Source of the DNA: Branchiibius hedensis
GTDB lineage: Bacteria > Actinomycetota > Actinomycetes > Actinomycetales > Dermatophilaceae
DNA: 64,000 bases
Assembly (NCBI RefSeq): GCF_900108585.1
Contig: NZ_UESZ01000001.1
Coordinates: forward strand, 992,001 to 1,056,000
Direction of reading: 5' to 3'
The position numbers and the translations under genes are program-made. Shown here in pieces: positions 1 to 64,000 of the stretch (position 1 is its first letter; every line of letters starts with the position of its first letter). Under the pieces are notes generated by a model. The model was not told where the DNA came from. It saw only the letters and a list, made by a program, of their open reading frames with translations, and ran no database searches.

Positions 1-1164
1 CCCGGCCAGGTCGTCTACGGGACCGACGTGACCAGCGCCCCGGTCGAGGCGCCTCGCCCACAACCGCCACAACCCGTGCCGCCGGGTCTGCGCACGTGGT
101 CGTTGGCCAATGCCGGTTCGGGGTCATTGTTCGCGTTGGGCGCTGCCGACTGCTCCGACGACGTCTGCCCGGTGCTGTTGCGTTCCTCGGACGACGGGAC
201 CTCCTGGAACGCGGTGCAGACCTTCGCAGATGCCGATACCTCTAGTGCCCGAGGCGATTTCGTGCCTTCCGTGCAGCCCGACCGGTCGATCACCCAGACC
301 CGGTTCCTGGATCCGCAACGCGGCTATGTCTTCGGTGGCGACCTGTGGCTGACCCGCGACCGCGGGCAGACCTTCACCCGGATGCCACACGTGGGTCAGA
401 CGATCCTGGACGTCGCGGTGGACGCAGCCAGGGGCAGGGTGGCCGTGCTGTCGTCCGACGGTTGCGTCCAGGGCACCTGCACCGGACCGATCTACCTGAG
501 TCTGATCAAACCGTCCGACAACGCGGTCTCCGGCGTGACCGCGAGCCTGGTGCCGACCATCGCGGTGAGCGCGGGTTCGTTGGTGCTGTCCGAGGGTCAG
601 GTGTTCGTCCAACTCGGCGGCAGCCCGACCGGGCCCTTCGACGCCTATTCGATCAAGGGCAGTTCCTTTGCGCCGATGAAGGGTCCGACCGCGTGCCGGG
701 GGACCGGGATCGGCGCCTTGACCGGTGTCACCGGCAGCAAGGGGATGTACGCCGTGTGCGCGCCGACGGCGGTCGGTGACCGCACGTCGTACACCGTGAT
801 CCACTCCACCGACGGTGGTGCGTCGTGGTCGGTGGCTTCGGTCGGTGCGCTGGTGCTGCCCGCCATCGGCCAGGTCAGCCTCGCCGCGCCCGATCCGTTG
901 GTGTTGGTCGCCGCGAGCGGCGGTCCGCGCGGTGACGTGGGTTTCGTGCCCAAGGGCTACGCGGCTCTCGTGCGTTCGGACAACGGTGGGCGGGGGTTCG
1001 CCGCACCCAAGACGCCGCCCACGTCCGCGACCGGCTTCGATGATGTGATCAGCGCCGGCAACTCGACGCTCTACGCCATCCCGCGTACTGCCTCGGGATA
1101 CTGGACCAGTGACGATGACGGGACCACCTGGCGCTATGTCGACCCGGCGGTGGAGGAACGATGA
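1..1164 (+). CDS. Beta-propeller (BNR/sialidase-like repeat) protein, 5' truncated by window edge
   Basis: The reading frame is open from the first base, so the true start lies upstream; an internal GTG at 28 is unlikely to be the start because the frame reads through it. Several Asp-box-like repeats (S-x-D-x-G-x-T/S-W) are visible: SSDDGTSW, STDGGASW and TSDDDGTTW, plus looser versions such as TRDRGQTF. Such repeats are typical of BNR/sialidase or photosystem-stability-type beta-propellers. No catalytic signature supports sialidase activity, so this is best regarded as a propeller of unknown role, perhaps exported (the N-terminus is not visible). Its TGA overlaps the ATG of the next gene (ATGA), suggesting translational coupling. 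Confidence 0.7.
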   Translation, partial: PGQVVYGTDVTSAPVEAPRPQPPQPVPPGLRTWSLANAGSGSLFALGAADCSDDVCPVLLRSSDDGTSWNAVQTFADADTSSARGDFVPSVQPDRSITQTRFLDPQRGYVFGGDLWLTRDRGQTFTRMPHVGQTILDVAVDAARGRVAVLSSDGCVQGTCTGPIYLSLIKPSDNAVSGVTASLVPTIAVSAGSLVLSEGQVFVQLGGSPTGPFDAYSIKGSSFAPMKGPTACRGTGIGALTGVTGSKGMYAVCAPTAVGDRTSYTVIHSTDGGASWSVASVGALVLPAIGQVSLAAPDPLVLVAASGGPRGDVGFVPKGYAALVRSDNGGRGFAAPKTPPTSATGFDDVISAGNSTLYAIPRTASGYWTSDDDGTTWRYVDPAVEER

Positions 1165-3815
1165 CTGACTACCCCCAGCACTGGGAGGCCGATGTTGTCC
1201 TGCGGGACGGCTCGGTCGCCCAGGTGCGGCCGATCAAGCCGTCCGACGATGACGCGCTGCGCGCGTTCCACGACGCCCAGTCGCCGGAGTCCACCTACCT
1301 ACGCTTCTTCGCGCCGATGAAGCATCTGTCCGACAAGGACGTGCACCGCTTCACCCACGTCGACTACATCAATCGTGTCGCGCTGGTGCTGCGCAGCGGC
1401 GAGCGGCTGGTGGGCGTGGGACGGTTCGACCGTTTCGACGACGGCCGCAAGGCCGAGGTGGCGTTCAACGTCTCCGATTCCTTCCAGGGTCGCGGAGTCG
1501 GGTCCGTGCTGCTGGAGCACCTGGCCGCCATCGGTCTGGAACTCGGCGTGGAGGAATTCGTCGCCGACGTCCTGCCGCAGAACACCAAGATGCTGTCGGT
1601 GTTCACCGAGGCGGGGTATGCGGTCAATCGGGCGTTCGAGGACGGCGTCGTCGCCTTGTCCTTCCCGATCGAGCCGACGTCGGCTTCTCGGCAGGTCGTC
1701 GTCGCCCGGGAGCAACGGGCGGAGGCGACGAGTCTGCGAGCGCTGCTCAGCCCTGCCTCGGTAGCCGTGGTCGGAGTCAGCGAGAAGCCCGACCGGCTGG
1801 GCCGTCGGGTGTGGCAGCAGGTCGCCGACGGCGGTTACACCGGTGAGCTCTTTGCCGTGAACTCCTCTGTGCACGAGGCAATTTCGGGGGTGACGATTTA
1901 TCAACGCGTGACCGATCTGCCGCATCCGGTCGATCTGGTGGTGATCGCTGTGCCCGCGGCCGCGACCCTGGCGGTCATCGATGACTGCGCCAAGCTCGGG
2001 GTGCGCTCGGTGACGGTGCTCTCCGAGGGGTTCGCCGAAGCGGGCGCGGCCGGCGTGAAGTTGCAGCGAGAGCTGCTGCGGCGAGCTCGCAATGGTGGCA
2101 TGCGGGTGCTCGGCCCCAACTCGTTCGGGCTGATCAACGCTGAGACACCGATCCGGTTGAATGCCTCACTCGCGGACCGGTTGCCGGACCCCGGCGGGCT
2201 CGGGCTGTTCTCCCAATCCGGTGCACTGGGCGTCGCCGTCCTCGATTTCGCGCAGTTGCGCGGCCTGAGCATCAGCCAGTTCGTCAACGCCGGCAACCGG
2301 GTCGACGTCTCCGGTAACGACGTCATGCAGTACTGGATCGAGCACGACGAGACCACCCTGGTCGGTCTGTATCTGGAATCGGTCGGCAACCCGCGCAAGT
2401 TCTCCCGCATTGCGCGGCGGCTGTCCGAGCGCAAGCCGGTGATCGTGATCAAGCCGGGCACCTCGGCGTACGGCGTGCCCGCAGGTCACCGGGTCCGTGG
2501 CACTCAGGCCGACCCGAAGGCGTTCCAGGCGATGCTGGACCAGGCAGGCGTCATCCGGGTCGATGACCTGCACCGGATGTTCGATGTGGCCCAGCTGCTG
2601 CTGCACCAACCGGCGCCGCGAGGGCAACGGGTGGCGATCGTCGGGAACTCCGATGCCCTGGGTGCGATCGCCGCCGACACCGCAGTCAGCCACGGCCTGG
2701 AAGTCACGCGCGGACCGGTGAACCTGCCGGCGGAGGCGGCCCTGGAGGACATGCGCGAGGCGCTGCGCGACGCCTTCGCCGATGTCTCGGTGGATGCGGT
2801 CGTCACCAACTTCATGCGTCAACAGCAGGGCGACGGTCAAGCCGTCGCTGCGATGCTCGCAGAAGTCAGTTCGATCAGCGAAAAACCCTGTGTGACAACG
2901 ATTCTTGGTGTCCAGGGAGTTTCTGAGTCGTTGGCGGCCGGCACGCTGGAGGACGGCAGTCGCCGCGTGGTGCCTGCCTACCCGCTGCCCGAGGACGCGG
3001 TCCGTGCCCTGGCCTTAGCGGCACGACGCAGCGATTGGACTGCTGCCGACCGCGGTGAGTTGGTCCTGCCGGAGGGCATCGACACCGATGCTGCCCACGC
3101 CCTCATCGACCGCGTGCTGGAGGAGAGCCCGCAGGGTCGTGATCTCAGCACCGATGAGGTGCACGAGCTGTTGGCGGCTTACGGCATCACGGTGTGGCCG
3201 GCGCAACCGGTTGACTCCGCTGCCCAAGCGGAGGTTGCGGCCAAGGACATCGGCTACCCGGTCGTGGTCAAGTCGGTCTCGCCGCGGGTGCGCAGCCAGA
3301 CGATCACTGCCGTGCGCGCTGACCTTCGGCACAAGGTCGCTGTGCGCGATGCGTGGAGCGCCCTGCACGAAGCCCTCTCACCGACCGGCGATGCCCAACT
3401 GGTGGTCCAGCACATGGCGACCCCCGGGGTGGCCTGCGTGGTCGAGTCCGGCGAGGATCCGCTCTTCGGACCCGTCCTGCGGTTCGCGATCAGCGGGGCA
3501 CCCGAGGAGATGGGCGATGTGGGCTACCGCATCCCGCCGCTCACCGGTGGCGACGTGCGCGACCTGATCGACTCGGTGCGCGCGGCACCCCTACTGCACA
3601 ACGTCGGCGGGGGCGGCGCCATTGACCGCGCTGCGCTGGAGGACCTGATCGCACGGGTGGCGGTGCTGGCCGACCAGTTGCCGCAGGTCGCTTCGCTGCG
3701 GCTCAGCCCGGTCAACACCCACCCCGGCGGCGTCGACGTCCTGGATGCGCACTGCGCGGTCGCGCCGCCGCAATCACGTCAAGACACCGGTCGACGCGCG
3801 CTGTCTGCCGGCTGA
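1161..3815 (+). CDS. GNAT acetyltransferase fused to NDP-forming acyl-CoA synthetase
   Basis: An 884-aa fusion. Residues about 1-170 form a GNAT domain with the acetyl-CoA loop QGRGVGSVLLEHL. The rest has the architecture of ADP-forming acyl-CoA synthetases: a CoA-binding Rossmann domain (from about 190, PASVAVVGVSEKPDRLGRRV), succinyl-CoA-ligase-like domains, and a C-terminal ATP-grasp (about 660-870, GYPVVVKSVSPRVRSQT). The position of the phospho-histidine loop reads AGHRVRGTQAD, so a His (residue 443) is kept but the usual SHTG context is lost. Related fusions include the Pat/PatA protein lysine acetyltransferases, in which the synthetase part is a sensor. Protein acetylation controlling acyl-CoA metabolism is the favoured role; a working synthetase is not excluded. 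Translationally coupled to the preceding gene. Confidence 0.85.
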   Translation: MTDYPQHWEADVVLRDGSVAQVRPIKPSDDDALRAFHDAQSPESTYLRFFAPMKHLSDKDVHRFTHVDYINRVALVLRSGERLVGVGRFDRFDDGRKAEVAFNVSDSFQGRGVGSVLLEHLAAIGLELGVEEFVADVLPQNTKMLSVFTEAGYAVNRAFEDGVVALSFPIEPTSASRQVVVAREQRAEATSLRALLSPASVAVVGVSEKPDRLGRRVWQQVADGGYTGELFAVNSSVHEAISGVTIYQRVTDLPHPVDLVVIAVPAAATLAVIDDCAKLGVRSVTVLSEGFAEAGAAGVKLQRELLRRARNGGMRVLGPNSFGLINAETPIRLNASLADRLPDPGGLGLFSQSGALGVAVLDFAQLRGLSISQFVNAGNRVDVSGNDVMQYWIEHDETTLVGLYLESVGNPRKFSRIARRLSERKPVIVIKPGTSAYGVPAGHRVRGTQADPKAFQAMLDQAGVIRVDDLHRMFDVAQLLLHQPAPRGQRVAIVGNSDALGAIAADTAVSHGLEVTRGPVNLPAEAALEDMREALRDAFADVSVDAVVTNFMRQQQGDGQAVAAMLAEVSSISEKPCVTTILGVQGVSESLAAGTLEDGSRRVVPAYPLPEDAVRALALAARRSDWTAADRGELVLPEGIDTDAAHALIDRVLEESPQGRDLSTDEVHELLAAYGITVWPAQPVDSAAQAEVAAKDIGYPVVVKSVSPRVRSQTITAVRADLRHKVAVRDAWSALHEALSPTGDAQLVVQHMATPGVACVVESGEDPLFGPVLRFAISGAPEEMGDVGYRIPPLTGGDVRDLIDSVRAAPLLHNVGGGGAIDRAALEDLIARVAVLADQLPQVASLRLSPVNTHPGGVDVLDAHCAVAPPQSRQDTGRRALSAG

Positions 3816-3864
3816 TCGGCACGCGCACCCGACGCGGCCGCCGCGAAGTGCGAAGATGGCCACC

Positions 3865-4461
3865 ATGTCGGTCACACGTCAGGTCACCTCTGCATCTCTG
3901 CCCAAGGCACTGGTCGACGACATCAGCAACGCCGGGTACTACCCGGCGTTGGTCTGCGATGTCGTGGCCGCCGCGCTCGGCGGGGACCAGGTGGTGTCCC
4001 ACCTGGTGCACTGCGAGACGACTTTTGATGCCTCGACGGTCCGACGGCACATCACCGTGCTGATCCTGACGCCCACCCGGCTGGTGCTCGCGCACACCGA
4101 CGACCACGGCCCGACCGAGACCGAGGGAGCCGGTTCGTTCGCGACCGCCACTACCGAGACGGTCCCGCTGAGCGCCGTGCGCGGGGTGATGCTGGCCCAC
4201 GTCATCGCCGACCCGGAGAACTACGATCCGGGTTCGCTGGGCCGCGAACTCACCGTCACGATCGGCTGGGGCACGGTCTCCCGGATCGACCTGATGCCCG
4301 CCAGTTGCGCTGATCCCGACTGCGAGGCCGATCACGGGTATGACGGCACCATCACCGGTGACGACGTAGCGCTGCGGATCAGCGCCGACGCCGATGGCGA
4401 CGCCGTCCTGCAGCAAGCAGTCCGCTTCGCCGCGGCCCTGTCGGCCGCCCTCGCCGGTTGA
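3865..4461 (+). CDS. DUF5998 family protein
   Basis: A 198-aa protein of an actinobacteria-restricted family with no known function. Family hallmarks are GYYPALVCDVVAAALGG near the N-terminus, HCETTFD followed by TVLILTPTRLVLAHTDDH, and CADPDCEADHGYDG towards the C-terminus; the last, with two Cys and an Asp/His, could be a metal site (inference). I chose ATG 3865 (MSVTRQ) because family members start that way; ATG 3856 in the same frame is possible. Its stop overlaps the TTG start of the downstream phosphodiesterase, so the two are almost certainly co-translated. The same pairing is widely conserved in actinobacteria. Confidence 0.85.
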   Translation: MSVTRQVTSASLPKALVDDISNAGYYPALVCDVVAAALGGDQVVSHLVHCETTFDASTVRRHITVLILTPTRLVLAHTDDHGPTETEGAGSFATATTETVPLSAVRGVMLAHVIADPENYDPGSLGRELTVTIGWGTVSRIDLMPASCADPDCEADHGYDGTITGDDVALRISADADGDAVLQQAVRFAAALSAALAG

Positions 4462-5603
4462 GCGCCGTTCCGCCCGTCCCCGGCTACGACGGCAACGACC
4501 TGGCCGGGGTCCTACCCCGCGTCGTCGCTTCGCTGGGGGTCCGCCACTCGCCGTACGCCGAGATGTTGCCTGCCCTGGAACCGGCACGTTCCGCCGTGGT
4601 CGTCCTGGTCGACGGTCTCGGGCTGGAGTTGTTGCGCGCTCGCAGCGGTCACGCGCCGTACCTGCGCAGTCTGCTCGCCAGCAGCCCAGCTCAACGAGGC
4701 ACCGCCGGCTTCCCGTCCACGACCGCCACCAGCATGGGCACGTTCGGCACCGGGCTGCCGCCTGGTCGGCACGGACTGGTCGGCTATGTGGTGCGCGACC
4801 CCGCCCGCGATGTCCTCTTCAACGAGCTGGATTGGATCGACGGCCCGAATTCGCTGACGTGGCAACCGAATCCGACAGCCTTCGAAATTGCTGGGCGGGA
4901 CGGAGTCGACGTCACGATGGTCGGCGCCGACTACTTCGACGGCTCCGGTCTGACCCGGGCCGCGCTGCGTGGAGCACGAGTCCTCAGTGCCTACCGCCTG
5001 GCCGATCGGGTGGACCTTGCCCTGGCAGCGTTGCGGGGCAAGGGACGGCAGCTGATCTACCTCTACTGGGGTGACATCGACCGGATCGGGCACACCAGCG
5101 GGTGCGGGTCGCTGCAGTGGGTCGAGGAACTCGAGCGGGTCGATGCCGAGTTGTCCCGCCTCGCGCGCGCGTTGCCCGCGGGGGTCTCGTTGACCGTCAC
5201 CGCCGACCACGGCATGGTCGATGTGCCCTTTGCGGATCGCATCGACCTGGCCGCCGACGCGGACCTGGTTGCGGGCATTCACCTCACCGGTGGCGAACCC
5301 CGTGCCCTGCAGCTCTACACGGTGCCCGGGGCCGCCGACGACGTCGCGGCGACCTGGCGGGAGCGGTTCGCCGACGATGCGTGGGTGCTGACCCGCGACG
5401 AGGCGATTGCTGCGGGTCTCTTCGGGGCCACCGCGGCGGGAGTCGATGAGCGGATCGGCGACGTCCTGGTGGCGATGCGCTCGACCGCGTGCGTCTACGA
5501 CTCGCGCACCATCAAGCCGGTGCTGCTGGAGTTGGTCGGCCAGCACGGCTCGTTGACCGATGCCGAACTTCTCGTGCCGGTGCTGCACGCGCCGGCCAGC
5601 TGA
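4458..5603 (+). CDS. Alkaline phosphatase superfamily nucleotide pyrophosphatase/phosphodiesterase
   Basis: A 381-aa member of the type I phosphodiesterase/nucleotide pyrophosphatase family. Visible metal/nucleophile motifs are VVLVDGLG (first metal Asp), GFPSTTATSMGTFGTG with the Thr nucleophile, YWGDIDRIGHTSG (Asp-His metal ligands) and VTADHGMVDV (Asp-His). No signal peptide or membrane segment is evident, suggesting a cytoplasmic phosphodiesterase; the substrate is unknown. The TTG start overlaps the DUF5998 stop, and no other start fits the conserved N-terminus better. Confidence 0.88.
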   Translation: MSAVPPVPGYDGNDLAGVLPRVVASLGVRHSPYAEMLPALEPARSAVVVLVDGLGLELLRARSGHAPYLRSLLASSPAQRGTAGFPSTTATSMGTFGTGLPPGRHGLVGYVVRDPARDVLFNELDWIDGPNSLTWQPNPTAFEIAGRDGVDVTMVGADYFDGSGLTRAALRGARVLSAYRLADRVDLALAALRGKGRQLIYLYWGDIDRIGHTSGCGSLQWVEELERVDAELSRLARALPAGVSLTVTADHGMVDVPFADRIDLAADADLVAGIHLTGGEPRALQLYTVPGAADDVAATWRERFADDAWVLTRDEAIAAGLFGATAAGVDERIGDVLVAMRSTACVYDSRTIKPVLLELVGQHGSLTDAELLVPVLHAPAS

Positions 5604-5624
5604 GCGAACGGGATACTTGCTCTC

Positions 5625-6320
5625 ATGGCCGATCTGGTGTTCTTCGCCGGGACGATGGACTGCGGCAAGTCCACGCTGGCGCTGCAGATGGACCACAACC
5701 GACGCGCTCGCGGCCACCGGGGTGTGCTCTTCTGCAAGTTCGACCGCGCGGGCGAGCAGATGGTGTCCTCGCGATTGGGTCTGCGGCGACCAGCGGTCGA
5801 AGTCGGCGACGACATGGACTTCTGGGCCTACCTGGTCGATCTGGCCGTCGGGGGCACGGTCGTGCAGTACCTCATCTGTGACGAGGCCCAGTTCTACACC
5901 TCCGCCCAGATCGAGCAGCTGGCACGGATCGTCGATGAGATGGACATCGACGTCTACGCGTTCGGGATCACCGCCGACTTCCGCACCGAGTTATTTCCCG
6001 GCTCCAAGCGACTCGTCGAACTGGCCGACCGGGTCCAGGTGTTGCAGGTCGAAGCACTGTGCTGGTGCGGTCGGCGGGCCACCCACAACGCGCGACTGGT
6101 GGACGGTCAGATGGTGACCGAGGGCGAACAGGTGATCGTGGGCGATGTCGACGACGCCGCCGCCCGCGCGTCGGTCCCCGATGCAGCCCCGGCCGCGACC
6201 GACAGTGGGAACGTGGAATACGAGGTGCTGTGCCGGCGGCACCACATGCGCCGGATGACCTCCGCGCGGGCCCGCCAGGCCGCGCCGCAGGTGCTGCCGT
6301 TCGACGAAGCGCGTCCGTGA
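5625..6320 (+). CDS. tdk: Thymidine kinase (TK1 type)
   Basis: A 231-aa type II thymidine kinase, phosphorylating thymidine in pyrimidine salvage. Walker A is GTMDCGKST (residues 9-17), the catalytic acid lies in ICDEAQF (Glu 87), and the C-terminal lasso carries CWC (146, 148) and a later C-x2-H pair consistent with the zinc site. A stretch of about 25 residues rich in Ala/Asp (about 174-198) between the lasso and the second metal pair is longer than in classical TK1. The following MFS gene starts within the stop codon (GTGA), so the two are coupled. Confidence 0.9.
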   Translation: MADLVFFAGTMDCGKSTLALQMDHNRRARGHRGVLFCKFDRAGEQMVSSRLGLRRPAVEVGDDMDFWAYLVDLAVGGTVVQYLICDEAQFYTSAQIEQLARIVDEMDIDVYAFGITADFRTELFPGSKRLVELADRVQVLQVEALCWCGRRATHNARLVDGQMVTEGEQVIVGDVDDAAARASVPDAAPAATDSGNVEYEVLCRRHHMRRMTSARARQAAPQVLPFDEARP

Positions 6321-7897
6321 CCGATGAGCGCGGGCCGGACCCGCAGAGCGATCAGACGCCCTTCCGGTACGCCGATGGGTCGCCGATGCGCCCCGACGAG
6401 GCACCGACGTGGCCGCCGCTGCACGTACAGCGGCGAGCGGTCACCGCTGCATTGCCCCAGGTGGAGGCGACCCGACCGGCACCCACCACTGCCAGCGAGG
6501 AAACCCCGGACGACGACCCGGTGACGCAACCGACCGTTCGCAAAGGGCGGCGCGTCGTACGGGCCACGAAGGCGGCACCCGGCCGCCTCCTGCACGCCAC
6601 CCGGCGGGCCACGGAGGCGCAGGGCGCGGGGGAAAGCGGTCTGTCCCGACTGATCGAGGTGCACGCGCTCAGTTCGGCCGGCGATGCTGCCTTGGCGGTC
6701 GGCCTGGCCGGAACCGTGTTCTTCGCGGTGCCCAACGGGCAGGCCCGCAGCCAGGTGCTGCTCTTCCTGCTGCTGACCATGCTGCCGTTCGCGATCATCG
6801 CGCCCCTGGTCGGACCGCTGCTTGACCGGTTCCGACGCGGTCGGCGCTGGGCGATCGGCGCGACGTTGGCCGGGCGGGCGTTCTTGTGCTGGGTCACCGC
6901 GCAGACCATCGAGGACCACTCGAACTGGCTGTTTCCTTGTGCGCTAGGCGTTCTCGTACTCTCCAAGGCGTACCTGGTGACCCGGTCCGCCGCGGCTCCC
7001 CGGTTGTTGCCCGCGCAACTGACCCTGGTCAAAGCCAACGGCCGGCTGTCACTGGCCGGTGTCGTCGGTGCAGGTGTCGGCGGTGTGCTGGCCGGGGTCG
7101 CCGCCAAGGTCGGCCCCGCGTGGTCGCTGCGCGTGGCGTTCCTGCTCTTCGTCATCGGCACGGTGCTGGCCATCCTGCTCCCGGCCCGGGTCGATTCCAG
7201 CGAAGGTGAGGAACCCACCGATCTGGTCGATCTGGCGCGGGGTCAGGGCATGTCGGCACTGGGGATCGGGCCGGACGTGGTCACGGCCCTGCGGGCGAAC
7301 GCCGGGTTGCGCTGGTTGTCCGGCTTCCTGACGATCTTCCTGGCGTTCCTGGTGCGCGCCCATCCGTTCCCCGGCTGGGAGGACCGTCAGACCCTGCTGT
7401 TCGCGTTGGTGCTGGGTGCGGCCGGTGTGGGCAACGCGCTCGGCACCGTCATGGGGGCGCTGCTGAAGATCGCCAGCCCGCGGATGATCGTCCTGGGCAC
7501 CCTGCTCGCGGATGCCGTCGTGATCCTGGTCGCAGCGGCCCGATTCAGCATCGTGACGGCCGTGCTGGTCGGTCTGGTCGCCGGCATCGGGCAGCAACTG
7601 GGCAAGCTCGCCCTGGATTCGCTGATCCAGGACACCGTTCCGGAGAAGCGCCGCACCAGTGTCTTCGGTCGTTCAGAGGCGCTGCTGCAGCTGTCCTGGG
7701 TGTTGGGCGGCCTGGTCGCCGTACTCGTGCCGCTCAACGCCCGGATCGGCACGGTCGTCGCGGCGGTGCTGGTGGTCGGCTGGACCGCCGCCGTGATCAC
7801 CTGGCACACCGGCCACCGACTGCCGGTGCCTCGGCGGGCGCGTCGGCGGGCTGGCGGGGAGCAGCCGGTCAGTCCCGGGCGCGACGACCGAACATGA
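6317..7897 (+). CDS. MFS transporter with long cytoplasmic N-terminus
   Basis: A 526-aa membrane protein starting at GTG 6317, which overlaps the tdk stop. About 110 N-terminal residues are hydrophilic and rich in Pro/Arg/Thr; the remainder is a series of about ten to twelve hydrophobic helices with MFS-like loops (GPLLDRFRRGRRWAIG after TM2, and a matching loop in the second half). The substrate cannot be told from sequence. The same gene order with tdk occurs in other actinobacteria. The 3' end runs 29 bp into the 3' end of sepH on the other strand. Confidence 0.8.
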   Translation: MTDERGPDPQSDQTPFRYADGSPMRPDEAPTWPPLHVQRRAVTAALPQVEATRPAPTTASEETPDDDPVTQPTVRKGRRVVRATKAAPGRLLHATRRATEAQGAGESGLSRLIEVHALSSAGDAALAVGLAGTVFFAVPNGQARSQVLLFLLLTMLPFAIIAPLVGPLLDRFRRGRRWAIGATLAGRAFLCWVTAQTIEDHSNWLFPCALGVLVLSKAYLVTRSAAAPRLLPAQLTLVKANGRLSLAGVVGAGVGGVLAGVAAKVGPAWSLRVAFLLFVIGTVLAILLPARVDSSEGEEPTDLVDLARGQGMSALGIGPDVVTALRANAGLRWLSGFLTIFLAFLVRAHPFPGWEDRQTLLFALVLGAAGVGNALGTVMGALLKIASPRMIVLGTLLADAVVILVAAARFSIVTAVLVGLVAGIGQQLGKLALDSLIQDTVPEKRRTSVFGRSEALLQLSWVLGGLVAVLVPLNARIGTVVAAVLVVGWTAAVITWHTGHRLPVPRRARRRAGGEQPVSPGRDDRT

Positions 7898-9131
7898 TGT
7901 CGTCCCAGCTGGGGACGCTGGGCCGCCCGGACCGCGCTGCTGCCGGTCGGTCGGGGACCACCGGTGCCTCGTCGTCCTGATCGATGACCTCGCCGGACAC
8001 CGTGGGCGCCTGCTGCAGGTCAACGTCCACGTCCTCGTCGATCACGGCGTCGCCGTCATCGTGCGTGTCGTCGTCGTACAACTCGGCATCGGCGAAGTCG
8101 TCCTGGGCGAGGGCCTCGGTCAGGACCTGCTCCGGCGGGGTCGGGTCGTCGACCTGGGTGAACAGGTCCACGGTGCCGGTCACCGGATCCACTTCGTCGC
8201 CCGGAGCCTGCGTGACGTCCTGATCGGTGGGCGGCTCTTCCTGCGCCGGCGGTTCGCTGGGTGCAGCGGCCCGCGAACGGCTCTGCTTGCCCCGCCGGTT
8301 GGCGCCGCGGCGGCGGATCGCCGACACCAGGTCAACCGGTGCGCCGCCCTGCTCGGGGTCGGGAGTCGCCGCCAGCGGGGCGGTGTCCTCATCCTGGACA
8401 ACGGTCGGTTCCGGTGCTGCGGCCGCGGCTTCGGGAACGGCTTCGCCGGTACGGGAGAACGGCCCGGCGGGTCGGCTCTGCCGGCGCGGTCGCGGGGTCG
8501 TCGTCGCGTGCTCGAGACCGCCGTCGGCGATCACGTCGTACGGCGCGGTGACCCGGGCAGCGGGAATCAAGCCGGTGGGGGAGTCGTCCTCGCTGAGCCA
8601 GCGCGACTCATCGTCGACCGGGACGGCCCGGCGATCGGACGGGTCGAACGCCCACTCCGCGCGGCGGGCCCGCCCACCCGCCTCGAACGCACAGACCACG
8701 GTCCACGCGTTGGTGGTCACGTCGCGGAAGGCGTCCCACTCCAACTCTTCGGCATCGACTCCGCGGCCGGCGAGCCGTTCGGCGACCTGCTCAGCGAAGG
8801 TGCCCTCCGGAGTGGGCAACCCCTGCACCAGGGAGGACACGTACTGCCGTTCGGCGCGGATCGGCGGTTCGTAGCGCTCGACCCGCCGGGCCTCCCATCC
8901 GGTGCGTTCGGCGACCTCGTGCACTGTTCCGCCGGCTCGCAGCATCGACTGCACGTCCTTGGCGGTGGCCGGCGCAGCCAACTCCGGCAGTTGCGCGGCC
9001 GGGCGCGGGGTGCGCCGCAACGTCGCACGCAGTTCATCGGTGAGTGCGAGGGTGTACTCGGACCCGTCGGCGTCGGAGAGCACCAACTGCCCGCCGTCGT
9101 CACTCACGCGCGTGAAGTGCAGTTCACTCAT
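7869..9131 (-). CDS. sepH: Septation protein SepH (DUF3071)
   Basis: A 420-aa protein. The N-terminal about 170 residues match the DUF3071 domain (LHFTRVSDDGGQLVLSDADG, then a helix-turn-helix-like AGGTVHEVAERTGWEARRVERYEPP). A long acidic, Pro/Arg/Glu-rich disordered tail follows, ending in a basic motif (SWDDIMFGRRARD) that is the conserved SepH C-terminus. In Streptomyces SepH binds FtsZ and promotes Z-ring assembly. ATG 9131 (MSELHFTRV) gives the family N-terminus. It is divergent from the ferrochelatase gene across a 145-bp region that carries a perfect inverted repeat. Confidence 0.9.
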   Translation of the reverse strand: MSELHFTRVSDDGGQLVLSDADGSEYTLALTDELRATLRRTPRPAAQLPELAAPATAKDVQSMLRAGGTVHEVAERTGWEARRVERYEPPIRAERQYVSSLVQGLPTPEGTFAEQVAERLAGRGVDAEELEWDAFRDVTTNAWTVVCAFEAGGRARRAEWAFDPSDRRAVPVDDESRWLSEDDSPTGLIPAARVTAPYDVIADGGLEHATTTPRPRRQSRPAGPFSRTGEAVPEAAAAAPEPTVVQDEDTAPLAATPDPEQGGAPVDLVSAIRRRGANRRGKQSRSRAAAPSEPPAQEEPPTDQDVTQAPGDEVDPVTGTVDLFTQVDDPTPPEQVLTEALAQDDFADAELYDDDTHDDGDAVIDEDVDVDLQQAPTVSGEVIDQDDEAPVVPDRPAAARSGRPSVPSWDDIMFGRRARD

Positions 9132-9176
9132 CGTCCCGCCCCATGTCGGATGTCCCGTCGGATGTGTCAGATCGGT

Positions 9177-9201
9177 GTGGGTCGGTGCTGCACCGACCCA
9201 C
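9177..9201. promoter_or_regulatory. Perfect 11-bp inverted repeat in the sepH/hemH divergent region
   Basis: Arms GTGGGTCGGTG and CACCGACCCAC are separated by only CTG. The site lies between the divergent starts of sepH (9131) and ferrochelatase (9277), and a 9-bp direct repeat GTCGGATGT occurs twice just before it (about 9145-9164). It could be an operator for a dimeric regulator or a hairpin in the hemH leader. Confidence 0.55.
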
Positions 9202-9276
9202 CGCCCAACGATGCCACGCCGCACCAGAAGGAATGCCGGTGGCACGCCGGGCGGCTCGTGCTCGTAGGGTTTGAAT

Positions 9277-10395
9277 GTGCCTACTTCTCAGCCTGCGGCG
9301 GCCTCGGTCGCACCCTACGACGCAGTCGTCCTGGTCTCGTTCGGCGGACCCGAGGGGCCGGAGGAGGTCATGCCGTTCCTGCGCCGGGTCACCGGTGGGC
9401 GCGGCATCCCCGATGAGCGGTTGGCGGAGGTCGCCCACCACTACGACCGCTTCGGCGGCAAGAGCCCGATCAACGACCAGTGCCGGGAGTTGCGCGCGGC
9501 GCTGGAGGCGGACCTGCGGCGGCGCGGCATCGACGTGCCCGTGCTGTGGGGCAACCGCAACAGCGAACCGTTCCTGACCGACACCCTGCGGGATGCGTAC
9601 GACGCCGGCGCGCGCCGGGTGTTGGCCGTCACCACCAGTGCCTACTCCTGCTACAGCTCCTGTCGGCAGTACCGCGAGAACATCGCCGACGCGTTGCAGA
9701 CCCTGCAGGACGAAGGCCGCGAACTGACCGTCGACAAGGTCCGCCAGTACGCCACCCACCCCAGCTTCGCCCGGGTCAACGCCCGACTGGTCACCGACGC
9801 CGTCCGGCAGATCGGTCAACCGGACGACGACAAGCTCCGGATCGTCTTCGTCACGCACTCCATCCCGGAAGCGATGGATGACACCTCGGGACCGGGTGAC
9901 GGTGAGGGCAATCTGTATGAGCACCAGCACGATGAGATCGCGCACGTCATCCTCGACGAAGCCGGCTTCACCCTGGACCGGGAACTGACCGGCGCACTGG
10001 TCTACTGCTCGCGCTCCGGGCCGCCGACCCAGCCGTGGCTGGAGCCGGACGTCAACGACCACCTGCGCTCGCTGGCCGCCGACGGCATCACCGATGTCGT
10101 CGTCGCCCCGATCGGCTTCATCTCCGATCACATGGAGGTCAAATTCGACCTGGACGTCGAGGCGCGCGAAACCGCCGACGAACTGGGTCTGAACATGGTG
10201 CGGGTTCCTACCGTCGGTGTTGACCCGGAGTTCGTGATCGGCCTGGTCGATCTGATGACCGAGCGCGCTGCACAAGCGCGCAACGTGCCGGTGGAGATGG
10301 TCGCCTGGCCAGGCGAGGCGATGCCGCCGGTGTGCCGACCCGGGTGCTGCCCGAATCTGCGCGAGGCACGCCCAGCCGCCTGCGGAATGGACTGA
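9277..10395 (+). CDS. hemH: Ferrochelatase (coproporphyrin ferrochelatase type)
   Basis: A 372-aa ferrochelatase: YDAVVLVSFGGPEGPEEVMPFL at the N-terminus, the NRNSEPF and TTSAYSCYSSCRQYREN segments, VFVTHSIPEAM with the metal-binding His, and VVVAPIGFISDHMEV. One internal Cys pair and the C-terminal cluster CRPGCCPN followed by a further Cys are consistent with the [2Fe-2S] site known in actinobacterial ferrochelatases. With HemE, HemY and HemQ elsewhere in the window, the likely substrate is coproporphyrin III (CpfC activity). GTG 9277 was chosen because GTAGGG lies just upstream; TTG 9271 is the alternative. It is followed 5 bp later by the suhB-like gene. Confidence 0.92.
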   Translation: MPTSQPAAASVAPYDAVVLVSFGGPEGPEEVMPFLRRVTGGRGIPDERLAEVAHHYDRFGGKSPINDQCRELRAALEADLRRRGIDVPVLWGNRNSEPFLTDTLRDAYDAGARRVLAVTTSAYSCYSSCRQYRENIADALQTLQDEGRELTVDKVRQYATHPSFARVNARLVTDAVRQIGQPDDDKLRIVFVTHSIPEAMDDTSGPGDGEGNLYEHQHDEIAHVILDEAGFTLDRELTGALVYCSRSGPPTQPWLEPDVNDHLRSLAADGITDVVVAPIGFISDHMEVKFDLDVEARETADELGLNMVRVPTVGVDPEFVIGLVDLMTERAAQARNVPVEMVAWPGEAMPPVCRPGCCPNLREARPAACGMD

Positions 10396-10400
10396 GGGGC

Positions 10401-11237
10401 ATGCCTGAGGACCTGAGCCTGGCGGCGCTGGGAACGCTCGAGACGATCTGCCGGGAACTGGCCGTGTTGGCCGGGGAACTCATCGTGCGCGAGCGTCCGG
10501 CGCACCTGGGCGTCGCCGACACCAAATCCAGCGCGACAGACGTGGTCACAGTCATGGACCGGCGCAGCGAACAACTGTTGCAGGAGCACCTGCGGCAGCG
10601 CCGCCCGCAGGACGGGATCCTGGGCGAGGAGGGCGCATCGGTCGAGTCCGCCAGCGGCATCACCTGGATCGTGGACCCCATCGACGGGACCGTGAACTAC
10701 CTCTACGACATCCCGGCGTACGCCGTGTCCGTCGCTGCGTGCACCGGTGACCCCGCAGGGGAGTGGGAAAGCGTCGCCGGTGCGGTGTTCAACCCGGTGA
10801 CCGGTGAGTTGTTCCACGCCCGCCGCGGCGGTGGCGCGTTCTTGCGGACGACCGGCGCCGAGTCCTCGGTAACGGCGTTGTTCGTCAGTGGTGAGCGGGA
10901 GCTGGGTCAGGCGTTGACCGGGACCGGCTTCGGGTACGACGCGGACAAACGCGCGCAGCAGGCGCAGATCCTGACCCACGTGCTACCCCAGGTGCGCGAC
11001 ATCCGCCGGGCCGGCAGTGCGGCGCTGGATCTGTGCGCCGTGGCGGCCGGCCGGTTGGACGTCTACTACGAATCCGGGCTGAACGCCTGGGATCGCGCGG
11101 CCGGACAGTTGATCGTCACCGAAGCGGGCGGTGTCGTGCGCGGCGCCGGCCCACAGCCGTCGCGCGACCTGACCCTCGCCGGGCCGGCGGTACTGGTGGA
11201 GGCGCTGCACGACGTACTGCGATCGGCGGCGCAGTAA
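10401..11237 (+). CDS. suhB: Inositol monophosphatase family protein (SuhB/ImpA-like)
   Basis: A 278-aa metal-dependent phosphatase. Motifs in order: LGEEGA (metal Glu), DPIDGTVNYLY (the DPxDGT core) and WDRAAGQLIVTEAGG (the WDxAAG motif), all with intact ligands. The family hydrolyses inositol-1-phosphate or related phosphates, feeding inositol, hence mycothiol or phosphatidylinositol, in actinobacteria. ATG 10401 follows GAGGGG closely. It sits 5 bp after ferrochelatase and is probably co-transcribed; the same position, upstream of DUF4193 and dut, is occupied by suhB in mycobacteria. Confidence 0.88.
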   Translation: MPEDLSLAALGTLETICRELAVLAGELIVRERPAHLGVADTKSSATDVVTVMDRRSEQLLQEHLRQRRPQDGILGEEGASVESASGITWIVDPIDGTVNYLYDIPAYAVSVAACTGDPAGEWESVAGAVFNPVTGELFHARRGGGAFLRTTGAESSVTALFVSGERELGQALTGTGFGYDADKRAQQAQILTHVLPQVRDIRRAGSAALDLCAVAAGRLDVYYESGLNAWDRAAGQLIVTEAGGVVRGAGPQPSRDLTLAGPAVLVEALHDVLRSAAQ

Positions 11238-11511
11238 ACCGGGTGGTCCGCCCGATGGAATGTACTCGGCGGTAAGGGTGTTCCTTGGCCATGTGAGCAC
11301 GTATGCTGCCGCCTCCTGGATCTGACGGCGGGAACGATCCACCAGAGGGCCCGGTGCGGGCACTGTCTTGGAGGTAGGGCAGAATTCCGGGCCGGGACGG
11401 GCACATATCACGTACGACGAGCGTTGAACGGCGCACAAGGCGCGGCACATCGCGTGACCGCGCCGCACAGATCTTCGAACCAGAGAACGAGAGAAGCGAG
11501 TAACCCTCGAG

Positions 11512-11811
11512 ATGGCAACTGATTACGACGCCCCGCGCAAGACCGACGACGACATCGAGCACGACTCGATCGAGGAGTTGAAGTCGCGACGGGTCGACAA
11601 GAACGCAGCCAGCGTCGACGTCGATGAGTCCGAGCAGGCGGAAGGTTTCGAACTGCCCGGTGCTGACCTGTCCGGTGAGGAGTTCACCGTCACGGTGATC
11701 CCGCGTCAGGCCGACGAATTCACCTGCTCGCGGTGTTTCCTGTTGCACCACCGCAGCCAGCTGGCCAAGGAGGTCGGCGGACTGCCGGTCTGCAGCGAGT
11801 GCGCGGCCTGA
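11512..11811 (+). CDS. DUF4193 family zinc-ribbon protein
   Basis: A 99-aa acidic protein with a conserved N-terminus ([13 protein letters not shown]) and a C-terminal four-cysteine ribbon ([15 protein letters not shown] ... PVCSEC, i.e. C-x2-C ... C-x2-C). The family is actinobacteria-specific and of unknown function, with some members described near transcription or cell-division genes. A 274-bp upstream gap should carry its promoter; I could not pick convincing -35/-10 boxes. It is followed 10 bp later by dut. Confidence 0.88.
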
Positions 11812-11821
11812 GCCGCCACCC

Positions 11822-12274
11822 GTGAGCGCGTTGCGCCTTCCGGTCAGCCGGATCGACCCCGATCTGCCGCTGCCGACCTACGCCCGCCCGGGCGACGCAG
11901 GGATGGACCTGTTGGCCCGGGTGGGCGTTACCTTGGCGCCGGGGCACCGGGCGCTGATCCCCACCGGAATCGCCATCGCGCTGCCGCAGGGGTACGCCGG
12001 GTTCATCCACCCGCGCTCGGGCCTGGCCGCCCGGCACGGGATCACGACACTCAACTCTCCAGGCACCGTGGACTCGGGCTACCGCGGTGAGATCCACGTG
12101 AACCTGATCAATCTGGACCCGCGGGAGTCGTTCACGATCACCCGCGGCGATCGCATCGCGCAACTGGTGGTGCAGGCCGTGACGGTCGTGCAGTGGGATC
12201 CGGTGGAGGTTCTGCCCGACAGCGTGCGCGGCGCCGACGGGCACGGTTCGACCGGAGGGTTCTCGCAGAAGTAA
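11822..12274 (+). CDS. dut: dUTP diphosphatase
   Basis: A 150-aa trimeric-type dUTPase that removes dUTP and supplies dUMP for thymidylate synthesis. All five family motifs are visible: PGDAGMDL (I), [12 protein letters not shown] (II), [14 protein letters not shown] (III), [10 protein letters not shown] (IV) and the C-terminal GSTGGFSQK (V, the P-loop-like lid). GTG 11822 gives the standard length. It lies in the DUF4193-dut-DUF3710-OB-fold order conserved in actinobacteria. Confidence 0.95.
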
Positions 12275-12329
12275 CCTCAGAAGAGGGCGGCTGGCAGGGA
12301 CCGGCCGATCGACGATTCGAAGGACGGCA

Positions 12330-13103
12330 GTGGGCATCTTCAAGAAGCGGGCCAAGGACGGTGCCGCGACCGGCGACCAACCGGATGAGGTTATCGAGGT
12401 CCCGCCGGAGGGATCCGAGCAAACCGAGGTGGACGTCGCTGGCGACGACTCGCCGGAGGAGGTCGAGGAGACCGTCGCCGTCGTCGACCGGTCCGCAGGC
12501 CCGTTCGATGTCACGGAGGTCGACGACGACCTCGAGCGGGTGGACTTCGGCTCGTTGCGTTTTGCGGTCTCACCGGAGCTGCAGTTGCAGGTGGATGCTG
12601 ACGAGACCACCCAGCAGTACACCGGGGTGACGGCCATCGTCGATGGATCCGCGTGTCAGATCCAGGCGTTCGCGGCGCCCAAGAGCCGCGGGGTGTGGCG
12701 CGAGATCCGAGGGGAGATCGCCGACAACCTGATCGCCGGCGGCGGCAGCACCGACATCGTGGACGGCCCGTTCGGGCCGGAGCTGCACGCCAAGTTGCCC
12801 AGCCAGGGCCCGGATGGCCGCACCGTGCTGGCGCCGGCACGTTTCGTGGGGGTGGACGGTCCGCGCTGGTTCCTGCGCATCGTCCTGTCCGGCAACGCCG
12901 CCGTCGACGACGCGGCCGCCGAGCCGCTGCTGGCATTCGCCCGGTCGGTGGTCGTGGTGCGGGGCAGTGAGCCGCGCGCGCCGCGGGAACTCCTGGAGTT
13001 GACGTTGCCTGAGGCCCTCACGCAGGCACCAGAGGAAGCGGCTGCTGCGGCTACGGCGCTGAACCCCTTCGAACGCGGCCCCGAGATCACCGAGGTGCGT
13101 TGA
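12330..13103 (+). CDS. DUF3710 family protein
   Basis: A 257-aa protein of an actinobacterial family of unknown function. It starts at GTG 12330 with GIFKKRAKDG. An acidic linker of about 55 residues follows, then the globular DUF3710 part (VDFGSLRFAVSPELQLQVD ... VWREIRGEIADNLIAGGG ... GPRWFLRIVLSGNAA) and a short Ala/Glu-rich tail. It precedes the OB-fold gene by one base and is surely co-transcribed with it. The function is not predictable from the sequence. Confidence 0.85.
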   Translation: MGIFKKRAKDGAATGDQPDEVIEVPPEGSEQTEVDVAGDDSPEEVEETVAVVDRSAGPFDVTEVDDDLERVDFGSLRFAVSPELQLQVDADETTQQYTGVTAIVDGSACQIQAFAAPKSRGVWREIRGEIADNLIAGGGSTDIVDGPFGPELHAKLPSQGPDGRTVLAPARFVGVDGPRWFLRIVLSGNAAVDDAAAEPLLAFARSVVVVRGSEPRAPRELLELTLPEALTQAPEEAAAAATALNPFERGPEITEVR

Positions 13104-13104
13104 G

Positions 13105-13476
13105 ATGGGCCTGTCGCACACCATCAAACGGCTGGCCCGCAGCGCCGAGGCCCATGAGCAGGACGAACTACGCGAAACCCTCGATGAATTGGGCGGTACC
13201 CCGATCGATCAGGTCGAGGACAAGTGCGTCACCGAATGTTGCGGCACCGTCCGGTCCATCAGTCTGCGCCCCCGGCAGAACGACGTGCCGGCGCTGGTCG
13301 TGGACCTGGACGACGGGCACCGCACGATGAATCTGGTGTGGCTGGGTCGGCGCACCATCGCCGGGATCGAACCCGGTGTCTTCTTGAAGGTGAAGGGGCG
13401 GGTGCTGTTCAAGAAGGGCGTCCCGACCATGTACAACCCGGCCTACCAGATCAAGCCGATCGCGCAGAAGGGCTGA
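13105..13476 (+). CDS. OB-fold nucleic-acid-binding domain protein
   Basis: A 123-aa protein with an N-terminal helix (SHTIKRLARSAEAHEQDELRE) and a beta-rich OB fold (CCGTVRSISLRPR, ALVVDLDDGHRTMNLVWLGRR, FLKVKGRVLFKKG, MYNPAYQI), as in the RecG-wedge-like or tRNA anticodon-binding OB domains found in this actinobacterial locus. The role is unknown. In mycobacteria and Streptomyces this gene is usually followed by a DUF3159 membrane protein before the trkA pair. Here the convergent trkA-like gene follows after 14 bp with no DUF3159 gene. Confidence 0.8.
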   Translation: MGLSHTIKRLARSAEAHEQDELRETLDELGGTPIDQVEDKCVTECCGTVRSISLRPRQNDVPALVVDLDDGHRTMNLVWLGRRTIAGIEPGVFLKVKGRVLFKKGVPTMYNPAYQIKPIAQKG

Positions 13477-13490
13477 CCGCGCGGCGGCGG

Positions 13491-14183
13491 TCAGAACGAC
13501 TCGATCGTCCGGATCGTTTCCGGACTGCGCCCGGTCAGCACCGCACCCAGCTCTGACTCGGCATCAGAGGTGGTCAGGAAGAGCAGTTCATCCAGCGCCT
13601 CGACGGTGTCGTCGTCACTGGGCGCGAGCGGTTGCTCGTCGCGGATGATCCCGACCAGGACTGAGTCGGCCGGGAGTTTCAGCTCCCGGACCGCGCGCCC
13701 GATCGTCGGGCTGTCCTCCGGGACGGTGATCTCCACCATGGTGGCGCGCCCCTGCTGGAACTGGAACAACCGCACCAGGTCGCCGATGGTGACGGCTTCC
13801 TCGACCAGAGCGGTCATCAACCGTGGGGTGGACACGGCCACGTCGACACCCCACGCGTCGTCGAACATCCACTCGTTCTTGGGGTTGTTCACCCGCGCCA
13901 CGGTGCGGCCAACCCCGAACTCGGTCTTGGCGAGCAGGGAGACGACCAAGTTCGCTTTGTCGTCACCGGTCGCGCAGACCATCACATCGGAGTCTTCTGC
14001 TGACGCCTCGACGAGGGTCGCGATCTCACAGGCGTCGCCCAGCAACCACGACGCGTCCGGGACCTGCCGCGTGCGCCGCTCATCGGCGTACTTGTCTATT
14101 AGCAGCACCTCGTGGCCGTTGTGCAGCAATTCGCGGGCAATGGAGCGTCCGACGCTTCCGGCTCCGACGATGACGACTCGCAT
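13491..14183 (-). CDS. TrkA-family potassium uptake regulator, second copy (CeoC-like)
   Basis: A 230-aa RCK protein: an N-terminal Rossmann fold (MRVVIVGAGSVGRSIARELLHNGHEVLLID) that binds NAD(H)/ATP, and a C-terminal TrkA-C domain (about 140-230, FQQGRATMVEITVPEDSPTIGRAVRELKLP). RCK proteins gate potassium channels or transporters from the cytoplasm. ATG 14183 was chosen over GTG 14186 because of the AAGGG box about 7 bp upstream. It lies 14 bp downstream of the other RCK gene in the same operon; together they match the ceoB-ceoC pair of mycobacteria. Confidence 0.9.
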   Translation of the reverse strand: MRVVIVGAGSVGRSIARELLHNGHEVLLIDKYADERRTRQVPDASWLLGDACEIATLVEASAEDSDVMVCATGDDKANLVVSLLAKTEFGVGRTVARVNNPKNEWMFDDAWGVDVAVSTPRLMTALVEEAVTIGDLVRLFQFQQGRATMVEITVPEDSPTIGRAVRELKLPADSVLVGIIRDEQPLAPSDDDTVEALDELLFLTTSDAESELGAVLTGRSPETIRTIESF

Positions 14184-14197
14184 CACGAATCCCTTAC

Positions 14198-14860
14198 TCA
14201 GTCAGCGGGTTTGGTGGCAGCCAACTGAGCTTCCACCTCGGCGAGACGATCAGTTTCGACCAGCAACTGCAGCAAGTCGCCTTCTTGCAGGACGGTGTCC
14301 GCGGCAGGCAGCATCGCCTCGCCGAGACGGGTGAGGTACGCGACGCGGGCACTGGTCTCGCGCTCGATGAGGCGCAGCGGGGACCCGATCCACGACCGGT
14401 CCGGTGGCACCTCCGCGAGCGTGATGCTGCCGCTGGGGTCGGTGTGCAGTTGTACGGCGCCCTGGGGCACCAAGCGGCGCAGCACCTGATCGGCGGTCCA
14501 TTTGACGGTTGCCACGGTCGGGATCCCCAGGCGCTGGTAGATCTCGGCGCGGGCCGGGTCGTAGATCCGGGCCACGACGTGGTCCACGTCGAAGGTTTCG
14601 CGGGCGACGCGGGCGGCCAGAATGTTGGAGTTGTCACCCGAGGACACGGCAGCGAACGCGTAGGCGTCCCGGATGCCGGCGCGGACCAGCGTCTCGCGGT
14701 CGAAGCCCACCCCGGTGACGCGCCGACCCTCGAACGTCGGGCCAAGACGGCGGAACGCGGACTCGTCCTGGTCGATGACGGCGACCTGTTCACCGCGCTG
14801 CTCCAACGCGAGCGCGAGGGTGGAGCCGACCCGCCCACATCCCATGATGACGAAGTACAC
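14198..14860 (-). CDS. trkA: TrkA-family potassium uptake regulator, first copy (CeoB-like)
   Basis: A 220-aa RCK protein starting at GTG 14860: nucleotide-binding Rossmann motif VYFVIMGCGRVGSTLALALEQRG, then TrkA-N (VAVIDQDESAFRRLG ... SSGDNSNILAARVARETF) and a C-terminal TrkA-C domain with VPPDRSWIGSPLRL. It is the first gene of a two-gene RCK operon transcribed away from the APC permease, with only 57 bp between the divergent starts. No TrkH/TrkG pore subunit is in the window, so the permease across the divergent promoter is a plausible partner. Confidence 0.9.
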   Translation of the reverse strand: MYFVIMGCGRVGSTLALALEQRGEQVAVIDQDESAFRRLGPTFEGRRVTGVGFDRETLVRAGIRDAYAFAAVSSGDNSNILAARVARETFDVDHVVARIYDPARAEIYQRLGIPTVATVKWTADQVLRRLVPQGAVQLHTDPSGSITLAEVPPDRSWIGSPLRLIERETSARVAYLTRLGEAMLPAADTVLQEGDLLQLLVETDRLAEVEAQLAATKPAD

Positions 14861-14917
14861 GCCTGGAACGGTACCGGAGTCGCTGCACGCCCTAGCCAGG
14901 CGGCATACTCTCGCCTT

Positions 14918-16924
14918 GTGTCAGGAACCAGTCGGGCGCTCAAGCGTGTCGTGGTGGGCCGCGCCATGCGCAGCGACCGGCTCGGGGACACGCTGTTGCC
15001 CAAGCGGTTAGCGCTGCCGATCTTCGCCAGCGATGCCCTGTCATCGGTCGCGTACGCACCCGACGAAGTCCTCATCGTGTTGGGTAGCGCCGGCGGCGCC
15101 TTCGCCTTCACCCACTCATGGCAGATTACCCTCGGCGTGATCTTCGTCATGGCGGTGGTCGTGGCGTCCTACCGGCAGAACGTGCACGCCTACCCCTCCG
15201 GGGGTGGGGACTACGAGGTCGCCACCGTCAACCTGGGACGGCGCGCCGGTCTGGGCGTGGCGTCCGCACTGCTGGTCGACTACGTCCTCACGGTGGCGGT
15301 GTCGGTGTCCTCCGGTATCCAGAACGCCTCGGCTGCATTGCCCTTCGTGCGGGGCAAGGAAGTGATTTTCGCGGTCCTGGTCGTGGTGCTCCTGACGGCG
15401 ATGAATCTGCGCGGCGTCCGTGAGTCCGGCGCCATCTTCGCGGTGCCGGTCTACCTGTTCATGCTCGGGGTCTTCACGCTGGCCGTCGTCGGCTTCGTCC
15501 GCAAGATCAGCGACAACCTGCCCCAGGCCGAAAGCGCCCAGTTCACCCTGGGTCCACAGCAAGGCATGGACACCCTTGGCCAGATCGCCATGCTCTTCTT
15601 GCTCTTACGGGCGTTCTCGTCCGGCTGTGCGGCCCTGACCGGTGTCGAGGCGATCTCCAACGGTGTGCCGGCCTTCCGCAAACCCAAGAGCAAGAACGCC
15701 GCGACCACGCTGCTGATGATGGGCGGCATCGCGATCTTCATGCTGGCCTCGATCGTGACCCTGGCCAACTGGACCGGCGTCCAGATGCAGGACCCGGATC
15801 ACCCCGGAAACCTGCTCCTGAACGGCAAACCGGTGGAGAACTACCACGAGGACACCGTCCTGGCGCAGTTGGCCAAGTCGGTGTTCAGCGGTTTCACCCC
15901 GGGTTTGGTCTTTATCGCGATCATCACCGGCGTCATCCTGATGCTCGCCGCCAACACCGCCTTCAACGGCTTCCCGGTGCTCGGCTCGATCCTGGCCCGG
16001 GATGGCTGGCTACCGCGCCAGTTGCACACCCGCGGCGACCGGTTGGCCTTCTCCAACGGCATCATCGCCCTCGCCGGGATGGCCATCGTGCTGATCGTCC
16101 TCTACGACGCCGAGACCACCCGGCTGATCCAGCTGTACATCGTCGGCGTCTTCGTTTCCTTCACGCTCAGCCAGTCCGGCATGATCCGGCACTGGAATCG
16201 GCACCTGCGCACCGAGACCGACCCGGTGCGACGTCGGCAGATGATGCGCTCGCGGGTCATCAACGGCGTGGGCGCGGTCATGTCAGGTCTGGTGCTGATC
16301 GTCGTACTGCTCACCAAGTTCCTACACGGCGCCGGCTACGCCGTGGCGGCGATGGTGGTGCTGTTCTTCCTGATGAGCGCGATCAACCGGCATTACGAGC
16401 GGGTGGGCCGTGAGTTGACCCTGGCCGAGGACGACAACGAGCAGCTGCTGCCCTCGCGCGTGCACGCGATCGTGCTGGTGTCCAAGCTGCACAAGCCGAC
16501 GATGCGAGCGTTGGCCTATGCCCGGGCGACCCGGCCCTCGGTGCTGGAGGCCGTCACCGTCAACGTCGATCACGCCGAGACCGAGGCCCTGCAGGCGGAA
16601 TGGGAGAAGCGGCAGATTCCGGTGCGTCTGAAGATCGTCGCCTCGCCGTACCGGGAGATCAGCCGCCCGGTGATCCAGTACGTCAAGTCGATTCGGCGCG
16701 ACAGCCCGCGCGATGTGGTCATGGTCTACTTGCCGGAATACGTGCTGGGTAAGTGGTGGGAACAGTTGCTGCACAACCAATCCGCGCTGCGACTCAAAGC
16801 GCGGTTGCTGTTCACCCCCGGTGTGATGGTGGCCAGTGTGCCGTGGCAGCTGGACTCCGCCCAGGGGCACGAGGAGCGGGTGTACGACGGTCCGGCACCG
16901 GGCGCCGTACGACAGGGTCGCTGA
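14918..16924 (+). CDS. APC-superfamily permease with C-terminal cytoplasmic domain (KimA-like)
   Basis: A 668-aa protein. After a short basic N-terminus (LGDTLLPKRLALPIFASDALSSVAYAPDEVLIVLG, the APC/KUP-type first helix with its unwound SS-AYAPDE motif), about twelve hydrophobic segments run to about residue 500. A soluble domain of about 170 residues follows, resembling a universal-stress/KUP C-terminal domain (HAIVLVSKLHKPTMRALAYAR). This design matches the KimA/YdaO potassium importers better than amino-acid permeases. GTG 14918 is the start that puts the conserved N-terminus at the right place. The divergent neighbours encode potassium-gating RCK proteins. Annotated homologues are often called only 'amino acid permease'. 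Confidence 0.82.
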   Translation: MSGTSRALKRVVVGRAMRSDRLGDTLLPKRLALPIFASDALSSVAYAPDEVLIVLGSAGGAFAFTHSWQITLGVIFVMAVVVASYRQNVHAYPSGGGDYEVATVNLGRRAGLGVASALLVDYVLTVAVSVSSGIQNASAALPFVRGKEVIFAVLVVVLLTAMNLRGVRESGAIFAVPVYLFMLGVFTLAVVGFVRKISDNLPQAESAQFTLGPQQGMDTLGQIAMLFLLLRAFSSGCAALTGVEAISNGVPAFRKPKSKNAATTLLMMGGIAIFMLASIVTLANWTGVQMQDPDHPGNLLLNGKPVENYHEDTVLAQLAKSVFSGFTPGLVFIAIITGVILMLAANTAFNGFPVLGSILARDGWLPRQLHTRGDRLAFSNGIIALAGMAIVLIVLYDAETTRLIQLYIVGVFVSFTLSQSGMIRHWNRHLRTETDPVRRRQMMRSRVINGVGAVMSGLVLIVVLLTKFLHGAGYAVAAMVVLFFLMSAINRHYERVGRELTLAEDDNEQLLPSRVHAIVLVSKLHKPTMRALAYARATRPSVLEAVTVNVDHAETEALQAEWEKRQIPVRLKIVASPYREISRPVIQYVKSIRRDSPRDVVMVYLPEYVLGKWWEQLLHNQSALRLKARLLFTPGVMVASVPWQLDSAQGHEERVYDGPAPGAVRQGR

Positions 16925-16925
16925 C

Positions 16926-18179
16926 GTGCCCGGCCGCCGCTCCTCTCATCGCCGCCCGCGCTCGCGGCAGACCCGTGGCACGTCCCTGGTCGGCACCCAA
17001 CTGACCCTCGAGGTCGGCAACGTCGCGCACGGCGGGTTCTGTGTCGCCCGCGCGGACGGCCGGGTGGTCTTCGTCCGGCACACGTTGCCGGGGGAGCAGG
17101 TCGTCGCGACGGTGACCGAGGGGGACACCGAGTCGCGTTTCCTGCGGGCGGACGCGACCCAGATCGTGGTCGCCTCACCCGAACGTCGTTCTGCGCCTTG
17201 CCCGTACGCCGGTCCGGGACTGTGCGGGGGATGCGACTGGCAGCACACGTCGGCGGCGCACGGACGGGTCCTGAAGGCGCAGGTCGTGGCCGAGCAGTTG
17301 CGCCGGTTGGCGAAGCTGGACGTGCCGGTCACCGTGGAACCGGTGCCGGGGGATCAGGACGGGTTGCGTTGGCGCACCCGGGTGGAGCTGGCCGCGGCAG
17401 CGCCCGGGCGAGCAGGGCTTCGCCTCGGGATCCGCAAGAACCGCTCGCACGAGGTGCTGCCGGTCGAGGACTGCTTGATCGCGGTGCCGGACGTCGCTGC
17501 GACCGGGATCTTCACGGAGGTCTTCGACGAGGGCATCAGTGGGGCCGATGTCGCGGTCGGCACCGACGAGACGGTGGTCGTTGAACTGCCCAACCACGAC
17601 CCGGTGCCCTCACTGCGGCAAGAGGTGTTGGACCGGTCCTTCGAGGTTTCGGCCCGCGGCTTCTGGCAGGTGCACCCGGGTGCGGCCGCGACCTTCACCT
17701 CGGTGGTGCTGGAGGCGCTGGAGCCGCAGCCGGGTGACCACGTGCTCGACTTGTACTGCGGCGTAGGGCTTTTCACCGCCTTCTTCGCGGCCGCTGTCGG
17801 TGCGTCCGGGCAGGTGCTCGGTGTCGAGGGTGATCAGCGGGCGGTGCAGGACGCGCAGGACAACATCCCGGCGAACGCCTCGGTCGTGGCCTCGGACGTC
17901 GAAGCCTTCTTCGAGTCGGGGCAGGTGGAAAGCACGCTGGGGGCAGTGGACCTGCTGGTGTTGGATCCGCCGCGATCGGGTGCGGGCCGGGCGGTCATGC
18001 AAGCGGCGCTGGCCCGCCGACCCCGGCGCGCGGCGTACGTCGCGTGTGATCCGGCCGCTTTGGCCCGCGACCTGGCCTACGCGGCCGAACACGGCTACCG
18101 GTTGGCGTCGCTGCGGGCGTTCGACGCGTTCCCGATGACCCACCACGTGGAGTGCATCGCGATCCTGGAACCCGCCTGA
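16926..18179 (+). CDS. TRAM-domain class I SAM-dependent RNA methyltransferase (TrmA/RlmD family)
   Basis: A 417-aa RNA uracil-5-methyltransferase. Residues about 20-80 are the TRAM domain (LTLEVGNVAHGGFCVARADG). A 4Fe-4S motif follows (APCPYAGPGLCGGCDW, i.e. C-x7-C-x2-C, with the fourth Cys in VEDCLIA). The C-terminal Rossmann part has DLYCGVGLFT (SAM motif I), LDPPRSGAG (motif IV) and the catalytic YVACDPAALARDL. Target could be tRNA or 23S rRNA. GTG 16926 lies 1 bp after the permease stop; co-transcription is expected. The next gene converges. Confidence 0.9.
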   Translation: MPGRRSSHRRPRSRQTRGTSLVGTQLTLEVGNVAHGGFCVARADGRVVFVRHTLPGEQVVATVTEGDTESRFLRADATQIVVASPERRSAPCPYAGPGLCGGCDWQHTSAAHGRVLKAQVVAEQLRRLAKLDVPVTVEPVPGDQDGLRWRTRVELAAAAPGRAGLRLGIRKNRSHEVLPVEDCLIAVPDVAATGIFTEVFDEGISGADVAVGTDETVVVELPNHDPVPSLRQEVLDRSFEVSARGFWQVHPGAAATFTSVVLEALEPQPGDHVLDLYCGVGLFTAFFAAAVGASGQVLGVEGDQRAVQDAQDNIPANASVVASDVEAFFESGQVESTLGAVDLLVLDPPRSGAGRAVMQAALARRPRRAAYVACDPAALARDLAYAAEHGYRLASLRAFDAFPMTHHVECIAILEPA

Positions 18180-18184
18180 CCCCT

Positions 18185-18200
18185 CCGCCCTTTTTGGCGG
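18185..18200. terminator. Small hairpin between convergent genes
   Basis: Stem CCGCC/GGCGG with loop CTTTTT directly after the methyltransferase stop and before the 3' end of the convergent reductase gene. The five-pair stem lacks a good T-tract, so it is a weak bidirectional terminator candidate. Confidence 0.35.
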
Positions 18201-18214
18201 CGGATCTACCCGGG

Positions 18215-19033
18215 TTAGCGAGTTCGCAGGAACTCACGCGCTCCCCGCAGTCGGGTGGTGAGCACCGCTTGGGTGGCGGTGCTGTCCAGACGTACGTCGC
18301 GTGGTCGCCACTGCTCCATGCCCTGGGTCCGCGACGGCAGACCTGCGGGATCCAGCCCGTCACGAGTCGCAATGAGCTGACCCAGTTCCAGCCGGGACAC
18401 CGCATCAGCACCACCGACGTGATGGATGCCGCGGCGATCGCTGACCGCCAGTTCCACCAACGCGGACGCCAGATCGGCCACGTGCACCGGGCAGCGGAAT
18501 TCGTCGGTGAACAGGAATCCTGCGCTGCCAGAAGCCAGCTCGTGCACGAACTGCTCCGGCTGCGATGAACCGTCGGAGCTGATGATCAACGATGAGCGGG
18601 CGATGATCGCGCCGGGGTCGATCGACGCGACGGCGACTTCGGCGGCTGCCTTCGCCGCGCCGTACGGGGTAATGGGAGACGGATCGTCGGTCTCGACGTA
18701 GGGGGCGGGGCGCCCGGCGAACAGCGCATCCGAGCTGACCTGCACCAGGCGGGCGCCCGCAGCGTGAGAGTGGCTGGCGAGCCGCGCCGCGCCCAGCGCG
18801 GTGACCTGCCAGTCCGCCCCGGCGTACGCCGCGTTGATGATGATCTCGGGCCGCACGTCAGCCAGTACCTCGGTGAGGTCCTGCTGCGACCGCAGGTCCA
18901 GATGCCGCCAGGTGGCCCAGGATTCGCCGGGCCATCGGGCGAAGGTGCCAACGACCTCATGGCCTTGCCCCATCGCCTGCAGGAGCAACTCCTGACCCAG
19001 CAGACCGGTCCCACCGACGATCAGCACCCGCAT
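18215..19033 (-). CDS. RmlD-like NAD(P)-dependent sugar-nucleotide reductase/epimerase
   Basis: A 272-aa extended short-chain dehydrogenase. It has the Rossmann GGTGLLGQELL, the catalytic YGAAK (YxxxK) after VSSDALFAG, and an AAYAGAD segment typical of dTDP-4-dehydrorhamnose reductase (RmlD) relatives. No other rhamnose genes are nearby, so the substrate is unclear. ATG 19033 (MRVLIVGG) was chosen because it starts directly at the first beta-strand; longer starts would extend into the acnA promoter region. Confidence 0.8.
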   Translation of the reverse strand: MRVLIVGGTGLLGQELLLQAMGQGHEVVGTFARWPGESWATWRHLDLRSQQDLTEVLADVRPEIIINAAYAGADWQVTALGAARLASHSHAAGARLVQVSSDALFAGRPAPYVETDDPSPITPYGAAKAAAEVAVASIDPGAIIARSSLIISSDGSSQPEQFVHELASGSAGFLFTDEFRCPVHVADLASALVELAVSDRRGIHHVGGADAVSRLELGQLIATRDGLDPAGLPSRTQGMEQWRPRDVRLDSTATQAVLTTRLRGAREFLRTR

Positions 19034-19157
19034 CCGTCGATCGTAGGACCGAAGGGCTGCCACCACGGCGCCAGCGGTGGGAGGATCGGGAGCGGGCCAC
19101 ACCGAACGTCAGGTTAGGTCTGCCTTCGCTGAAACGGCGCGGGCGGATGTGAGAACA

Positions 19158-19177
19158 TTATCTTGACGTCAAGATAA
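19158..19177. promoter_or_regulatory. Perfect 20-bp palindrome upstream of acnA
   Basis: TTATCTTGACGTCAAGATAA is a perfect 20-bp palindrome that ends 23 bp before the acnA GTG; AAGGAG (19190-19195) is the ribosome site. It is AT-rich in a GC-rich setting and sits where an operator would block transcription. The regulator is not identifiable from the window. Confidence 0.75.
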
Positions 19178-19200
19178 ATCGATCGGACGAAGGAGTCGTC

Positions 19201-21864
19201 GTGAGCAGCGACAGCTTTGGTGCCAAGGGCACGCTCGAGGTAGGGGACAGCTCCTACGAGATCTACCGGATCAACACCGTCGAGGGGAGTGCGACGCTGC
19301 CGTTCAGCCTCAAGGTGCTGTTGGAGAACCTGCTGCGGACCGAGGACGGCGCCAACGTCACCAAGGAGCAGATCAGCGCCCTGGGTAGCTGGGATGAGAA
19401 CGCCCAGCCCGACACCGAGATCCAGTTCACCCCGGCCCGCGTGATCATGCAGGACTTCACCGGTGTGCCGTGTGTCGTGGACCTGGCCACCATGCGCGAG
19501 GCCGTCGTCGACCTGGGCGGTGACGCCACCAAGATCAACCCGCTGGCTCCCGCCGAGATGGTCATCGACCACTCCGTCATCATCGATGTGTTCGGCCGCC
19601 CGGATGCCTTCGAGAAGAACGTCGAGATCGAGTACGGCCGCAACCGCGAGCGCTACCAGTTCCTGCGCTGGGGCCAGACCGCGTTCGACGACTTCAAGGT
19701 CGTCCCCCCGGGCACCGGTATCGTGCACCAGGTCAACATCGAGCACCTTGCCCGCACGGTCATGACCCGTGACGGCAAGGCCTACCCCGACTCCTGCGTC
19801 GGCACCGACAGCCACACCACCATGGTCAACGGCATCGGCGTCCTCGGCTGGGGCGTCGGCGGTATCGAGGCCGAGGCCGCGATGCTCGGCCAGCCGGTCT
19901 CGATGCTCATCCCGCGCGTGGTCGGCTTCAAGCTGAGCGGCAAGATCCCCGCCGGTGTGACCGCGACCGACGTCGTGCTCACCATCACCCAGATGCTGCG
20001 GCAGCACGGTGTGGTCGGCAAGTTCGTGGAGTTCTACGGCGAAGGCGTCGCCTCGGTGCCGCTGGCCAACCGCGCCACCATCGGCAACATGAGCCCCGAA
20101 TTCGGTTCCACCTGTGCGATTTTCCCGATCGACGAGGTCACGCTGGACTACCTGCGCCTGACCGGTCGCTCCGAGGAGCAGGTCGCCCTCGTTGAGGCCT
20201 ACACCAAGGAACAGGGCCTGTGGCACGACCCGTCGCACGAGCCGCGCTTCTCTGAGTACCTGGAACTGGACCTGTCGACGGTCGTGCCGTCGATCGCCGG
20301 CCCGAAGCGCCCGCAGGACCGGATCGTGCTGGCCGAGTCCAAGCAGCAGTTCGCGCTCGACGTGAAGAACTACGGGGTCGAGGGCAACTACCGCGAGGTG
20401 CCGGTCACCGACGCCAGCGGAAACTCCTTCGGGCTCAAGGACGGTGCGGTCGTGATCGCCTCGATCACCTCCTGCACCAACACCTCCAACCCGTCGGTGA
20501 TGATGGCCGCTGCGCTGCTGGCTAAGAACGCCGTCGACAAGGGCCTGACCTCCAAGCCGTGGGTGAAGACCTCCATGGCGCCGGGTTCGCAGGTCGTCAC
20601 CGGTTACTACGAGAAGGCCGGTCTGTGGCCCTACCTGGAGAAGCTCGGCTTCTACCTGGTCGGTTATGGCTGTACGACGTGTATCGGCAACTCCGGTCCG
20701 CTGAACGAGGAGATCTCGGCGGCCATCAACGAGAACGACCTGACCGTCACCTCGGTGCTGTCCGGTAACCGTAACTTCGAGGGCCGCATCAACCCCGACG
20801 TGAAGATGAACTATCTGGCCTCGCCGCCGCTGGTCATCGCCTACGCGCTCGCGGGCACGATGGACTTCGACTTCGACACCGACCCGCTGGGTCAGGACGC
20901 CGCAGGCAACGACATCTTCCTGAAGGACATCTGGCCGGACCCGGCGCAGGTCGAGTCCACCATCGCCGCGTCCATGGACCGCGACATGTTCATCAAGGAC
21001 TACGCCGACGTCTTCGCCGGTGACGAGCGCTGGCAGTCGCTGCCCACCCCCGAAGGCAACACCTTCGAGTGGGCTGAGGACTCGACGTACGTGCGTAAGC
21101 CCCCGTACTTCGAGGGTATGGCGCACACGCCGAGCCCGGTCAGCGACATCTCGGGTGCCCGCGTGCTGGCCAAGCTGGGTGACTCGGTGACCACCGACCA
21201 CATCAGCCCGGCCGGTTCGATCAAGGCCGACAGCCCGGCCGGCAAGTACCTCACCGAGCACGGCGTCGAGCGCAAGGACTTCAACTCCTACGGCTCGCGG
21301 CGCGGTAACCACGAGGTCATGGTGCGCGGCACCTTCGCCAACATCCGGCTGCGCAACCAGCTGCTGGACGACGTCGAGGGCGGCTACACCCGCGACTTCA
21401 CCGTCGAGGGCGCGCCGCAGGCGTTCATCTACGACGCCGCGGAGAACTACGCCAAGGCCGGCACCCCGCTGGTCGTGCTGGGTGGCAAGGAGTACGGCTC
21501 CGGGTCTTCGCGTGACTGGGCCGCCAAGGGCACCCGGCTGCTGGGTGTGAAGGCGGTCATCACCGAGTCGTTCGAGCGCATCCACCGCTCCAACCTGATC
21601 GGGATGGGTGTGCTGCCGCTGCAGTTCCCGGCCGGTCAGAACGCCGACTCGCTCGGCCTGGACGGCACCGAGACCTTCGACATCACCGGCGTGACCGCGC
21701 TGAACGAAGGGACGACGCCCAAGACCGTGCACGTCACCGCCACCAAGACCGACGGCTCGAAGGTCGAGTTCGACGCGGTGGTCCGGATCGACACCCCCGG
21801 TGAGGCCGACTACTACCGCAACGACGGCATCCTGCAGTACGTGCTGCGTTCGCTGGTGAACTGA
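19201..21864 (+). CDS. acnA: Aconitate hydratase
   Basis: An 887-aa monomeric aconitase (IRP1/AcnA type) interconverting citrate and isocitrate in the TCA cycle. The 4Fe-4S ligands are visible in [13 protein letters not shown] and [14 protein letters not shown]; the HMPTDSH-equivalent is [12 protein letters not shown]. The C-terminal swivel domain carries the [13 protein letters not shown] active-site loop. GTG 19201 follows a strong AAGGAG. It is preceded by a palindromic operator candidate and followed by a clear hairpin terminator, so it appears to be monocistronic. Confidence 0.96.
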
Positions 21865-21896
21865 CTTGCGTTAGAAGGACATTCGCCAGTACGGCG

Positions 21897-21928
21897 CGAA
21901 GGGGAGTCCCGTTGGGGGCTCCCCTTCG
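21897..21928 (+). terminator. acnA terminator hairpin
   Basis: Perfect 10-bp stem CGAAGGGGAG/CTCCCCTTCG with a 12-nt loop, 32 bp after the acnA stop. There is no long T-tract, as is usual in high-GC actinobacteria. Confidence 0.75.
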
Positions 21929-21957
21929 TCGTACCCGAGTGAGCTCCCCAGGCCGTT

Positions 21958-22066
21958 TGGCACGCGATTGCGATGTGCTCGCACGATGGGCATGCGATTG
22001 CGGGGTGAAGCAGCACATGACCACGATCCTGTGCCAGTCGCGACGCCTGACCGCAATTCCGTGCTA
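21958..22066. repeat. Dyad-symmetric four-box intergenic element, copy A
   Basis: Four related 14-bp boxes: TGGCACGCGATTGC (21958-21971) and GGGCATGCGATTGC (21988-22001) in direct orientation, then ACGATCCTGTGCCA (22023-22036) and GCAATTCCGTGCTA (22053-22066) as inverted versions. The boxes in each pair start exactly 30 bp apart, and both nested pairs share one dyad centre (22012). The sequence between boxes is not symmetric. It lies between the acnA terminator and the convergent small membrane-protein gene. A second copy with the same geometry lies at 55890-55997. Confidence 0.75.
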
Positions 22067-22070
22067 CTGG

Positions 22071-22271
22071 CTACCTCTTGGCGATGAAGTCTCGGCCGAA
22101 CGCCCAGTAGGCGCCGACGAGAATCGACAGCACGATCGCGACGACGAGCACCACGGAGTGCGCGCCGGTCATGGCGTAGACGACCCAGACGATGCCGGCG
22201 ACGATGCTGAGGATCACCCCGGCGCGGTTGGCGGTCTGAAGTTGCTGCGGGGAGTCAGTCGGTTGAGTCAT
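22071..22271 (-). CDS. Small two-helix membrane protein
   Basis: A 66-aa protein with a polar N-terminus (MTQPTDSPQQLQTANR), two hydrophobic helices (about 17-34 and 38-57) joined by TGAHS, and a basic C-terminus (GRDFIAKR). AGGAGAG sits 5 bp before the ATG, a good ribosome site, which supports a real gene. I recognise no family; small proteins of this shape are common in actinobacteria. The gene stands alone, its 3' end a few bases from the four-box repeat. Confidence 0.7.
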   Translation of the reverse strand: MTQPTDSPQQLQTANRAGVILSIVAGIVWVVYAMTGAHSVVLVVAIVLSILVGAYWAFGRDFIAKR

Positions 22272-22311
22272 CGCTTCTCTCCTGATACGTGATGGACTGC
22301 GGCGAGCTCAA

Positions 22312-22911
22312 CTATGGCCTACCCGACGTCGGCGAGGGCGCGACGCGCCAGTCAGGGCGGTCGGTGGCCAGCGCAGCGTAGGTGTATCCGTCGATCCAAC
22401 CCAGTGCGTGGTGCCACGAATCCTGGACGCCGTGCTGCTCGCGACGCATCCCGGCCTTTTCCAAGACCCGTACAGATGCGAGGTTGTCGGCGAAACACCC
22501 GGCAGTGACCCGGCGCAGACCCAGGTCGACGAAGGCGGCGTCCAGCAGCCCGCGCGCGATCGCGGTTGCGACACCCCGGCCCGCACGCTCGGGTCGCACG
22601 ATGTAGCCGATGCTGGCCTCGGTCGCTTGAGGCCACCCGGGCTGGCCCATCCCATTGGTCAACTCGAGGAATCCCATCCCGACCACCTCGCCGTCGAGGA
22701 TTGCAGCACAGGAGAAGTCGGTGTCGCTGGTGGCCACTGCGCTCCATTCGCCGCGGAAGGCCGTTGGCTCGACGTGAGTGCGAAGCATCCACTCGTTCAC
22801 CGGCTCCAGGTTGCGGAACGCGAGCAGATCCTCGATTTCCGCTGCACTGGGGTAACGCAAGGTCAGTCCAGCGACGTCCTTGGGCCAGGGTTGCGACATG
22901 GCGCTCATCAT
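22312..22911 (-). CDS. GNAT family N-acetyltransferase (RimJ/RimL-like)
   Basis: A 199-aa GNAT protein of the RimJ/L type: LTLRYPSAAEIEDLLAFRN at the start, IGYIVRPERAGRGVATAIARGLLDAAF (acetyl-CoA loop) and the closing GCFADNLASVRVLEKAGMRREQ motif. Such enzymes acetylate protein N-termini, antibiotics or small amines; the substrate cannot be predicted. Several clustered starts exist (ATG 22911, 22908, 22899); none has a strong ribosome site. Confidence 0.85.
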   Translation of the reverse strand: MMSAMSQPWPKDVAGLTLRYPSAAEIEDLLAFRNLEPVNEWMLRTHVEPTAFRGEWSAVATSDTDFSCAAILDGEVVGMGFLELTNGMGQPGWPQATEASIGYIVRPERAGRGVATAIARGLLDAAFVDLGLRRVTAGCFADNLASVRVLEKAGMRREQHGVQDSWHHALGWIDGYTYAALATDRPDWRVAPSPTSGRP

Positions 22912-23037
22912 CACGGCCGGACCAGGTAGGTGTCGACTGGTTAAGGGGCAGAAATTTTCGGTCCGAAAGACCCCATCGTAAGAACTTTCGGTGTCTCATA
23001 GATAACTGGAAACAATTTCCTGACCGGAGGTCCCATC

Positions 23038-24381
23038 GTGCCTGCTTCATCGTCCCGTCAGTCCGTCCGCAGCAGCGTTGCTCCGGTAGCTCTTCCGCGT
23101 CTCAGCCGCCGGCAGCTGGTGATCGGCGGTGGTGCCATGGCTGCCGGCGGCCTGCTGCTCGCCGGGCCGTCCAGCGCCGCATCCGCCACGACCCGGGCCG
23201 TCACCGGCAGGGATCAGAAGATTGCCAACCACCACTTCCGGGCGCCCTTCGACTTCCTGCGGGGCAGCCGCGACGGTGTACTGCCCTCGGCCGCCGGGTT
23301 GCGTCTGTTGCACCCCACCAAGCAACGCAAGTACGCCGACCTGGCGGCAGGCAGCAAAACTGTCACCTACGACTACGGTTCCTGGACCTCGCCGTGGCTC
23401 AGCCAGGGATTCGGGCTCACCGAGTTGATCAGTTCGTGGAACGCCGAGACCCCGAACGGCACCTGGATCGAGTCGCAGGTGCGTGGCGTCGACGAGACCG
23501 GCGCGACGTCCGATTGGTTCGTGCTCGGCCGCTGGTGCAGCAACGACCTGGCCGATGGTGGTGCGATCAGCCGCACGTCCGTTGACGGGCAGGGCACCGA
23601 CATCGCGACCGTGTGGACCGACACCCTGCACCTGTACGACGACCACACCTTCGGCAAGGTGCAGTTGCGAATCCTGTTGATGCGCAGGGCTGGAACGCAC
23701 CTGACCCCCACCGTCCGCTTCTTCGGCGCCGTGGCCTCGAACCTGCCGGACGACGTACCGGCCACCAGTTCGTTCGGCCTGCGTAGGGGCGTTGCCCTGC
23801 CGGTGCCGACCTATTCCCAGGAGCTGCACGAGGGTCAGTATCCGCAGTGGGACAACGGGGGAGAGGCGTGGTGTTCCCCGACCTCGACGTCCATGGTGGT
23901 TGCTTATTGGCATAAGGGCCCGAGCGCTAAGGATCTTGCCTGGGTGGAGCCCAAAGTGGACCCCCAGGTGGCGTACGCCGCGCGCAACACCTACGACGCG
24001 GCGTACGAAGGATGCGGCAACTGGCCCTTCAACACGGCGTACGCCGGCCGGTACGGCTTGGAGGGGTACGTCACCCGGCTGCGCAACCTACGCGAAGCCG
24101 AACCCTTCATCCGGGCAGGCATTCCGTTGATCACCTCGGTCGCGTTCGAGCCGGGGGAGTTGGACGGTGCCGGTTACAGCACCGACGGGCACCTGATCGT
24201 GCTGGCCGGATTCACCGACACGGGCGACGTGGTGGTCAACGACCCGGCCAGCCATCTGATCAAGTCCGACGACGCCGTGCGCACGACCTACCGTCGCGAC
24301 CAGTACGAGAAGGTCTGGCTCGCCGCCAGCGGTGGAACGGCGTACGTCATTCACCCGACGTGGCTGCGCCCGCGACGGTGA
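23038..24381 (+). CDS. Tat-exported C39-like cysteine peptidase family protein
   Basis: A 447-aa protein. The N-terminus has a twin-arginine-type signal (LSRRQLVIGGGAMAAGGLLLAG, ending near SSAASA). A C-terminal C39-like papain-fold domain carries WCSPTSTSM (catalytic Cys region), GHLIVLAGFTDTGD (His) and VNDPAS (Asp). The middle is a beta-rich region of unknown fold. The function is probably extracellular or cell-wall-associated peptidase activity. GTG 23038 is preceded by GGAGG. The upstream 126-bp gap contains the small perfect inverted repeat TTTCGG/CCGAAA (22956-22968). A smaller relative lies at 41109. Confidence 0.82.
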   Translation: MPASSSRQSVRSSVAPVALPRLSRRQLVIGGGAMAAGGLLLAGPSSAASATTRAVTGRDQKIANHHFRAPFDFLRGSRDGVLPSAAGLRLLHPTKQRKYADLAAGSKTVTYDYGSWTSPWLSQGFGLTELISSWNAETPNGTWIESQVRGVDETGATSDWFVLGRWCSNDLADGGAISRTSVDGQGTDIATVWTDTLHLYDDHTFGKVQLRILLMRRAGTHLTPTVRFFGAVASNLPDDVPATSSFGLRRGVALPVPTYSQELHEGQYPQWDNGGEAWCSPTSTSMVVAYWHKGPSAKDLAWVEPKVDPQVAYAARNTYDAAYEGCGNWPFNTAYAGRYGLEGYVTRLRNLREAEPFIRAGIPLITSVAFEPGELDGAGYSTDGHLIVLAGFTDTGDVVVNDPASHLIKSDDAVRTTYRRDQYEKVWLAASGGTAYVIHPTWLRPRR

Positions 24382-24385
24382 CATC

Positions 24386-24406
24386 TGTATAGGTTGGACC
24401 TATACA
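24386..24406. promoter_or_regulatory. Inverted repeat 1 before the YtrA-type regulator
   Basis: Perfect arms TGTATAGGT and ACCTATACA around TGG. It overlaps a possible -35 (TTGGAC, 24394-24399) and abuts a second, larger inverted repeat. GntR/YtrA-type regulators generally bind such TGTA...TACA palindromes at their own promoter, so autoregulation is likely. Confidence 0.65.
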
Positions 24407-24452
24407 ACCTCCTGTATCTGTACTAGTATTACAGGTACAGATACAGGAGGTT
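24406..24452. promoter_or_regulatory. Inverted repeat 2, containing the Shine-Dalgarno sequence of the YtrA-type gene
   Basis: Perfect 17-bp arms AACCTCCTGTATCTGTA (24406-24422) and TACAGATACAGGAGGTT (24436-24452) around a 13-nt spacer. The right arm contains AGGAGG, the ribosome site for GTG 24458, and the left arm contains its exact complement CCTCCT. If transcription starts upstream of the left arm, the RNA would sequester the ribosome site; as DNA it can be an operator. Confidence 0.7.
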
Positions 24453-24457
24453 TGTGC

Positions 24458-24850
24458 GTGCTGATCACTCTGGACCCCACGAGCGACGTCCCGATGTACG
24501 TGCAGATCCGGGATCAGATCATCGTGGCCATCGCTCGGCGCAGATTACGCGCCGGCGAAGCGCTCGCGTCGGTGCGCCAACTGAGTGCCAGTTTCGGGAT
24601 CAGTCCGGCGACCGTTGTCAAGGCGTACGACGACCTGCGCGCCGACGGCTACCTGCGGACTGCAGCAAAGTCCGGCTCGGTGATTGCCGTGGACCCGGAA
24701 ACCCCTGCGGACATTGACGATCCGGCGATCGAGCTGCGCTGGCGTGCCGACCTCGAGACGGTCATCGCCCGTGCCTATGCGCGAGGGATGCCGGCCGACC
24801 GGATCCGTCGGATCGTTGCCGAGGTCCTGGCTGACCTGGAGAGGAACTGA
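24458..24850 (+). CDS. GntR family transcriptional regulator, YtrA subfamily
   Basis: A 130-aa regulator starting at GTG 24458. The N-terminal winged helix is intact (DVPMYVQIRDQIIVAIARRRLRAGEALASVRQLSASFGISPATVVKAYDDLRADGYLRT). Only a short C-terminal helical tail follows (about residues 95-130), the mark of the YtrA subfamily. Such regulators control adjacent membrane-transport or envelope-stress genes. The membrane protein gene starts 1 bp downstream, so the two form an operon controlled by the inverted repeats upstream. Confidence 0.9.
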   Translation: MLITLDPTSDVPMYVQIRDQIIVAIARRRLRAGEALASVRQLSASFGISPATVVKAYDDLRADGYLRTAAKSGSVIAVDPETPADIDDPAIELRWRADLETVIARAYARGMPADRIRRIVAEVLADLERN

Positions 24851-24851
24851 G

Positions 24852-25934
24852 ATGTTGTCGTTGGTCAATGCGCTCGTCGCAGCCGTCATCGGTATCAGCA
24901 TCGCGCTGGTGCCCCGACTCTCGCGGCCCGATGTCCCGCTGGGCGTGAACGTCCCCAGCGGTCGCCGCGACGATCCCGTCGTTCGCAGGGCCGTGCGGCG
25001 CTTCGAAGCGATGGTGCTCGTCGCCACCGCGGTCGCCGTGGCCCTCGCGCTGATCCTCTCCACGCACGCAGTGGTGATCGCATCGCTGCTGCCACTGCTC
25101 CTGCTCCTGGTCGCGGCGGTGGCCTGGGCCGCATGCCGCCGATCGATCATGCGGGCGAAGGCGGAACAGCGCTGGTACGACGACGTTTCCGTCGCCATGG
25201 TGGCCCCAGCGACACCCCAGAAAGTGCGGCAGCTGTGGTGGGGGTATGCCGTGGCCGGGGTCGTGCTGGCGGTAACCGCTGTCATTGGCGCTACGCGCTG
25301 GGACCGGCTGCCCTCGCCGTACCCCACCCACTTCGGCGGCGACGGACACGCTGACTCCTATGCCGACAAGACCGTGTGGAGCGTCTTCGGTCCGCTGATC
25401 ATCATGGTCATCGTGATAGCGGGACTCGCTGTCCTGCAGTGGATTACGCTTCGACACGGCACTCGCCAATACGCCGACGGCACTTCCGATGCGGGAGCCG
25501 ACCGGGCGCGGATGCTGACCCACCTCACGCAATGGGTGCTCAATGTCAGCGCGGTGTTGGTGGCTGTCGTGGTTGCGGCCATCAGCGTGACGATCTATCT
25601 GGGCGGTTCGTCGGCGGCCGTCGCCGCCGTCACCCTCGCGATGGTCGCCGTCGTCCTGCTCGGTGTCCTGATCAGCGTGATCGTCGCAATGCAGAAATTG
25701 CGCCGGCAGCCCGCAGCGCCGGGCAGCGGGCCGGACGCACCGGACGATGATGCGCACTGGAAGGGCGGCCTGGTCTACGTCAACCGCGATGACCCGGCGG
25801 CGTTCGTCCCCAAGCGCACGGGTGTGGGGTTCACGGTGAACTTCGGCAGTCCCGCGGGCAAGACGATCTCTATCGCCTTCGTGGTCGTCATCCTGCTGAT
25901 CACAGTCGGCACCATCGTTGCGAGCGGCGGCTGA
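24852..25934 (+). CDS. DUF1648/DUF5808 multispanning membrane protein
   Basis: A 360-aa protein with about eight hydrophobic helices. A DUF1648-like motif lies in the middle (WDRLPSPYPTHFGGDGHADSYADKTVW). Near the C-terminus is a DUF5808-like segment (HWKGGLVYVNRDDPAAFVPKRTGVGFTVNF) followed by a last helix. Proteins of this class occur next to YtrA-type regulators in Gram-positives and resemble SdpI-type immunity or envelope-stress proteins; the function here is not established. ATG 24852 lies 1 bp after the regulator stop. Confidence 0.82.
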   Translation: MLSLVNALVAAVIGISIALVPRLSRPDVPLGVNVPSGRRDDPVVRRAVRRFEAMVLVATAVAVALALILSTHAVVIASLLPLLLLLVAAVAWAACRRSIMRAKAEQRWYDDVSVAMVAPATPQKVRQLWWGYAVAGVVLAVTAVIGATRWDRLPSPYPTHFGGDGHADSYADKTVWSVFGPLIIMVIVIAGLAVLQWITLRHGTRQYADGTSDAGADRARMLTHLTQWVLNVSAVLVAVVVAAISVTIYLGGSSAAVAAVTLAMVAVVLLGVLISVIVAMQKLRRQPAAPGSGPDAPDDDAHWKGGLVYVNRDDPAAFVPKRTGVGFTVNFGSPAGKTISIAFVVVILLITVGTIVASGG

Positions 25935-25938
25935 GGGG

Positions 25939-26550
25939 TTACCGGTCGAGATGGGCCTGCGTGAGTAGTGTCAGTTCCGCGACGAAGGTCTGCTGGTCGA
26001 TCGCGGGTTGCTCGAGCACCCACTGCACGCAGAGGTGCTCCACCAATCGCACCAACAGCCACGCACTGCTGGCCGCGGGCAGCCGGGCCGACGTGCCGCC
26101 GGTCGCGGTCAAGTAGACGGCGACCAGGTCTTCGATCCGGCGCTCGACCAGTTGCACGTGTCCGGCGACCTGCGACTGTGGCAACTCGAGGCGGACGACC
26201 CGCACGTACTCACGGTGTCGCGTCAGAACTTCCAACAACGCGGTGAACGCCGCGTGCAGTAGTTCGGGCACCGGTAGGTGCATGGCCTCGAGGTAGGCGG
26301 CGGCGACCTCGTCACCGATCTGCGCGGAGTAGCGGTCGACGACCGCGGAGACGATCGCCGCCTTGTCCGGGAAGTACTGGTAGAGCGAACCGGGGCTGAT
26401 CCCGGCGCGCTCGGCGATGCGGTTGGTGGTCAGCCGGGCCAGTCCGTCGGCTACGAGCAGATCGCGAGCCGCTTCGACGATCCGGTCGACCATCGCCCGC
26501 GAGCGCGGTTGCTGCGGCTGGCGCCGCATCCGGTCAGCTGCGGTCGCCAT
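25939..26550 (-). CDS. TetR family transcriptional regulator
   Basis: A 203-aa TetR repressor. The N-terminal helix-turn-helix is RIVEAARDLLVADGLARLTTNRIAERAGISPGSLYQYFPDKAAIV (about 23-68); the C-terminal ligand/dimer domain has no recognisable ligand motif. It is transcribed divergently from the DUF2236 oxygenase, the classic arrangement for a repressor of its neighbour, and an imperfect palindrome lies between them. The 3' end lies 4 bp from the end of the upstream convergent membrane-protein gene. Confidence 0.9.
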   Translation of the reverse strand: MATAADRMRRQPQQPRSRAMVDRIVEAARDLLVADGLARLTTNRIAERAGISPGSLYQYFPDKAAIVSAVVDRYSAQIGDEVAAAYLEAMHLPVPELLHAAFTALLEVLTRHREYVRVVRLELPQSQVAGHVQLVERRIEDLVAVYLTATGGTSARLPAASSAWLLVRLVEHLCVQWVLEQPAIDQQTFVAELTLLTQAHLDR

Positions 26551-26561
26551 GCGCGACTTGT

Positions 26562-26581
26562 ATGCGAGTAATTGCTCGTGT
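26562..26581. promoter_or_regulatory. Imperfect palindrome between tetR and the DUF2236 gene
   Basis: ATGCGAGTAATTGCTCGTGT: the 10-bp half-sites match at 7 positions, around a CGAG...CTCG core. It is 11 bp from the tetR start and 13 bp from the oxygenase start, so a bound TetR dimer would cover both promoters. Confidence 0.55.
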
Positions 26582-26594
26582 CACGGTTCTCAGT

Positions 26595-27812
26595 ATGACC
26601 GACGTCACAACGCCGACCCTGGCCCCGCGCCGGTATCGCGCGCAGGAGCAACGCGGGCGCAGGTTGGGCAAAGTGCTGGCCCGCCTGGCGACCGTCCAGG
26701 AGGTCGACGAGGACCTGATGCGCGAGATCGGCACCGGCTTCACCCGGATCGATCAGGTCGGTGCGCAGCTGGCCGCTGCGATGACCACGCGGGGCCCGGA
26801 GCGGATCACGCACGCGCAGTTCGAGGCGGTGCTGCGCGACGGTGTGCAGGACGACACGCCCGAGCCGATTCGGGAGTTCCTGGCCGCGGTCACGCCTGCC
26901 CCGGCTTGGCTCGACTGGGACACGGTCAACGAGGGAGCCCGGATCTACCGGCGGCTGGGTCGCAACGCCGGTGACGTGCTGCTGCAACTGTCGCTGATCG
27001 GCGGTTATCGCTTCGGCGGACCCACGGACCTGCTGGTGGCGACCGGCGGCCTGGTGGGGGATATGACCCGGCGCCGGCTGGCAGAGACCCAGCACTGGAC
27101 GATGCTGGTCACCGAGCACGACGCCCTGCGGCCGGGCGCGCCCGGCTGGTGCTCGACGCTGCATGTGCGCCTGATGCACGCGATGGTCAACCGCCGGTTC
27201 GCCGATGATCCGGCGTGGAACAGGGCCCGCTGGGGCGAGCCGATCAACCAGTCCGACCAGGCGTCCACCCTGTGCCTGTTCAGCGGGACGGTGCTGATCG
27301 GCGTACGTGCCCTGGGTGTTCCACTCAGCGACGCCGAAGCCGCAGCGGTCATGCACTTGTGGCGGTACGTCGGGTGGCTGATGGGCGTGGACGAGCAGTG
27401 GCTGTTCGCCGACGAACGGGAGCAGTACGCGTTCAGCTATCACCTGTTGCTCGCCCAGAACGGGCAGACCGACGCCGGGCGGCAACTCAGCCAGAGCATC
27501 GTGGCGATCCAGCCGGACCTGGACTTCGAGAGGTGGCCCGCCTGGCAACGCGTCTATGCGCCGCGCCGGTTGCTCAGCATGATGACGCTCTTCCTGGGCC
27601 CGGCCAGCATGCGCGATCTGGGTCTACCCGTGCGGGTGCCCTGGGCGTTCGCGATGGCGGTGGCGGGCAACACCTGGCGGTACCGGGTGCGGGGGCGCGG
27701 CGCGGCGGGCAAGGACCGCCTGGAGCGCTGGGGTAATGACTACCGGCGCCGTGTGCTGCGCCGTTACAACGGCCCCGAGCCCGCCGGCGTGGCCCCGTTG
27801 CCCGCGAACTGA
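26595..27812 (+). CDS. DUF2236 oxygenase-like protein (MpaB / latex-clearing-protein family)
   Basis: A 405-aa protein of the DUF2236 superfamily, which includes MpaB-type and latex-clearing-protein (Lcp) haem oxygenases. Features include IGGYRFGGPTDLLVATGG, a His-rich central part (RLMHAMVNRRFAD, INQSDQASTLCLFSG) and MHLWRYVGWLMGVDEQWLF, containing the conserved His and Arg of the family. There is no signal peptide, unlike secreted rubber oxygenases, so a cytoplasmic substrate is more likely. ATG 26595 (MTDVTTPTL) was preferred to ATG 26562, which lies in the operator-like palindrome. Probably repressed by the divergent TetR gene. Confidence 0.82.
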   Translation: MTDVTTPTLAPRRYRAQEQRGRRLGKVLARLATVQEVDEDLMREIGTGFTRIDQVGAQLAAAMTTRGPERITHAQFEAVLRDGVQDDTPEPIREFLAAVTPAPAWLDWDTVNEGARIYRRLGRNAGDVLLQLSLIGGYRFGGPTDLLVATGGLVGDMTRRRLAETQHWTMLVTEHDALRPGAPGWCSTLHVRLMHAMVNRRFADDPAWNRARWGEPINQSDQASTLCLFSGTVLIGVRALGVPLSDAEAAAVMHLWRYVGWLMGVDEQWLFADEREQYAFSYHLLLAQNGQTDAGRQLSQSIVAIQPDLDFERWPAWQRVYAPRRLLSMMTLFLGPASMRDLGLPVRVPWAFAMAVAGNTWRYRVRGRGAAGKDRLERWGNDYRRRVLRRYNGPEPAGVAPLPAN

Positions 27813-27904
27813 ACCACTCGGCGTACGTCGATCGGCAGCTGACCGGTCCAGGCTGGCTCTCGTCGTAGACTCAGGAGACTCACGACGAAAGGTGTGCGCT
27901 GACC

Positions 27905-29770
27905 GTGGGACTTCTGGAGGGCATCGACGGCCCGGCCGACGTCAAGGCGATCCCGGCGGAGCGATTGGACGATCTCGCTGCTGAGATCCGGGCGTTCCTG
28001 GTGGACTCGGTGTCACGCACCGGTGGGCACCTCGGACCCAACCTCGGCGTCGTGGAACTCACCATCGCGCTGCACCGGGTGTTCGACAGCCCGCGGGACG
28101 CGATCGTGTTGGACACCGGCCACCAGTCCTACGTCCATAAACTGCTCACCGGACGCCGCGACTTCTCCAAGCTCAAGAAGCAGGGCGGTCTGTCGGGCTA
28201 CCCCAGTCGCGCGGAGTCGGTGCACGATGTCGTCGAGAGCTCGCACGCGTCCACCTCGCTGTCCTGGGCGGAAGGCATCGCCAAGGCGCGGGTGTTGTCG
28301 GGGCAGGGTGACCGGCACACGGTCGCTGTGATCGGCGACGGCGCGCTCACCGGGGGGATGGCCTGGGAGGCCCTGAACAACATCGCGGTCGACAAAGACC
28401 TCCCGTTGGTCATCGTCGTCAACGACAACGAACGCTCCTACGCTCCCACCATCGGCGGACTGGCCGACCATCTGGCGGCGCTGCGGACGACGCGCACGTA
28501 TGAGCGGATGTTGGACTGGGGCAAGGACACTTTGCAGCACACACCCGTGGTCGGGCAGGCGATGTTCGAGACGCTGCACGGGGTCAAGAAAGGCCTGAAG
28601 GATATTGTCGCCCCGCAGGGGATGTTCGAGGATCTGGGTCTGAAGTACGTCGGGCCGGTGGATGGACACGACATCCCTGCCGTCGAACAGGCGTTGACCC
28701 GGGCGCGGGATTTTGGTGGGCCGGTGCTCGTGCACGTCATCACCCAGAAGGGTCGCGGCTACCAGCCAGCGCTGGAGGACCTGGCCGATCACATGCACGG
28801 CATCGGCAAGATCAACCCGGAGACGGGCCTGCCCTTCGAGGTATCGGGCCGCATCTGGACCGACGAATTCGCCGACGAGATGGTGCGGATCGGCAAGGAG
28901 CGCCCCGATGTCGTGGCGATCACCGCCGCGATGCTGATCCCGGTCGGGTTGGACAAGTTTGCTGCCGCCTACCCCGAGCGGGTCTTCGATGTCGGCATCG
29001 CCGAGCAGCACGCGATCACCATGGCCGCCGGTCTGTCCTTCGGCGGGATGCATCCGATCGTCGCGATCTATTCGACCTTCCTCAACCGGGCGTTCGACCA
29101 GTTGCTGATGGAGGCTGCGCTGCACAAGCAGGGCATCACCTTGGTGTTGGACCGCGCCGGGATCACCGGCTCGGACGGTCCCTCCCACAACGGCATGTGG
29201 GATATGGCGATCGCCTCCATCGTGCCGGGGTTACGCCTGGCCGCTCCCCGTGACGGTGAGCAGGTCGTGCGCCAGGTGCGTGAGGCGCTGGACGTCGACG
29301 ACGCGCCGACGGTGGTGCGGTTCCCCAAGGGTGACGTCGCCGAGCCATTGACCGCGGTCGCACAGCGTGGCGGTCTGGACATCCTGCGCGACACCCCGGA
29401 CGCGCCGGACGTGCTGTTGGTGGGCGTCGGCGCGATGTGTGCGACGGCCCTGGGTGTGGCAGAAAAGCTTGCGGCACAGGGCATTACGTCCCGCGTTGTG
29501 GATCCACGGTGGGTGCTGCCCATCTCTTCTGCGCTGGTCGATGAGGCACGAACCGCCGGTCAGGTCGTGGTGATCGAAGACGGTCTGGTCACCAATGGCG
29601 TGGGGCAGGCGCTGAGTTTCGCCCTTCGTGAGTCCACCGTGCGCACGCCGTTGCGCACCTTCGGAGTGCCACAGGAATTCCTCCAGCACGCCTCCCGCGG
29701 TCAGGTGCTCGACGCCATCGGGTTGACCCCTGATGTGATCGCCACGAAGCTGATCGCCGACCTGCTCTGA
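27905..29770 (+). CDS. dxs: 1-deoxy-D-xylulose-5-phosphate synthase
   Basis: A 621-aa TPP-dependent DXP synthase, first enzyme of the MEP isoprenoid pathway. Motifs: [32 protein letters not shown], the TPP site [16 protein letters not shown], and the transketolase pyrimidine part [21 protein letters not shown] with the catalytic Glu. Length and N-terminus ([13 protein letters not shown]) are standard. GTG 27905 has the AAAGG ribosome site about 10 bp upstream. A kinase-like gene follows after 2 bp and is probably in the same transcript. Confidence 0.97.
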
Positions 29771-29772
29771 GC

Positions 29773-30741
29773 ATGCCGGCCGGAAGCGCGTTGTGGCGCT
29801 CCGAGCCCTGGCACGCCCAGGCGACCGCGTTCGTCGATGAGACGCTCGCGGCGCGCGGATTGCGTCGGACAGGTCCGCTGGAAACCATTCGGGTGCAACC
29901 GTGGTCGGCAAATCTGCGGTTCTGCTACTCCGGCCGATCCAACGGCGTTGGTTGGTACAAAGCCAACGTGACACCCAACCGGTTTGAGGCCGACCTGATC
30001 AGTGCGCTGGCCGAGCACGACGATGATCGCGTCGCGCCGCACTGGGCGGCCAACGACGCGGGGGAGTTCATCAGCCCCGACTACGGGCCGGTGCTGGGGG
30101 AGGTGGTCGCCGCACAGAACCTCCGCCGTCGGTGGGCGGCCGTGCTCACCAGGTACGCCGAGTTGCAAGTCTCGGTCGCGCAGACAGGTATCGTCCTGCC
30201 GGCCCCCACCTACCCACCGTTGCTGGTTGCCGACGAATTCGACTCGCGCACAGACGATCTCGTCGCACGCGACGTGGTGCGCGCTGCGGCAGCCCGCCTC
30301 GCGTCGGGTCCGGTACCGCTGTCGATCCAGCATGACGATCTGCACCCGTGGAATGTGTTCCTGGCCGCGGACACCGCGGAAGCGGTTGATGGGGCTCGGT
30401 TCTACGACTGGGGTGATAGCCACTTCGGGCATCCGTTCGCCTCGACGCAGGTGGGGTTGGACCAGTTCGACGATGACCTCGCCTGGCCGGTGGGCCCCGA
30501 ACACGAGGAACTGCTCACGGCGTACCTGCTGCCCTGGCGTGCCTACGCCGATGACGCGACCTTGCGAACCCTGGTCAACGATGCGCTACTGGTCGTGCCC
30601 GTGTCGCGGGCGCTCTCCTGGGAACGCGCTCTGGTTGATCTGGATCCGGCCGAGACCGAATGGGCCCAGCGTCCTGGTCGGTGGTTGCAGATGGCCATCG
30701 ACCGGGCGCACATCGCCGCGGCTACGCCCGGCGGACACTAG
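29773..30741 (+). CDS. APH-family small-molecule phosphotransferase
   Basis: A 322-aa aminoglycoside-phosphotransferase-fold protein. The Brenner motif is SIQHDDLHPWNVFL (H-x-D-x4-N) and the metal motif is FYDWGDSHFGHP (D-W-G). Substrates of this fold range from antibiotics to choline and homoserine, and nothing here points to resistance. It begins 2 bp after dxs and its 3' end overlaps the convergent CPBP gene by 20 bp. Confidence 0.85.
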   Translation: MPAGSALWRSEPWHAQATAFVDETLAARGLRRTGPLETIRVQPWSANLRFCYSGRSNGVGWYKANVTPNRFEADLISALAEHDDDRVAPHWAANDAGEFISPDYGPVLGEVVAAQNLRRRWAAVLTRYAELQVSVAQTGIVLPAPTYPPLLVADEFDSRTDDLVARDVVRAAAARLASGPVPLSIQHDDLHPWNVFLAADTAEAVDGARFYDWGDSHFGHPFASTQVGLDQFDDDLAWPVGPEHEELLTAYLLPWRAYADDATLRTLVNDALLVVPVSRALSWERALVDLDPAETEWAQRPGRWLQMAIDRAHIAAATPGGH

Positions 30742-31509
30742 CCGGTTCGATGTGATGGCGGCGGACGATGAGCAGGATTCCGACCACCAGGTAGGCCAGG
30801 ATGGCCGCGCCCGAACCCACATAGGCGTGCTGGTTGGCGAGCACACCCGTGCCGGAGATCACCGAGAAGTCGAACAGGCCGTGGATGACCGAGTTGAGGA
30901 CATTGCCTCGGCTGACCCGGCGGATCAGGTAGAAGAAGTATCCGGCGAAGCTGACCACGATGGCCTGCGGAAGGGCTTGGCTGAGATTGCCGGTGAGCGC
31001 ATTGCTGATGTGGACCGCACCGAACACCACGCTTGACCACAGCGCGACTTTGCCTTCGGAGAGTTGATGGTCGCGCAACGTGACTACGCCGATGCCGCGG
31101 AACATCCCCTCCTCGCCCCAGCCGACGATCTGCGTTGCTACGAGGAGGGCGAGGACATAACTGACCGAGGTCTTGGACAGTGCGGGGTAGTCGATGGCCA
31201 GGGCGATGCAGACCAGGAAGATGGCCGGGACCGCCCACACCCAGCGCTGCGTCGGGTGAGCGTCGTGCAGGACCGGGCGTCGCCAGCCGAGCCAGGCCAC
31301 CCAGGCGTAGGTGTAGACCAGCGCGGCGCCCAGCGGGAGCCACAGCCCAGGATCACGTCACGGGTCGCGTACGTCGTGTGGACATCCCAGATCCGGCTGA
31401 CCACGAAGCCGCTACCTTTGATCACGGCCAGATAGCCGATCACGATGGCCGCGAAACCGACGTACGACAACCGACGGCGGTGAGCTTGCACCTGATCGCT
31501 GGCGGTCAT
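30722..31509 (-). pseudogene. CPBP intramembrane metalloprotease, single-base frameshift
   Basis: Reading leftwards, frame one gives MTASDQVQAHRRRLSYVG and two hydrophobic segments up to RDVILG (about 31345). The remainder, LWLPLGAALVYTYAWVAWLGW onward, continues in another frame to TAG at 30722. One extra base in the GGGCTGTGG tract near 31345 would restore a continuous reading frame of about 262 residues. The C-terminal part keeps the CPBP (Abi/CAAX-protease-like) signatures EEGMFRG, FGAVHISNAL and HGLFDFSV. Either a recent inactivating deletion or a sequencing error in a GC-rich run. Without the repair the catalytic half could only be made from an internal start. Confidence 0.8.
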
Positions 31510-31578
31510 GGCGGAGAGCGTAAGACGCCAGGTTGCGGGTGGTCCCCGGCTGCCAACCCTAAGGCGCATCCGTCAGGA

Positions 31579-32376
31579 CTACGCCCATTGGCCTCGATCC
31601 TGCAGGACCTGCTTCAACAGGTCCGCGCGATCGGTCAGGATGCCGTCGACACCCTCGTCGAGCAGCCGGTGCATCGCGTCGGCATCGTTGACGGTCCACA
31701 CATGCACCTTGACGCCAGCGGCGTGTGCTCGGGCCAACAGTGACGGCGTCAGGATGCGCAGGCGACCGTGCTGCTCGGGGATCTGCAAGATGTTCACATC
31801 GCCGAATGGCCTGCGCCGCAACGGTGTCCAGCGAAGCAACTTCGCGCCCGCGATGACGGACTGTCCGGCCGACGTCACCACCGGTCGGGACAGCCGGGCA
31901 AGCACGGCGCGACGCCGGCTGTCGGAGAAGGCTGCGACACAGACGCGGTCGTGCGCCCGGTGCTTCTCGATGGTCGCTGCCAACGGGCCGATCGCCGTAC
32001 TCGCCTTGCAGTCGATGTTCACCCGCACGTCGGGCCAGGTTTCGAACAACTCATCCAGCGTGGGGACCGGCTGGGTTCCCCCGATCCGGGCTTGGCGTAC
32101 GACGCTCCACGGCAACGCGTTGATCGCACCTGACCCGTCGCTGACCCGGTCGAGAGTGGTGTCATGGAACGCGACCAGAACGCCGTCGGCGGTCGCGTGC
32201 ACGTCGGTCTCGACGTACCGGTAGCCCAGTTCCACGGCCGCCGCGAAGGCGACCCGGGAGTTCTCCAAACCCTCGCGGGAGAAGCCACGATGCGCCATCG
32301 CGATCGGGGCGGGCCAGTCCAGGAAACCGCTCACCCAGGGATTATGTCGCGCCCGGATACGCTCGACGCGTGTCAC
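31579..32376 (-). CDS. Glycerophosphodiester phosphodiesterase
   Basis: A 265-aa GDPD TIM-barrel enzyme releasing glycerol-3-phosphate from glycerophosphodiesters. Catalytic motifs: AHRGFSREGLENS (His-Arg and Glu), ETDVHATADGVLVAFHDTTLDR (metal Glu/Asp and the general His), and VNIDCK. The C-terminus has the usual VHVWTVNDADAMHRLLDEGVDGILTDRADLL. There is no signal peptide, so it is cytoplasmic. GTG 32376 gives a standard N-terminus; no better start is seen. Confidence 0.9.
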   Translation of the reverse strand: MTRVERIRARHNPWVSGFLDWPAPIAMAHRGFSREGLENSRVAFAAAVELGYRYVETDVHATADGVLVAFHDTTLDRVSDGSGAINALPWSVVRQARIGGTQPVPTLDELFETWPDVRVNIDCKASTAIGPLAATIEKHRAHDRVCVAAFSDSRRRAVLARLSRPVVTSAGQSVIAGAKLLRWTPLRRRPFGDVNILQIPEQHGRLRILTPSLLARAHAAGVKVHVWTVNDADAMHRLLDEGVDGILTDRADLLKQVLQDRGQWA

Positions 32377-32426
32377 TCAATGATCGGGAAATGGTCACGA
32401 CCAGCCCCGACACGCGTGCTGACCGC

Positions 32427-32777
32427 TCAGCCGAACGTGACCTCCAGGTCCGGATTGCGCACGGCGGCTCGCGCGGCTGCCGTGCGGTGCCAGGACGCGG
32501 TGTAGCCCGCGTACCGCGGCAGCGCACGGATGAAGGCGCGGTCGTCGGTGTAGACCCGCACCCGCTTCTGTGTGGCCATGCCGGCCACCACGGCGTCGGT
32601 GAATCGGCCGATGGCTTCGATGACTTCGTGTAGGTCGTCGGGGAGGCGCTCGTCACCGGACAGGATCCGGTGAAGGCGCGGCAGGTCGATCTCCAGCAAC
32701 CGGGCCGCGGCGGGCGCGGTCAGGTCAAGCAGTTGTAGCGTCCCCGTCAGTTCGGCGGATCGCAGAAGGGTTGCCAT
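32427..32777 (-). CDS. Hypothetical small protein with degenerate HTH-like segment
   Basis: A 116-aa protein I do not recognise. Residues about 8-55 (LTGTLQLLDLTAPAAARLLEIDLPRLHRILSGDERLPDD) look like a degenerate XRE-type helix-turn-helix; the C-terminal half contains YTDDRAFIRALPRYAGYTASWHRTAAARAAVRN. ATG 32777 was chosen because it sits 18 bp after a CRP-like palindrome. Codon use is like that of its neighbours. Antitoxin-like or nucleoid-associated roles are possible but unsupported; no toxin gene is adjacent. Confidence 0.5.
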   Translation of the reverse strand: MATLLRSAELTGTLQLLDLTAPAAARLLEIDLPRLHRILSGDERLPDDLHEVIEAIGRFTDAVVAGMATQKRVRVYTDDRAFIRALPRYAGYTASWHRTAAARAAVRNPDLEVTFG

Positions 32778-32795
32778 GGGACCAGCGTGCCGCAA

Positions 32796-32813
32796 ACGTG
32801 ACCTACGTCACGT
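32796..32813. promoter_or_regulatory. CRP/FNR-type palindrome
   Basis: Perfect arms ACGTGAC and GTCACGT around CTAC. The core GTGA-N6-TCAC fits the general CRP/GlxR half-site pattern. It lies 18 bp upstream of the small gene starting at 32777 (minus strand). Confidence 0.5.
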
Positions 32814-32833
32814 CGTACGAACGGATTTAAATT

Positions 32834-32853
32834 CCTCCGCTTTTTAGCGGAGG
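32834..32853. terminator. Perfect hairpin between murA and the small gene
   Basis: CCTCCGC/GCGGAGG stem of 7 bp around TTTTTA. It lies about 105 bp downstream of the murA stop, and on the minus strand it is followed by AATTTAAAT, so it is a plausible murA terminator. Between the stop and this hairpin (32858-32957) lies a non-coding stretch with two GTCGAC sites that may be a dispersed repeat. Confidence 0.55.
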
Positions 32854-32957
32854 TGAAGACCGTGACTAATCGCTGAGCTTATGCCGCGACTCGTCGACCT
32901 CGCTGCTCCGGCGCCTACTCCGCTTCGCTCCGTCGACACCTCCGCGCTCGCTCTTCC

Positions 32958-34523
32958 TTAGTCGCGGAAGGCCTGGATGTCCGCACCCAACTCGTTCAGC
33001 CGCGAGAACAACTCCTCGTAACCGCGGTTGATCACGTAGATGTTGCGCAGCACCGACTCACCCGGCGCAGCCAGCATCGCCAGCAGGATCACGACACCGG
33101 GACGCAACGCCGGCGGGCACATGATCTCCGCGGAGCGCCACTTCGGTGTCGGGCCGTTGATCAGCACCTTGTGCGGGTCCATCAACCGCACGCTGGCGCC
33201 CAGGGTGTTCAGCTCCGTCAGGTAGATCGCGCGGTTCTCGTAGACCCAGTCGTGGATCAACGTCTCGCCCTCGGCCATCGCAGCGATCACCGCGAAGAAC
33301 GGCAGGTTGTCGATGTTGACGCCCGGGAACGGCATCGGGTGGATCTTGTCCTTCGGCGCGGTCAGCGTGGAGGGCACTGTGGTCAGGTCCACCAGCCGCG
33401 TCGCGCCGTTGGCCGAGGTGTACTCCTCGCTGATCTGGTACTTCAGACCCATGTCCGCCAGGATCGTCAGCTCGATCTCCATGAACTCGATCGGCACCCG
33501 ACGGATGGTGATCACCGAGTCGGTGACGATCGCGGCGGTCAGCAGGGACATCGCCTCGATCGGGTCCTCCGAGGGGCTGTATTCGATGTCCACGTCGATC
33601 TCTTCGACCCCGCGCACGGTCAGCGTCGTGGATCCGATGCCGTCCACCTCGACGCCGAGTTCACGCAGGAAGTAGCACAGGTCCTGGACCATGTAGTTCG
33701 GGCTGGCGTTGCGGATGATGGTGGTGCCCGGGTAGCGCGCCGCGGCGAACAGGGCGTTCTCGGTGACCGTGTCACCACGCTCGATCAGGATGATCGGCTT
33801 GGTCGGGTGCACCGCGCGGTCCACTTCCGCGTTGTAGTAACCGGACGTGGCGTGCACGTTCAGACCGAACGAACGCAACGCGTGCAGGTGCGGCTCCACG
33901 GTGCGCTCACCCAGGTCGCAGCCGCCCTGCATCGGCAGCTTGAACTCGTCGAACTCGTGCAGCAGCGGGCCGAGGAACATCAAGATGGTGCGCGTACGCC
34001 GAGCCGCGGCTTCATCCATCGCGTCCAGATCCAGCCGGGCCGGGGGAGTGATCTCCAGATCGGAAGAATCCGGCAGCCAGCGGGTCTTCACTCCGATGGA
34101 GTTGAGGACCTCGGTGATCCGGTTGACCTCTTCGATCCGGGCCAGGCTGCGCAGCGTCGTCTTGCCCTTGTTCAGCAACGCGGCGCACAGGCAGGCGACA
34201 CCGGCGTTCTTGCTGGAGCGGACATTGATCGTGCCGGACAGCTGACGACCACCGGTGATCCGCAGATTGATCGGCCGGTTCGGATCGGGCAGACCGACCA
34301 CGTCGGTATCCAATGCCTCGCTGATCCGGGTCAGCATCTCCAGGCTGACGTTCTGCTTACCCTGCTCGATGCGCGCGATCGCGCTCTGGGAGGTCTGCAG
34401 CGCCTCAGCCAGCTCCGCCTGCGTCAGCTTCTTGTGCATCCGCGCGTCACGGACGAGACCCCCGATGCGCGACAGCGTCTGCGCCGTCGTCTCGGATGCA
34501 GTAGTCGTCAAGGTGTCGGTCAT
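32958..34523 (-). CDS. murA: UDP-N-acetylglucosamine 1-carboxyvinyltransferase with N-terminal XRE HTH domain
   Basis: A 521-aa fusion. Residues about 18-78 are a complete XRE helix-turn-helix (LVRDARMHKKLTQAELAEALQTSQSAIARIEQGKQNVSLEMLTRI). Residues about 84-520 are an EPSP-synthase-fold MurA. The catalytic residues appear intact: Lys105-Asn106 (RSSKNAG), the PEP-binding Cys202 in MQGGCDLGER, the Asp in GVNIDNLPF and the Arg in LRPGVV. MurA makes UDP-GlcNAc-enolpyruvate, committing to peptidoglycan. The HTH suggests self-regulation or regulation coupled to substrate. ATG 34523 lies 15 bp from a perfect 12-bp palindrome. Confidence 0.92.
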   Translation of the reverse strand: MTDTLTTTASETTAQTLSRIGGLVRDARMHKKLTQAELAEALQTSQSAIARIEQGKQNVSLEMLTRISEALDTDVVGLPDPNRPINLRITGGRQLSGTINVRSSKNAGVACLCAALLNKGKTTLRSLARIEEVNRITEVLNSIGVKTRWLPDSSDLEITPPARLDLDAMDEAAARRTRTILMFLGPLLHEFDEFKLPMQGGCDLGERTVEPHLHALRSFGLNVHATSGYYNAEVDRAVHPTKPIILIERGDTVTENALFAAARYPGTTIIRNASPNYMVQDLCYFLRELGVEVDGIGSTTLTVRGVEEIDVDIEYSPSEDPIEAMSLLTAAIVTDSVITIRRVPIEFMEIELTILADMGLKYQISEEYTSANGATRLVDLTTVPSTLTAPKDKIHPMPFPGVNIDNLPFFAVIAAMAEGETLIHDWVYENRAIYLTELNTLGASVRLMDPHKVLINGPTPKWRSAEIMCPPALRPGVVILLAMLAAPGESVLRNIYVINRGYEELFSRLNELGADIQAFRD

Positions 34524-34537
34524 GCGGACCAATGTAA

Positions 34538-34549
34538 CTCATATATGAG
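34538..34549. promoter_or_regulatory. Perfect 12-bp palindrome at the murA promoter
   Basis: CTCATATATGAG, AT-rich and perfectly symmetric, centred 20 bp upstream of the murA start. XRE repressors usually bind short palindromes like this, so it may be the target of the HTH domain fused to MurA. Confidence 0.55.
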
Positions 34550-34554
34550 ATAAA

Positions 34555-34590
34555 GCCGATCGCCCGACACGCGTGTGTCGAGCGATCGGC
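34555..34590 (-). terminator. Strong nested hairpin after fadB
   Basis: Outer stem GCCGATCGC (34555-34563) with GCGATCGGC (34582-34590), and inner stem CGACAC/GTGTCG around GCGT. On the minus strand the stem is followed by TTTAT. It terminates the fadA-fadB transcript just before murA. Confidence 0.75.
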
Positions 34591-34632
34591 CTCTTCAGAG
34601 TGGGTCATATGCCCCAGGTGGTATGACGAAGA

Positions 34633-36744
34633 TCACGAGCCAGCCGGGAGTGAGGCGACGCCCGGCGGCAGGAACCGCTGACCGTTGACCTTCTCGGAGA
34701 CCCCGAGCCGGTCCAGCAGCGGCGTCACGCCACCGTTCCAGAACGGGAAGCCGGCGCCGGTGATCATGGCCAGGTCGATGTCCTGGGGAGCCGCGACGAC
34801 ACCTTCCTTGAGCATCAGGCCGACCTCTTCGGCAAGAACGTCCAGCGTGCGCTCGCGCACCTGGTCGCTGGTCAGCACGACCGGGTTTGCCGGCGCGTCG
34901 AACAGTTCGAGCACCGACGGGTCGACCTTGCCATCCGGACCGTAGAAGCCCGGCTTCTTGGCTTCGACCACCTTCGCCAGGTTCGGGGAGGTGTAGAAGC
35001 GGTCCGGGAAGGCGGCGTGCAGCGTCTCGTTGTTGTGCAACGCGATCGCCGGACCGACCAGACCGATCAACACGAACGGCGGCATCGGGGCGATCCCGGC
35101 AAACGCTGCGTCCGCGTCCTCGATCGGGGTGCCCTCGTCGACGATCTTGCCGACCTCGCCCATGAACCGGCCCAGCAGGCGGTTGACGACGAACGAGGGG
35201 GAGTTCTTGACCAGGATGCAGGTCTTGCCCAAACCCTTGCCGGTCGCGAACGCCGTCGCCAAAGTGGCGTCGTCGGTGTGCTCGCTCTTGATGATCTCCA
35301 CCAGCGGCATCACGGCCACTGGGTTGAAGAAGTGGAAGCCGACGACCCGCTCCGGGTGCTTCAGATCGGCCGCCATCTCGGTGATGTCCAGCGAGGAGGT
35401 GTTCGTCGCCAGGATGCACTCGGGGGAGATGACTTCCTCGCACTGGGCGAAGACGGTCTTCTTGACCGACATCTCCTCGAAGACCGCCTCGATGACGAAG
35501 TCCGCGTCGGCGAACGCCGCCTTGGACGTCGAGCCGGTCACGATGCCCTTGAGGAAGTTGGCCTTGTCCGGGTTGACTCGGCCCTTCTCGGCCAACTTGT
35601 CGACCTCGGCGTGCACGTAGGCCACACCCTTGTCGACGCGATCCTGGTCGAGGTCGGTCAGCACGACCGGAACGCCCAAGCGCCGGGCGAACAGCAGCGC
35701 CATCTGGCTGGCCATCAGGCCCGCCCCGACGATGCCCACCTTGGTGACCTTGCGCGCCAGCGCCTTGTCGGGCGCGCCGGCGGGCCGCTTGGCGCGCTTC
35801 TGCACCAGATCGAAGGAGTACAGGCCGGCGCGCAACTCATCGGACATGATCAGGTCGCCCAGCGCCTGATTCTCGGCCTCGAACGCTTCCTCGCGGGTCG
35901 CCGTACGGGCCAGCGCCACCAGGTCCAACGCGCGGTAGGGCGCCGGTGCGGCACCGCCCACGCGGGCGTCAACTTGCCCCCGCGCCTCGGCGAGCGTGCC
36001 ATCCCAGGTCGCTTCGCTGAAGTCGACCTCCGGGCGCTGCACCTGCTCGCGGCCGGCGATGACGTCGGCAGCGAACTTCAGCGAGTCCTCCAGGAAGGTG
36101 ACCGGCTCGAAGATCTTGTCCGCGACCCCGAGTTTGAAGGCCGAGGGGCCGTTCAGCATGCGGTTGTTCGACAGCGGGTTGGACACGATCAGCGTCAACG
36201 CGTTCTGTACGCCGATCAGCCGGGGCAGCAGGTAGGTCCCGCCCCAGCCGGGCACCAGACCCAGGAAGCACTCCGGGGTCGCGTAGGCCGGGACGCCGGA
36301 GGAGATGGTGCGGTAGTCGGCGTAGAGCGGCAACTCGACACCGCCGCCCATCGACGCGCCGTTGATGAAGCCGAAGGTCGGCACCGGCAGGTCCGCGAGC
36401 TTGCTGAAGGTCTCGTGACCCATCCGGGCGATCTCCAGTGCCTGCTCCTTGGCGGAGATGGCGGGAACCGCGGTCAGGTCGGCGCCGACGGCGAAGATGA
36501 ACGGCTTGCCGGTGACGCCGACGCCGACGATCTCCTTGGCCGCAGCGCGCTCACCGATGGTGTCCAGGGCAGCGGACAGCTCCGAGAGGCCCTGCGCGCC
36601 AATGGAGTTGGGCTTGGTGTGATCGAACCCGTTGTCGAGGGTGATCAGCACGAAGGTGCCCTCACCGCCGGGCAGGGTGATGTCCTGCACGTGCGCGTGG
36701 GTGACGACCTCGTCGACGGTGGGCAGAGTCGTAGTGGCAGTCAT
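34633..36744 (-). CDS. fadB: Fatty-acid oxidation multifunctional enzyme (enoyl-CoA hydratase / 3-hydroxyacyl-CoA dehydrogenase)
   Basis: A 703-aa FadB/FadJ-type alpha subunit. Residues about 25-250 are the hydratase: INGASMGGGVELPLYADYR (oxyanion loop and first Glu) and PECFLGLVPGWGGTYLLPRLIG (second Glu). A linker follows, then the NAD-binding domain KVGIVGAGLMASQMALLFARR (about 375) and the dehydrogenase C-terminal domains (RVVGFHFFNPVAVMPLVEII with the catalytic His; KNSPSFVVNRLL). It catalyses the middle two steps of beta-oxidation with the thiolase encoded just upstream; ATGA overlap shows translational coupling. Confidence 0.95.
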   Translation of the reverse strand: MTATTTLPTVDEVVTHAHVQDITLPGGEGTFVLITLDNGFDHTKPNSIGAQGLSELSAALDTIGERAAAKEIVGVGVTGKPFIFAVGADLTAVPAISAKEQALEIARMGHETFSKLADLPVPTFGFINGASMGGGVELPLYADYRTISSGVPAYATPECFLGLVPGWGGTYLLPRLIGVQNALTLIVSNPLSNNRMLNGPSAFKLGVADKIFEPVTFLEDSLKFAADVIAGREQVQRPEVDFSEATWDGTLAEARGQVDARVGGAAPAPYRALDLVALARTATREEAFEAENQALGDLIMSDELRAGLYSFDLVQKRAKRPAGAPDKALARKVTKVGIVGAGLMASQMALLFARRLGVPVVLTDLDQDRVDKGVAYVHAEVDKLAEKGRVNPDKANFLKGIVTGSTSKAAFADADFVIEAVFEEMSVKKTVFAQCEEVISPECILATNTSSLDITEMAADLKHPERVVGFHFFNPVAVMPLVEIIKSEHTDDATLATAFATGKGLGKTCILVKNSPSFVVNRLLGRFMGEVGKIVDEGTPIEDADAAFAGIAPMPPFVLIGLVGPAIALHNNETLHAAFPDRFYTSPNLAKVVEAKKPGFYGPDGKVDPSVLELFDAPANPVVLTSDQVRERTLDVLAEEVGLMLKEGVVAAPQDIDLAMITGAGFPFWNGGVTPLLDRLGVSEKVNGQRFLPPGVASLPAGS

Positions 36745-37976
36745 CAGGCGACCTCTTCCTTCTTCGCAACGCTGCTGGCGTAGTCCTTGTGGTGTGGGTT
36801 CTCCCAGATGACGCTGCCGCCCATGCCCAGACCGATACACATCGCGGTCACGCCGTAGCGGACCTCCGGGTGCTCGGCGAATTCGCGGGACAACTGGGTC
36901 ATCAGCCGCACCCCGGAGGAGGCCAGCGGGTGACCGGTCGCAATGGCGCCACCCCAGGGGTTCACGCGCTCGTCGTCCTGGTCGATGCCGAAGTGGTCAA
37001 GGAACGCCAACACCTGCACGGCGAACGCCTCGTTGAGTTCGAACAGACCGATGTCTTCGATGCGCAGACCGGCCTTCTCCAGCGCCTTCTCGGTTGCCGG
37101 AACCGGTCCGACACCCATGACCTCGGGTTCGACACCGACGAAGGCGTACGACACCAGTCGCATCCCGATCGGCAGGCCCAACTCGGTGGCGGCCTCTTCG
37201 GAGGCCAGGACGCACGCCGTCGCACCGTCGTTCAGGCCGGCGGCGTTACCTGCGGTCACGTTGCCGTGCGGGCGGAAGGGGGTCTTCAGACTGGCCAGGG
37301 ACTCCATCGTCGTACCCGGACGCGGGGGCTCGTCCTGGACCGCAAGGCCCCAGCCCTTCTCCTGGTGCTGGGTGGCCACGGGTACCAGGTCGGACTGGAT
37401 CTGGCCGTTGGCGTAGGCCTTGGCCAGCTTCTCCTGGCTGCCGACGGCGAACGCGTCGCAGCGTTCCTTGGTAATGGCCGGGAAGCGGTCGTGCAGGTTC
37501 TCAGCGGTCGAGCCCATGACCAGAGCGGAGGGGTCGACCAGTTTCTCGGCCACGATCCGCGGGTTGGGGTCGACGCCCTCGCCCATCGGGTGGCGGCCCA
37601 TGTGCTCGACGCCACCGGCGATGGCCACGTCGTAGGCGCCGAACGCGATCGACGATGCGGTGTTAGTGACCGCGGTCATGGCGCCGGCGCACATCCGGTC
37701 CACCGAGTAGCCGGGGGTGGACTTGGGCAGACCGGACAACAACGCGGCGGTGCGGCCCAGGGTCAGACCCTGGTCGCCGATCTGGGTGGTCGCGGCGATG
37801 GCGACCTCTTCGACCTTCTCGGCCGGCAGCTGCGGGTTGCGGCGCAGCAGGTCACGAATGCATTTGATGACGAGGTCGTCGGCGCGGGTCTGGGCGAAGA
37901 TGCCCTTCTCCCCGGCCTTGCCGAACGGGGTGCGAACCCCATCGACGAAGACGACTTCCGAGAGCGTGCGGGGCAC
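36744..37976 (-). CDS. fadA: Acetyl-CoA acyltransferase (3-ketoacyl-CoA thiolase)
   Basis: A 410-aa degradative thiolase. Catalytic residues are visible: Cys96 in SVDRMCAGAM, GGVEHMGRHPMGEG, NEAFAVQVLAFLDHF, ATGHPLASSGVRL (His) and CIGLGMGG (second Cys). It is the first gene of the fadA-fadB operon. GTG 37976 (VPRTLSEVVFVDGVRTPFG) fits the family start. A perfect palindrome lies 50 bp upstream, a likely operator for a fatty-acid-responsive regulator. Confidence 0.95.
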   Translation of the reverse strand: MPRTLSEVVFVDGVRTPFGKAGEKGIFAQTRADDLVIKCIRDLLRRNPQLPAEKVEEVAIAATTQIGDQGLTLGRTAALLSGLPKSTPGYSVDRMCAGAMTAVTNTASSIAFGAYDVAIAGGVEHMGRHPMGEGVDPNPRIVAEKLVDPSALVMGSTAENLHDRFPAITKERCDAFAVGSQEKLAKAYANGQIQSDLVPVATQHQEKGWGLAVQDEPPRPGTTMESLASLKTPFRPHGNVTAGNAAGLNDGATACVLASEEAATELGLPIGMRLVSYAFVGVEPEVMGVGPVPATEKALEKAGLRIEDIGLFELNEAFAVQVLAFLDHFGIDQDDERVNPWGGAIATGHPLASSGVRLMTQLSREFAEHPEVRYGVTAMCIGLGMGGSVIWENPHHKDYASSVAKKEEVA

Positions 37977-38025
37977 GGTGCCTCCAACGGTGAGACGACG
38001 GGAACGTCTCTACTCTAACGCTTTT

Positions 38026-38041
38026 GTTACTCGTCAGTAAC
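38026..38041. promoter_or_regulatory. Perfect inverted repeat upstream of fadA
   Basis: GTTACTCGTCAGTAAC: 6-bp arms GTTACT/AGTAAC around CGTC. It overlaps the stop codon of the upstream RNase D gene and is centred about 58 bp before the fadA start. TetR-type fatty-acid regulators use palindromes of this size. Confidence 0.55.
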
Positions 38042-39298
38042 AGGGTCCGGGGCAGGCGTGGCGGTGGCGGCTTCCTTGATCACCGGCAGGGTGAGGTCCA
38101 CCTGCCAGGGTCGGGCACCGCGATCGGTCAAGAAACCGCGAATTGCATTGTCGTCCAGCGGATCCGGCAACTGCCACAGGATCCGGCGCAGCGTGTCCGG
38201 CTGCAGGATGTTCTCGACCGGGACGGTGCGCTCCTCGCTGATCACGGCCAGTTGCTCCCGCGCGGACGCCAGCCGCGCGGCTGCGGCCGGGTCCCGGTCG
38301 GGCCACGCCCGCGCCGGCGGGGGCGCATCGGTGCGCGGTGGCGGACCGGGTAGTTCGGCGGCGGGCAGGGCATCGGCTCGGCGTACGGCGTCCAGCCAGT
38401 CCCGCTGGTAGCGCGGCACTCCGGTGTGGGCCGGTCGGGCCTTGCCACGCCGGGAGGTGGCGTCGGTGCGGATCGCGGCCAGGTCGGCGGCAGTTTTCGG
38501 ACCTTGCTTGGCGATCTCGATCAACACGGCATCCGGGACGACACGTCCTGGTGCGGTGTCACGATCCTGGGCGATCCGGTCACGGGTCTGCCACAACTCC
38601 CGCACCCGGCCCATCACGCGCCGATCGCGCACGGTGTGCAGGCCGGAGGTGCGGCGCCAGGGTTCTTCGCGCACCGGTGGCCCGCTGAAGTGGGTAAGGG
38701 CCGCGAAGTCCTGCAGCGCCCAGTCGAGCTTGCCCTGGGACTGCAGGTCGGCGTACATCGCATCCCGGACGTCGACCAGCAACTCCACGTCCAGGGCGGC
38801 GTAGCGCAACCAGGGCTCGGGCAGCGGACGGGTCGACCAGTCGACGGCGGAGTGCTCCTTGGCCAGACTCACGCCCAGATAGTGCTCGATGACCGCTGCG
38901 AGGCCGACCCGGGGCAATCCCGCCAGACGCGCGCCGACCTCGGTGTCGAACAGGCTCGCCGGTCGCAGCCCGACCTCGGCCAGACAGACCAGGTCCTGGG
39001 TGGCCGCGTGCAGGACCCACTCGGCGCCGTCGATGGAGTCCTGGACCGGCGACAGGTCCGGGATCGCGGCGGGGTCGAACAGGAAAGTGCCCGCGCCGGT
39101 GCGGCGTAACTGCACCAGGTAGGCACGGTTGCCGTAGCGGTAGCCGGAGGCGCGCTCGGCGTCGATCGCGATCGGACCGGTGCCGGCAGCGATCGCGTCG
39201 GCAGCGACCAACAGGTCCCGCTCGGTCGCGGTGACCGGGGGCAGGCCGTCGCGGGGTGCTTCCAGGACGGGGTAGGTCTCGGCGTCCTGCGGCACCAT
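38027..39298 (-). CDS. Ribonuclease D-like 3'-5' exonuclease with HRDC domain
   Basis: A 423-aa protein: DEDD exonuclease domain (IAIDAERASGYRYGNRAYLVQL with the first Asp/Glu, LFDTEVGARLAG, WLRYAALDVELL with the closing Tyr and Asp) and an HRDC domain about residues 215-300 (GRVVPDAVLIEIAKQGPKTAADLAAI). It probably trims tRNA or other RNA 3' ends. The start ATG overlaps the stop of the DUF3000 gene (ATGA), so the two are coupled, as in mycobacteria. Confidence 0.92.
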   Translation of the reverse strand: MVPQDAETYPVLEAPRDGLPPVTATERDLLVAADAIAAGTGPIAIDAERASGYRYGNRAYLVQLRRTGAGTFLFDPAAIPDLSPVQDSIDGAEWVLHAATQDLVCLAEVGLRPASLFDTEVGARLAGLPRVGLAAVIEHYLGVSLAKEHSAVDWSTRPLPEPWLRYAALDVELLVDVRDAMYADLQSQGKLDWALQDFAALTHFSGPPVREEPWRRTSGLHTVRDRRVMGRVRELWQTRDRIAQDRDTAPGRVVPDAVLIEIAKQGPKTAADLAAIRTDATSRRGKARPAHTGVPRYQRDWLDAVRRADALPAAELPGPPPRTDAPPPARAWPDRDPAAAARLASAREQLAVISEERTVPVENILQPDTLRRILWQLPDPLDDNAIRGFLTDRGARPWQVDLTLPVIKEAATATPAPDPVTDE

Positions 39299-39888
39299 CA
39301 GCGACGCGGCCGGGGTAGCGCGATGACGCCTTCCGGCAGCGGCGGCAGTCCGGCGAGGGTGCACAGCAGGCCAACCCAGGCGTGCAGGTGTGTCTGCAGG
39401 TCGAGCCCACTCGGCGACCACGAGGCGCGCACCTCGATCTCGGTGCTGGTCCCGCTGTCGCTCAGCCCGCCGTACCCAGTGGACACCACGTGCGTGACGG
39501 TGCCGGAGGGGGCGTGGAAGTCAGCGTCATGCGCGCCGAGCGCTTCCTGTAGCCAACTCCACCCGACGTCGTTGAGGAGTGGGTCTTCGCCGAGTTCGGG
39601 TTCCAGGCTCGCCCGGGCGAAAGTGACGACGCGCCAAGCGCCTTGCCAGGGCTCGGGCGCTGCTGGGTCATGCAGGACGACGAACCGGCCGGAGGCGAGC
39701 TCGTGCTCGTCGTCAGGGTTGTCAGTGGCCAGCACGTCGGCGGTCAGGGCCATGGCGTACGGCGCGACCCGACTGGGTGCCGGGACCTCGGTCAGCACTA
39801 CTTCAGGGCGAACGGTCACTCCCGCCAGGTCGCGGACGACCTGGTCGAACGTCGACTCGGGAGTCGAACTGATGTCTCTGCTCGGCAC
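39298..39888 (-). CDS. DUF3000 family protein
   Basis: A 196-aa protein of an actinobacteria-only family of unknown function. Conserved features include RPEVVLTEVPAPSRVAPYAMALTAD, GRFVVLHDPAAPEPWQGAWRVV and the closing AWVGLLCTLAGLPPLPEGVIALPRP. GTG 39888 was chosen because it begins just before the conserved FDQVVRDLAGV; longer starts would run into the divergent hemE promoter. It is upstream of, and coupled to, RNase D. Confidence 0.87.
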   Translation of the reverse strand: MPSRDISSTPESTFDQVVRDLAGVTVRPEVVLTEVPAPSRVAPYAMALTADVLATDNPDDEHELASGRFVVLHDPAAPEPWQGAWRVVTFARASLEPELGEDPLLNDVGWSWLQEALGAHDADFHAPSGTVTHVVSTGYGGLSDSGTSTEIEVRASWSPSGLDLQTHLHAWVGLLCTLAGLPPLPEGVIALPRPRR

Positions 39889-39952
39889 CAGATCAGCGTA
39901 GGTCGCGCGGCCCGTAGGACGCGGCAACGGCGCGCCGTGCGACGATCGCCGG

Positions 39953-41026
39953 GTGAGCCTCGAACTTCCGACCACCGGTGATCCCCGAGACAGTGATCTG
40001 GTCCGGGCCGCACGCGGGCTGCCGGTGCGCCGGACGCCCGTGTGGTTCATGCGTCAGGCGGGCCGCTCGCTGCCGGAGTACCGCGCGATTCGAGAGGGCA
40101 CCTCGATGCTGCAGGCGTGCCGGACGCCGGACCTGGTCACCGAGATCACGCTGCAACCGGTGCGCCGGCACGGCGTGGATGCGGCGATCTTCTTCAGCGA
40201 CATCGTGGTGCCGTTGCAGGCCGCAGGTGTCGACGTGCAGATCGTGCCCGGCGTCGGCCCGGTCGTGGCGAATCCGATTCGCACCGCGGCTGACGTGGCC
40301 GCGTTGCCGTCGTTGCAGCCCGATGCGGTCGAGGACATCGCGACGTCGGTGCGGCAGATCACGGCAGAGCTCGGCGGGGTGCCGCTCATCGGGTTCGCGG
40401 GTGCGCCGTTCACCCTGGCCAGCTACCTGATCGAGGGCGGACCGTCGAAGAATCACGAGCACACCAAGGCGCTGATGGCCGGCGCACCAGAAGTCTGGAA
40501 CGCGTTGTGCGCCAAGCTTGCTGACATCTCCGGGACGTTCCTGCGGGTGCAGGCGTCGGCGGGTGCGTCGGCGGTGCAACTCTTCGACTCCTGGGTCGGT
40601 GCGCTGTCGTTGCCCGACTATCTGCGACACGTGCAGCCACATAGCGCCGCCGCACTGGCCGCGGTCGCCGACCTGGACATCCCGCGGATCCACTTCGGAG
40701 TGGGCACGGGGGAGTTGCTGGCCGCGATGGGCCAGGCCGGCGCCGACGTCGTCGGAGTCGACTTCCGGGTGCCGCTCGACGTCGCCGCTGAGCGACTCGG
40801 TGATGCCTACGCGGTGCAGGGCAACCTCGACCCCGCGCTGCTCTTCGCGCCGTGGGAGGCACTGCAACCGGTGATCGCCGACATCCTGACGCGAGGCAAG
40901 TCCGCCCCCGGGCACATCTTCAACCTCGGCCACGGCGTGCTGCCGGACACCGATCCGGAGGTTTTGACCCGGGTGGTCGAAGAAGTACACGCCAGCTCAG
41001 CGAACGGTCAGAACTCCGTAAATTAG
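39953..41026 (+). CDS. hemE: Uroporphyrinogen decarboxylase
   Basis: A 357-aa UroD, converting uroporphyrinogen III to coproporphyrinogen III. Signatures: [67 protein letters not shown] and [14 protein letters not shown], all with the catalytic Asp/His/Arg residues present. GTG 39953 fits. It is divergent from DUF3000. A C39-type peptidase gene sits between it and the hemY/hemQ genes. Confidence 0.96.
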
Positions 41027-41108
41027 TGTCGCTGTCCATCGCTTTGGGTAAAGAACTTCCGTAACACTGAGCAGACCGTCACTCCTTTTCCGTTCGCGGA
41101 GGTTGCTC

Positions 41109-41717
41109 ATGCAGACCCAACTGACTCGTCGCACGCTGATCACCGGTATCGCAGGAGTCGCTGGTGCGACCGCGCTCGGCGGCCTTGCCGCCCCCGAGGC
41201 GCTGGCCGCCAACTGGAAGGTGCTCAACCACGAGTACCAGGCCCAGCAGGCCGGTTACTGGTGCGGGCCGGCCGCTACCCGCATCGCCCTCACCTGTCGC
41301 GGGATCTATGTCGCTCAGAGCACGTTGGCCTCGCAACTGGGCACCACCGTCAACGGCACTGACTCGATCACCCAGGTCACCGCAGTCCTGGGCAGCTACG
41401 TCGGCTGGTTCGAGACCAAGCAGATGCCCAACGATCCGCCCACGCAGGCGCAGAAGGATCTGCTGTGGCAGGACATCACCTTCAACATCGACCGGGGATA
41501 CCCGTTGGTCGCGAATATCGTTGCGCCACCGGGCAATCAGCCGCCCGGTTACCCGTCCGACCAGACGATTTACCACTACTTCACGATCATCGGGTACAAC
41601 CCCGATCTGAAGCAGGCGTACATCGCCGACCCGGCGAACTTCTCGGGCAACAACCACTACTGGCTCAGCTTCGAGCAGTTGGCCTCGCTGATCCCGCCGA
41701 AGGGGTACAGCGCCTGA
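41109..41717 (+). CDS. Small Tat-exported C39-like peptidase family protein
   Basis: A 202-aa protein with a twin-arginine-type signal (TRRTLITGIAGVAGATALGGL, cleaved near EALA) and a C39-like papain fold: AGYWCGPAATRIAL (Cys), TIYHYFTIIGYN (His) and YIADPANFSG (Asp). ATG 41109 follows GGAGG. It is inserted between hemE and hemY, which are otherwise adjacent in mycobacteria, and no haem role is suggested. It is about half the length of the C39-type protein at 23038 and lacks the beta-rich N-terminal region. Confidence 0.82.
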   Translation: MQTQLTRRTLITGIAGVAGATALGGLAAPEALAANWKVLNHEYQAQQAGYWCGPAATRIALTCRGIYVAQSTLASQLGTTVNGTDSITQVTAVLGSYVGWFETKQMPNDPPTQAQKDLLWQDITFNIDRGYPLVANIVAPPGNQPPGYPSDQTIYHYFTIIGYNPDLKQAYIADPANFSGNNHYWLSFEQLASLIPPKGYSA

Positions 41718-41778
41718 GCAACGTCGGATAGGCGACCCTGCCATGCGCGTCCACCGCCGGCGGTGAGACGGTAGAGGC

Positions 41779-43164
41779 ATGGCGGACATCGTGGTCGTCG
41801 GAGCCGGGATCACCGGTCTGGCCGCGGCCGAGCGGCTTCTGCAGCAGGAGCCCGGCGCGGACATCCTGGTGCTGGAAGGATCCCCGCGCGTCGGCGGCAA
41901 ACTCCATGTTGGTGACCTCGCGGGGCAGCAGATCGACCTCGGCGCAGAAGCCGTGCTGGCCCGTCGCCCAGAGGCGGTCGGCTTGATCGATGCACTGGGT
42001 CTGACCCGTGAGTCGCCAGCAGCGGTGGGCGCGAGCCTCTGGAGTCGCGGCGCGCTGCGACCGATGCCGCACGACACGTTGATGGGCATCCCTGCGGATG
42101 CCGCCAGCCTCTCGGAGGTGCTCGACGCACAGGAGGTCGCCCGCGCCGGGGTGGAGCAGCCGGTGCAGATCGACGGCGACCTCAGTCTTGGCTCCCTCGT
42201 AGAGCAGGCCCTCGGCCCGGCGGTCGTCGACCGGTTGATCGAGCCGCTGCTCGGCGGGGTATATGCCGGGGACGCGCGGGAGTTGTCGGCGCAGGCGTGT
42301 CTGCCCGCGGCGTACGACGCGGTTGCTTCGGGTGGGACGCTGACGGCCTTGGCGGCTCGCGCAGCCGCTGAGCCCCGCTCGGACGCACCGGTCTTCGCCA
42401 GCCTCGTCGGCGGCATCGGCGGCCTGCCGATCGCCGTGGCCGAGCATCTGGCGGCGAAGGGCATCACCATCGAGACGGACGCCATGGTTCGCGAACTGCG
42501 CTGCGTACCAGATGGTTTCGAGCTGACAGTCGGATCGGCCCGGTCACCTCGCACGGTGCGGGCCCGCGCCCTGGTGCTCGCCGCGCCAGCAGCGCCGACC
42601 GCCCGATTGCTGGGGCAACTTGCGCCCGCGTCGTCGCAAGCGTTGGCCCAGATTGACTACGCCTCCATGGTGCTGGTCAGCTACGCGTTCGAGCGCGGCA
42701 CGATCCCCGATGACACGTCCGGCTTCCTGGTGCCGCCCGTCGAGGGCCGAGACATCAAGGCTTCCACCTTCTCCAGCGCCAAGTGGCCGTGGCTGCGTAA
42801 GGCGCTGCCGGCGTACGACGTGGTGCGGGTCTCCTTCGGTCGCGCCGGTGAGGTGCGCACGCTGCAACGCACCGACGAAGACCTGGCCGCCGCTGGCCTC
42901 GCTGACCTGGCGCAGGCCCTTGGACGTTCCCTGCCCGCACCGGTCGACAGCCGCGTGCAACGTTGGGGCGGCGGCTTGCCGCAGTACGCCGTGGGGCACC
43001 TCGAGCGGGTTGCTGCGGTGCGCGCTGGCCTGCCCCATGGCCTGGTGGTTGCCGGCGGCGCCTACGACGGTGTCGGGATCCCCGCCTGTATCGCCTCCGC
43101 CCAGCGCGCCAGCGACGAACTCCTCGCCCGGATCGCCGGGACCACGCAAGAAAGCGAAGAATAG
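41779..43164 (+). CDS. hemY: Coproporphyrinogen III / protoporphyrinogen oxidase (HemY/CgoX type)
   Basis: A 461-aa FAD enzyme. The dinucleotide-binding motif is [19 protein letters not shown], followed by [12 protein letters not shown], and the C-terminal FAD motif is [28 protein letters not shown]. In actinobacteria this family oxidises coproporphyrinogen III to coproporphyrin III. hemQ follows after 4 bp, so the two are co-transcribed and functionally consecutive. Confidence 0.93.
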
Positions 43165-43168
43165 AGAT

Positions 43169-43864
43169 ATGTCTGATCAGACCCCGGACGTCGAGACCAT
43201 CAACGCCTCGATCCGCTACTGCATGTACTCCGTCTTCAAGGCAGGCCGCGAGCTGCCGACCGACCGGGAGGCGCTGGTGGCGGACACCAGTGCGTTCTTC
43301 GACAAGTTGGCGACCGAGGACGTCGTGGTCCGTGGCCTGTACGACGTGGGCGGGCTGCGCGCGGATGCTGACCTGATGATCTGGTGGCACGCCGACGACG
43401 TCGAGGCACTGCAGGCGGCCTACCGCGGGTTCCTGGCGACCCCGTTGGGTCGGACGCTGGACCCGGTCTGGAGCAATGTGGGTCTGCACCGCCCGGCGGA
43501 GTTCAACCGCTCGCACGTGCCGGCGTTCCTCGCGGGGGAGCCCGCGTTGAAGTATCTGTGCGTCTACCCGTTCGTCCGCTCCTACGACTGGTACGTCCTG
43601 CCGGAGGAGGAGCGCAAGCAGATGCTGCGCGAGCACGGTTTGGCGGCAAGGGATTACGCGGACGTGCGGGCCAACACGGTGGCGTCCTTCGCCCTGGGTG
43701 ACTACGAGTGGCTGCTGGCTTTCGAGGCCGAGGAACTGCACCGGATCGTCGACCTGATGCGCGAACTGCGCAACACGCAGGCCCGGTTGCACGTGCGCGA
43801 GGAGATCCCGTTCTACACCGGCCCGCAGACCAGCGTCGCGGAGTTCGCCGCCCGCCTGCGGTAG
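43169..43864 (+). CDS. hemQ: Coproheme decarboxylase HemQ/ChdC (chlorite dismutase-like)
   Basis: A 231-aa chlorite-dismutase-fold protein. The signature [10 protein letters not shown] (133-142) holds the catalytic Tyr (133); His116 (NRSHVPAF) is at the position of the actinobacterial distal His, and His156 ([13 protein letters not shown]) at the proximal region. It decarboxylates coproheme to haem b with peroxide, the last step of the coproporphyrin-dependent pathway. ATG 43169 gives the standard length. It is the second gene of the hemY-hemQ pair. Confidence 0.95.
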
Positions 43865-43885
43865 CGCCCCCTTCCCGACTTTTGA

Positions 43886-43928
43886 AGCGCAATTCACGCC
43901 GACCGCACGGGGTCGCGTGAGTTGCGCT
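43886..43928. terminator. Hairpin between convergent hemQ and msrB
   Basis: Arms AGCGCAATTCACGC and GCGTGAGTTGCGCT pair over 14 bp with one mismatch around a 15-nt loop. Its position suggests a bidirectional terminator. The right arm resembles part of the four-box repeat (GCGTGCCAGTTGCGC at 55960), so it may be a relative of that element. Confidence 0.6.
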
Positions 43929-43945
43929 ACGGAAGTGCCGGGGAA

Positions 43946-44377
43946 TCAGGCCTCGGTCGGCGTCAGGCGCAGGCTGATCGAGTTGATGCAGTAGCGCTGG
44001 TCGGTCGGGGTGGGGTAGCCCTCACCCTCGAACACGTGACCCAGGTGCGAACCGCAGTTCTTGCAGCGCACCTCCGTGCGGACCATGCCGTGCGAGCGGT
44101 CCTCGATCAGCTCGACGTTGTCGGCTTCGCTGGGCTCGTAGAACGACGGCCAGCCGCAGTGGCTGTGGAACTTCTGGGTGTTGCGGAACAACTCGACGCC
44201 GCAGGCGCGACACGAGTAGATGCCTTCGGTCTCGGTGTCGGTGTACTCACCGGTGAAGGCGCGCTCGGTGCCCGCCTGCCGCAACACGGCGTACTCAGCG
44301 GGGGACAACTCCTCGCGCCACTCCTTGTCCGACTTGTGCACGCGGTAGTTGGTGGTGGCCGGGAACTGGTCGTTCAC
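43946..44377 (-). CDS. msrB: Peptide-methionine (R)-S-oxide reductase
   Basis: A 143-aa MsrB repairing oxidised methionine. The structural zinc site is Cys56/Cys59 (SCRACG) and Cys105/Cys108 (CKNCG); the catalytic Cys130 is in QRYCINS, and Cys74 (HSHCGWPSF) lies near the resolving position. GTHF-type HLGHVFEG is intact. It lies next to hemQ as in mycobacteria. Upstream is a GGAAC-N18-GTT promoter typical of SigR/SigH thiol-stress sigma factors. Confidence 0.95.
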   Translation of the reverse strand: MNDQFPATTNYRVHKSDKEWREELSPAEYAVLRQAGTERAFTGEYTDTETEGIYSCRACGVELFRNTQKFHSHCGWPSFYEPSEADNVELIEDRSHGMVRTEVRCKNCGSHLGHVFEGEGYPTPTDQRYCINSISLRLTPTEA

Positions 44378-44389
44378 GACGTACTCCTT

Positions 44390-44455
44390 CTCACTCGTAG
44401 GGAACGTCCGCTCTGATCAACAGTGTGACCGGGGCGTTCGTTCCCTACGGGTGAG
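44390..44455. promoter_or_regulatory. 17-bp inverted repeat in the msrB upstream region
   Basis: Left arm CTCACTCGTAGGGAACG (44390-44406) and right arm CGTTCCCTACGGGTGAG (44439-44455) are complementary at 16 of 17 positions around a 32-nt spacer. It lies between the secreted nuclease gene and msrB, both on the minus strand. It may be a terminator for the nuclease gene or paired regulator sites; the right arm contains the msrB -35 box. Confidence 0.6.
44419..44444 (-). promoter_or_regulatory. SigR/SigH-type promoter of msrB
   Basis: On the minus strand GGAAC (44444-44440) is followed after exactly 18 bp by GTT (44421-44419). That matches the GGAA(T/C)-N18-GTT consensus of actinobacterial thiol-oxidative-stress sigma factors. 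It predicts transcription start near 44411 and a leader of about 35 nt. msrB is a known type of target of this regulon in Streptomyces and mycobacteria. Confidence 0.65.
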
Positions 44456-44462
44456 GTCGGCG

Positions 44463-46886
44463 TCAGCTCAGCCAGGAGGGCCACAACTGCAGGCGCACCA
44501 CCTGCGGGTCGTGGTCGGAATCCTGTTCGGAGAACTCGGCGTTGGTGTGCACCACGTCATAGCGGTACGCCGGGCCGGAGAAGGGCAACGGGATCTGCAA
44601 ACCCTTGCTGATCAGAATGTGATCGAGCACCTGGGAGTTGCCCTCGTAGTCGTAGGTGTAGCGCTCGTTGGCCGGCAGGGTCCGCGGCAGGTCGGTCAGG
44701 GCCGTTCGGCCGCTACCGACCAGGATGTCCGCGGTCTGGCTGAACTCGAAGTCGTTCAGGTCGCCCAGCACGATCACCTTGGCCAGCGGGTCAGCCTTCA
44801 GCAACGAGTCGACGAAACCACGCACCGCCGTCGCCTGGTTGTGGCGCTGGGTCTCGGAGGACCGCAGCGGCTGCTGGAACCGGCCGAACAACGGGTCGTC
44901 GCCGCCCTTGGAGTTGAAGTGGTTGGCGATGACGAACAGCTTCTGGCCCTTGTAGCTGAACTGTCCGACCAGCGGCTTGCGTGATGCGGTCCACGCCCCG
45001 TTGGTCGGGTCTATGCGACCGGGCGAGGCGGACAGTCTCGTGCCCAGCCACGAACCGACGACACTGGTCGACGTCGTTGCGTCCCCGCCAGGAATGTCGG
45101 TGAAGCTGACACCGCGATCGGTGCGGAAGATGAACACCTGCCGGATGTTGCCACCCGGCTGACCGCCGTCGGTGTCGTTGGTCGGGTTGATCCACCGGGC
45201 CTGGTACGACGGGCCACCGGCCGCCTTGATCGCGGCGATCAGCTTGGTGATGGTGTCGGTCGAGTCGACCGTGCCGTCATCCTTGGCGCCGCTGTTGTCC
45301 TGGATCTCCTCCAGCGCGACGATGTCGGGAGCCTTGAGGTTGCCGACGATCTGTCCCGCGAGCCGGTCGAACTTGGTCTGCGGGTCGCTCGGGGCGAGAT
45401 TCTCGACGTTGAAGGTCGCCACAGCGACCTGACCCTTGCTGGCCGCAGCGGTCGTCTCCCGTTGCAGCCCTGCGGATTTCAGAGTTCCCGCGCTGGTGGC
45501 CAGCAGGTGGAAGTTGCCGAAGCTGTAGTCGAGTACGCCGATCGTCGACCCCTCGTAGACGTCACCGACGTTGGCGGTCGGCACCGACCCGGCTGGCAGC
45601 AGACTGTCGTCCAGGATCAGCCGCATCGCGTTCGGCTGGTCGTACCCGCCGTACACGACCGCGCGACGGGCGGACCGGGTGGCGGTCACGTTCTGACCGG
45701 GGACGACGGGTGTCTCGCCGTAGGAGGGATTGGTCGGTCCCACCGCGACGGCGTCGTCCAGTTCGACCCGCATTCCCTCGAGGGACTCATCGAAGTCGAT
45801 CGCGCTCTTGGTGGGGTCGAACGTGCCCGCGGTCTCGACGTCACCCGGGTCGCCGTCCTTCACGGTCTGCTGCGGCGCGATCCGGTCCTTGCCGATCACG
45901 ACCGGCGCCGGAAGCGGGTCGCCACTGCTGACGATGGCCGTGGTCGGGTTGGTCAGTTCAGTGGTCGTCAGGTTGGCGGTGCCGCTGCTGCCGCCGGGGC
46001 GGTATTCGCTGACCGTGCCGGCCGCGGTCACCGCGTCGCCGACCTTGGCGCTCGGGGCGCTCTTGGTGAAGACGAACAAGCCCTCACTGGTCGCGGGATC
46101 ATCGTCCGGGGTCGTTGACTGGATCCAGTAGCCGGTCGTGCTGGTGGCAGTGACCACACCGGCGACGTTCTTGACCGCCTTGCCCTCCAACGGAGAGCGG
46201 TGGGCGGCACCCTGGACTTGCTCGATGGTCGCGTCCTGACCGGTGGGCGGCGGTGGCGGTGTCGTCCCGCCGCCACCACCGGTCGTGCCGCACTGGCCGA
46301 TGGCGCTGGTCGAGTTGTTCGGGGCTGGTGCGGCGGTGACGAAATCGGTCGCGTTGTTGTCGGTGTCGGCGCAGCCGCTGGTGCGGATGTCGGCGAGGGT
46401 GTTGCTCGGTGCGGGCGCCGGTGAGGTCTCCGAGACGGACGCGGTGCTGCCGTACCCCAGCAGGTCGACCGTCGTCCCGCTGGCGTCGACGATCGCGACC
46501 CGTCCGGCGGTCGCCGACATGGCGATGGCGCCGGTCGCATCCGGGGTCGGCAACGCGGCGGCCGCGGTGTTGGAGCCGTCGGCCTCCTTGATCAGGAAGT
46601 GGTGTCCGGCGTCGATGCTTCCGGACAGCGCCGTGCTCGTGGCGCTCGTGCCGGTGGCCGACCAGTACTGCAACTTCCAGCCGGTGAGGTCAACGGTCGC
46701 ACCGGAGCGGTTGTAGAGCTCGACGAAGTCAGCGGCGTACGGCGCTCCGGAGTTACCGCCGCCGCCGAACGCCTGCGCGATGACGACACTGGAGGAGGCG
46801 GCTTGGGCGTGTGGGGCGAGAGCCAGCGCCGGCAGGCCGGCGATCGGTATGGAGCACAGCAGAGCGAGAGCGCGACGGCGCGGCAT
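44463..46886 (-). CDS. Secreted ExeM/NucH-type endonuclease with lamin-tail domain
   Basis: An 807-aa secreted protein. A Sec signal peptide (MPRRRALALLCSIPIAGLPALALAPHAQA, cut near residue 29) is followed by a lamin-tail domain (about 32-150, VVIAQAFGGGGNSGAPYAADFVELYNRSG), a GGGGGTTPPPPP linker, an OB-like domain (about 215-300), and a C-terminal endonuclease/exonuclease/phosphatase domain from about 485 (ATFNVENLAP, DIVALEEIQDNSG, VIANHFNSKGGD, VIVLGDLNDFEFS, LDHILISKGL, SDHDPQVV) with the metal and His catalytic residues. It is predicted to degrade extracellular DNA. No sorting motif or C-terminal anchor is seen. Confidence 0.93.
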   Translation of the reverse strand: MPRRRALALLCSIPIAGLPALALAPHAQAASSSVVIAQAFGGGGNSGAPYAADFVELYNRSGATVDLTGWKLQYWSATGTSATSTALSGSIDAGHHFLIKEADGSNTAAAALPTPDATGAIAMSATAGRVAIVDASGTTVDLLGYGSTASVSETSPAPAPSNTLADIRTSGCADTDNNATDFVTAAPAPNNSTSAIGQCGTTGGGGGTTPPPPPTGQDATIEQVQGAAHRSPLEGKAVKNVAGVVTATSTTGYWIQSTTPDDDPATSEGLFVFTKSAPSAKVGDAVTAAGTVSEYRPGGSSGTANLTTTELTNPTTAIVSSGDPLPAPVVIGKDRIAPQQTVKDGDPGDVETAGTFDPTKSAIDFDESLEGMRVELDDAVAVGPTNPSYGETPVVPGQNVTATRSARRAVVYGGYDQPNAMRLILDDSLLPAGSVPTANVGDVYEGSTIGVLDYSFGNFHLLATSAGTLKSAGLQRETTAAASKGQVAVATFNVENLAPSDPQTKFDRLAGQIVGNLKAPDIVALEEIQDNSGAKDDGTVDSTDTITKLIAAIKAAGGPSYQARWINPTNDTDGGQPGGNIRQVFIFRTDRGVSFTDIPGGDATTSTSVVGSWLGTRLSASPGRIDPTNGAWTASRKPLVGQFSYKGQKLFVIANHFNSKGGDDPLFGRFQQPLRSSETQRHNQATAVRGFVDSLLKADPLAKVIVLGDLNDFEFSQTADILVGSGRTALTDLPRTLPANERYTYDYEGNSQVLDHILISKGLQIPLPFSGPAYRYDVVHTNAEFSEQDSDHDPQVVRLQLWPSWLS

Positions 46887-47065
46887 GGGCGGACCTTCCA
46901 GGGGTGTGGGAATAGGTGCTGATGGGCAGTCGTTCGACCGGCCCTCGGCAACGCTAGGTAGTCGAACCGCCCGATCGGGTCTTGCGTCGGTGAGCGTTCG
47001 GTAAACAGTTGGTGGCTGGCTCTCGCACCGATCGATTTCTGATGCACCGCATTAGGCTGCTGGGC

Positions 47066-48151
47066 ATGGCTTCGAAACCGGCCGCCACCGTCACCGTCGA
47101 CGACCGCGAGGTGCGGGTCACCTCACCTGACCGGGTCGTCTACGAGGCCACGTCACGCACCCCTGCGATCACGAAACTCCAAGTGTGTGAGTACTTCTCG
47201 TCGGTGGGTGCCGAGCTGATGACCGCGCTGGGTCAGCGTCCGACCGCGATGGAGCGTTGGCCGGACGGGTGGCGCGAGGGGATGCGACTAGCAACCGGCC
47301 CGCAGGATCGTGAGGGTGACGGGTTCTATCAGAAGCGGCTGCCCAAGGGGGCGCCGGCGTACGTCGAGACGGTCCAGGTCCGCTTCCCCAGCGGCCGCAC
47401 CGCCGATGAGTTGTGTCCGACCGAACCCGCGGCGCTGGTGTGGGCCGCGCAGATGGGCGCGCTGACCTTCCACCCCTGGCCCGTACGACGACCCGACGTC
47501 GATCACCCCGACGAGTTGCGCCTCGATCTGGATCCGCAACCGGGCACCGACTTCGCAGACGCGCAGCGGGTCGCTGACCTCGCGCGAAAGGTCCTCGAGG
47601 AACTGGGTATTCGCGGTTTTTGTAAGACCAGCGGGAACCGCGGGATCCACATCTACGTGCGGATCCAGCCGCGGTGGAGTTTCGAGGATCTGCGTCATGC
47701 CGCGATCGGTTTCGGCCGGTTGTTGTCGCAGCGCGACGACGGCGTGACCACGGCGTGGTGGAAGGAGGAGCGCGGCGAGCGGATCTTCATCGACTTCAAC
47801 CAGAACAACCGGGACCGCACGATCGCCTCGGCTTGGTCGCTGCGGGCCCGGCCCGGTGCGCCCGTCTCGACGCCGATGACCTGGGAGCAGTTGGCGGCGG
47901 TCACGGATCCGCGGGACTTCAATCTGACCACGGTGCCGGCGTTCGTGGCCGAGCACGGCGATGCGTGGTCAGCCATGGACGACGAAGCCTTCTCCCTGGA
48001 GCCGTTGCTGGAGTTGTGGGAGACGCTGCCCGGTGGCGAGCTGAACTTCCCGCCGGACTATCCCAAGATGCCGGGCGAGCCACCGCGAGTGCAGCCGTCG
48101 AAGAAACGCGCGGACCACTGGGATGCCGACGGCAACCGGATCGAGGACTGA
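47066..48151 (+). CDS. LigD polymerase-domain-like DNA polymerase/primase (Prim-PolC type)
   Basis: A 361-aa stand-alone archaeo-eukaryotic primase-type polymerase, as in the polymerase domain of LigD. Motifs: ELRLDLDPQPG (metal D-x-D), FCKTSGNRGIHIYVRI (S-G-x-x-G-x-H) and IFIDFNQNNRDRTIASAWSLRARPGAPVSTPMTW. Unlike many LigD polymerase domains it has an acidic and basic tail. ATG 47066 (MASKPAATV) was chosen; ATG 47042 is possible. The ligase gene begins 4 bp downstream. The pair corresponds to Prim-PolC/LigC of mycobacteria, implicated in base excision or end repair. Confidence 0.9.
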   Translation: MASKPAATVTVDDREVRVTSPDRVVYEATSRTPAITKLQVCEYFSSVGAELMTALGQRPTAMERWPDGWREGMRLATGPQDREGDGFYQKRLPKGAPAYVETVQVRFPSGRTADELCPTEPAALVWAAQMGALTFHPWPVRRPDVDHPDELRLDLDPQPGTDFADAQRVADLARKVLEELGIRGFCKTSGNRGIHIYVRIQPRWSFEDLRHAAIGFGRLLSQRDDGVTTAWWKEERGERIFIDFNQNNRDRTIASAWSLRARPGAPVSTPMTWEQLAAVTDPRDFNLTTVPAFVAEHGDAWSAMDDEAFSLEPLLELWETLPGGELNFPPDYPKMPGEPPRVQPSKKRADHWDADGNRIED

Positions 48152-48155
48152 GGCG

Positions 48156-49235
48156 ATGGATCTGCCTGTCATGCCGCCGGTTTCGCCGATGCTGGCCAAG
48201 TCGGTCAAGGAGATCCCGGACGTCGGGCACGTCGAGCCGAAGTGGGACGGCTTCCGTACGATCGTCTTCCGCGACGGCGACGAGGTGGAACTGGGCAGTC
48301 GTAACGAGAAGCCGATGACGCGCTACTTCCCCGAGTTGGTCGAGGCGCTCAAGGCGAATCTGCCCCCGCGGTGTGTCGTCGACGGCGAGATCGTCGTCAT
48401 CGCCGGCGACCGCCTCGAGTTCGAGGTGCTGCAGCAGCGGATCCATCCGGCGGCCAGCCGGATCGCCAAACTCGCCCAGGAGACGCCGGCGTCATTCATC
48501 GCGTTCGACCTTCTCGCCCTGGGGGACGACGACCTGATGGAGGCTGCGTTCGAACGGCGTCGCGCCCTGCTGGAGACGGCCCTAGCCGATGCTACGGACC
48601 CAATCTTCCTCACACCGAGGACCAACGACCTTGCGGTTGCGCAAAATTGGTTCACCCGGTTCGAGGGCGCGGGCCTGGACGGCGTCGTGGCAAAGCCCCT
48701 GGACGGCACCTATCAACCCGACAAACGCACGATGTTCAAGATCAAGCACGAACGCACCGCAGACTGCGTCGTGGCGGGCTACCGGCTGCACAAGACGTCG
48801 ACCCCTGACAAGCCACTGCTCGGCTCGCTCCTGCTCGGGCTCTATGACGGCGACCGGTTGCAGCACGTGGGGGTTGCCGCCTCTTTCACCGCCGCTCGGC
48901 GCGCCGAACTCATCGACGAGCTCGAGCCGCTAACGCATGACGTCGAGGACCACCCGTGGCTGGAGTGGAAGGAGTGGGTGATCGCCAACCCCGACCGGGT
49001 GCCGGGCACCCAGAGCCGGTGGAGCCAGGGCAAGGACCTGTCGTTCGTGCCGGTACGGCCAGAACTGGTCGTCGAAGTCGCCTACGAGCACATGCAGGGC
49101 AGCCGGTTCCGGCACACGGCCCGGTTCCGCCGGTGGCGTCCGGACCGTGATCCGCGCTCGTGCACCTACGAACAGCTCGAGCAGCCGGTCGATTTCAGCC
49201 TGGCCGACATCCTGCAGGACGGTCGGGGACAATAG
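48156..49235 (+). CDS. ligC: ATP-dependent DNA ligase (LigC type)
   Basis: A 359-aa compact ATP-dependent ligase. Motif I is EPKWDGFR with nucleophile Lys29; motif III-type FIAFDLLAL, motif IV DGVVAKPLDG and motif V MFKIKHERTADCVVAGYR follow. The C-terminal OB domain runs from about 235 to the end. It lacks the nuclease and polymerase domains of LigD; these are supplied separately by the upstream polymerase gene. No Ku gene is in the window. The following gene starts 4 bp later. Confidence 0.92.
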   Translation: MDLPVMPPVSPMLAKSVKEIPDVGHVEPKWDGFRTIVFRDGDEVELGSRNEKPMTRYFPELVEALKANLPPRCVVDGEIVVIAGDRLEFEVLQQRIHPAASRIAKLAQETPASFIAFDLLALGDDDLMEAAFERRRALLETALADATDPIFLTPRTNDLAVAQNWFTRFEGAGLDGVVAKPLDGTYQPDKRTMFKIKHERTADCVVAGYRLHKTSTPDKPLLGSLLLGLYDGDRLQHVGVAASFTAARRAELIDELEPLTHDVEDHPWLEWKEWVIANPDRVPGTQSRWSQGKDLSFVPVRPELVVEVAYEHMQGSRFRHTARFRRWRPDRDPRSCTYEQLEQPVDFSLADILQDGRGQ

Positions 49236-49239
49236 CAGT

Positions 49240-50391
49240 ATGAGTCGTCGCCGCGTCATCGCCGGATCGGTTGCCGCCAGTGTCGCGGGCACCGGGGTGC
49301 TGGGCACGGCCGCCGGGCTCAGCATCGCCTCGTATTTCGCCCGGCAGGTGCTCTCACCGAAGCCGCCGTTGCCGGATGTGGAGATCGTGGGGTACGACGA
49401 TCGCACCGTGACGTTGACCCGGACGATGGCCAGTGAGGCTCCGGGCCGGTACAGCCTGTATTGGGACGGGCGGGACTCGCACGCTCGGCTCGGTGAGGTT
49501 CTCGAGCGGGCGGGTGGACACGTCGTACGGGAACTGCTCGGCGTCGATTTCGGTGAGTTACACGAAGGCCCAGGCAGGTTCACCGGCTATTTCTACGCAG
49601 GGCCGCCGGCCACGACGCTACCGCTGCCGATCGAGGACGTGTCGATCGACGGCCCGCTGGGGGAGTACCCGGCGTGGATCGTGCGGGCGCCGCAGAGCGG
49701 CGCCAACCGATGGGCGGTGCTTGTGCACGGCCGGGCAGCTGCGCGCGCCGAGACGCTGCGCGCGGTGCGGCCGCTGACCGACGTCGGCTGGACCTGTCTG
49801 TGCCCCAGCTACCGCAACGACCAGGACGCACCGGCCGACCCGGCTGGACGATACGGGTTGGGGCTGACCGAGTGGCGCGATGTCGAAGCTGCGGTCGCCT
49901 ACGCGTACGCGCAGGGCGCCAGCGAGGTCATGCTGACCGGCTGGTCCATGGGTGGGGCGGTGTGCCTGCAACTGCTGGACCTGTCGACGTACGCCGAGGG
50001 GATAAGTCGGGTGGTGCTCGACGCGCCCGTGGTGGATTGGCTGGAGACGATCGATTTCCACGCGCGCCTCAACCGGGTGCCGATGCCGCTGAACCGCCTC
50101 GCCCAACGGGCCGTCGCCAGTCCCGCCGTGCACGGTCATTTCGCGGGATTGTCTGAGCCGCTGGACCTTCCGGCGACCAACTGGGTCCGTCGCGCCGCTG
50201 AGCTGCGCACGCCAACCCTGATCATCCACTCGGAAGACGACGACTTCGTGCCCTACGGTCCGTCGGCGGCGTTGGCCACGGCGCGCCCCGATCTGGTGCG
50301 GTTGGAGCCTTGGCGGGTGGCGCTGCACTGCCGGGAATGGAACACCGAGCCGGATCGGTGGGAGAGCGTCGTGCGCGAGTTCGCGAGCTGA
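49240..50391 (+). CDS. Membrane-anchored alpha/beta hydrolase
   Basis: A 383-aa hydrolase with an N-terminal hydrophobic anchor or signal (RRRVIAGSVAASVAGTGVLGTAAGLSIA), then an alpha/beta-hydrolase fold. The nucleophile elbow is LTGWSMGGAV, the acid is in LIIHSEDDDFVP and the base is the His in VALHCREWN. VLVHGRAAAR marks the oxyanion strand. The substrate is unknown; relatives are annotated as prolyl peptidase-like or esterase. It is 4 bp downstream of the ligase gene and so possibly co-transcribed, with no obvious functional link. Confidence 0.82.
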   Translation: MSRRRVIAGSVAASVAGTGVLGTAAGLSIASYFARQVLSPKPPLPDVEIVGYDDRTVTLTRTMASEAPGRYSLYWDGRDSHARLGEVLERAGGHVVRELLGVDFGELHEGPGRFTGYFYAGPPATTLPLPIEDVSIDGPLGEYPAWIVRAPQSGANRWAVLVHGRAAARAETLRAVRPLTDVGWTCLCPSYRNDQDAPADPAGRYGLGLTEWRDVEAAVAYAYAQGASEVMLTGWSMGGAVCLQLLDLSTYAEGISRVVLDAPVVDWLETIDFHARLNRVPMPLNRLAQRAVASPAVHGHFAGLSEPLDLPATNWVRRAAELRTPTLIIHSEDDDFVPYGPSAALATARPDLVRLEPWRVALHCREWNTEPDRWESVVREFAS

Positions 50392-50392
50392 C

Positions 50393-51052
50393 TCAGCTTT
50401 CGCGGCGCCACCGCGCGAGGAGTGTGCCGTCCTCCTCGAGCAGTCCCGCGAGATGCAACGGGACCGTTGTCGCATCGCCATGAAGAACCCGCCCGCCGTC
50501 ACCGGCAACCGCCAATGGGCTTGTGGTCAGGCACAATTCGTCGATCAGGCGCTGGCTGAGCAGTTCGCCGGCCAGGGTGGGGCCACCTTCGGCCAGGATG
50601 TGCCGATAGCCACGTCGGTGCAGACCCGCGATCACGTCAGGCAGTCCATCTTCACCAACCGGCGTGGCGAACACCTCGCCGCCGTCGCTGGTTGCTAACC
50701 CCTCGGGTAGTCCACGACTGGTGACAACGGCCATCGCGGGATGCGCGGGCCTGCCGGTGCGCAGGCGCGACCACCGGGGTTCGGTCTGCGCAGCACCGTA
50801 GCCCTCGGCAGCGACCGTGCCCGCCCCGACCAGGATCACATCGGCCCAGGCGCGCAGCAGCGCGAACACCCGGTGGTCGGCACCGGTGTTGATGGACCCC
50901 GACAAGCCATCGGCGCCAACAGCCGAACCATCCACGGTGGCAACCATGTTCAGACGCAACCAGGGGCGGTCAGCTGGCAGATCGGCGTATCGGCTGATCA
51001 AGTCCTCATCGGATAGGTCACTGGCCGGGGTCCCGTTCAGAAGATCACGCAC
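50393..51052 (-). CDS. RibD C-terminal-domain pyrimidine reductase family protein
   Basis: About 219 aa. It is the reductase half of RibD: RPWLRLNMVATVDGSAVGADGLSGSINTGADHRVFALLRAWADVILVGAGTV, then GYRHILAEGGPTLAGELLSQRLIDELCLTTSPL. Such stand-alone proteins may act in riboflavin synthesis or reduce related NADPH-dependent substrates. The start is uncertain: GTG 51052 matches the short N-terminus of relatives, GTG 51073 adds seven residues but leaves only 8 bp to the divergent PPK2 ATG. The stop is 1 bp from the stop of the convergent hydrolase gene. Confidence 0.82.
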   Translation of the reverse strand: MRDLLNGTPASDLSDEDLISRYADLPADRPWLRLNMVATVDGSAVGADGLSGSINTGADHRVFALLRAWADVILVGAGTVAAEGYGAAQTEPRWSRLRTGRPAHPAMAVVTSRGLPEGLATSDGGEVFATPVGEDGLPDVIAGLHRRGYRHILAEGGPTLAGELLSQRLIDELCLTTSPLAVAGDGGRVLHGDATTVPLHLAGLLEEDGTLLARWRRES

Positions 51053-51081
51053 ATTCCGATTGAACCGTGCCACGATGGGTC

Positions 51082-51975
51082 ATGGCCAAAGGGAAATCGA
51101 AGAAGTCCAAGAAGAAGAAGCAGCCAGGGGAGTTGTGCGACCGGATCGCCGAGGCGCTGGTCGTGGCAGAAGGTTTTGATCTGAGTCAGGTCGATCCGGC
51201 ATCGACCCCGCAACTGGACGGCAAGGAGAAGGACGCCGTCAAGCTGCAGGAGAAGTCCTCCGACGAGGTAGCCGATCTGCAGGAACGGATGTACGCCAAC
51301 AAGGGGACTGGCCCGGCGATCCTGCTGGTGGTGCAGGGGATGGACACCTCCGGCAAGGGTGGCATCATGCGCCATGTTGTGGGCCAGGTCGATCCCCAGG
51401 GCATCCATCTGACGTCCTTCAAGGCGCCGACGAAGGAGGAGCTGTCGCACCCGTTCCTGTGGCGGATCCGCAACGCGCTGCCGGCGTCCGGGATGATCGG
51501 CGTTTTCGATCGCTCGCACTATGAGGACGTCCTCATCGCACGGGTCCGCAACCTGGTCCCGCCGACGACCTGGAAACGTCGGTACAGCCAGATCAACGCC
51601 TTCGAACAGGCCACCACCGATCGCGGCATCCACATCATCAAGGTCATGCTGCACATCTCCCCGGACGAGCAGGCCAGGCGCCTGACCGAGCGGGTGAGCC
51701 GACCCGACAAGTACTGGAAGTACAACCCCGGCGACGTCGACGAACGGGCCCTGTGGCCGGCGTACCAAGAGGCGTATCAGGTGGCACTGACCAAATGCTC
51801 GACCGACGTCGCACCCTGGTACGTCGTGCCGGCGGACAACAAGTGGTACGCCCGGTTCGCCGTACATCACCTCTTGTTGCGGGAGTTGCGCACCCTCCAA
51901 TTGGACTGGCCGCCAGCCGATTTCGACCCCAAGGTCGAAAAGAAGCGGATCGCGGCCAGTCTCGCGGAGGGTTAG
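51082..51975 (+). CDS. ppk2: Polyphosphate kinase 2 family protein (PPK2)
   Basis: A 297-aa PPK2-fold enzyme transferring phosphate between polyphosphate and nucleotides. Motifs: Walker A VVQGMDTSGKGGIMRHV, Walker B IGVFDRSHYEDVL and lid SRPDKYWKYNPGD. A very basic N-terminus (KGKSKKSKKKK) precedes the fold. The lid and single-domain length fit the class I/III-type nucleoside monophosphate or diphosphate kinases; the exact class cannot be told. Its 3' end overlaps the convergent glgX stop by 4 bp. Confidence 0.92.
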   Translation: MAKGKSKKSKKKKQPGELCDRIAEALVVAEGFDLSQVDPASTPQLDGKEKDAVKLQEKSSDEVADLQERMYANKGTGPAILLVVQGMDTSGKGGIMRHVVGQVDPQGIHLTSFKAPTKEELSHPFLWRIRNALPASGMIGVFDRSHYEDVLIARVRNLVPPTTWKRRYSQINAFEQATTDRGIHIIKVMLHISPDEQARRLTERVSRPDKYWKYNPGDVDERALWPAYQEAYQVALTKCSTDVAPWYVVPADNKWYARFAVHHLLLRELRTLQLDWPPADFDPKVEKKRIAASLAEG

Positions 51976-54161
51976 TTCTTCGGCGGTGTGACCGCAGCCG
52001 TAGCAGGGCGCTCCTTGGCCTTCTCGGGATTGGCGGGTAGGCGCTCACGGTCCTGCGGCACCGGTGACTGCAGGACCACGATCGAGCGAGCCTGCAGCGT
52101 GAGCCGCGAACCCTCCGGTAGGTCTTCGGCCACGTCGGTGGGGTTGTCGTCGTGGGTGTGCAGCGCGATGCTCCACGTCTCCTCGGTGACCCCCTTGGGC
52201 AGGATGAATTCGACGTCCTCGTCCGCTGCGTTGAACAGCAGCAGGAAGTTGTCATCGACGACGCGACGTCCTCGCGGGTCGGGGCCGTCGATGGCGTCAC
52301 CATTCAGGAAGACCCCTAGGCTGCGGGCGAATCCGGTGTTCCAGTCGTCGTCGGTCATGACGTTGCCGGCTGGGTTCAGCCACGCGATGTCGCCCGTGTC
52401 GCCACCGTGTGCGTCGCCGCGGAAGAACCGGCGCCGGTGGAACGTCGGGTGGGTGCGGCGCAGCGCAATAAGGGCGCTGGTGAAGTCCAGGAGATCCTCG
52501 TTCTCCTCGGTCAGGTCCCAGTCGATCCAGGTGATGTCGTTGTCTTGGCAATACCCGTTGTTGTTGCCGTTCTGGGTGCGGCCGAGTTCGTCACCGTGCG
52601 CCAGCATCGGCACACCCTGACTCAGCATCAACGTGGCCAGGAAGTTGCGTTGCTGACGGTTGCGCAGCGCGTTGATCTCCTGATCGTCGCTCGGTCCCTC
52701 GACACCACAGTTCCACGACTCGTTGTCATCTGAGCCGTCCTTGTTGTCCTCACCGTTGGCTTCGTTGTGCTTCTCGTTGTAGGAGACCAAGTCACGCAAC
52801 GTGAAGCCGTCGTGGGCGACGACAAAGTTGACCGACGCGATCGGCCGCCTGCCTGAGTGTGCATACAGATCGCTGGATCCGGTGATGCGAGAGGCGAATT
52901 CACCCAGAGTGGAGGGTTCGCCCCGCCAGAAGTTGCGCACGGTGTCCCGGTAGCGGCCGTTCCACTCCGACCACAACGGCGGGAAGTTGCCGACCTGGTA
53001 GCCGCCGTCACCGAGGTCCCACGGCTCGGCAATCAGCTTGACCTGGGAGATCACCGGGTCCTGCTGGATGATGTCGAAGAACGCCGACAGCCGGTCGACC
53101 TCGTGGAACTGGCGGGCCAACGTGGCGGCCAGGTCGAAGCGGAAGCCGTCCACGTGCATATCGGTCACCCAGTACCGCAACGAGTCCATGATCAGTTGCA
53201 GGACGTGCGGGTGTCGCATCAGCAGGCTGTTGCCCGTGCCGGTGGTGTCGTAGTAGTGGCCCTGGTCGCCGTCAACGAGCCGGTAATAAGCCTGGTTGTC
53301 GATACCGCGGAAGGCGATGGTCGGGCCCAGTTCGTTGCCTTCTGCGGTGTGGTTGTAGACCACGTCGAGGATGACCTCGATGTTCGCCTCGTGCAGCGCC
53401 TTGACCATGGTCTTGAACTCGGCGACCTGCTGACCGTCCTGGCCGGCGGCCGAATAGGCGTTGTGCGGCGCGAGGAAACCGATGGTGTTGTAGCCCCAGT
53501 AGTTGCTCAGGCCCTTGTCGATCAGGGTCGTGTCCTGGACGAACTGGTGCACGGGCAGCAACTCGATCGCGGTGACCCCGAGCGAGGTGAGGTGCTCGAT
53601 GATCGCCGGGTGCGCGATCCCCGCGTAGGTGCCACGGATCTCCTCCGGCACGTCCGGGTGGGTCATGCTCAGCCCCTTGACGTGGGCTTCGTAGAGCACG
53701 CTCTCGTGGTACTCGTGCTTCGGCGGGCGGTCGTGACCCCAGTCGAAGAACGGGTTGACCACGACCGACAGCATCGTGTGGCCCAGCGAATCGGCGTCGT
53801 TGAACGCCTCGGGGTCATCGAACTTGTAGCTGAAGAGCGACTCGTCGCCGTCGATCTGCCCCTCGATCGCCTTGGCGTAGGGGTCCAGCAGCAACTTGCT
53901 GGGGTTGCAGCGCAGCCCTTGGGCCGGGTCGTAGGGTCCGTGGACCCGGAAGCCGTAACGCTGACCCGGCTGCAGCCCCAACATGTAGCCGTGCCAGACG
54001 TGCGCGTCGACCTCGGTGAGGTCAAGGCGCTCTTCGGCGCCTTGGTCGTCGATAAGGCACAACTCGACGCGCTCGGCTACTTCGGAGAACAGCGCGAAGT
54101 TGACGCCACTGCCGTCGTAGGTAGCACCGAGCGGATAGGGGTGCCCTGGCCAAATCTGCAT
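51972..54161 (-). CDS. glgX: Glycogen debranching enzyme
   Basis: A 729-aa GH13 isoamylase-type debranching enzyme. An N-terminal CBM48-like domain (MQIWPGHPYPLGATYDGSGVNFALFSEVAERVELCL) is followed by the amylase barrel with DVVYNHTAEGNELG, DGFRFDLAATLAR (nucleophile Asp), LIAEPWDLG (acid/base Glu) and VAHDGFTLRDL (transition-state Asp). It removes alpha-1,6 branches in glycogen breakdown. ATG 54161 (MQIWPGHPYPLG) is the family start. The C-terminal tail is Pro/Lys/Thr-rich. Confidence 0.95.
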   Translation of the reverse strand: MQIWPGHPYPLGATYDGSGVNFALFSEVAERVELCLIDDQGAEERLDLTEVDAHVWHGYMLGLQPGQRYGFRVHGPYDPAQGLRCNPSKLLLDPYAKAIEGQIDGDESLFSYKFDDPEAFNDADSLGHTMLSVVVNPFFDWGHDRPPKHEYHESVLYEAHVKGLSMTHPDVPEEIRGTYAGIAHPAIIEHLTSLGVTAIELLPVHQFVQDTTLIDKGLSNYWGYNTIGFLAPHNAYSAAGQDGQQVAEFKTMVKALHEANIEVILDVVYNHTAEGNELGPTIAFRGIDNQAYYRLVDGDQGHYYDTTGTGNSLLMRHPHVLQLIMDSLRYWVTDMHVDGFRFDLAATLARQFHEVDRLSAFFDIIQQDPVISQVKLIAEPWDLGDGGYQVGNFPPLWSEWNGRYRDTVRNFWRGEPSTLGEFASRITGSSDLYAHSGRRPIASVNFVVAHDGFTLRDLVSYNEKHNEANGEDNKDGSDDNESWNCGVEGPSDDQEINALRNRQQRNFLATLMLSQGVPMLAHGDELGRTQNGNNNGYCQDNDITWIDWDLTEENEDLLDFTSALIALRRTHPTFHRRRFFRGDAHGGDTGDIAWLNPAGNVMTDDDWNTGFARSLGVFLNGDAIDGPDPRGRRVVDDNFLLLFNAADEDVEFILPKGVTEETWSIALHTHDDNPTDVAEDLPEGSRLTLQARSIVVLQSPVPQDRERLPANPEKAKERPATAAVTPPKN

Positions 54162-54244
54162 GGCCCCATTGTGGTGCACGGGAATCGATGCCTCGCACGG
54201 CTACCGTAGGAAGGGGTGCCGGGTACAAGAGGACAGGAGATCGG

Positions 54245-55354
54245 GTGTCGGTGACGACGCGGCTGCGGGCGGGTGTGCTCGCAGTGGTCGGGCGCATCCC
54301 TGGCGGCCGGACCGTTCTGGAGCTCGTGCTGCGGACGATCAAAGTCTGCATGGACAACCGGGTCACCGGATTGGCCGCAGAAGCAGGGTTTTTCGCGCTC
54401 TTGTCGCTGCCGCCGCTGCTGTTCGGACTGCTCGGTGGAGTCGGTTACCTGAGCGGCTGGCTGGGTGACAACACCATGAACCTGGTGCTGGAGAGCATCC
54501 GGGAGTACGCCGAACGCTTCCTGACCGAGCAGAGCCTGCGTGATGTGCTGATGCCCACACTGACCAAGGCTCTCGACACGCCGAGACCGGACATCATTTC
54601 TGTCGGTTTCCTGGTGTCCCTGTGGTCCGGGTCTCGTGCCCTCAACGTCCTGCTGGACACCGTGTCGATCATGTACGGGCAGGGCGGGCGCCGTGGGATC
54701 GTCCGGACCCGGATCCTGTCGCTGTCGCTGTACTTCATGGCCATCCTGATCGGGGCCATCGTGGTGCCGCTGATCGTGATCGGCCCCGGTCTGCTCTCGG
54801 ACTGGCTGCCGGGGGAGCTGCGCTGGCTGATGGTCTTCTACTGGCCGCTGGTGGCCGGGTTGACGGTGGCCGGGTTCGCGACGTTGTTCTACCTCTCGAC
54901 CCCGCACCGGACGCCCTGGAAGCGGGACGTGCCGGGCGCCGTACTCACCCTGATCATCTGGCTGCTCGCGTCGGTCGCCTTGCGCTACACGCTGGCCAAC
55001 TCGGTCGCCGGAGCCAGTACGTCGATCTATGGGCCGCTCGCCGCATCGATCGTTGTGCTCATCTGGCTGTACTTCCTGGGGATCGCGGTGCTCATCGGGG
55101 CCGCGTTCAATGCGGCCACCATGCAGAAGTGGCCCGTGGACACTCGTGATCCGGTGCACATCTGGGTCCAGCAGCGCATCGAAACCTCCGTGGCGCGCCG
55201 GCGGGCGCTCGCCGATCCGACGGCTCCCACGGAGCCGGTGCTGTTGCGTCGAGCGGCCGTCCGGTTGCCACGCTCGCGGGGACGGGCCGAGGAGCCCCCG
55301 GAAGCCGACGACGGGGACGTGTCGCGTTTGGATTCGCCTCGGGCGATCGGTTAG
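54245..55354 (+). CDS. YihY/BrkB family inner-membrane protein
   Basis: A 369-aa protein with about six membrane helices: NRVTGLAAEAGFFALLSLPPLLFGLLGG (first), later DIISVGFLVSLWSGSRALNVLL, a typical YihY segment, and the final ASTSIYGPLAASIVVLIWLYFLGIAVLIGAAFNA. A polar tail of about 70 residues follows. The family was once called RNase BN; its function is unknown. GTG 54245 is favoured by CAGGAG upstream; GTG 54251 is in frame. It is followed directly by a tRNA cluster. Confidence 0.87.
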   Translation: MSVTTRLRAGVLAVVGRIPGGRTVLELVLRTIKVCMDNRVTGLAAEAGFFALLSLPPLLFGLLGGVGYLSGWLGDNTMNLVLESIREYAERFLTEQSLRDVLMPTLTKALDTPRPDIISVGFLVSLWSGSRALNVLLDTVSIMYGQGGRRGIVRTRILSLSLYFMAILIGAIVVPLIVIGPGLLSDWLPGELRWLMVFYWPLVAGLTVAGFATLFYLSTPHRTPWKRDVPGAVLTLIIWLLASVALRYTLANSVAGASTSIYGPLAASIVVLIWLYFLGIAVLIGAAFNAATMQKWPVDTRDPVHIWVQQRIETSVARRRALADPTAPTEPVLLRRAAVRLPRSRGRAEEPPEADDGDVSRLDSPRAIG

Positions 55355-55395
55355 TCTCAGGCGGCACGAAGCGCTGAAACGGCGCGGGTTGCAGT

Positions 55396-55471
55396 GCGGA
55401 CATAGCTCAGTTGGTAGAGCGCAACCTTGCCAAGGTTGAGGTCGCCGGTTCGAGCCCGGTTGTCCGCTCCA
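55396..55471 (+). tRNA. tRNA-Gly(GCC), copy 1
   Basis: Acceptor GCGGACA/TGTCCGC closes the cloverleaf; the anticodon stem-loop AACCT-TGCCA-AGGTT gives anticodon GCC, and GGTTCGAGCC is the T-arm. Discriminator T is followed by CCA in the genome (55469-55471). The 73-nt body is identical to copy 2. Confidence 0.97.
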
Positions 55472-55494
55472 GTGGTCGCTTGTCGGCCGCGCCT

Positions 55495-55565
55495 GGTGGA
55501 GTGGCCGAGAGGCGAGGCAACGGCCTGCAAAGCCGTCTACACGGGTTCAAATCCCGTCTCCACCT
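55495..55565 (+). tRNA. tRNA-Cys(GCA)
   Basis: Acceptor GGTGGAG/CTCCACC, anticodon stem CGGC/GCCG with loop CTGCAAA (anticodon GCA), T-arm GGGTTCAAATCCC, discriminator T; no encoded CCA. It is 71 nt, the usual size for actinobacterial tRNA-Cys. Confidence 0.96.
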
Positions 55566-55644
55566 CGGACCCCGTTTTGGTGCGGGGGAGTGCACTCGGA
55601 TAGAGTTCACGACGTTGTCCAGCCGGTAACGGTGCGGACAGCAG

Positions 55645-55717
55645 GCGGACATAGCTCAGTTGGTAGAGCGCAACCTTGCCAAGGTTGAGGTCGCCGGTTC
55701 GAGCCCGGTTGTCCGCT
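55645..55717 (+). tRNA. tRNA-Gly(GCC), copy 2
   Basis: Identical over 73 nt to the first tRNA-Gly(GCC) gene, 249 bp downstream of it, but followed by CTG instead of CCA. A tandem duplication spanning the Gly-Cys interval is likely. Only the mature tRNA, not the flanking DNA, is conserved. Confidence 0.97.
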
Positions 55718-55744
55718 CTGATGGTCGTTGATTCGGCCGTCTTT

Positions 55745-55819
55745 GGGCGATTGGCGCAGCGGTAGCGCGCTTCCCTGACACGGAAGAGGTCACTGGTTCG
55801 ATCCCAGTATCGCCCACCA
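55745..55819 (+). tRNA. tRNA-Val(GAC)
   Basis: Acceptor GGGCGAT/ATCGCCC, anticodon stem CTTCC/GGAAG with loop CTGACAC (anticodon GAC), T-arm CTGGTTCGATCCCAG, discriminator A and an encoded CCA (55817-55819). It is the last tRNA of the Gly-Cys-Gly-Val array. Confidence 0.97.
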
Positions 55820-55828
55820 CTTCTCTAG

Positions 55829-55865
55829 GCCCCTGACCAGCAGCGATGCAAGGTCAGGGGCTTTT
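55829..55865 (+). terminator. Terminator of the tRNA array
   Basis: Perfect 10-bp stem GCCCCTGACC/GGTCAGGGGC with a 13-nt loop and a TTTT tail immediately after: a classical intrinsic terminator. Confidence 0.9.
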
Positions 55866-55889
55866 CCGTTGCCCGCCGTGCCCCATACG

Positions 55890-55997
55890 TGGCACACGAT
55901 TGCCGTTGGCCGCGACGAGTGGCACGCGATCGCTGGGATTTCGGCGAAGTCACGCAAACGCGTGCCAGTTGCGCCGAGTGGGAGCAATCACGGAACA
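55890..55997. repeat. Dyad-symmetric four-box intergenic element, copy B
   Basis: Four 14-bp boxes: TGGCACACGATTGC (55890-55903) and TGGCACGCGATCGC (55920-55933) direct, GCAAACGCGTGCCA (55954-55967) and GCAATCACGGAACA (55984-55997) inverted. Box starts are 30, 34 and 30 bp apart, compared with 30, 35 and 30 in copy A (21958). Both nested pairs share the centre 55943.5. Sequence between boxes is neither symmetric nor well conserved with copy A. It lies just after the tRNA-array terminator and before the deaminase gene. Confidence 0.75.
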
Positions 55998-56031
55998 CCT
56001 GCGACGTCACTCGAGGCGGATGATGGTGCCC

Positions 56032-56517
56032 ATGAGCGCGTTGACGGCCATCGATGAGAACTTGCTCCGCCAAGCGATCGAACTGTCTGCATCAGCGGTG
56101 CGGCACGGCAACCACCCGTTCGGCGCACTGCTCGCTGACAGTGCCGGAAACGTGCTGTTGACCGCAGAGAACACGGTCAACACCGATCGCGACGTTACCG
56201 GTCACGCCGAGACCAACCTGGTCCGGGCCGCGTCGCGATCGGGTCTGCTCGACAACGACGCTGCCCGGTTGACGCTCTTCACCAGTTGCGAACCGTGCGC
56301 TATGTGCTCGGCCGCGGCCTACTGGGGCGGGATCGGGCGTGTCGTGTTCGCTATGGCAGAGACCACTCTCTACGAGGTCACCGGCGCGCACCCGGAGAAT
56401 CCCACCCTGGCGTTGCCCAGCCGGACGGTTTTCGCTGCGGGACAGCGAAACACAGTTGTCGAAGGCCCGTTCCTGGAGGATGTGGCGGCCGTTCCGCACG
56501 CCGGCTTCTGGCGTTGA
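56032..56517 (+). CDS. Zinc-dependent nucleoside deaminase family protein
   Basis: A 161-aa cytidine-deaminase-fold protein. Metal and catalytic residues are His58 and Glu60 (TGHAETN) and Cys89/Cys92 (CEPCAMC). NHPFGALLAD and the C-terminal aromatic PHAGFWR resemble guanine or tRNA-adenosine deaminase relatives; the substrate is uncertain. Starts ATG 56020, 56023 and 56032 are in frame; 56032 was chosen for spacing from GAGGCGG. It is encoded alone after the four-box repeat. Confidence 0.85.
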   Translation: MSALTAIDENLLRQAIELSASAVRHGNHPFGALLADSAGNVLLTAENTVNTDRDVTGHAETNLVRAASRSGLLDNDAARLTLFTSCEPCAMCSAAAYWGGIGRVVFAMAETTLYEVTGAHPENPTLALPSRTVFAAGQRNTVVEGPFLEDVAAVPHAGFWR

Positions 56518-56541
56518 TCAGGCGACGGGATACTGGGGCGG

Positions 56542-56747
56542 GTGACGACCTTGGCTGAGTACTACCACTCCCTCACCACAGCGGGCCGTGGCCATGGTGG
56601 CTGGCTGTCCCAGCCCTGATCGCGGTCCTGGCCATGGTTGCTGGGGTCGCGTGGCTCCTTCGCAATGGCAAGAGGATCGCCGCGCAGAGCGACGAGCAGC
56701 TGCGGATCCTGAGAGCGAGCGGAACGACGGACGACCTCGACGTCTGA
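56542..56747 (+). pseudogene. Small single-helix membrane protein, apparent single-base frameshift
   Basis: GTG 56542, preceded by GGGGCGG, opens VTTLAEYYHSLTTAG and stops soon in that frame. The other frame continues at once as PWPWWLAVPALIAVLAMVAGVAWLL, then a charged helix (RNGKRIAAQSDEQLRILRA) ending DDLDV and TGA at 56747. One missing base in the GCGGGCCGTGG tract near 56585 would give a coherent 68-aa protein with one membrane helix. A sequencing error or recent mutation; I do not recognise the family. Confidence 0.55.
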
Positions 56748-56780
56748 TTGCGCTAGCCGGATGACGTCGAGCGGTTGCTA

Positions 56781-56803
56781 TCCCCGCGGCCGTTCCGCGG
56801 GGA
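56781..56803. terminator. GC-rich hairpin
   Basis: TCCCCGCGG pairs with CCGCGGGGA across the 5-nt loop CCGTT: 9 perfect base pairs, but no T-tract (a G-run follows). It probably ends the transcript of the small membrane protein gene. Confidence 0.55.
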
Positions 56804-56805
56804 GC

Positions 56806-56922
56806 TTGGGGCGGGGGGGGAATTCGCTTCTGACCGACGTGATCCTCACCCTGGCCGCGTACTGCGGACTGACCCAACTGGTGAAGAAAGTCTTCATCCG
56901 TCGGTACGAAGTCTGGGTGTAA
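56806..56922 (+). CDS. Possible short ORF upstream of mgtC
   Basis: A TTG (56806) or, more simply, GTG (56839) frame encodes NSLLTDVILTLAAYCGLTQLVKKVFIRRYEVWV and ends in TAA at 56920-56922, immediately before the mgtC leader hairpins. It is a short amphipathic peptide with a hydrophobic stretch and a basic end. The ribosome site is poor for both starts and a run of eight G (56813-56820) lies in the frame, so it may also be the remnant of a frameshifted small gene or a leader peptide. Confidence 0.3.
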   Translation: MGRGGNSLLTDVILTLAAYCGLTQLVKKVFIRRYEVWV

Positions 56923-56966
56923 ACCCCCAATCCATGGGGGTGAGCACCTCTCGCTCACCTCCATGG
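56923..56966 (+). promoter_or_regulatory. mgtC leader with two mutually exclusive hairpins
   Basis: Hairpin 1 pairs ACCCCC (56923-56928) with GGGGGT (56936-56941). Hairpin 2 pairs CCATGGGGGTGAGC (56932-56945) with GCTCACCTCCATGG (56953-56966), 13 of 14 positions, loop ACCTCTC. They share the GGGGGT segment, so only one can form at a time. It lies 60 nt before the MgtC start. It could be an attenuator or riboswitch-like switch, or simply a strong terminator of the upstream region. Confidence 0.5.
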
Positions 56967-57025
56967 TCCACACTCGGCGTACGTCGCGTTGCATGTTCCC
57001 GTTCCCCTGACCGTTTGGAGGCGCC

Positions 57026-57745
57026 ATGGTGCTCGACTGGGCAGAGATTCTGACCCGGATCTTCGCCGGCGTCGGCTGCGGCGCGCTGATCGGGTTCGAG
57101 CGGCAGTGGCGCGCTCGCACTGCCGGGGTGCGGACCAACGCACTGGTCAGTCTCGGCGCAACACTCTTCGTGATCATGGGCGCATACAGCTTCCACGGCC
57201 CGGACGCCGACCCGACCCGGGTTGCCGCGCAGATCGTCTCCGGCATCGGCTTCCTCGGCGCGGGCGTGATCATGAAGCAGGGTGCCTCGATCTCCGGACT
57301 GAACACCGCCGCAACGCTGTGGGCTTCTGCAGCCGTCGGTGCGCTGGCGGGCGGCGGCTTGGTTTGGGTCGCTGTCGTCGGAACAGCGGTCGTGATCGCC
57401 GCCAACGTCCTGTTGAGACCCGTGGGCCGAGCCCTGGATGATCGCGTCGGCTCACGGGGTCGGGAGAACAACAGCGAGGTCGAGTACACCTTCGAGGTTC
57501 GCTGTGCCCAGGAGAACGAGATCCCCATCCGCGCAGTCGTTTTCGAGGCGGTGCAGCGGCCGGAATTCACCGTGCAATCGATCGGCGCCTCGGACCTGCC
57601 CGAAGACCTCGTGGTCATCACCGCGGTCGTCATCAGTCAGCAACGTGACGACAAACAGCTCGAGCACGCGATCGCCGATGTCATCCGCGCGCCCGAGGTG
57701 CTGGGCGTGCGGTGGACCGCCGACGACTTGGAGCCTGTCGACTGA
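57026..57745 (+). CDS. MgtC/SapB family membrane protein
   Basis: A 239-aa protein with the MgtC core: LIGFERQWRARTAGVRTNALVSLGATLFV, then RVAAQIVSGIGFLGAGVIMKQG and LNTAATLWASAAVGALAG (about five helices), and a C-terminal cytoplasmic ACT-like domain (about 150-239, VEYTFEVRCAQENEIPIRAVVFEA). MgtC proteins act in low-magnesium or intracellular stress, modulating ATP synthase or phosphate in some species; the role here is inferred. TTGGAGG 8 bp upstream is a strong ribosome site. The leader bears alternative hairpins. Confidence 0.92.
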   Translation: MVLDWAEILTRIFAGVGCGALIGFERQWRARTAGVRTNALVSLGATLFVIMGAYSFHGPDADPTRVAAQIVSGIGFLGAGVIMKQGASISGLNTAATLWASAAVGALAGGGLVWVAVVGTAVVIAANVLLRPVGRALDDRVGSRGRENNSEVEYTFEVRCAQENEIPIRAVVFEAVQRPEFTVQSIGASDLPEDLVVITAVVISQQRDDKQLEHAIADVIRAPEVLGVRWTADDLEPVD

Positions 57746-57749
57746 GCCG

Positions 57750-59324
57750 TCACGCAGAGGAGTCGGCCAGCGTGGAAAGCTCCTGGCGCAGTTGCCGCTT
57801 GAGGATCTTCCCCGACGGATTCTTGGGTAATGCGTCGGTGATGACCACGTACTTCGGCGTCTTGTAACCGGCCAACAGGCCACGGGCGTGCGCGATCAGA
57901 TCATCCTGCGTGGCCTGCTGGCCGTCCTTGAGCACGACGACCGCCGTCACGGCCTCCACCCAGCGCGGGTGCGGTACGGCGAACACCGCGACCTCGGCGA
58001 CCGCCGGGTGGGTGTAGATGGCCTCCTCGACCTCGCGGGTGGCGACGTTCTCGCCGCCGGTCTTGATCATGTCCTTCTTGCGGTCGACGACGTAGAGATA
58101 ACCATCGGCGTCCACATACCCCAGGTCGCCGGAGTGGAACCAGCCGCCGCTGAACGCAGCCGCTGTCTTCTCAGGCTGGTTGTAGTAACCGAGTGTCGCG
58201 TGCGGTGTGCGATGGCAGATCTCGCCGATCTCTCCTGACGGGACCTCGTTGTTGTCGTCGTCCAGGATCCGGGTCTCGACGTTCAAGGCGGGGCGACCCG
58301 CGGACCCGGCTCGAGACACCTGGTCTTCTGGGCCGAGAAGCGTTCCCAACGGAGCGATTTCGGTCTGTCCGTAGAAATTCCACAGTCGGGTCGTCGGCAA
58401 GCGTTCTTGCATTTCCTGCAGGATGGCCACGGGCATCGGGGACGCGCCGTAGTAGCCCTTCGCCAGGGTCGACAGGTCAGCGGAGTTGAACGCCGGTGAC
58501 CGCAGCAGCCCGATCCACACGGTTGGGGGAGCGAAGTACTTGGTCACCCCGTACTTCTCGATCGCCGCCAACACCGCGGCCGGCTCGGGTGCCGGCAGGA
58601 TGATCGACGTCGCACCCAGGTACACATCCACGCCGAGGAAGCAATCCAACTGGGCGCAGTGATACAGCGGCAGCGTGTGCAGCTCGATGTCGTCGGCGCT
58701 CATCTCGCCACCGACGACGCACGACACGTAGTGCCACATCAGTGAACGGCTCGACAGCAGAGCACCTTTCGGCCGTGATTCGGTACCCGAAGTGAACATC
58801 ATGCGCACCGGATCGTCGTCGGCCACCTCGATCTGCGGGCACACCCCGTCGTGCGACGTCCACTGGCTCAGTGCCGACCACCCGTCCGGCGCGGTGCCGA
58901 TAGCCATCCGCACCCCCACGGGTCCGGCCTCTGCGATGGCTTTCTCAGCGGTCGGGACCAGCGCATCCTCAACCACGAATCCCGCTGCGCCGGAATGCTG
59001 CAGGATGAAGGCGATCTCGCTGGCCGTGAGCATGAAGTTGATCGGCACGAGGACAACGCCAGCCCGGGCCGCCGCGAAGTCCAGCACGGCGTACTGCCAG
59101 CAGTTGTGCGACAACAGCGCTAATCGTTCGCCCTTGGCCAATCCAGCGGCCACGATCGCGGCGGCGGTGCGATCCACGGTCGCCTCGAACTGGGCGAACG
59201 TGAGTGTGGTGTCCCCGTCGATGATCGCCGGCTTGTCGGGGAATCGTTGAGCGCTGCGACGCGGCAAGTCGCCCAGGCTGTGCCTGCGGGCCAGGGCAAT
59301 CTCGGGAGTCTGCTGATCGGGCAC
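57750..59324 (-). CDS. Fatty-acyl-CoA synthetase (AMP-dependent ligase)
   Basis: A 524-aa ANL-superfamily acyl-CoA ligase. Motifs: the phosphate-binding loop MMFTSGTESRPKGALLS, FYGQTEIAPLG, the A8 region GYLYVVDRKKDMIKTGGENVATREVEEAI and the C-terminal catalytic Lys in NPSGKILKRQL. TSGTES replaces the usual TSGTTG in the loop, a small deviation. It likely activates medium- or long-chain fatty acids for the FadB/FadA pathway. GTG 59324 is the start. It converges on the mgtC-like gene with 4 bp between stops. Confidence 0.93.
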   Translation of the reverse strand: MPDQQTPEIALARRHSLGDLPRRSAQRFPDKPAIIDGDTTLTFAQFEATVDRTAAAIVAAGLAKGERLALLSHNCWQYAVLDFAAARAGVVLVPINFMLTASEIAFILQHSGAAGFVVEDALVPTAEKAIAEAGPVGVRMAIGTAPDGWSALSQWTSHDGVCPQIEVADDDPVRMMFTSGTESRPKGALLSSRSLMWHYVSCVVGGEMSADDIELHTLPLYHCAQLDCFLGVDVYLGATSIILPAPEPAAVLAAIEKYGVTKYFAPPTVWIGLLRSPAFNSADLSTLAKGYYGASPMPVAILQEMQERLPTTRLWNFYGQTEIAPLGTLLGPEDQVSRAGSAGRPALNVETRILDDDNNEVPSGEIGEICHRTPHATLGYYNQPEKTAAAFSGGWFHSGDLGYVDADGYLYVVDRKKDMIKTGGENVATREVEEAIYTHPAVAEVAVFAVPHPRWVEAVTAVVVLKDGQQATQDDLIAHARGLLAGYKTPKYVVITDALPKNPSGKILKRQLRQELSTLADSSA

Positions 59325-59385
59325 GGTATCTCCTTTGACCTCGGTGTCTCCGAACGTACCTTCTGCCGTCGAGCACGCACAGACC

Positions 59386-60156
59386 TCACGCCGTCGGCAT
59401 CTGCCATGTCGGCCCCATCGCAGCCAGTTCGATGAGTGTCGTGTCCGGGGCGATCATCGCCAGGGTCTGTGCGAACGTCTCTGCGGGAGAGTGCATCCAG
59501 TCCAGTCGGCGAAGGTTCAGCCCGAACGGGTGCAAGGTGCCGTAGTGGATCGGCACCACGAACCGTGGCCGCACCACCGCGCACACCTCTGCCGCGCCAG
59601 CCGCGTCGAGATGCCCCGCGGACAGCCGTGGCCCCCAGCCGTGAATGGGGAGCAATGCGACGTCGATCCGGCCGCCGGCCCAGTCCGGCAGGTCCGCCAT
59701 CTCCGGGTAGGCCGCGGTGTCCCCGGCAAACCACACCCTGCCCGACGCGGCGCGCAGCAGGAAGCCATTCGCATCGCAGGGGCGCCCTGGCAATGGTCGC
59801 GCGTGATGCTCGGCCGGGACCAGTCGGATCTGCGCCGAGGTTGAGTCGGACACCGACTGCCACTGCGCAGACGTAGCGGTTGTGCGCAGGCCGCGCTCCG
59901 ATAGCCACCCCGCCACAGCAGCCGACGCGAAGATGGGCGTGGTTGGCAACTGGCGCAACGAGGCGACGTCGGCATGATCCAGGTGCAGATGGGACAGCAA
60001 GATTGCGTCGGTGTCGGCCCAGTCCGCCCGCCCTGGCGGGGGAGTGACTCGTCGCAACAGGCCGACGTGGTTGCGCAGTAACGGATCGGTGAGCAACCGC
60101 GCCCCGTCGAGGTCGATGACGACCGTCGAGTGTCCGAGCCACCGGATGCGGATCAT
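59386..60156 (-). CDS. MBL-fold metallohydrolase (UlaG-like)
   Basis: A 256-aa metallo-beta-lactamase-fold protein. Metal-binding LLSHLHLDHADV (H-x-H-x-D-H), FAGDTAAYPEMADL with the bridging Asp, and VPIHYGTLHPF with the final His. N-terminus MIRIRWLGHSTVVIDLDG is typical of UlaG/NAPE-PLD-like subfamilies. The substrate is unknown. Its start overlaps the stop of the upstream phosphodiesterase by 4 bp, so the two are coupled. Confidence 0.9.
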   Translation of the reverse strand: MIRIRWLGHSTVVIDLDGARLLTDPLLRNHVGLLRRVTPPPGRADWADTDAILLSHLHLDHADVASLRQLPTTPIFASAAVAGWLSERGLRTTATSAQWQSVSDSTSAQIRLVPAEHHARPLPGRPCDANGFLLRAASGRVWFAGDTAAYPEMADLPDWAGGRIDVALLPIHGWGPRLSAGHLDAAGAAEVCAVVRPRFVVPIHYGTLHPFGLNLRRLDWMHSPAETFAQTLAMIAPDTTLIELAAMGPTWQMPTA

Positions 60157-62234
60157 GTATCGCCGTTCAGCGCAGCGCGCCAGCGATCGAACTGTTGGTG
60201 CAGCGCCACCGGTCCAACGGCGATGGCTGCCCCGTCGACCTCGGTGAGCAGGTCAGCGTGGAGCGGCCAGGCCGCCGGGTGCACCAACAAAGCATGGTTC
60301 TGCGGCCCACCGATTCCGCCGTGCGAGCCGACCTGATTCTCGAAGGCGTGGATCCGGCCGCGCTCATCCACGGTGGAAATGATGACGAGGTCACCCGAGC
60401 GGGACACGCCGTGCAAGCGGATCAGGTCGGGCGCCGTACGCGAGGGATAACCCACCAAGGGGTCGTCACCGTCGACCGCACCGGTCACGAGTGCTCGAGC
60501 ACCGGTGGGGCCGAAGACGATCGGCTCGTGGTCTTCGTTGGTCACCATCACCAGGCCGACACCGGGCGTCGCGACCAGACCGGGGATCAGCCGGGGCCAG
60601 TGCTGGGTGACCTCGCCCAGCGTCGGTCGGTGGGGAAGTCTGGGAAACCAGACCATCCCCAGGTTGCCCCCGCCGGTCACCGCGACCTCGGGCAGCTCCG
60701 AGGGCGCGTCGTCCTTGTCCCGGTCGGGACCAAGAACCGGGCCGTCAGGCATCCGGTCGCCCTTGGACACCAGGGAATTGATCAGCGCGTTGATCGGCCC
60801 CCACTCTTCACCAGCAGTGTGGGCAAGCACCGAAACGTGATCGGACTGCGCGGTCATCAACGACGCCACGTGGTCGGGTAGAGCGGTCCCGGTCAGTTGC
60901 GCGAACGTGTCGCCCAGGCTCTGCCCGTGATCGGAAATCACCACCAACTCGTATTCGCGATTGCTGGAGTGCGCCACCTGTTGCAACAACGCGAGCGCAC
61001 CGTCGAGTCCTTCGAGAGCACGCATCGACTCAGGCCGTTCCGGACCGGCATGGTGGGCGATCTCGTCGTAGTCCACGAAGTCGACGAAGATGATCGGCCG
61101 CCCCGCTGCCATCTCCTGGGCGATCAGGGACAGATTCAGTTTGCGCAGTAGCACGTTGGTGAGTCCGCGCAGCGCGACGTAGCTGCCCGAGCGGGAAATC
61201 CGAGGTTCCACGCCGCGGACCTTCTGGCGGCGCGCCTGGTAGAGCTCCTTGATCATCTCGCCGACGGTGAGCACGAGCGCACCCGGCAGCAGGAACGGGC
61301 GGGAGAAGAAGTTGACGTACGTCGCGCCCGACCCCAAGCCGCGACTACCCGTTGCGTGGCTGATGGTCAGATAGGCCTGGGACGCTTCGCCGCCGAACGT
61401 CGTACTGATGGCCGTGCCGCCGTCGCGCAGCAGACCCCGCCCGGGTACGAACCGGTTCTCGATCAGCCGGGCATCCGACGGGCGGCTCACGGCCAGGAGG
61501 CGTCCCGATTCCCTGTCCCACCAACGGAATGCAGGCACCTGAGCATCGTCGCCGTGGAGGACGCCGGCCATGGTCGCCGGAGTGGTCGACGGGATGGTCT
61601 TCCACCAGGTGTCCATCCGATGCGTGCTGCCCAACCAACGAGCCAGATTCGGTGCCTGGCCTGCCTCGATGGCGCGGTCCAGGACCTGCGGGGAGACACC
61701 GTCGAGTTGCACGACCAACAGACCACGTCCCCCGGTACGCGCTGTGGTGCGTCGTCTGGTCGCCGCCCCCACGATGTAGCCGCTGTCGGTCGAGCCCACC
61801 AGCCACCGGCCCAACGCCAGAATCGCGGCCGCCACGATCAGGGCCTGCCCCACCTGCCACCAGCCGACCCCGGAGCCACCGACCGCGACGAGCACCACGA
61901 CGCCGAAGAGAGCCAGTTGCGCGCCCAGGCCGAGCACCATGGCCAGGATGGCGCTGCCGCGCGCAGCGATGCGACGCAGGATGGGGCTGAGGACCAGTTC
62001 CATCAGCGCGAAGCCCACGGCCAGCGCCAGGAGGAGCAGCGGGAAGCTGCGCACGGACTCGATACCGGCGACCGCCAGCCCAGCGCTGAAGGCGACACCT
62101 GCCACCAGCACCGACCAGAGCGCACTGGCCACGTCCCGCAGGAGGGGCAGGGCAGGGGATCGCGAACGGCCAGCTTCTTGGTCGGCCCAACCCGAGCGTG
62201 GCAGTGGCGTCACGCCCTCATCCTGCCAAGGCAT
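60153..62234 (-). CDS. Membrane-anchored alkaline-phosphatase-superfamily phosphodiesterase
   Basis: A 693-aa protein. Four hydrophobic helices (about residues 30-145) precede a large type I phosphodiesterase domain with VVQLDGVSPQVL (metal Asp), IPSTTPATMAGVLHG (Thr nucleophile), FVDFVDYDEIAHHAGPE (Asp/His), VVISDHGQSLGD (Asp-His) and QVGSHGGIG (last His). Homologues are often labelled 'phage holin family' because of the N-terminal helices; it is not a holin. The substrate is probably a nucleotide or phospholipid headgroup on the membrane. Start ATG 62234 or GTG 62213. It is followed by and coupled to the MBL gene. Confidence 0.87.
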   Translation of the reverse strand: MPWQDEGVTPLPRSGWADQEAGRSRSPALPLLRDVASALWSVLVAGVAFSAGLAVAGIESVRSFPLLLLALAVGFALMELVLSPILRRIAARGSAILAMVLGLGAQLALFGVVVLVAVGGSGVGWWQVGQALIVAAAILALGRWLVGSTDSGYIVGAATRRRTTARTGGRGLLVVQLDGVSPQVLDRAIEAGQAPNLARWLGSTHRMDTWWKTIPSTTPATMAGVLHGDDAQVPAFRWWDRESGRLLAVSRPSDARLIENRFVPGRGLLRDGGTAISTTFGGEASQAYLTISHATGSRGLGSGATYVNFFSRPFLLPGALVLTVGEMIKELYQARRQKVRGVEPRISRSGSYVALRGLTNVLLRKLNLSLIAQEMAAGRPIIFVDFVDYDEIAHHAGPERPESMRALEGLDGALALLQQVAHSSNREYELVVISDHGQSLGDTFAQLTGTALPDHVASLMTAQSDHVSVLAHTAGEEWGPINALINSLVSKGDRMPDGPVLGPDRDKDDAPSELPEVAVTGGGNLGMVWFPRLPHRPTLGEVTQHWPRLIPGLVATPGVGLVMVTNEDHEPIVFGPTGARALVTGAVDGDDPLVGYPSRTAPDLIRLHGVSRSGDLVIISTVDERGRIHAFENQVGSHGGIGGPQNHALLVHPAAWPLHADLLTEVDGAAIAVGPVALHQQFDRWRAALNGDT

Positions 62235-62244
62235 CGGCCATCAG

Positions 62245-63090
62245 TCAGGACGTGGGCGTCACCATTTCCTGGCCGCGCAGTTGGTCCAACCGTCGCAGCC
62301 GGTCTCGGCCGGAGTACGCCAGGCGGGACACCGCGTCTCGCAGGAGCAATTCCACGATGACCGCGGTCGAGGTGATCCCACCAAAGGGGGAGGCCGACCA
62401 ATCAGGGACCGTGAGGACGACGCTGGCGTCCGTCGCCGCGGGGGAGAGGCTGTGATCGGTGACCAGGATGACGGTCGCTTTGCGCGTTCGCGCGTAGCTC
62501 ACGACGTCGATGGTCGAGGTTTGGTAGGTCGCCACGTCGAAGGCCATCAGCACTGACCGTGCGTCGAGGTCGACCAGCAGGCTTGCGTCAGTACCGAGCG
62601 GGTCGCGAAGGAAGTGCGCTCCCGGGCGGACGGTGTTGAGCGCGGCAGCGAAGAGTTCGGCAATCGTCCCGGTGAATCGGCCTCCGACACAGAGGACTTC
62701 GCGGCTGAGATCGCACAGCGCGGTCAGCGCCGCCTCCCATTCCGAGGGGTGTTGGGCGCGCGCGGTGTCGATCACCGAGTCTGCGAGTGCCTCGGCCGCT
62801 GCGGCGATCGGACTGTTGCCACGGTCGATCTTGCGTTCCACGCGGGGGGTGCGGGCCAGGACATCGGCGGCGATCTCGTCGCGAAGTCTCAACTGAAGGT
62901 CGGCGAAACCGTTGTAGCCCAGGGACGTTGCGAAACGGACAACGGTGGGGGAGCTCACCCCGGCCGTCTTGGCCAACGCCGCCGTGCTCCCCAGGCCGGC
63001 GCGCGGGTAATCGGACAGCAGGGCCCGCCCGACCTTGCGTTCGGCGGGGCTCAGGTCGCCCATGTGCTCCCGGATCGTGTCGTTGATCAT
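62245..63090 (-). CDS. MurR/RpiR family transcriptional regulator with SIS domain
   Basis: A 281-aa regulator: N-terminal RpiR helix-turn-helix (LSPAERKVGRALLSDYPRAGLGSTAALAKTAGVSSPTVVRFATSLGYNGFADLQLRLRDEI, about 12-72) and a C-terminal SIS sugar-phosphate-binding domain (LCDLSREVLCVGGRFTGTIAELF; ARTRKATVILVTDHSLSPAA). It is translationally coupled (ATGA) to the class II amidotransferase gene upstream. An operator candidate lies upstream of that gene. It probably senses an amino-sugar or sugar phosphate; the effector is unknown. Confidence 0.93.
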   Translation of the reverse strand: MINDTIREHMGDLSPAERKVGRALLSDYPRAGLGSTAALAKTAGVSSPTVVRFATSLGYNGFADLQLRLRDEIAADVLARTPRVERKIDRGNSPIAAAAEALADSVIDTARAQHPSEWEAALTALCDLSREVLCVGGRFTGTIAELFAAALNTVRPGAHFLRDPLGTDASLLVDLDARSVLMAFDVATYQTSTIDVVSYARTRKATVILVTDHSLSPAATDASVVLTVPDWSASPFGGITSTAVIVELLLRDAVSRLAYSGRDRLRRLDQLRGQEMVTPTS

Positions 63091-63893
63091 GCAGCCAGCT
63101 CCTGGGAGTCAATCGACAACTGCAGAGAGGCCAGGTCCACCGTGCTGATGGAGTCTTCCGGAAGGGCAGTCCAGGAGTCGCTGCCCAGCCCGGTCGAGGT
63201 GAATACCCAGCCCCCGCCAGGGACGGCTCGGTAGCTCATCCGGAAGTACACCTCGGAATGGTCCAGCGGCATGTCCTCGGTGCTGAGGCCACTTGCCATG
63301 AAGTCCTCCCACGGCACCCGCGCCAGACTGCTCGAGTGGATGACGCACAGCGAATCTGCTGTGAGGGCAACGGCGTTCAAACTAGCTTCGGGGTACGCCG
63401 ATCGAAGGGCTCGCACGGTCCGCGCCGCCGCGTCCCTCAGGTCGCCGGACTCCGACAGGTGACGTCGTAACAACGTGAAGTACATCTCGCTGTCCGTCGT
63501 ACCGGTGAGGCCAGCACGCTCGTCATCGGTCAGTAGTCGTTGCAGCGAGTCGGTGGGCACGATGGATCCGTTGTGGGCCAGCGCCAGAGTCCCGTCAGAG
63601 AACGGGTGGGCGTTCATCGCAGTGACCGCCATCGAGTCAGTGGCCAGGCGTAGGTGGACTATTCGCGCAGCCGCTGGATCGGACTCCAGGACACGCCGCA
63701 ATCGGTCCTGCGTGTGCGCCGGAGAGGCATCCCGGACCCGGTGCACCGAGCCGCCAGGTGCGTCGACCCATGCAGATCCCCACCCGTCGTCATGCAGCAG
63801 GGACATCCGCTCGAAGCGTCGGGCCAGCTGTGCGCCGAGCACCCGACGGGTCGTGAGCGCGGTCGGCGTGGCGTGGGCGAGGAGTCGGCACAC
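63087..63893 (-). CDS. Class II glutamine amidotransferase
   Basis: A 268-aa Ntn-type glutaminase (YafJ/EgtC-like). The start GTG 63893 is fixed by the requirement for Cys at position 2 after Met removal (V-C-RLLAHATPT). The fold's glutamine-site residues are visible in VHLRLATDSMAVTAMNAHPF, LALAHNGSIV and GTTDSEMYF. No synthase domain is attached, so ammonia would be used by an unlinked partner, or the enzyme is a lone amidohydrolase. It is the first gene of an operon with the RpiR-type regulator. Confidence 0.9.
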   Translation of the reverse strand: MCRLLAHATPTALTTRRVLGAQLARRFERMSLLHDDGWGSAWVDAPGGSVHRVRDASPAHTQDRLRRVLESDPAAARIVHLRLATDSMAVTAMNAHPFSDGTLALAHNGSIVPTDSLQRLLTDDERAGLTGTTDSEMYFTLLRRHLSESGDLRDAAARTVRALRSAYPEASLNAVALTADSLCVIHSSSLARVPWEDFMASGLSTEDMPLDHSEVYFRMSYRAVPGGGWVFTSTGLGSDSWTALPEDSISTVDLASLQLSIDSQELAA

Positions 63894-63916
63894 AGGGCCT
63901 CCGGTTGTTAAGGCGG

Positions 63917-63932
63917 TGTAACAAAAACTACA
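63917..63932. promoter_or_regulatory. RpiR-type operator candidate
   Basis: TGTAACAAAAACTACA, with TGTA/TACA ends like the HexR (RpiR family) consensus TGTARTWWAATTACA. It is 24 bp upstream of the amidotransferase start and fits autoregulation by the RpiR-type gene of the same operon. The 100-bp region 63894-63993 is also the divergent promoter for whatever starts at 63994. Confidence 0.5.
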
Positions 63933-63993
63933 CACAGGAATTGATTCATGCGTTTGTACGAATTGTGACACTCTCTCGCGGCAGGATGAGCGC

Positions 63994-64000
63994 ATGGTGA
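63994..64000 (+). CDS. Possible start of a divergent gene, truncated by the window end
   Basis: An ATG at 63994 is preceded by AGGATGAG, a possible ribosome site, and is oriented away from the amidotransferase operon. Only seven bases are visible, so nothing can be said of the product. Confidence 0.25.

Follow-up and report, generated by a model that had tools for sequence, protein, structure and literature searches.

The four-box element at positions 21958 to 22066 of the window (the whole 64-kb stretch of DNA that was analyzed) is confirmed as a real DNA repeat that is scattered through the genome. Two further copies flank a single gene, C1:2988696-2989757, which encodes a 354-aa protein (P0001), and the element therefore belongs to a nuclease-plus-repeat system. 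We consider it fairly probable that the element in question, referred to as copy A, is a dispersed non-coding repeat of that gene, REP-like in character, which would be bound and cut by the encoded AbiEi-EDxHD nuclease and probably spread or maintained by it. The evidence from relatives points to a repeat-and-nuclease system in which many related bacterial enzymes have private repeats in the same arrangement.

Copy A and a second copy in the window, copy B, are laid out as follows.

Positions 21958 to 21971, plus strand: copy A, box 1 (TGGCACGCGATTGC), 14 of 14 matches to TGGCACGCGATTGC
Positions 21988 to 22001, plus strand: copy A, box 2, 12 of 14 matches to TGGCACGCGATTGC
Positions 22023 to 22036, minus strand: copy A, box 3, inverted, 10 of 14 matches to TGGCACGCGATTGC
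Positions 22053 to 22066, minus strand: copy A, box 4, inverted, 11 of 14 matches to TGGCACGCGATTGC
Positions 21958 to 22066, no strand assigned: copy A, entire four-box element, profile E 1.5e-27 with a profile made from the copies themselves
Positions 55890 to 55997, no strand assigned: copy B, entire four-box element, profile E 1.2e-28, with boxes at 55890 (plus), 55920 (plus), 55954 (minus), and 55984 (minus)

A preliminary description had placed two direct and two inverted boxes at these starts in copy A, with a dyad center at 22012 common to both nested pairs and with 10 to 14 matches per box. The positions were re-found exactly, recomputation put the center of both pairs at 22012, and the recount gave 14, 12, 10, and 11 matches. 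Copy B follows the same plan except that its inner spacing is 34 rather than 35. The unit of 14 bp given in that description has to be extended, since an alignment of all 20 boxes revealed that the 5 bp on the 5′ side of the boxes (ACGAY-like) are likewise conserved, which makes the unit ∼20 bp long. The fixed-geometry scores of copies A and B were 47/56 and 49/56, that of copy A being favored because the consensus is its own box 1, and across 100 simulated versions of the 64-kb window (order-1 Markov) the best chance arrangement scored 34. A search of the window with the single box alone returned 10 matches at three or fewer mismatches as compared to 12.9 expected, which is not significant, and it is the four-box arrangement, rather than the single box, that stands out in the window.

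Using a sequence-only profile built from the copies, five four-box places were found in the 4.0-Mb genome, each with an E value of 2.6e-11 or better.

C1:1013958: copy A
C1:1047890: copy B
C1:2894473: copy C, with divergent frames on its two sides, upstream of a PurF-like gene (glutamine amidotransferase/phosphoribosyltransferase)
C1:2988643: copy D, on one side of the 354-aa nuclease gene, overlapping the 3′ end of the gene as called
C1:2989828: copy E, on the opposite side of the same 354-aa nuclease gene

The next-best match had an E value of 0.12, leaving a clear gap; because the profile was built from the same five copies, the informative part of the scan is this gap and the absence of a sixth copy. 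Each copy was matched on both strands because of its dyad. A chance origin of the four-box copies was rejected on account of scores far above the simulated maximum and the clear genome-wide gap. The preliminary description knew two loci, had proposed such a profile scan, and had taken a restriction to two loci as telling against the element; the genome holds five copies instead, three beyond A and B with two of these bracketing one gene, and there are matches in the related genome G003.

Intergenic position was inspected for copies A, B, and C and for a window repeat at 43870, and no common context emerged for the four-box copies. Copy A lies between a convergent aconitase gene (ends at 21864) and a 66-aa frame (22071-22271, minus strand), in agreement with the convergent placement previously suggested, and copies B and C depart from it, the former having as neighbors a tRNA gene (ends at 55816) and a cytidine/deoxycytidylate deaminase-family gene and the latter lying between divergent frames. 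Four consecutive tRNA genes are located upstream of copy B (window 55396-55816), two of which share both their score and the sequence read. As to the suggested placement after terminators, a GC-rich inverted repeat is visible by eye ahead of both A and B, but a consensus scan around these two copies found no promoter and no terminator.

P0001, the product of the gene between copies D and E, is predicted to consist of an AbiEi-like DNA-binding region followed by a Vsr/I-Bth0305I-like nuclease domain. It matched MTES_1575 with an E value of 1.1e-5, which is below the curated cut-off, and DUF559 weakly, and in PADLOC it matched AbiEi (E 3.1e-5). In an AlphaFold2 model built with 10 sequences (pLDDT 84, pTM 0.80), residues 15-191 align to AbiEi (6y8q, Z 9.0, 171 residues, rmsd 5.3), the N-terminal fold also matches 1zel (Z 7.2), and residues 196-300 align to the homing endonuclease I-Bth0305I (3r3p, Z 9.4, 95 residues, rmsd 2.3), with further nuclease-domain fold matches to NGO0050 (Z 8.7) and Vsr (Z 6.7). 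Foldseek alone gave no match to the model at E ≤ 0.001. Among 73 homologue segments of at least 230 aa plus P0001, E199 is conserved in 73/74, D232 in 71/74, and D259 in 72/74, and H249 and the EYDG motif are conserved by construction because both sit in the search pattern. From their order and the fold, we infer that E199, D232, H249, and D259 are the EDxHD residues. The three scanned neighbors of the gene encode two LMWPc phosphatase-family proteins and an amino-acid permease, with no defense, toxin, or DUF1814 gene recognized among them. Carriage of P0001 by phages or plasmids was rejected, as tblastn found it in none of 50,697 phage records (E ≤ 1e-5) and, with partial matches only, in 2 of 72,556 plasmid records (E ≤ 1e-10).

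The arrangement of P0001 recurs within the same genome. A search with P0001 gave five paralogues, itself included, each lying between two copies of a repeat whose sequence is particular to it, and a Pfam search added two nuclease genes with an N-terminal region that are also flanked (63 nt at 86%, and 51 nt at 76%, inverted). All 7 AbiEi-nuclease genes found in the genome thus sit between private repeats, in a count that leaves out a 1,204-aa MTES_1575 frame at C1:2609802. The seven flanked proteins all match PADLOC AbiEi (E 5.9e-4 to 8.3e-13). The eighth, the product of a bare 164-aa Vsr gene, matches Vsr and not AbiEi, and its gene is without flanking repeats. The flank scores of the seven range from 38 to 171 versus shuffle maxima of 28 to 33, the four-box pair being the weakest (38 versus a maximum of 30), and the Vsr gene scores 23 versus 32. 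One paralogue, C1:1917451-1918356, has a hairpin family with 2 flanking and 15 dispersed places in the genome, one of the latter being located in the window.

Positions 43870 to 43944, no strand assigned: second nuclease-linked repeat, of the hairpin family of paralogue C1:1917451-1918356, unrelated to the four-box repeat, between convergent chlorite-dismutase-family and SelR genes

Homologues in other species were collected by a scan with ten aligned sequences, which returned 80 named loci in mostly actinobacterial genomes, Aeromicrobium and Nocardioides being the commonest. The flank repeats of 51/79 loci scored above the 99th percentile of 1450 random windows from the same loci, and those of 45/79 scored above the control maximum. 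With a cut-off of 37, matching repeats were present on both sides of 47/74 homologues and 0/94 real neighboring genes, and a chance origin of the flanking repeats was rejected by this neighbor-gene control. One of the 80 loci is omitted from the random-window test and six from the neighbor-gene test, their flanks being short, and as both tests include orthologous loci they are not fully independent. The remaining 27/74 homologues have no flanking pair above the cut-off; in at least five of them (L138, L140, L154, L157, and L159) the match begins at residue 145-148, so that the tested left flank lies inside the gene. Inverted repeats scoring above 45 occur in a flank of 30/47 flanked loci and 15/27 others, versus 44/870 control windows, and some of the 27 may therefore hold a one-sided or diverged element. 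A flank test of Pfam-based loci in 7 genomes (10/29 rows above 37, 0/7 frames longer than 1,200 aa above 37) was not counted because its gene ends were rough and it missed known flanked cases (L312, L313, L315, and L319). A stop codon lies inside 7/80 matched segments (L091-L170) in the frame of the match start; these may be inactivated genes or joined or frameshifted matches.

Among the repeats printed for the 45 loci scoring at least 50 are imperfect palindromes as well as tandem arrays, the two copies being paired in either direct or inverted orientation. Since the pairs are direct at some loci and inverted at others, there is no single insertion architecture. Tandem units of ∼51-52 bp replace palindromes in some families (L041, L309, and L310), and what looks like a single tandem unit (GGGCGTGCA...ACGGTTGCGGG) occurs in diverged form in the sister species G026 and G058. 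A collection of 55 repeats contains 51 that are dissimilar to one another. A general k-mer search of these 51 gave only weak k-mer excesses, and the idea of a motif shared among the families was rejected.

The main rival explanation treats the repeats as operators for an autorepressor: the AbiEi-like region would bind the promoter copy, the dispersed copies would form a small regulon or serve as titration sites, and the nuclease domain would have another job. A study of AbiEi and Rv2827c describes autoregulation by both proteins via inverted repeats (PMC7319586), repeats are located upstream of many homologues, and some dispersed copies (B and C) are upstream of genes. Nevertheless, the right copy starts within 46 bp after the stop codon in 22/24 loci with a better direct alignment, and a second copy at this place is not needed for autoregulation. 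Likewise, an operator would be hard to account for between convergent genes, which is where copy A and the 43870 repeat are found. We judge the operator explanation to be unlikely, and read the repeats as the probable targets of the nuclease that they flank.

Comparison of loci indicates that these repeats are private to each enzyme. Repeat-flank similarity was found in 5/3842 pairs of loci without common outer flanks. Protein pairs at least 70% identical share repeat-flank similarity in 28/28 cases, four of which are the same locus twice; all 28 also share outer flanks, so that descent explains the repeat similarity equally well. By comparison, the outer flanks of L149/L163 (69% identity) and L149/L161 (64%) are common and their repeat-flank similarity is absent, and in the pair L115/L122 (38%), with outer flanks in common and a certain flank similarity (64 bits), the printed repeats are different. 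One chromosomal slot in different genera can thus hold AbiEi-nuclease genes that are 38-69% identical with differing repeats, by rapid co-divergence or in-place replacement. Divergence of this strength at one slot, as in L115/L122, would fit an arms race, and together with the PADLOC matches to AbiEi, which belongs to abortive-infection systems, it could suggest a role of the nuclease in anti-phage defense or as a guard of the genome, with the repeats anchoring, inhibiting, or licensing it. We give this suggestion little credence, however, as fast divergence fits selfish turnover as well and the three scanned P0001 neighbors include no defense gene.

Co-occurrence of repeat and enzyme, seen in two samples at the level of genus or family, supports our reading of the repeats as nuclease targets. 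The four-box repeat (E ≤ 0.001) is present in 2/58 genomes, G000 and G003, which are also the only two with a homologue of at least 60% identity. The homologue in G003 is 62% identical to P0001 and is itself flanked by the four-box repeat, its boxes being missed by blastn and found by the profile. Dispersed copies were found in 4/4 repeat families searched genome-wide (four-box, hairpin, Flexivirga, and Nocardioides). The four-box family has three (A, B, and C). For the Flexivirga family, which belongs to an L155-type gene, the minimum counts of dispersed sites are 11 in G026 and 10 in G058. Three genomes have the Nocardioides family at no fewer than 8, 9, and 4 dispersed places, and a fourth genome, whose homologue is ∼66% identical, has none. 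Three Flexivirga congeners with only distant homologues gave no copies of the Flexivirga family at E ≤ 1e-10. The G026 loci are identical to Flexivirga meconopsidis records, and G026 belongs to the same family as the genome of the window; the NCBI taxonomy places Flexivirga in Micrococcales.

The two Flexivirga genomes also permitted a view of repeat turnover, which is real but slow. Nine of the 11 fetched dispersed sites of G026 are common to the 10 fetched from G058, which indicates that movement is slow or past. Site polymorphism is nonetheless present: one dispersed site has the repeat in G026 only, and another has two copies in G058 versus one and a partial arm in G026. Such copy-number changes at orthologous sites are left unexplained by an operator function. 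Neither a clean empty site nor a target duplication was found at the sites compared. At the L235 site, the repeat is present in G026, G058 and G061 carry unrelated reading frames, and G059 and G060 have a short gap; with alleles that are unrelated or gapped, the insertion boundary is unreadable. The frames concerned are a 334-aa lipase-like frame (L290, G058:C1:353000-357600) and a 745-aa frame (L291, G061:C2:353200-359000), which mark a variable insertion spot.

The preliminary description suggested checking whether box geometry is kept while spacers drift, and this is so in two families. In the stretches of G003 holding matches, same-strand box pairs 14-50 bp apart are separated by exactly 30 bp in 55/94 cases, convergent pairs by 34 or 35 bp in 16/28, and the boxes of four-box clusters drift in sequence, with some clusters carrying extra boxes at the same period. 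In the Flexivirga family, the arm-to-arm distance is 54 bp in 19/19 complete copies, which amount to about ten independent cases because they represent nine orthologous sites in two genomes, one of them doubled, and the spacers differ. Fixed spacing with free spacers would be the requirement of a multi-site protein complex on duplex DNA. The interpretation first offered is partly supported: a double-stranded array of helically phased candidate sites for a protein is still the best reading, and the protein may bridge or wrap DNA as first suggested.

Given the dyad symmetry and the inverted repeats enriched in homologue flanks, the element could instead act as an RNA or single-stranded DNA hairpin, whether as a terminator, a structural RNA, or a hairpin substrate. 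The fixed arm spacings are not needed for hairpin loops, however, and the 17-copy hairpin family contains 5 pairs with double changes versus a shuffle mean of 6.0, so that covariation is not above that of shuffles. An Rfam search of the window gave no match except the four tRNAs, and a structural RNA was rejected on these grounds; as noted, copies A and B have no consensus terminator. A hairpin function is therefore highly improbable. The conservation of arms as sequence, with covariation that does not exceed shuffles, would also be expected of operators.

Under the reading of the element as a phased array, the N-terminal AbiEi-like region of P0001 most likely binds single boxes (the ∼20-bp unit). 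With four phased sites arranged around a dyad, the C-terminal EDxHD/Vsr-type nuclease domains would meet and pair across the dyad, and the element would be nicked or cut. Repair of the break or replication across the element might then give rise to copies at new intergenic sites or to local amplification, and the gene would persist between two copies of its own target.

The closest known parallel is the REPtron (REP/REPIN with TnpA_REP/RAYT), in which, as outlined in two reports, one enzyme per repeat family is flanked by repeats and vertically kept (PMC6006769, PMC8049555). The likenesses include an enzyme gene for each family with that family's repeats around it, the coexistence of several families in a genome, each with a separate enzyme, dispersed copies, and repeats that are commoner where the enzyme is present and rare or absent on plasmids. 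Unlike in REPtrons, the enzyme here combines an AbiEi-like region with an EDxHD/Vsr fold and is not a Y1 HUH transposase, and the four-box family consists of repeated sites in a phased array instead of a single simple hairpin. Y1_Tnp (PF01797; RAYT) was absent in 4/4 genomes searched, with a positive control detected in 5/14 known genomes, and a RAYT as the enzyme of these repeats was rejected on this absence. The N-terminal two-domain fold is shared with the AbiE type IV toxin-antitoxin proteins AbiEi and Rv2827c (6y8q and 1zel), which bind 23-bp inverted repeats, four of them in the case of Rv2827c, according to the same AbiE study (PMC7319586). In contrast to AbiE, the AbiEi-like region is fused to a nuclease, the repeats lie to either side of the gene and also elsewhere in the genome, and no toxin gene was recognized among the three scanned neighbors. 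With I-Bth0305I, an EDxHD homing endonuclease related in fold to Vsr, P0001 has in common the catalytic-domain fold, a long putative target, and the conserved E, D, H, and D. I-Bth0305I is encoded by a phage and dimerizes on target DNA almost 60 bp long (PMC3943268), whereas the tblastn search with P0001 gave no phage record and its gene is tied to a dispersed repeat family, not to an intron or a single allele.

We found no description of such a repeat-nuclease system in the open-licence literature. As far as we know, the HUH transposases are the only kind of enzyme with which REP-type repeats of bacteria have been associated. Our broader proposal, to which we assign an even chance, is that the AbiEi-EDxHD nucleases of many Actinomycetota each own, recognize, and propagate private phased palindromic or tandem elements, forming a second, independently evolved REPtron-like world in which enzyme and target co-diverge at fixed slots and a homing-type nuclease has moved from one allele to a dispersed repeat. 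If this is true, widespread repeats are tied to an unrelated nuclease, and repeats linked to an enzyme arose on two or more occasions. It would also explain many unannotated palindromes of high-GC genomes, assign a function to AbiEi-fused MTES_1575/DUF559 nucleases, which have received little study, and make available dozens of natural protein/target pairs with altered specificity.
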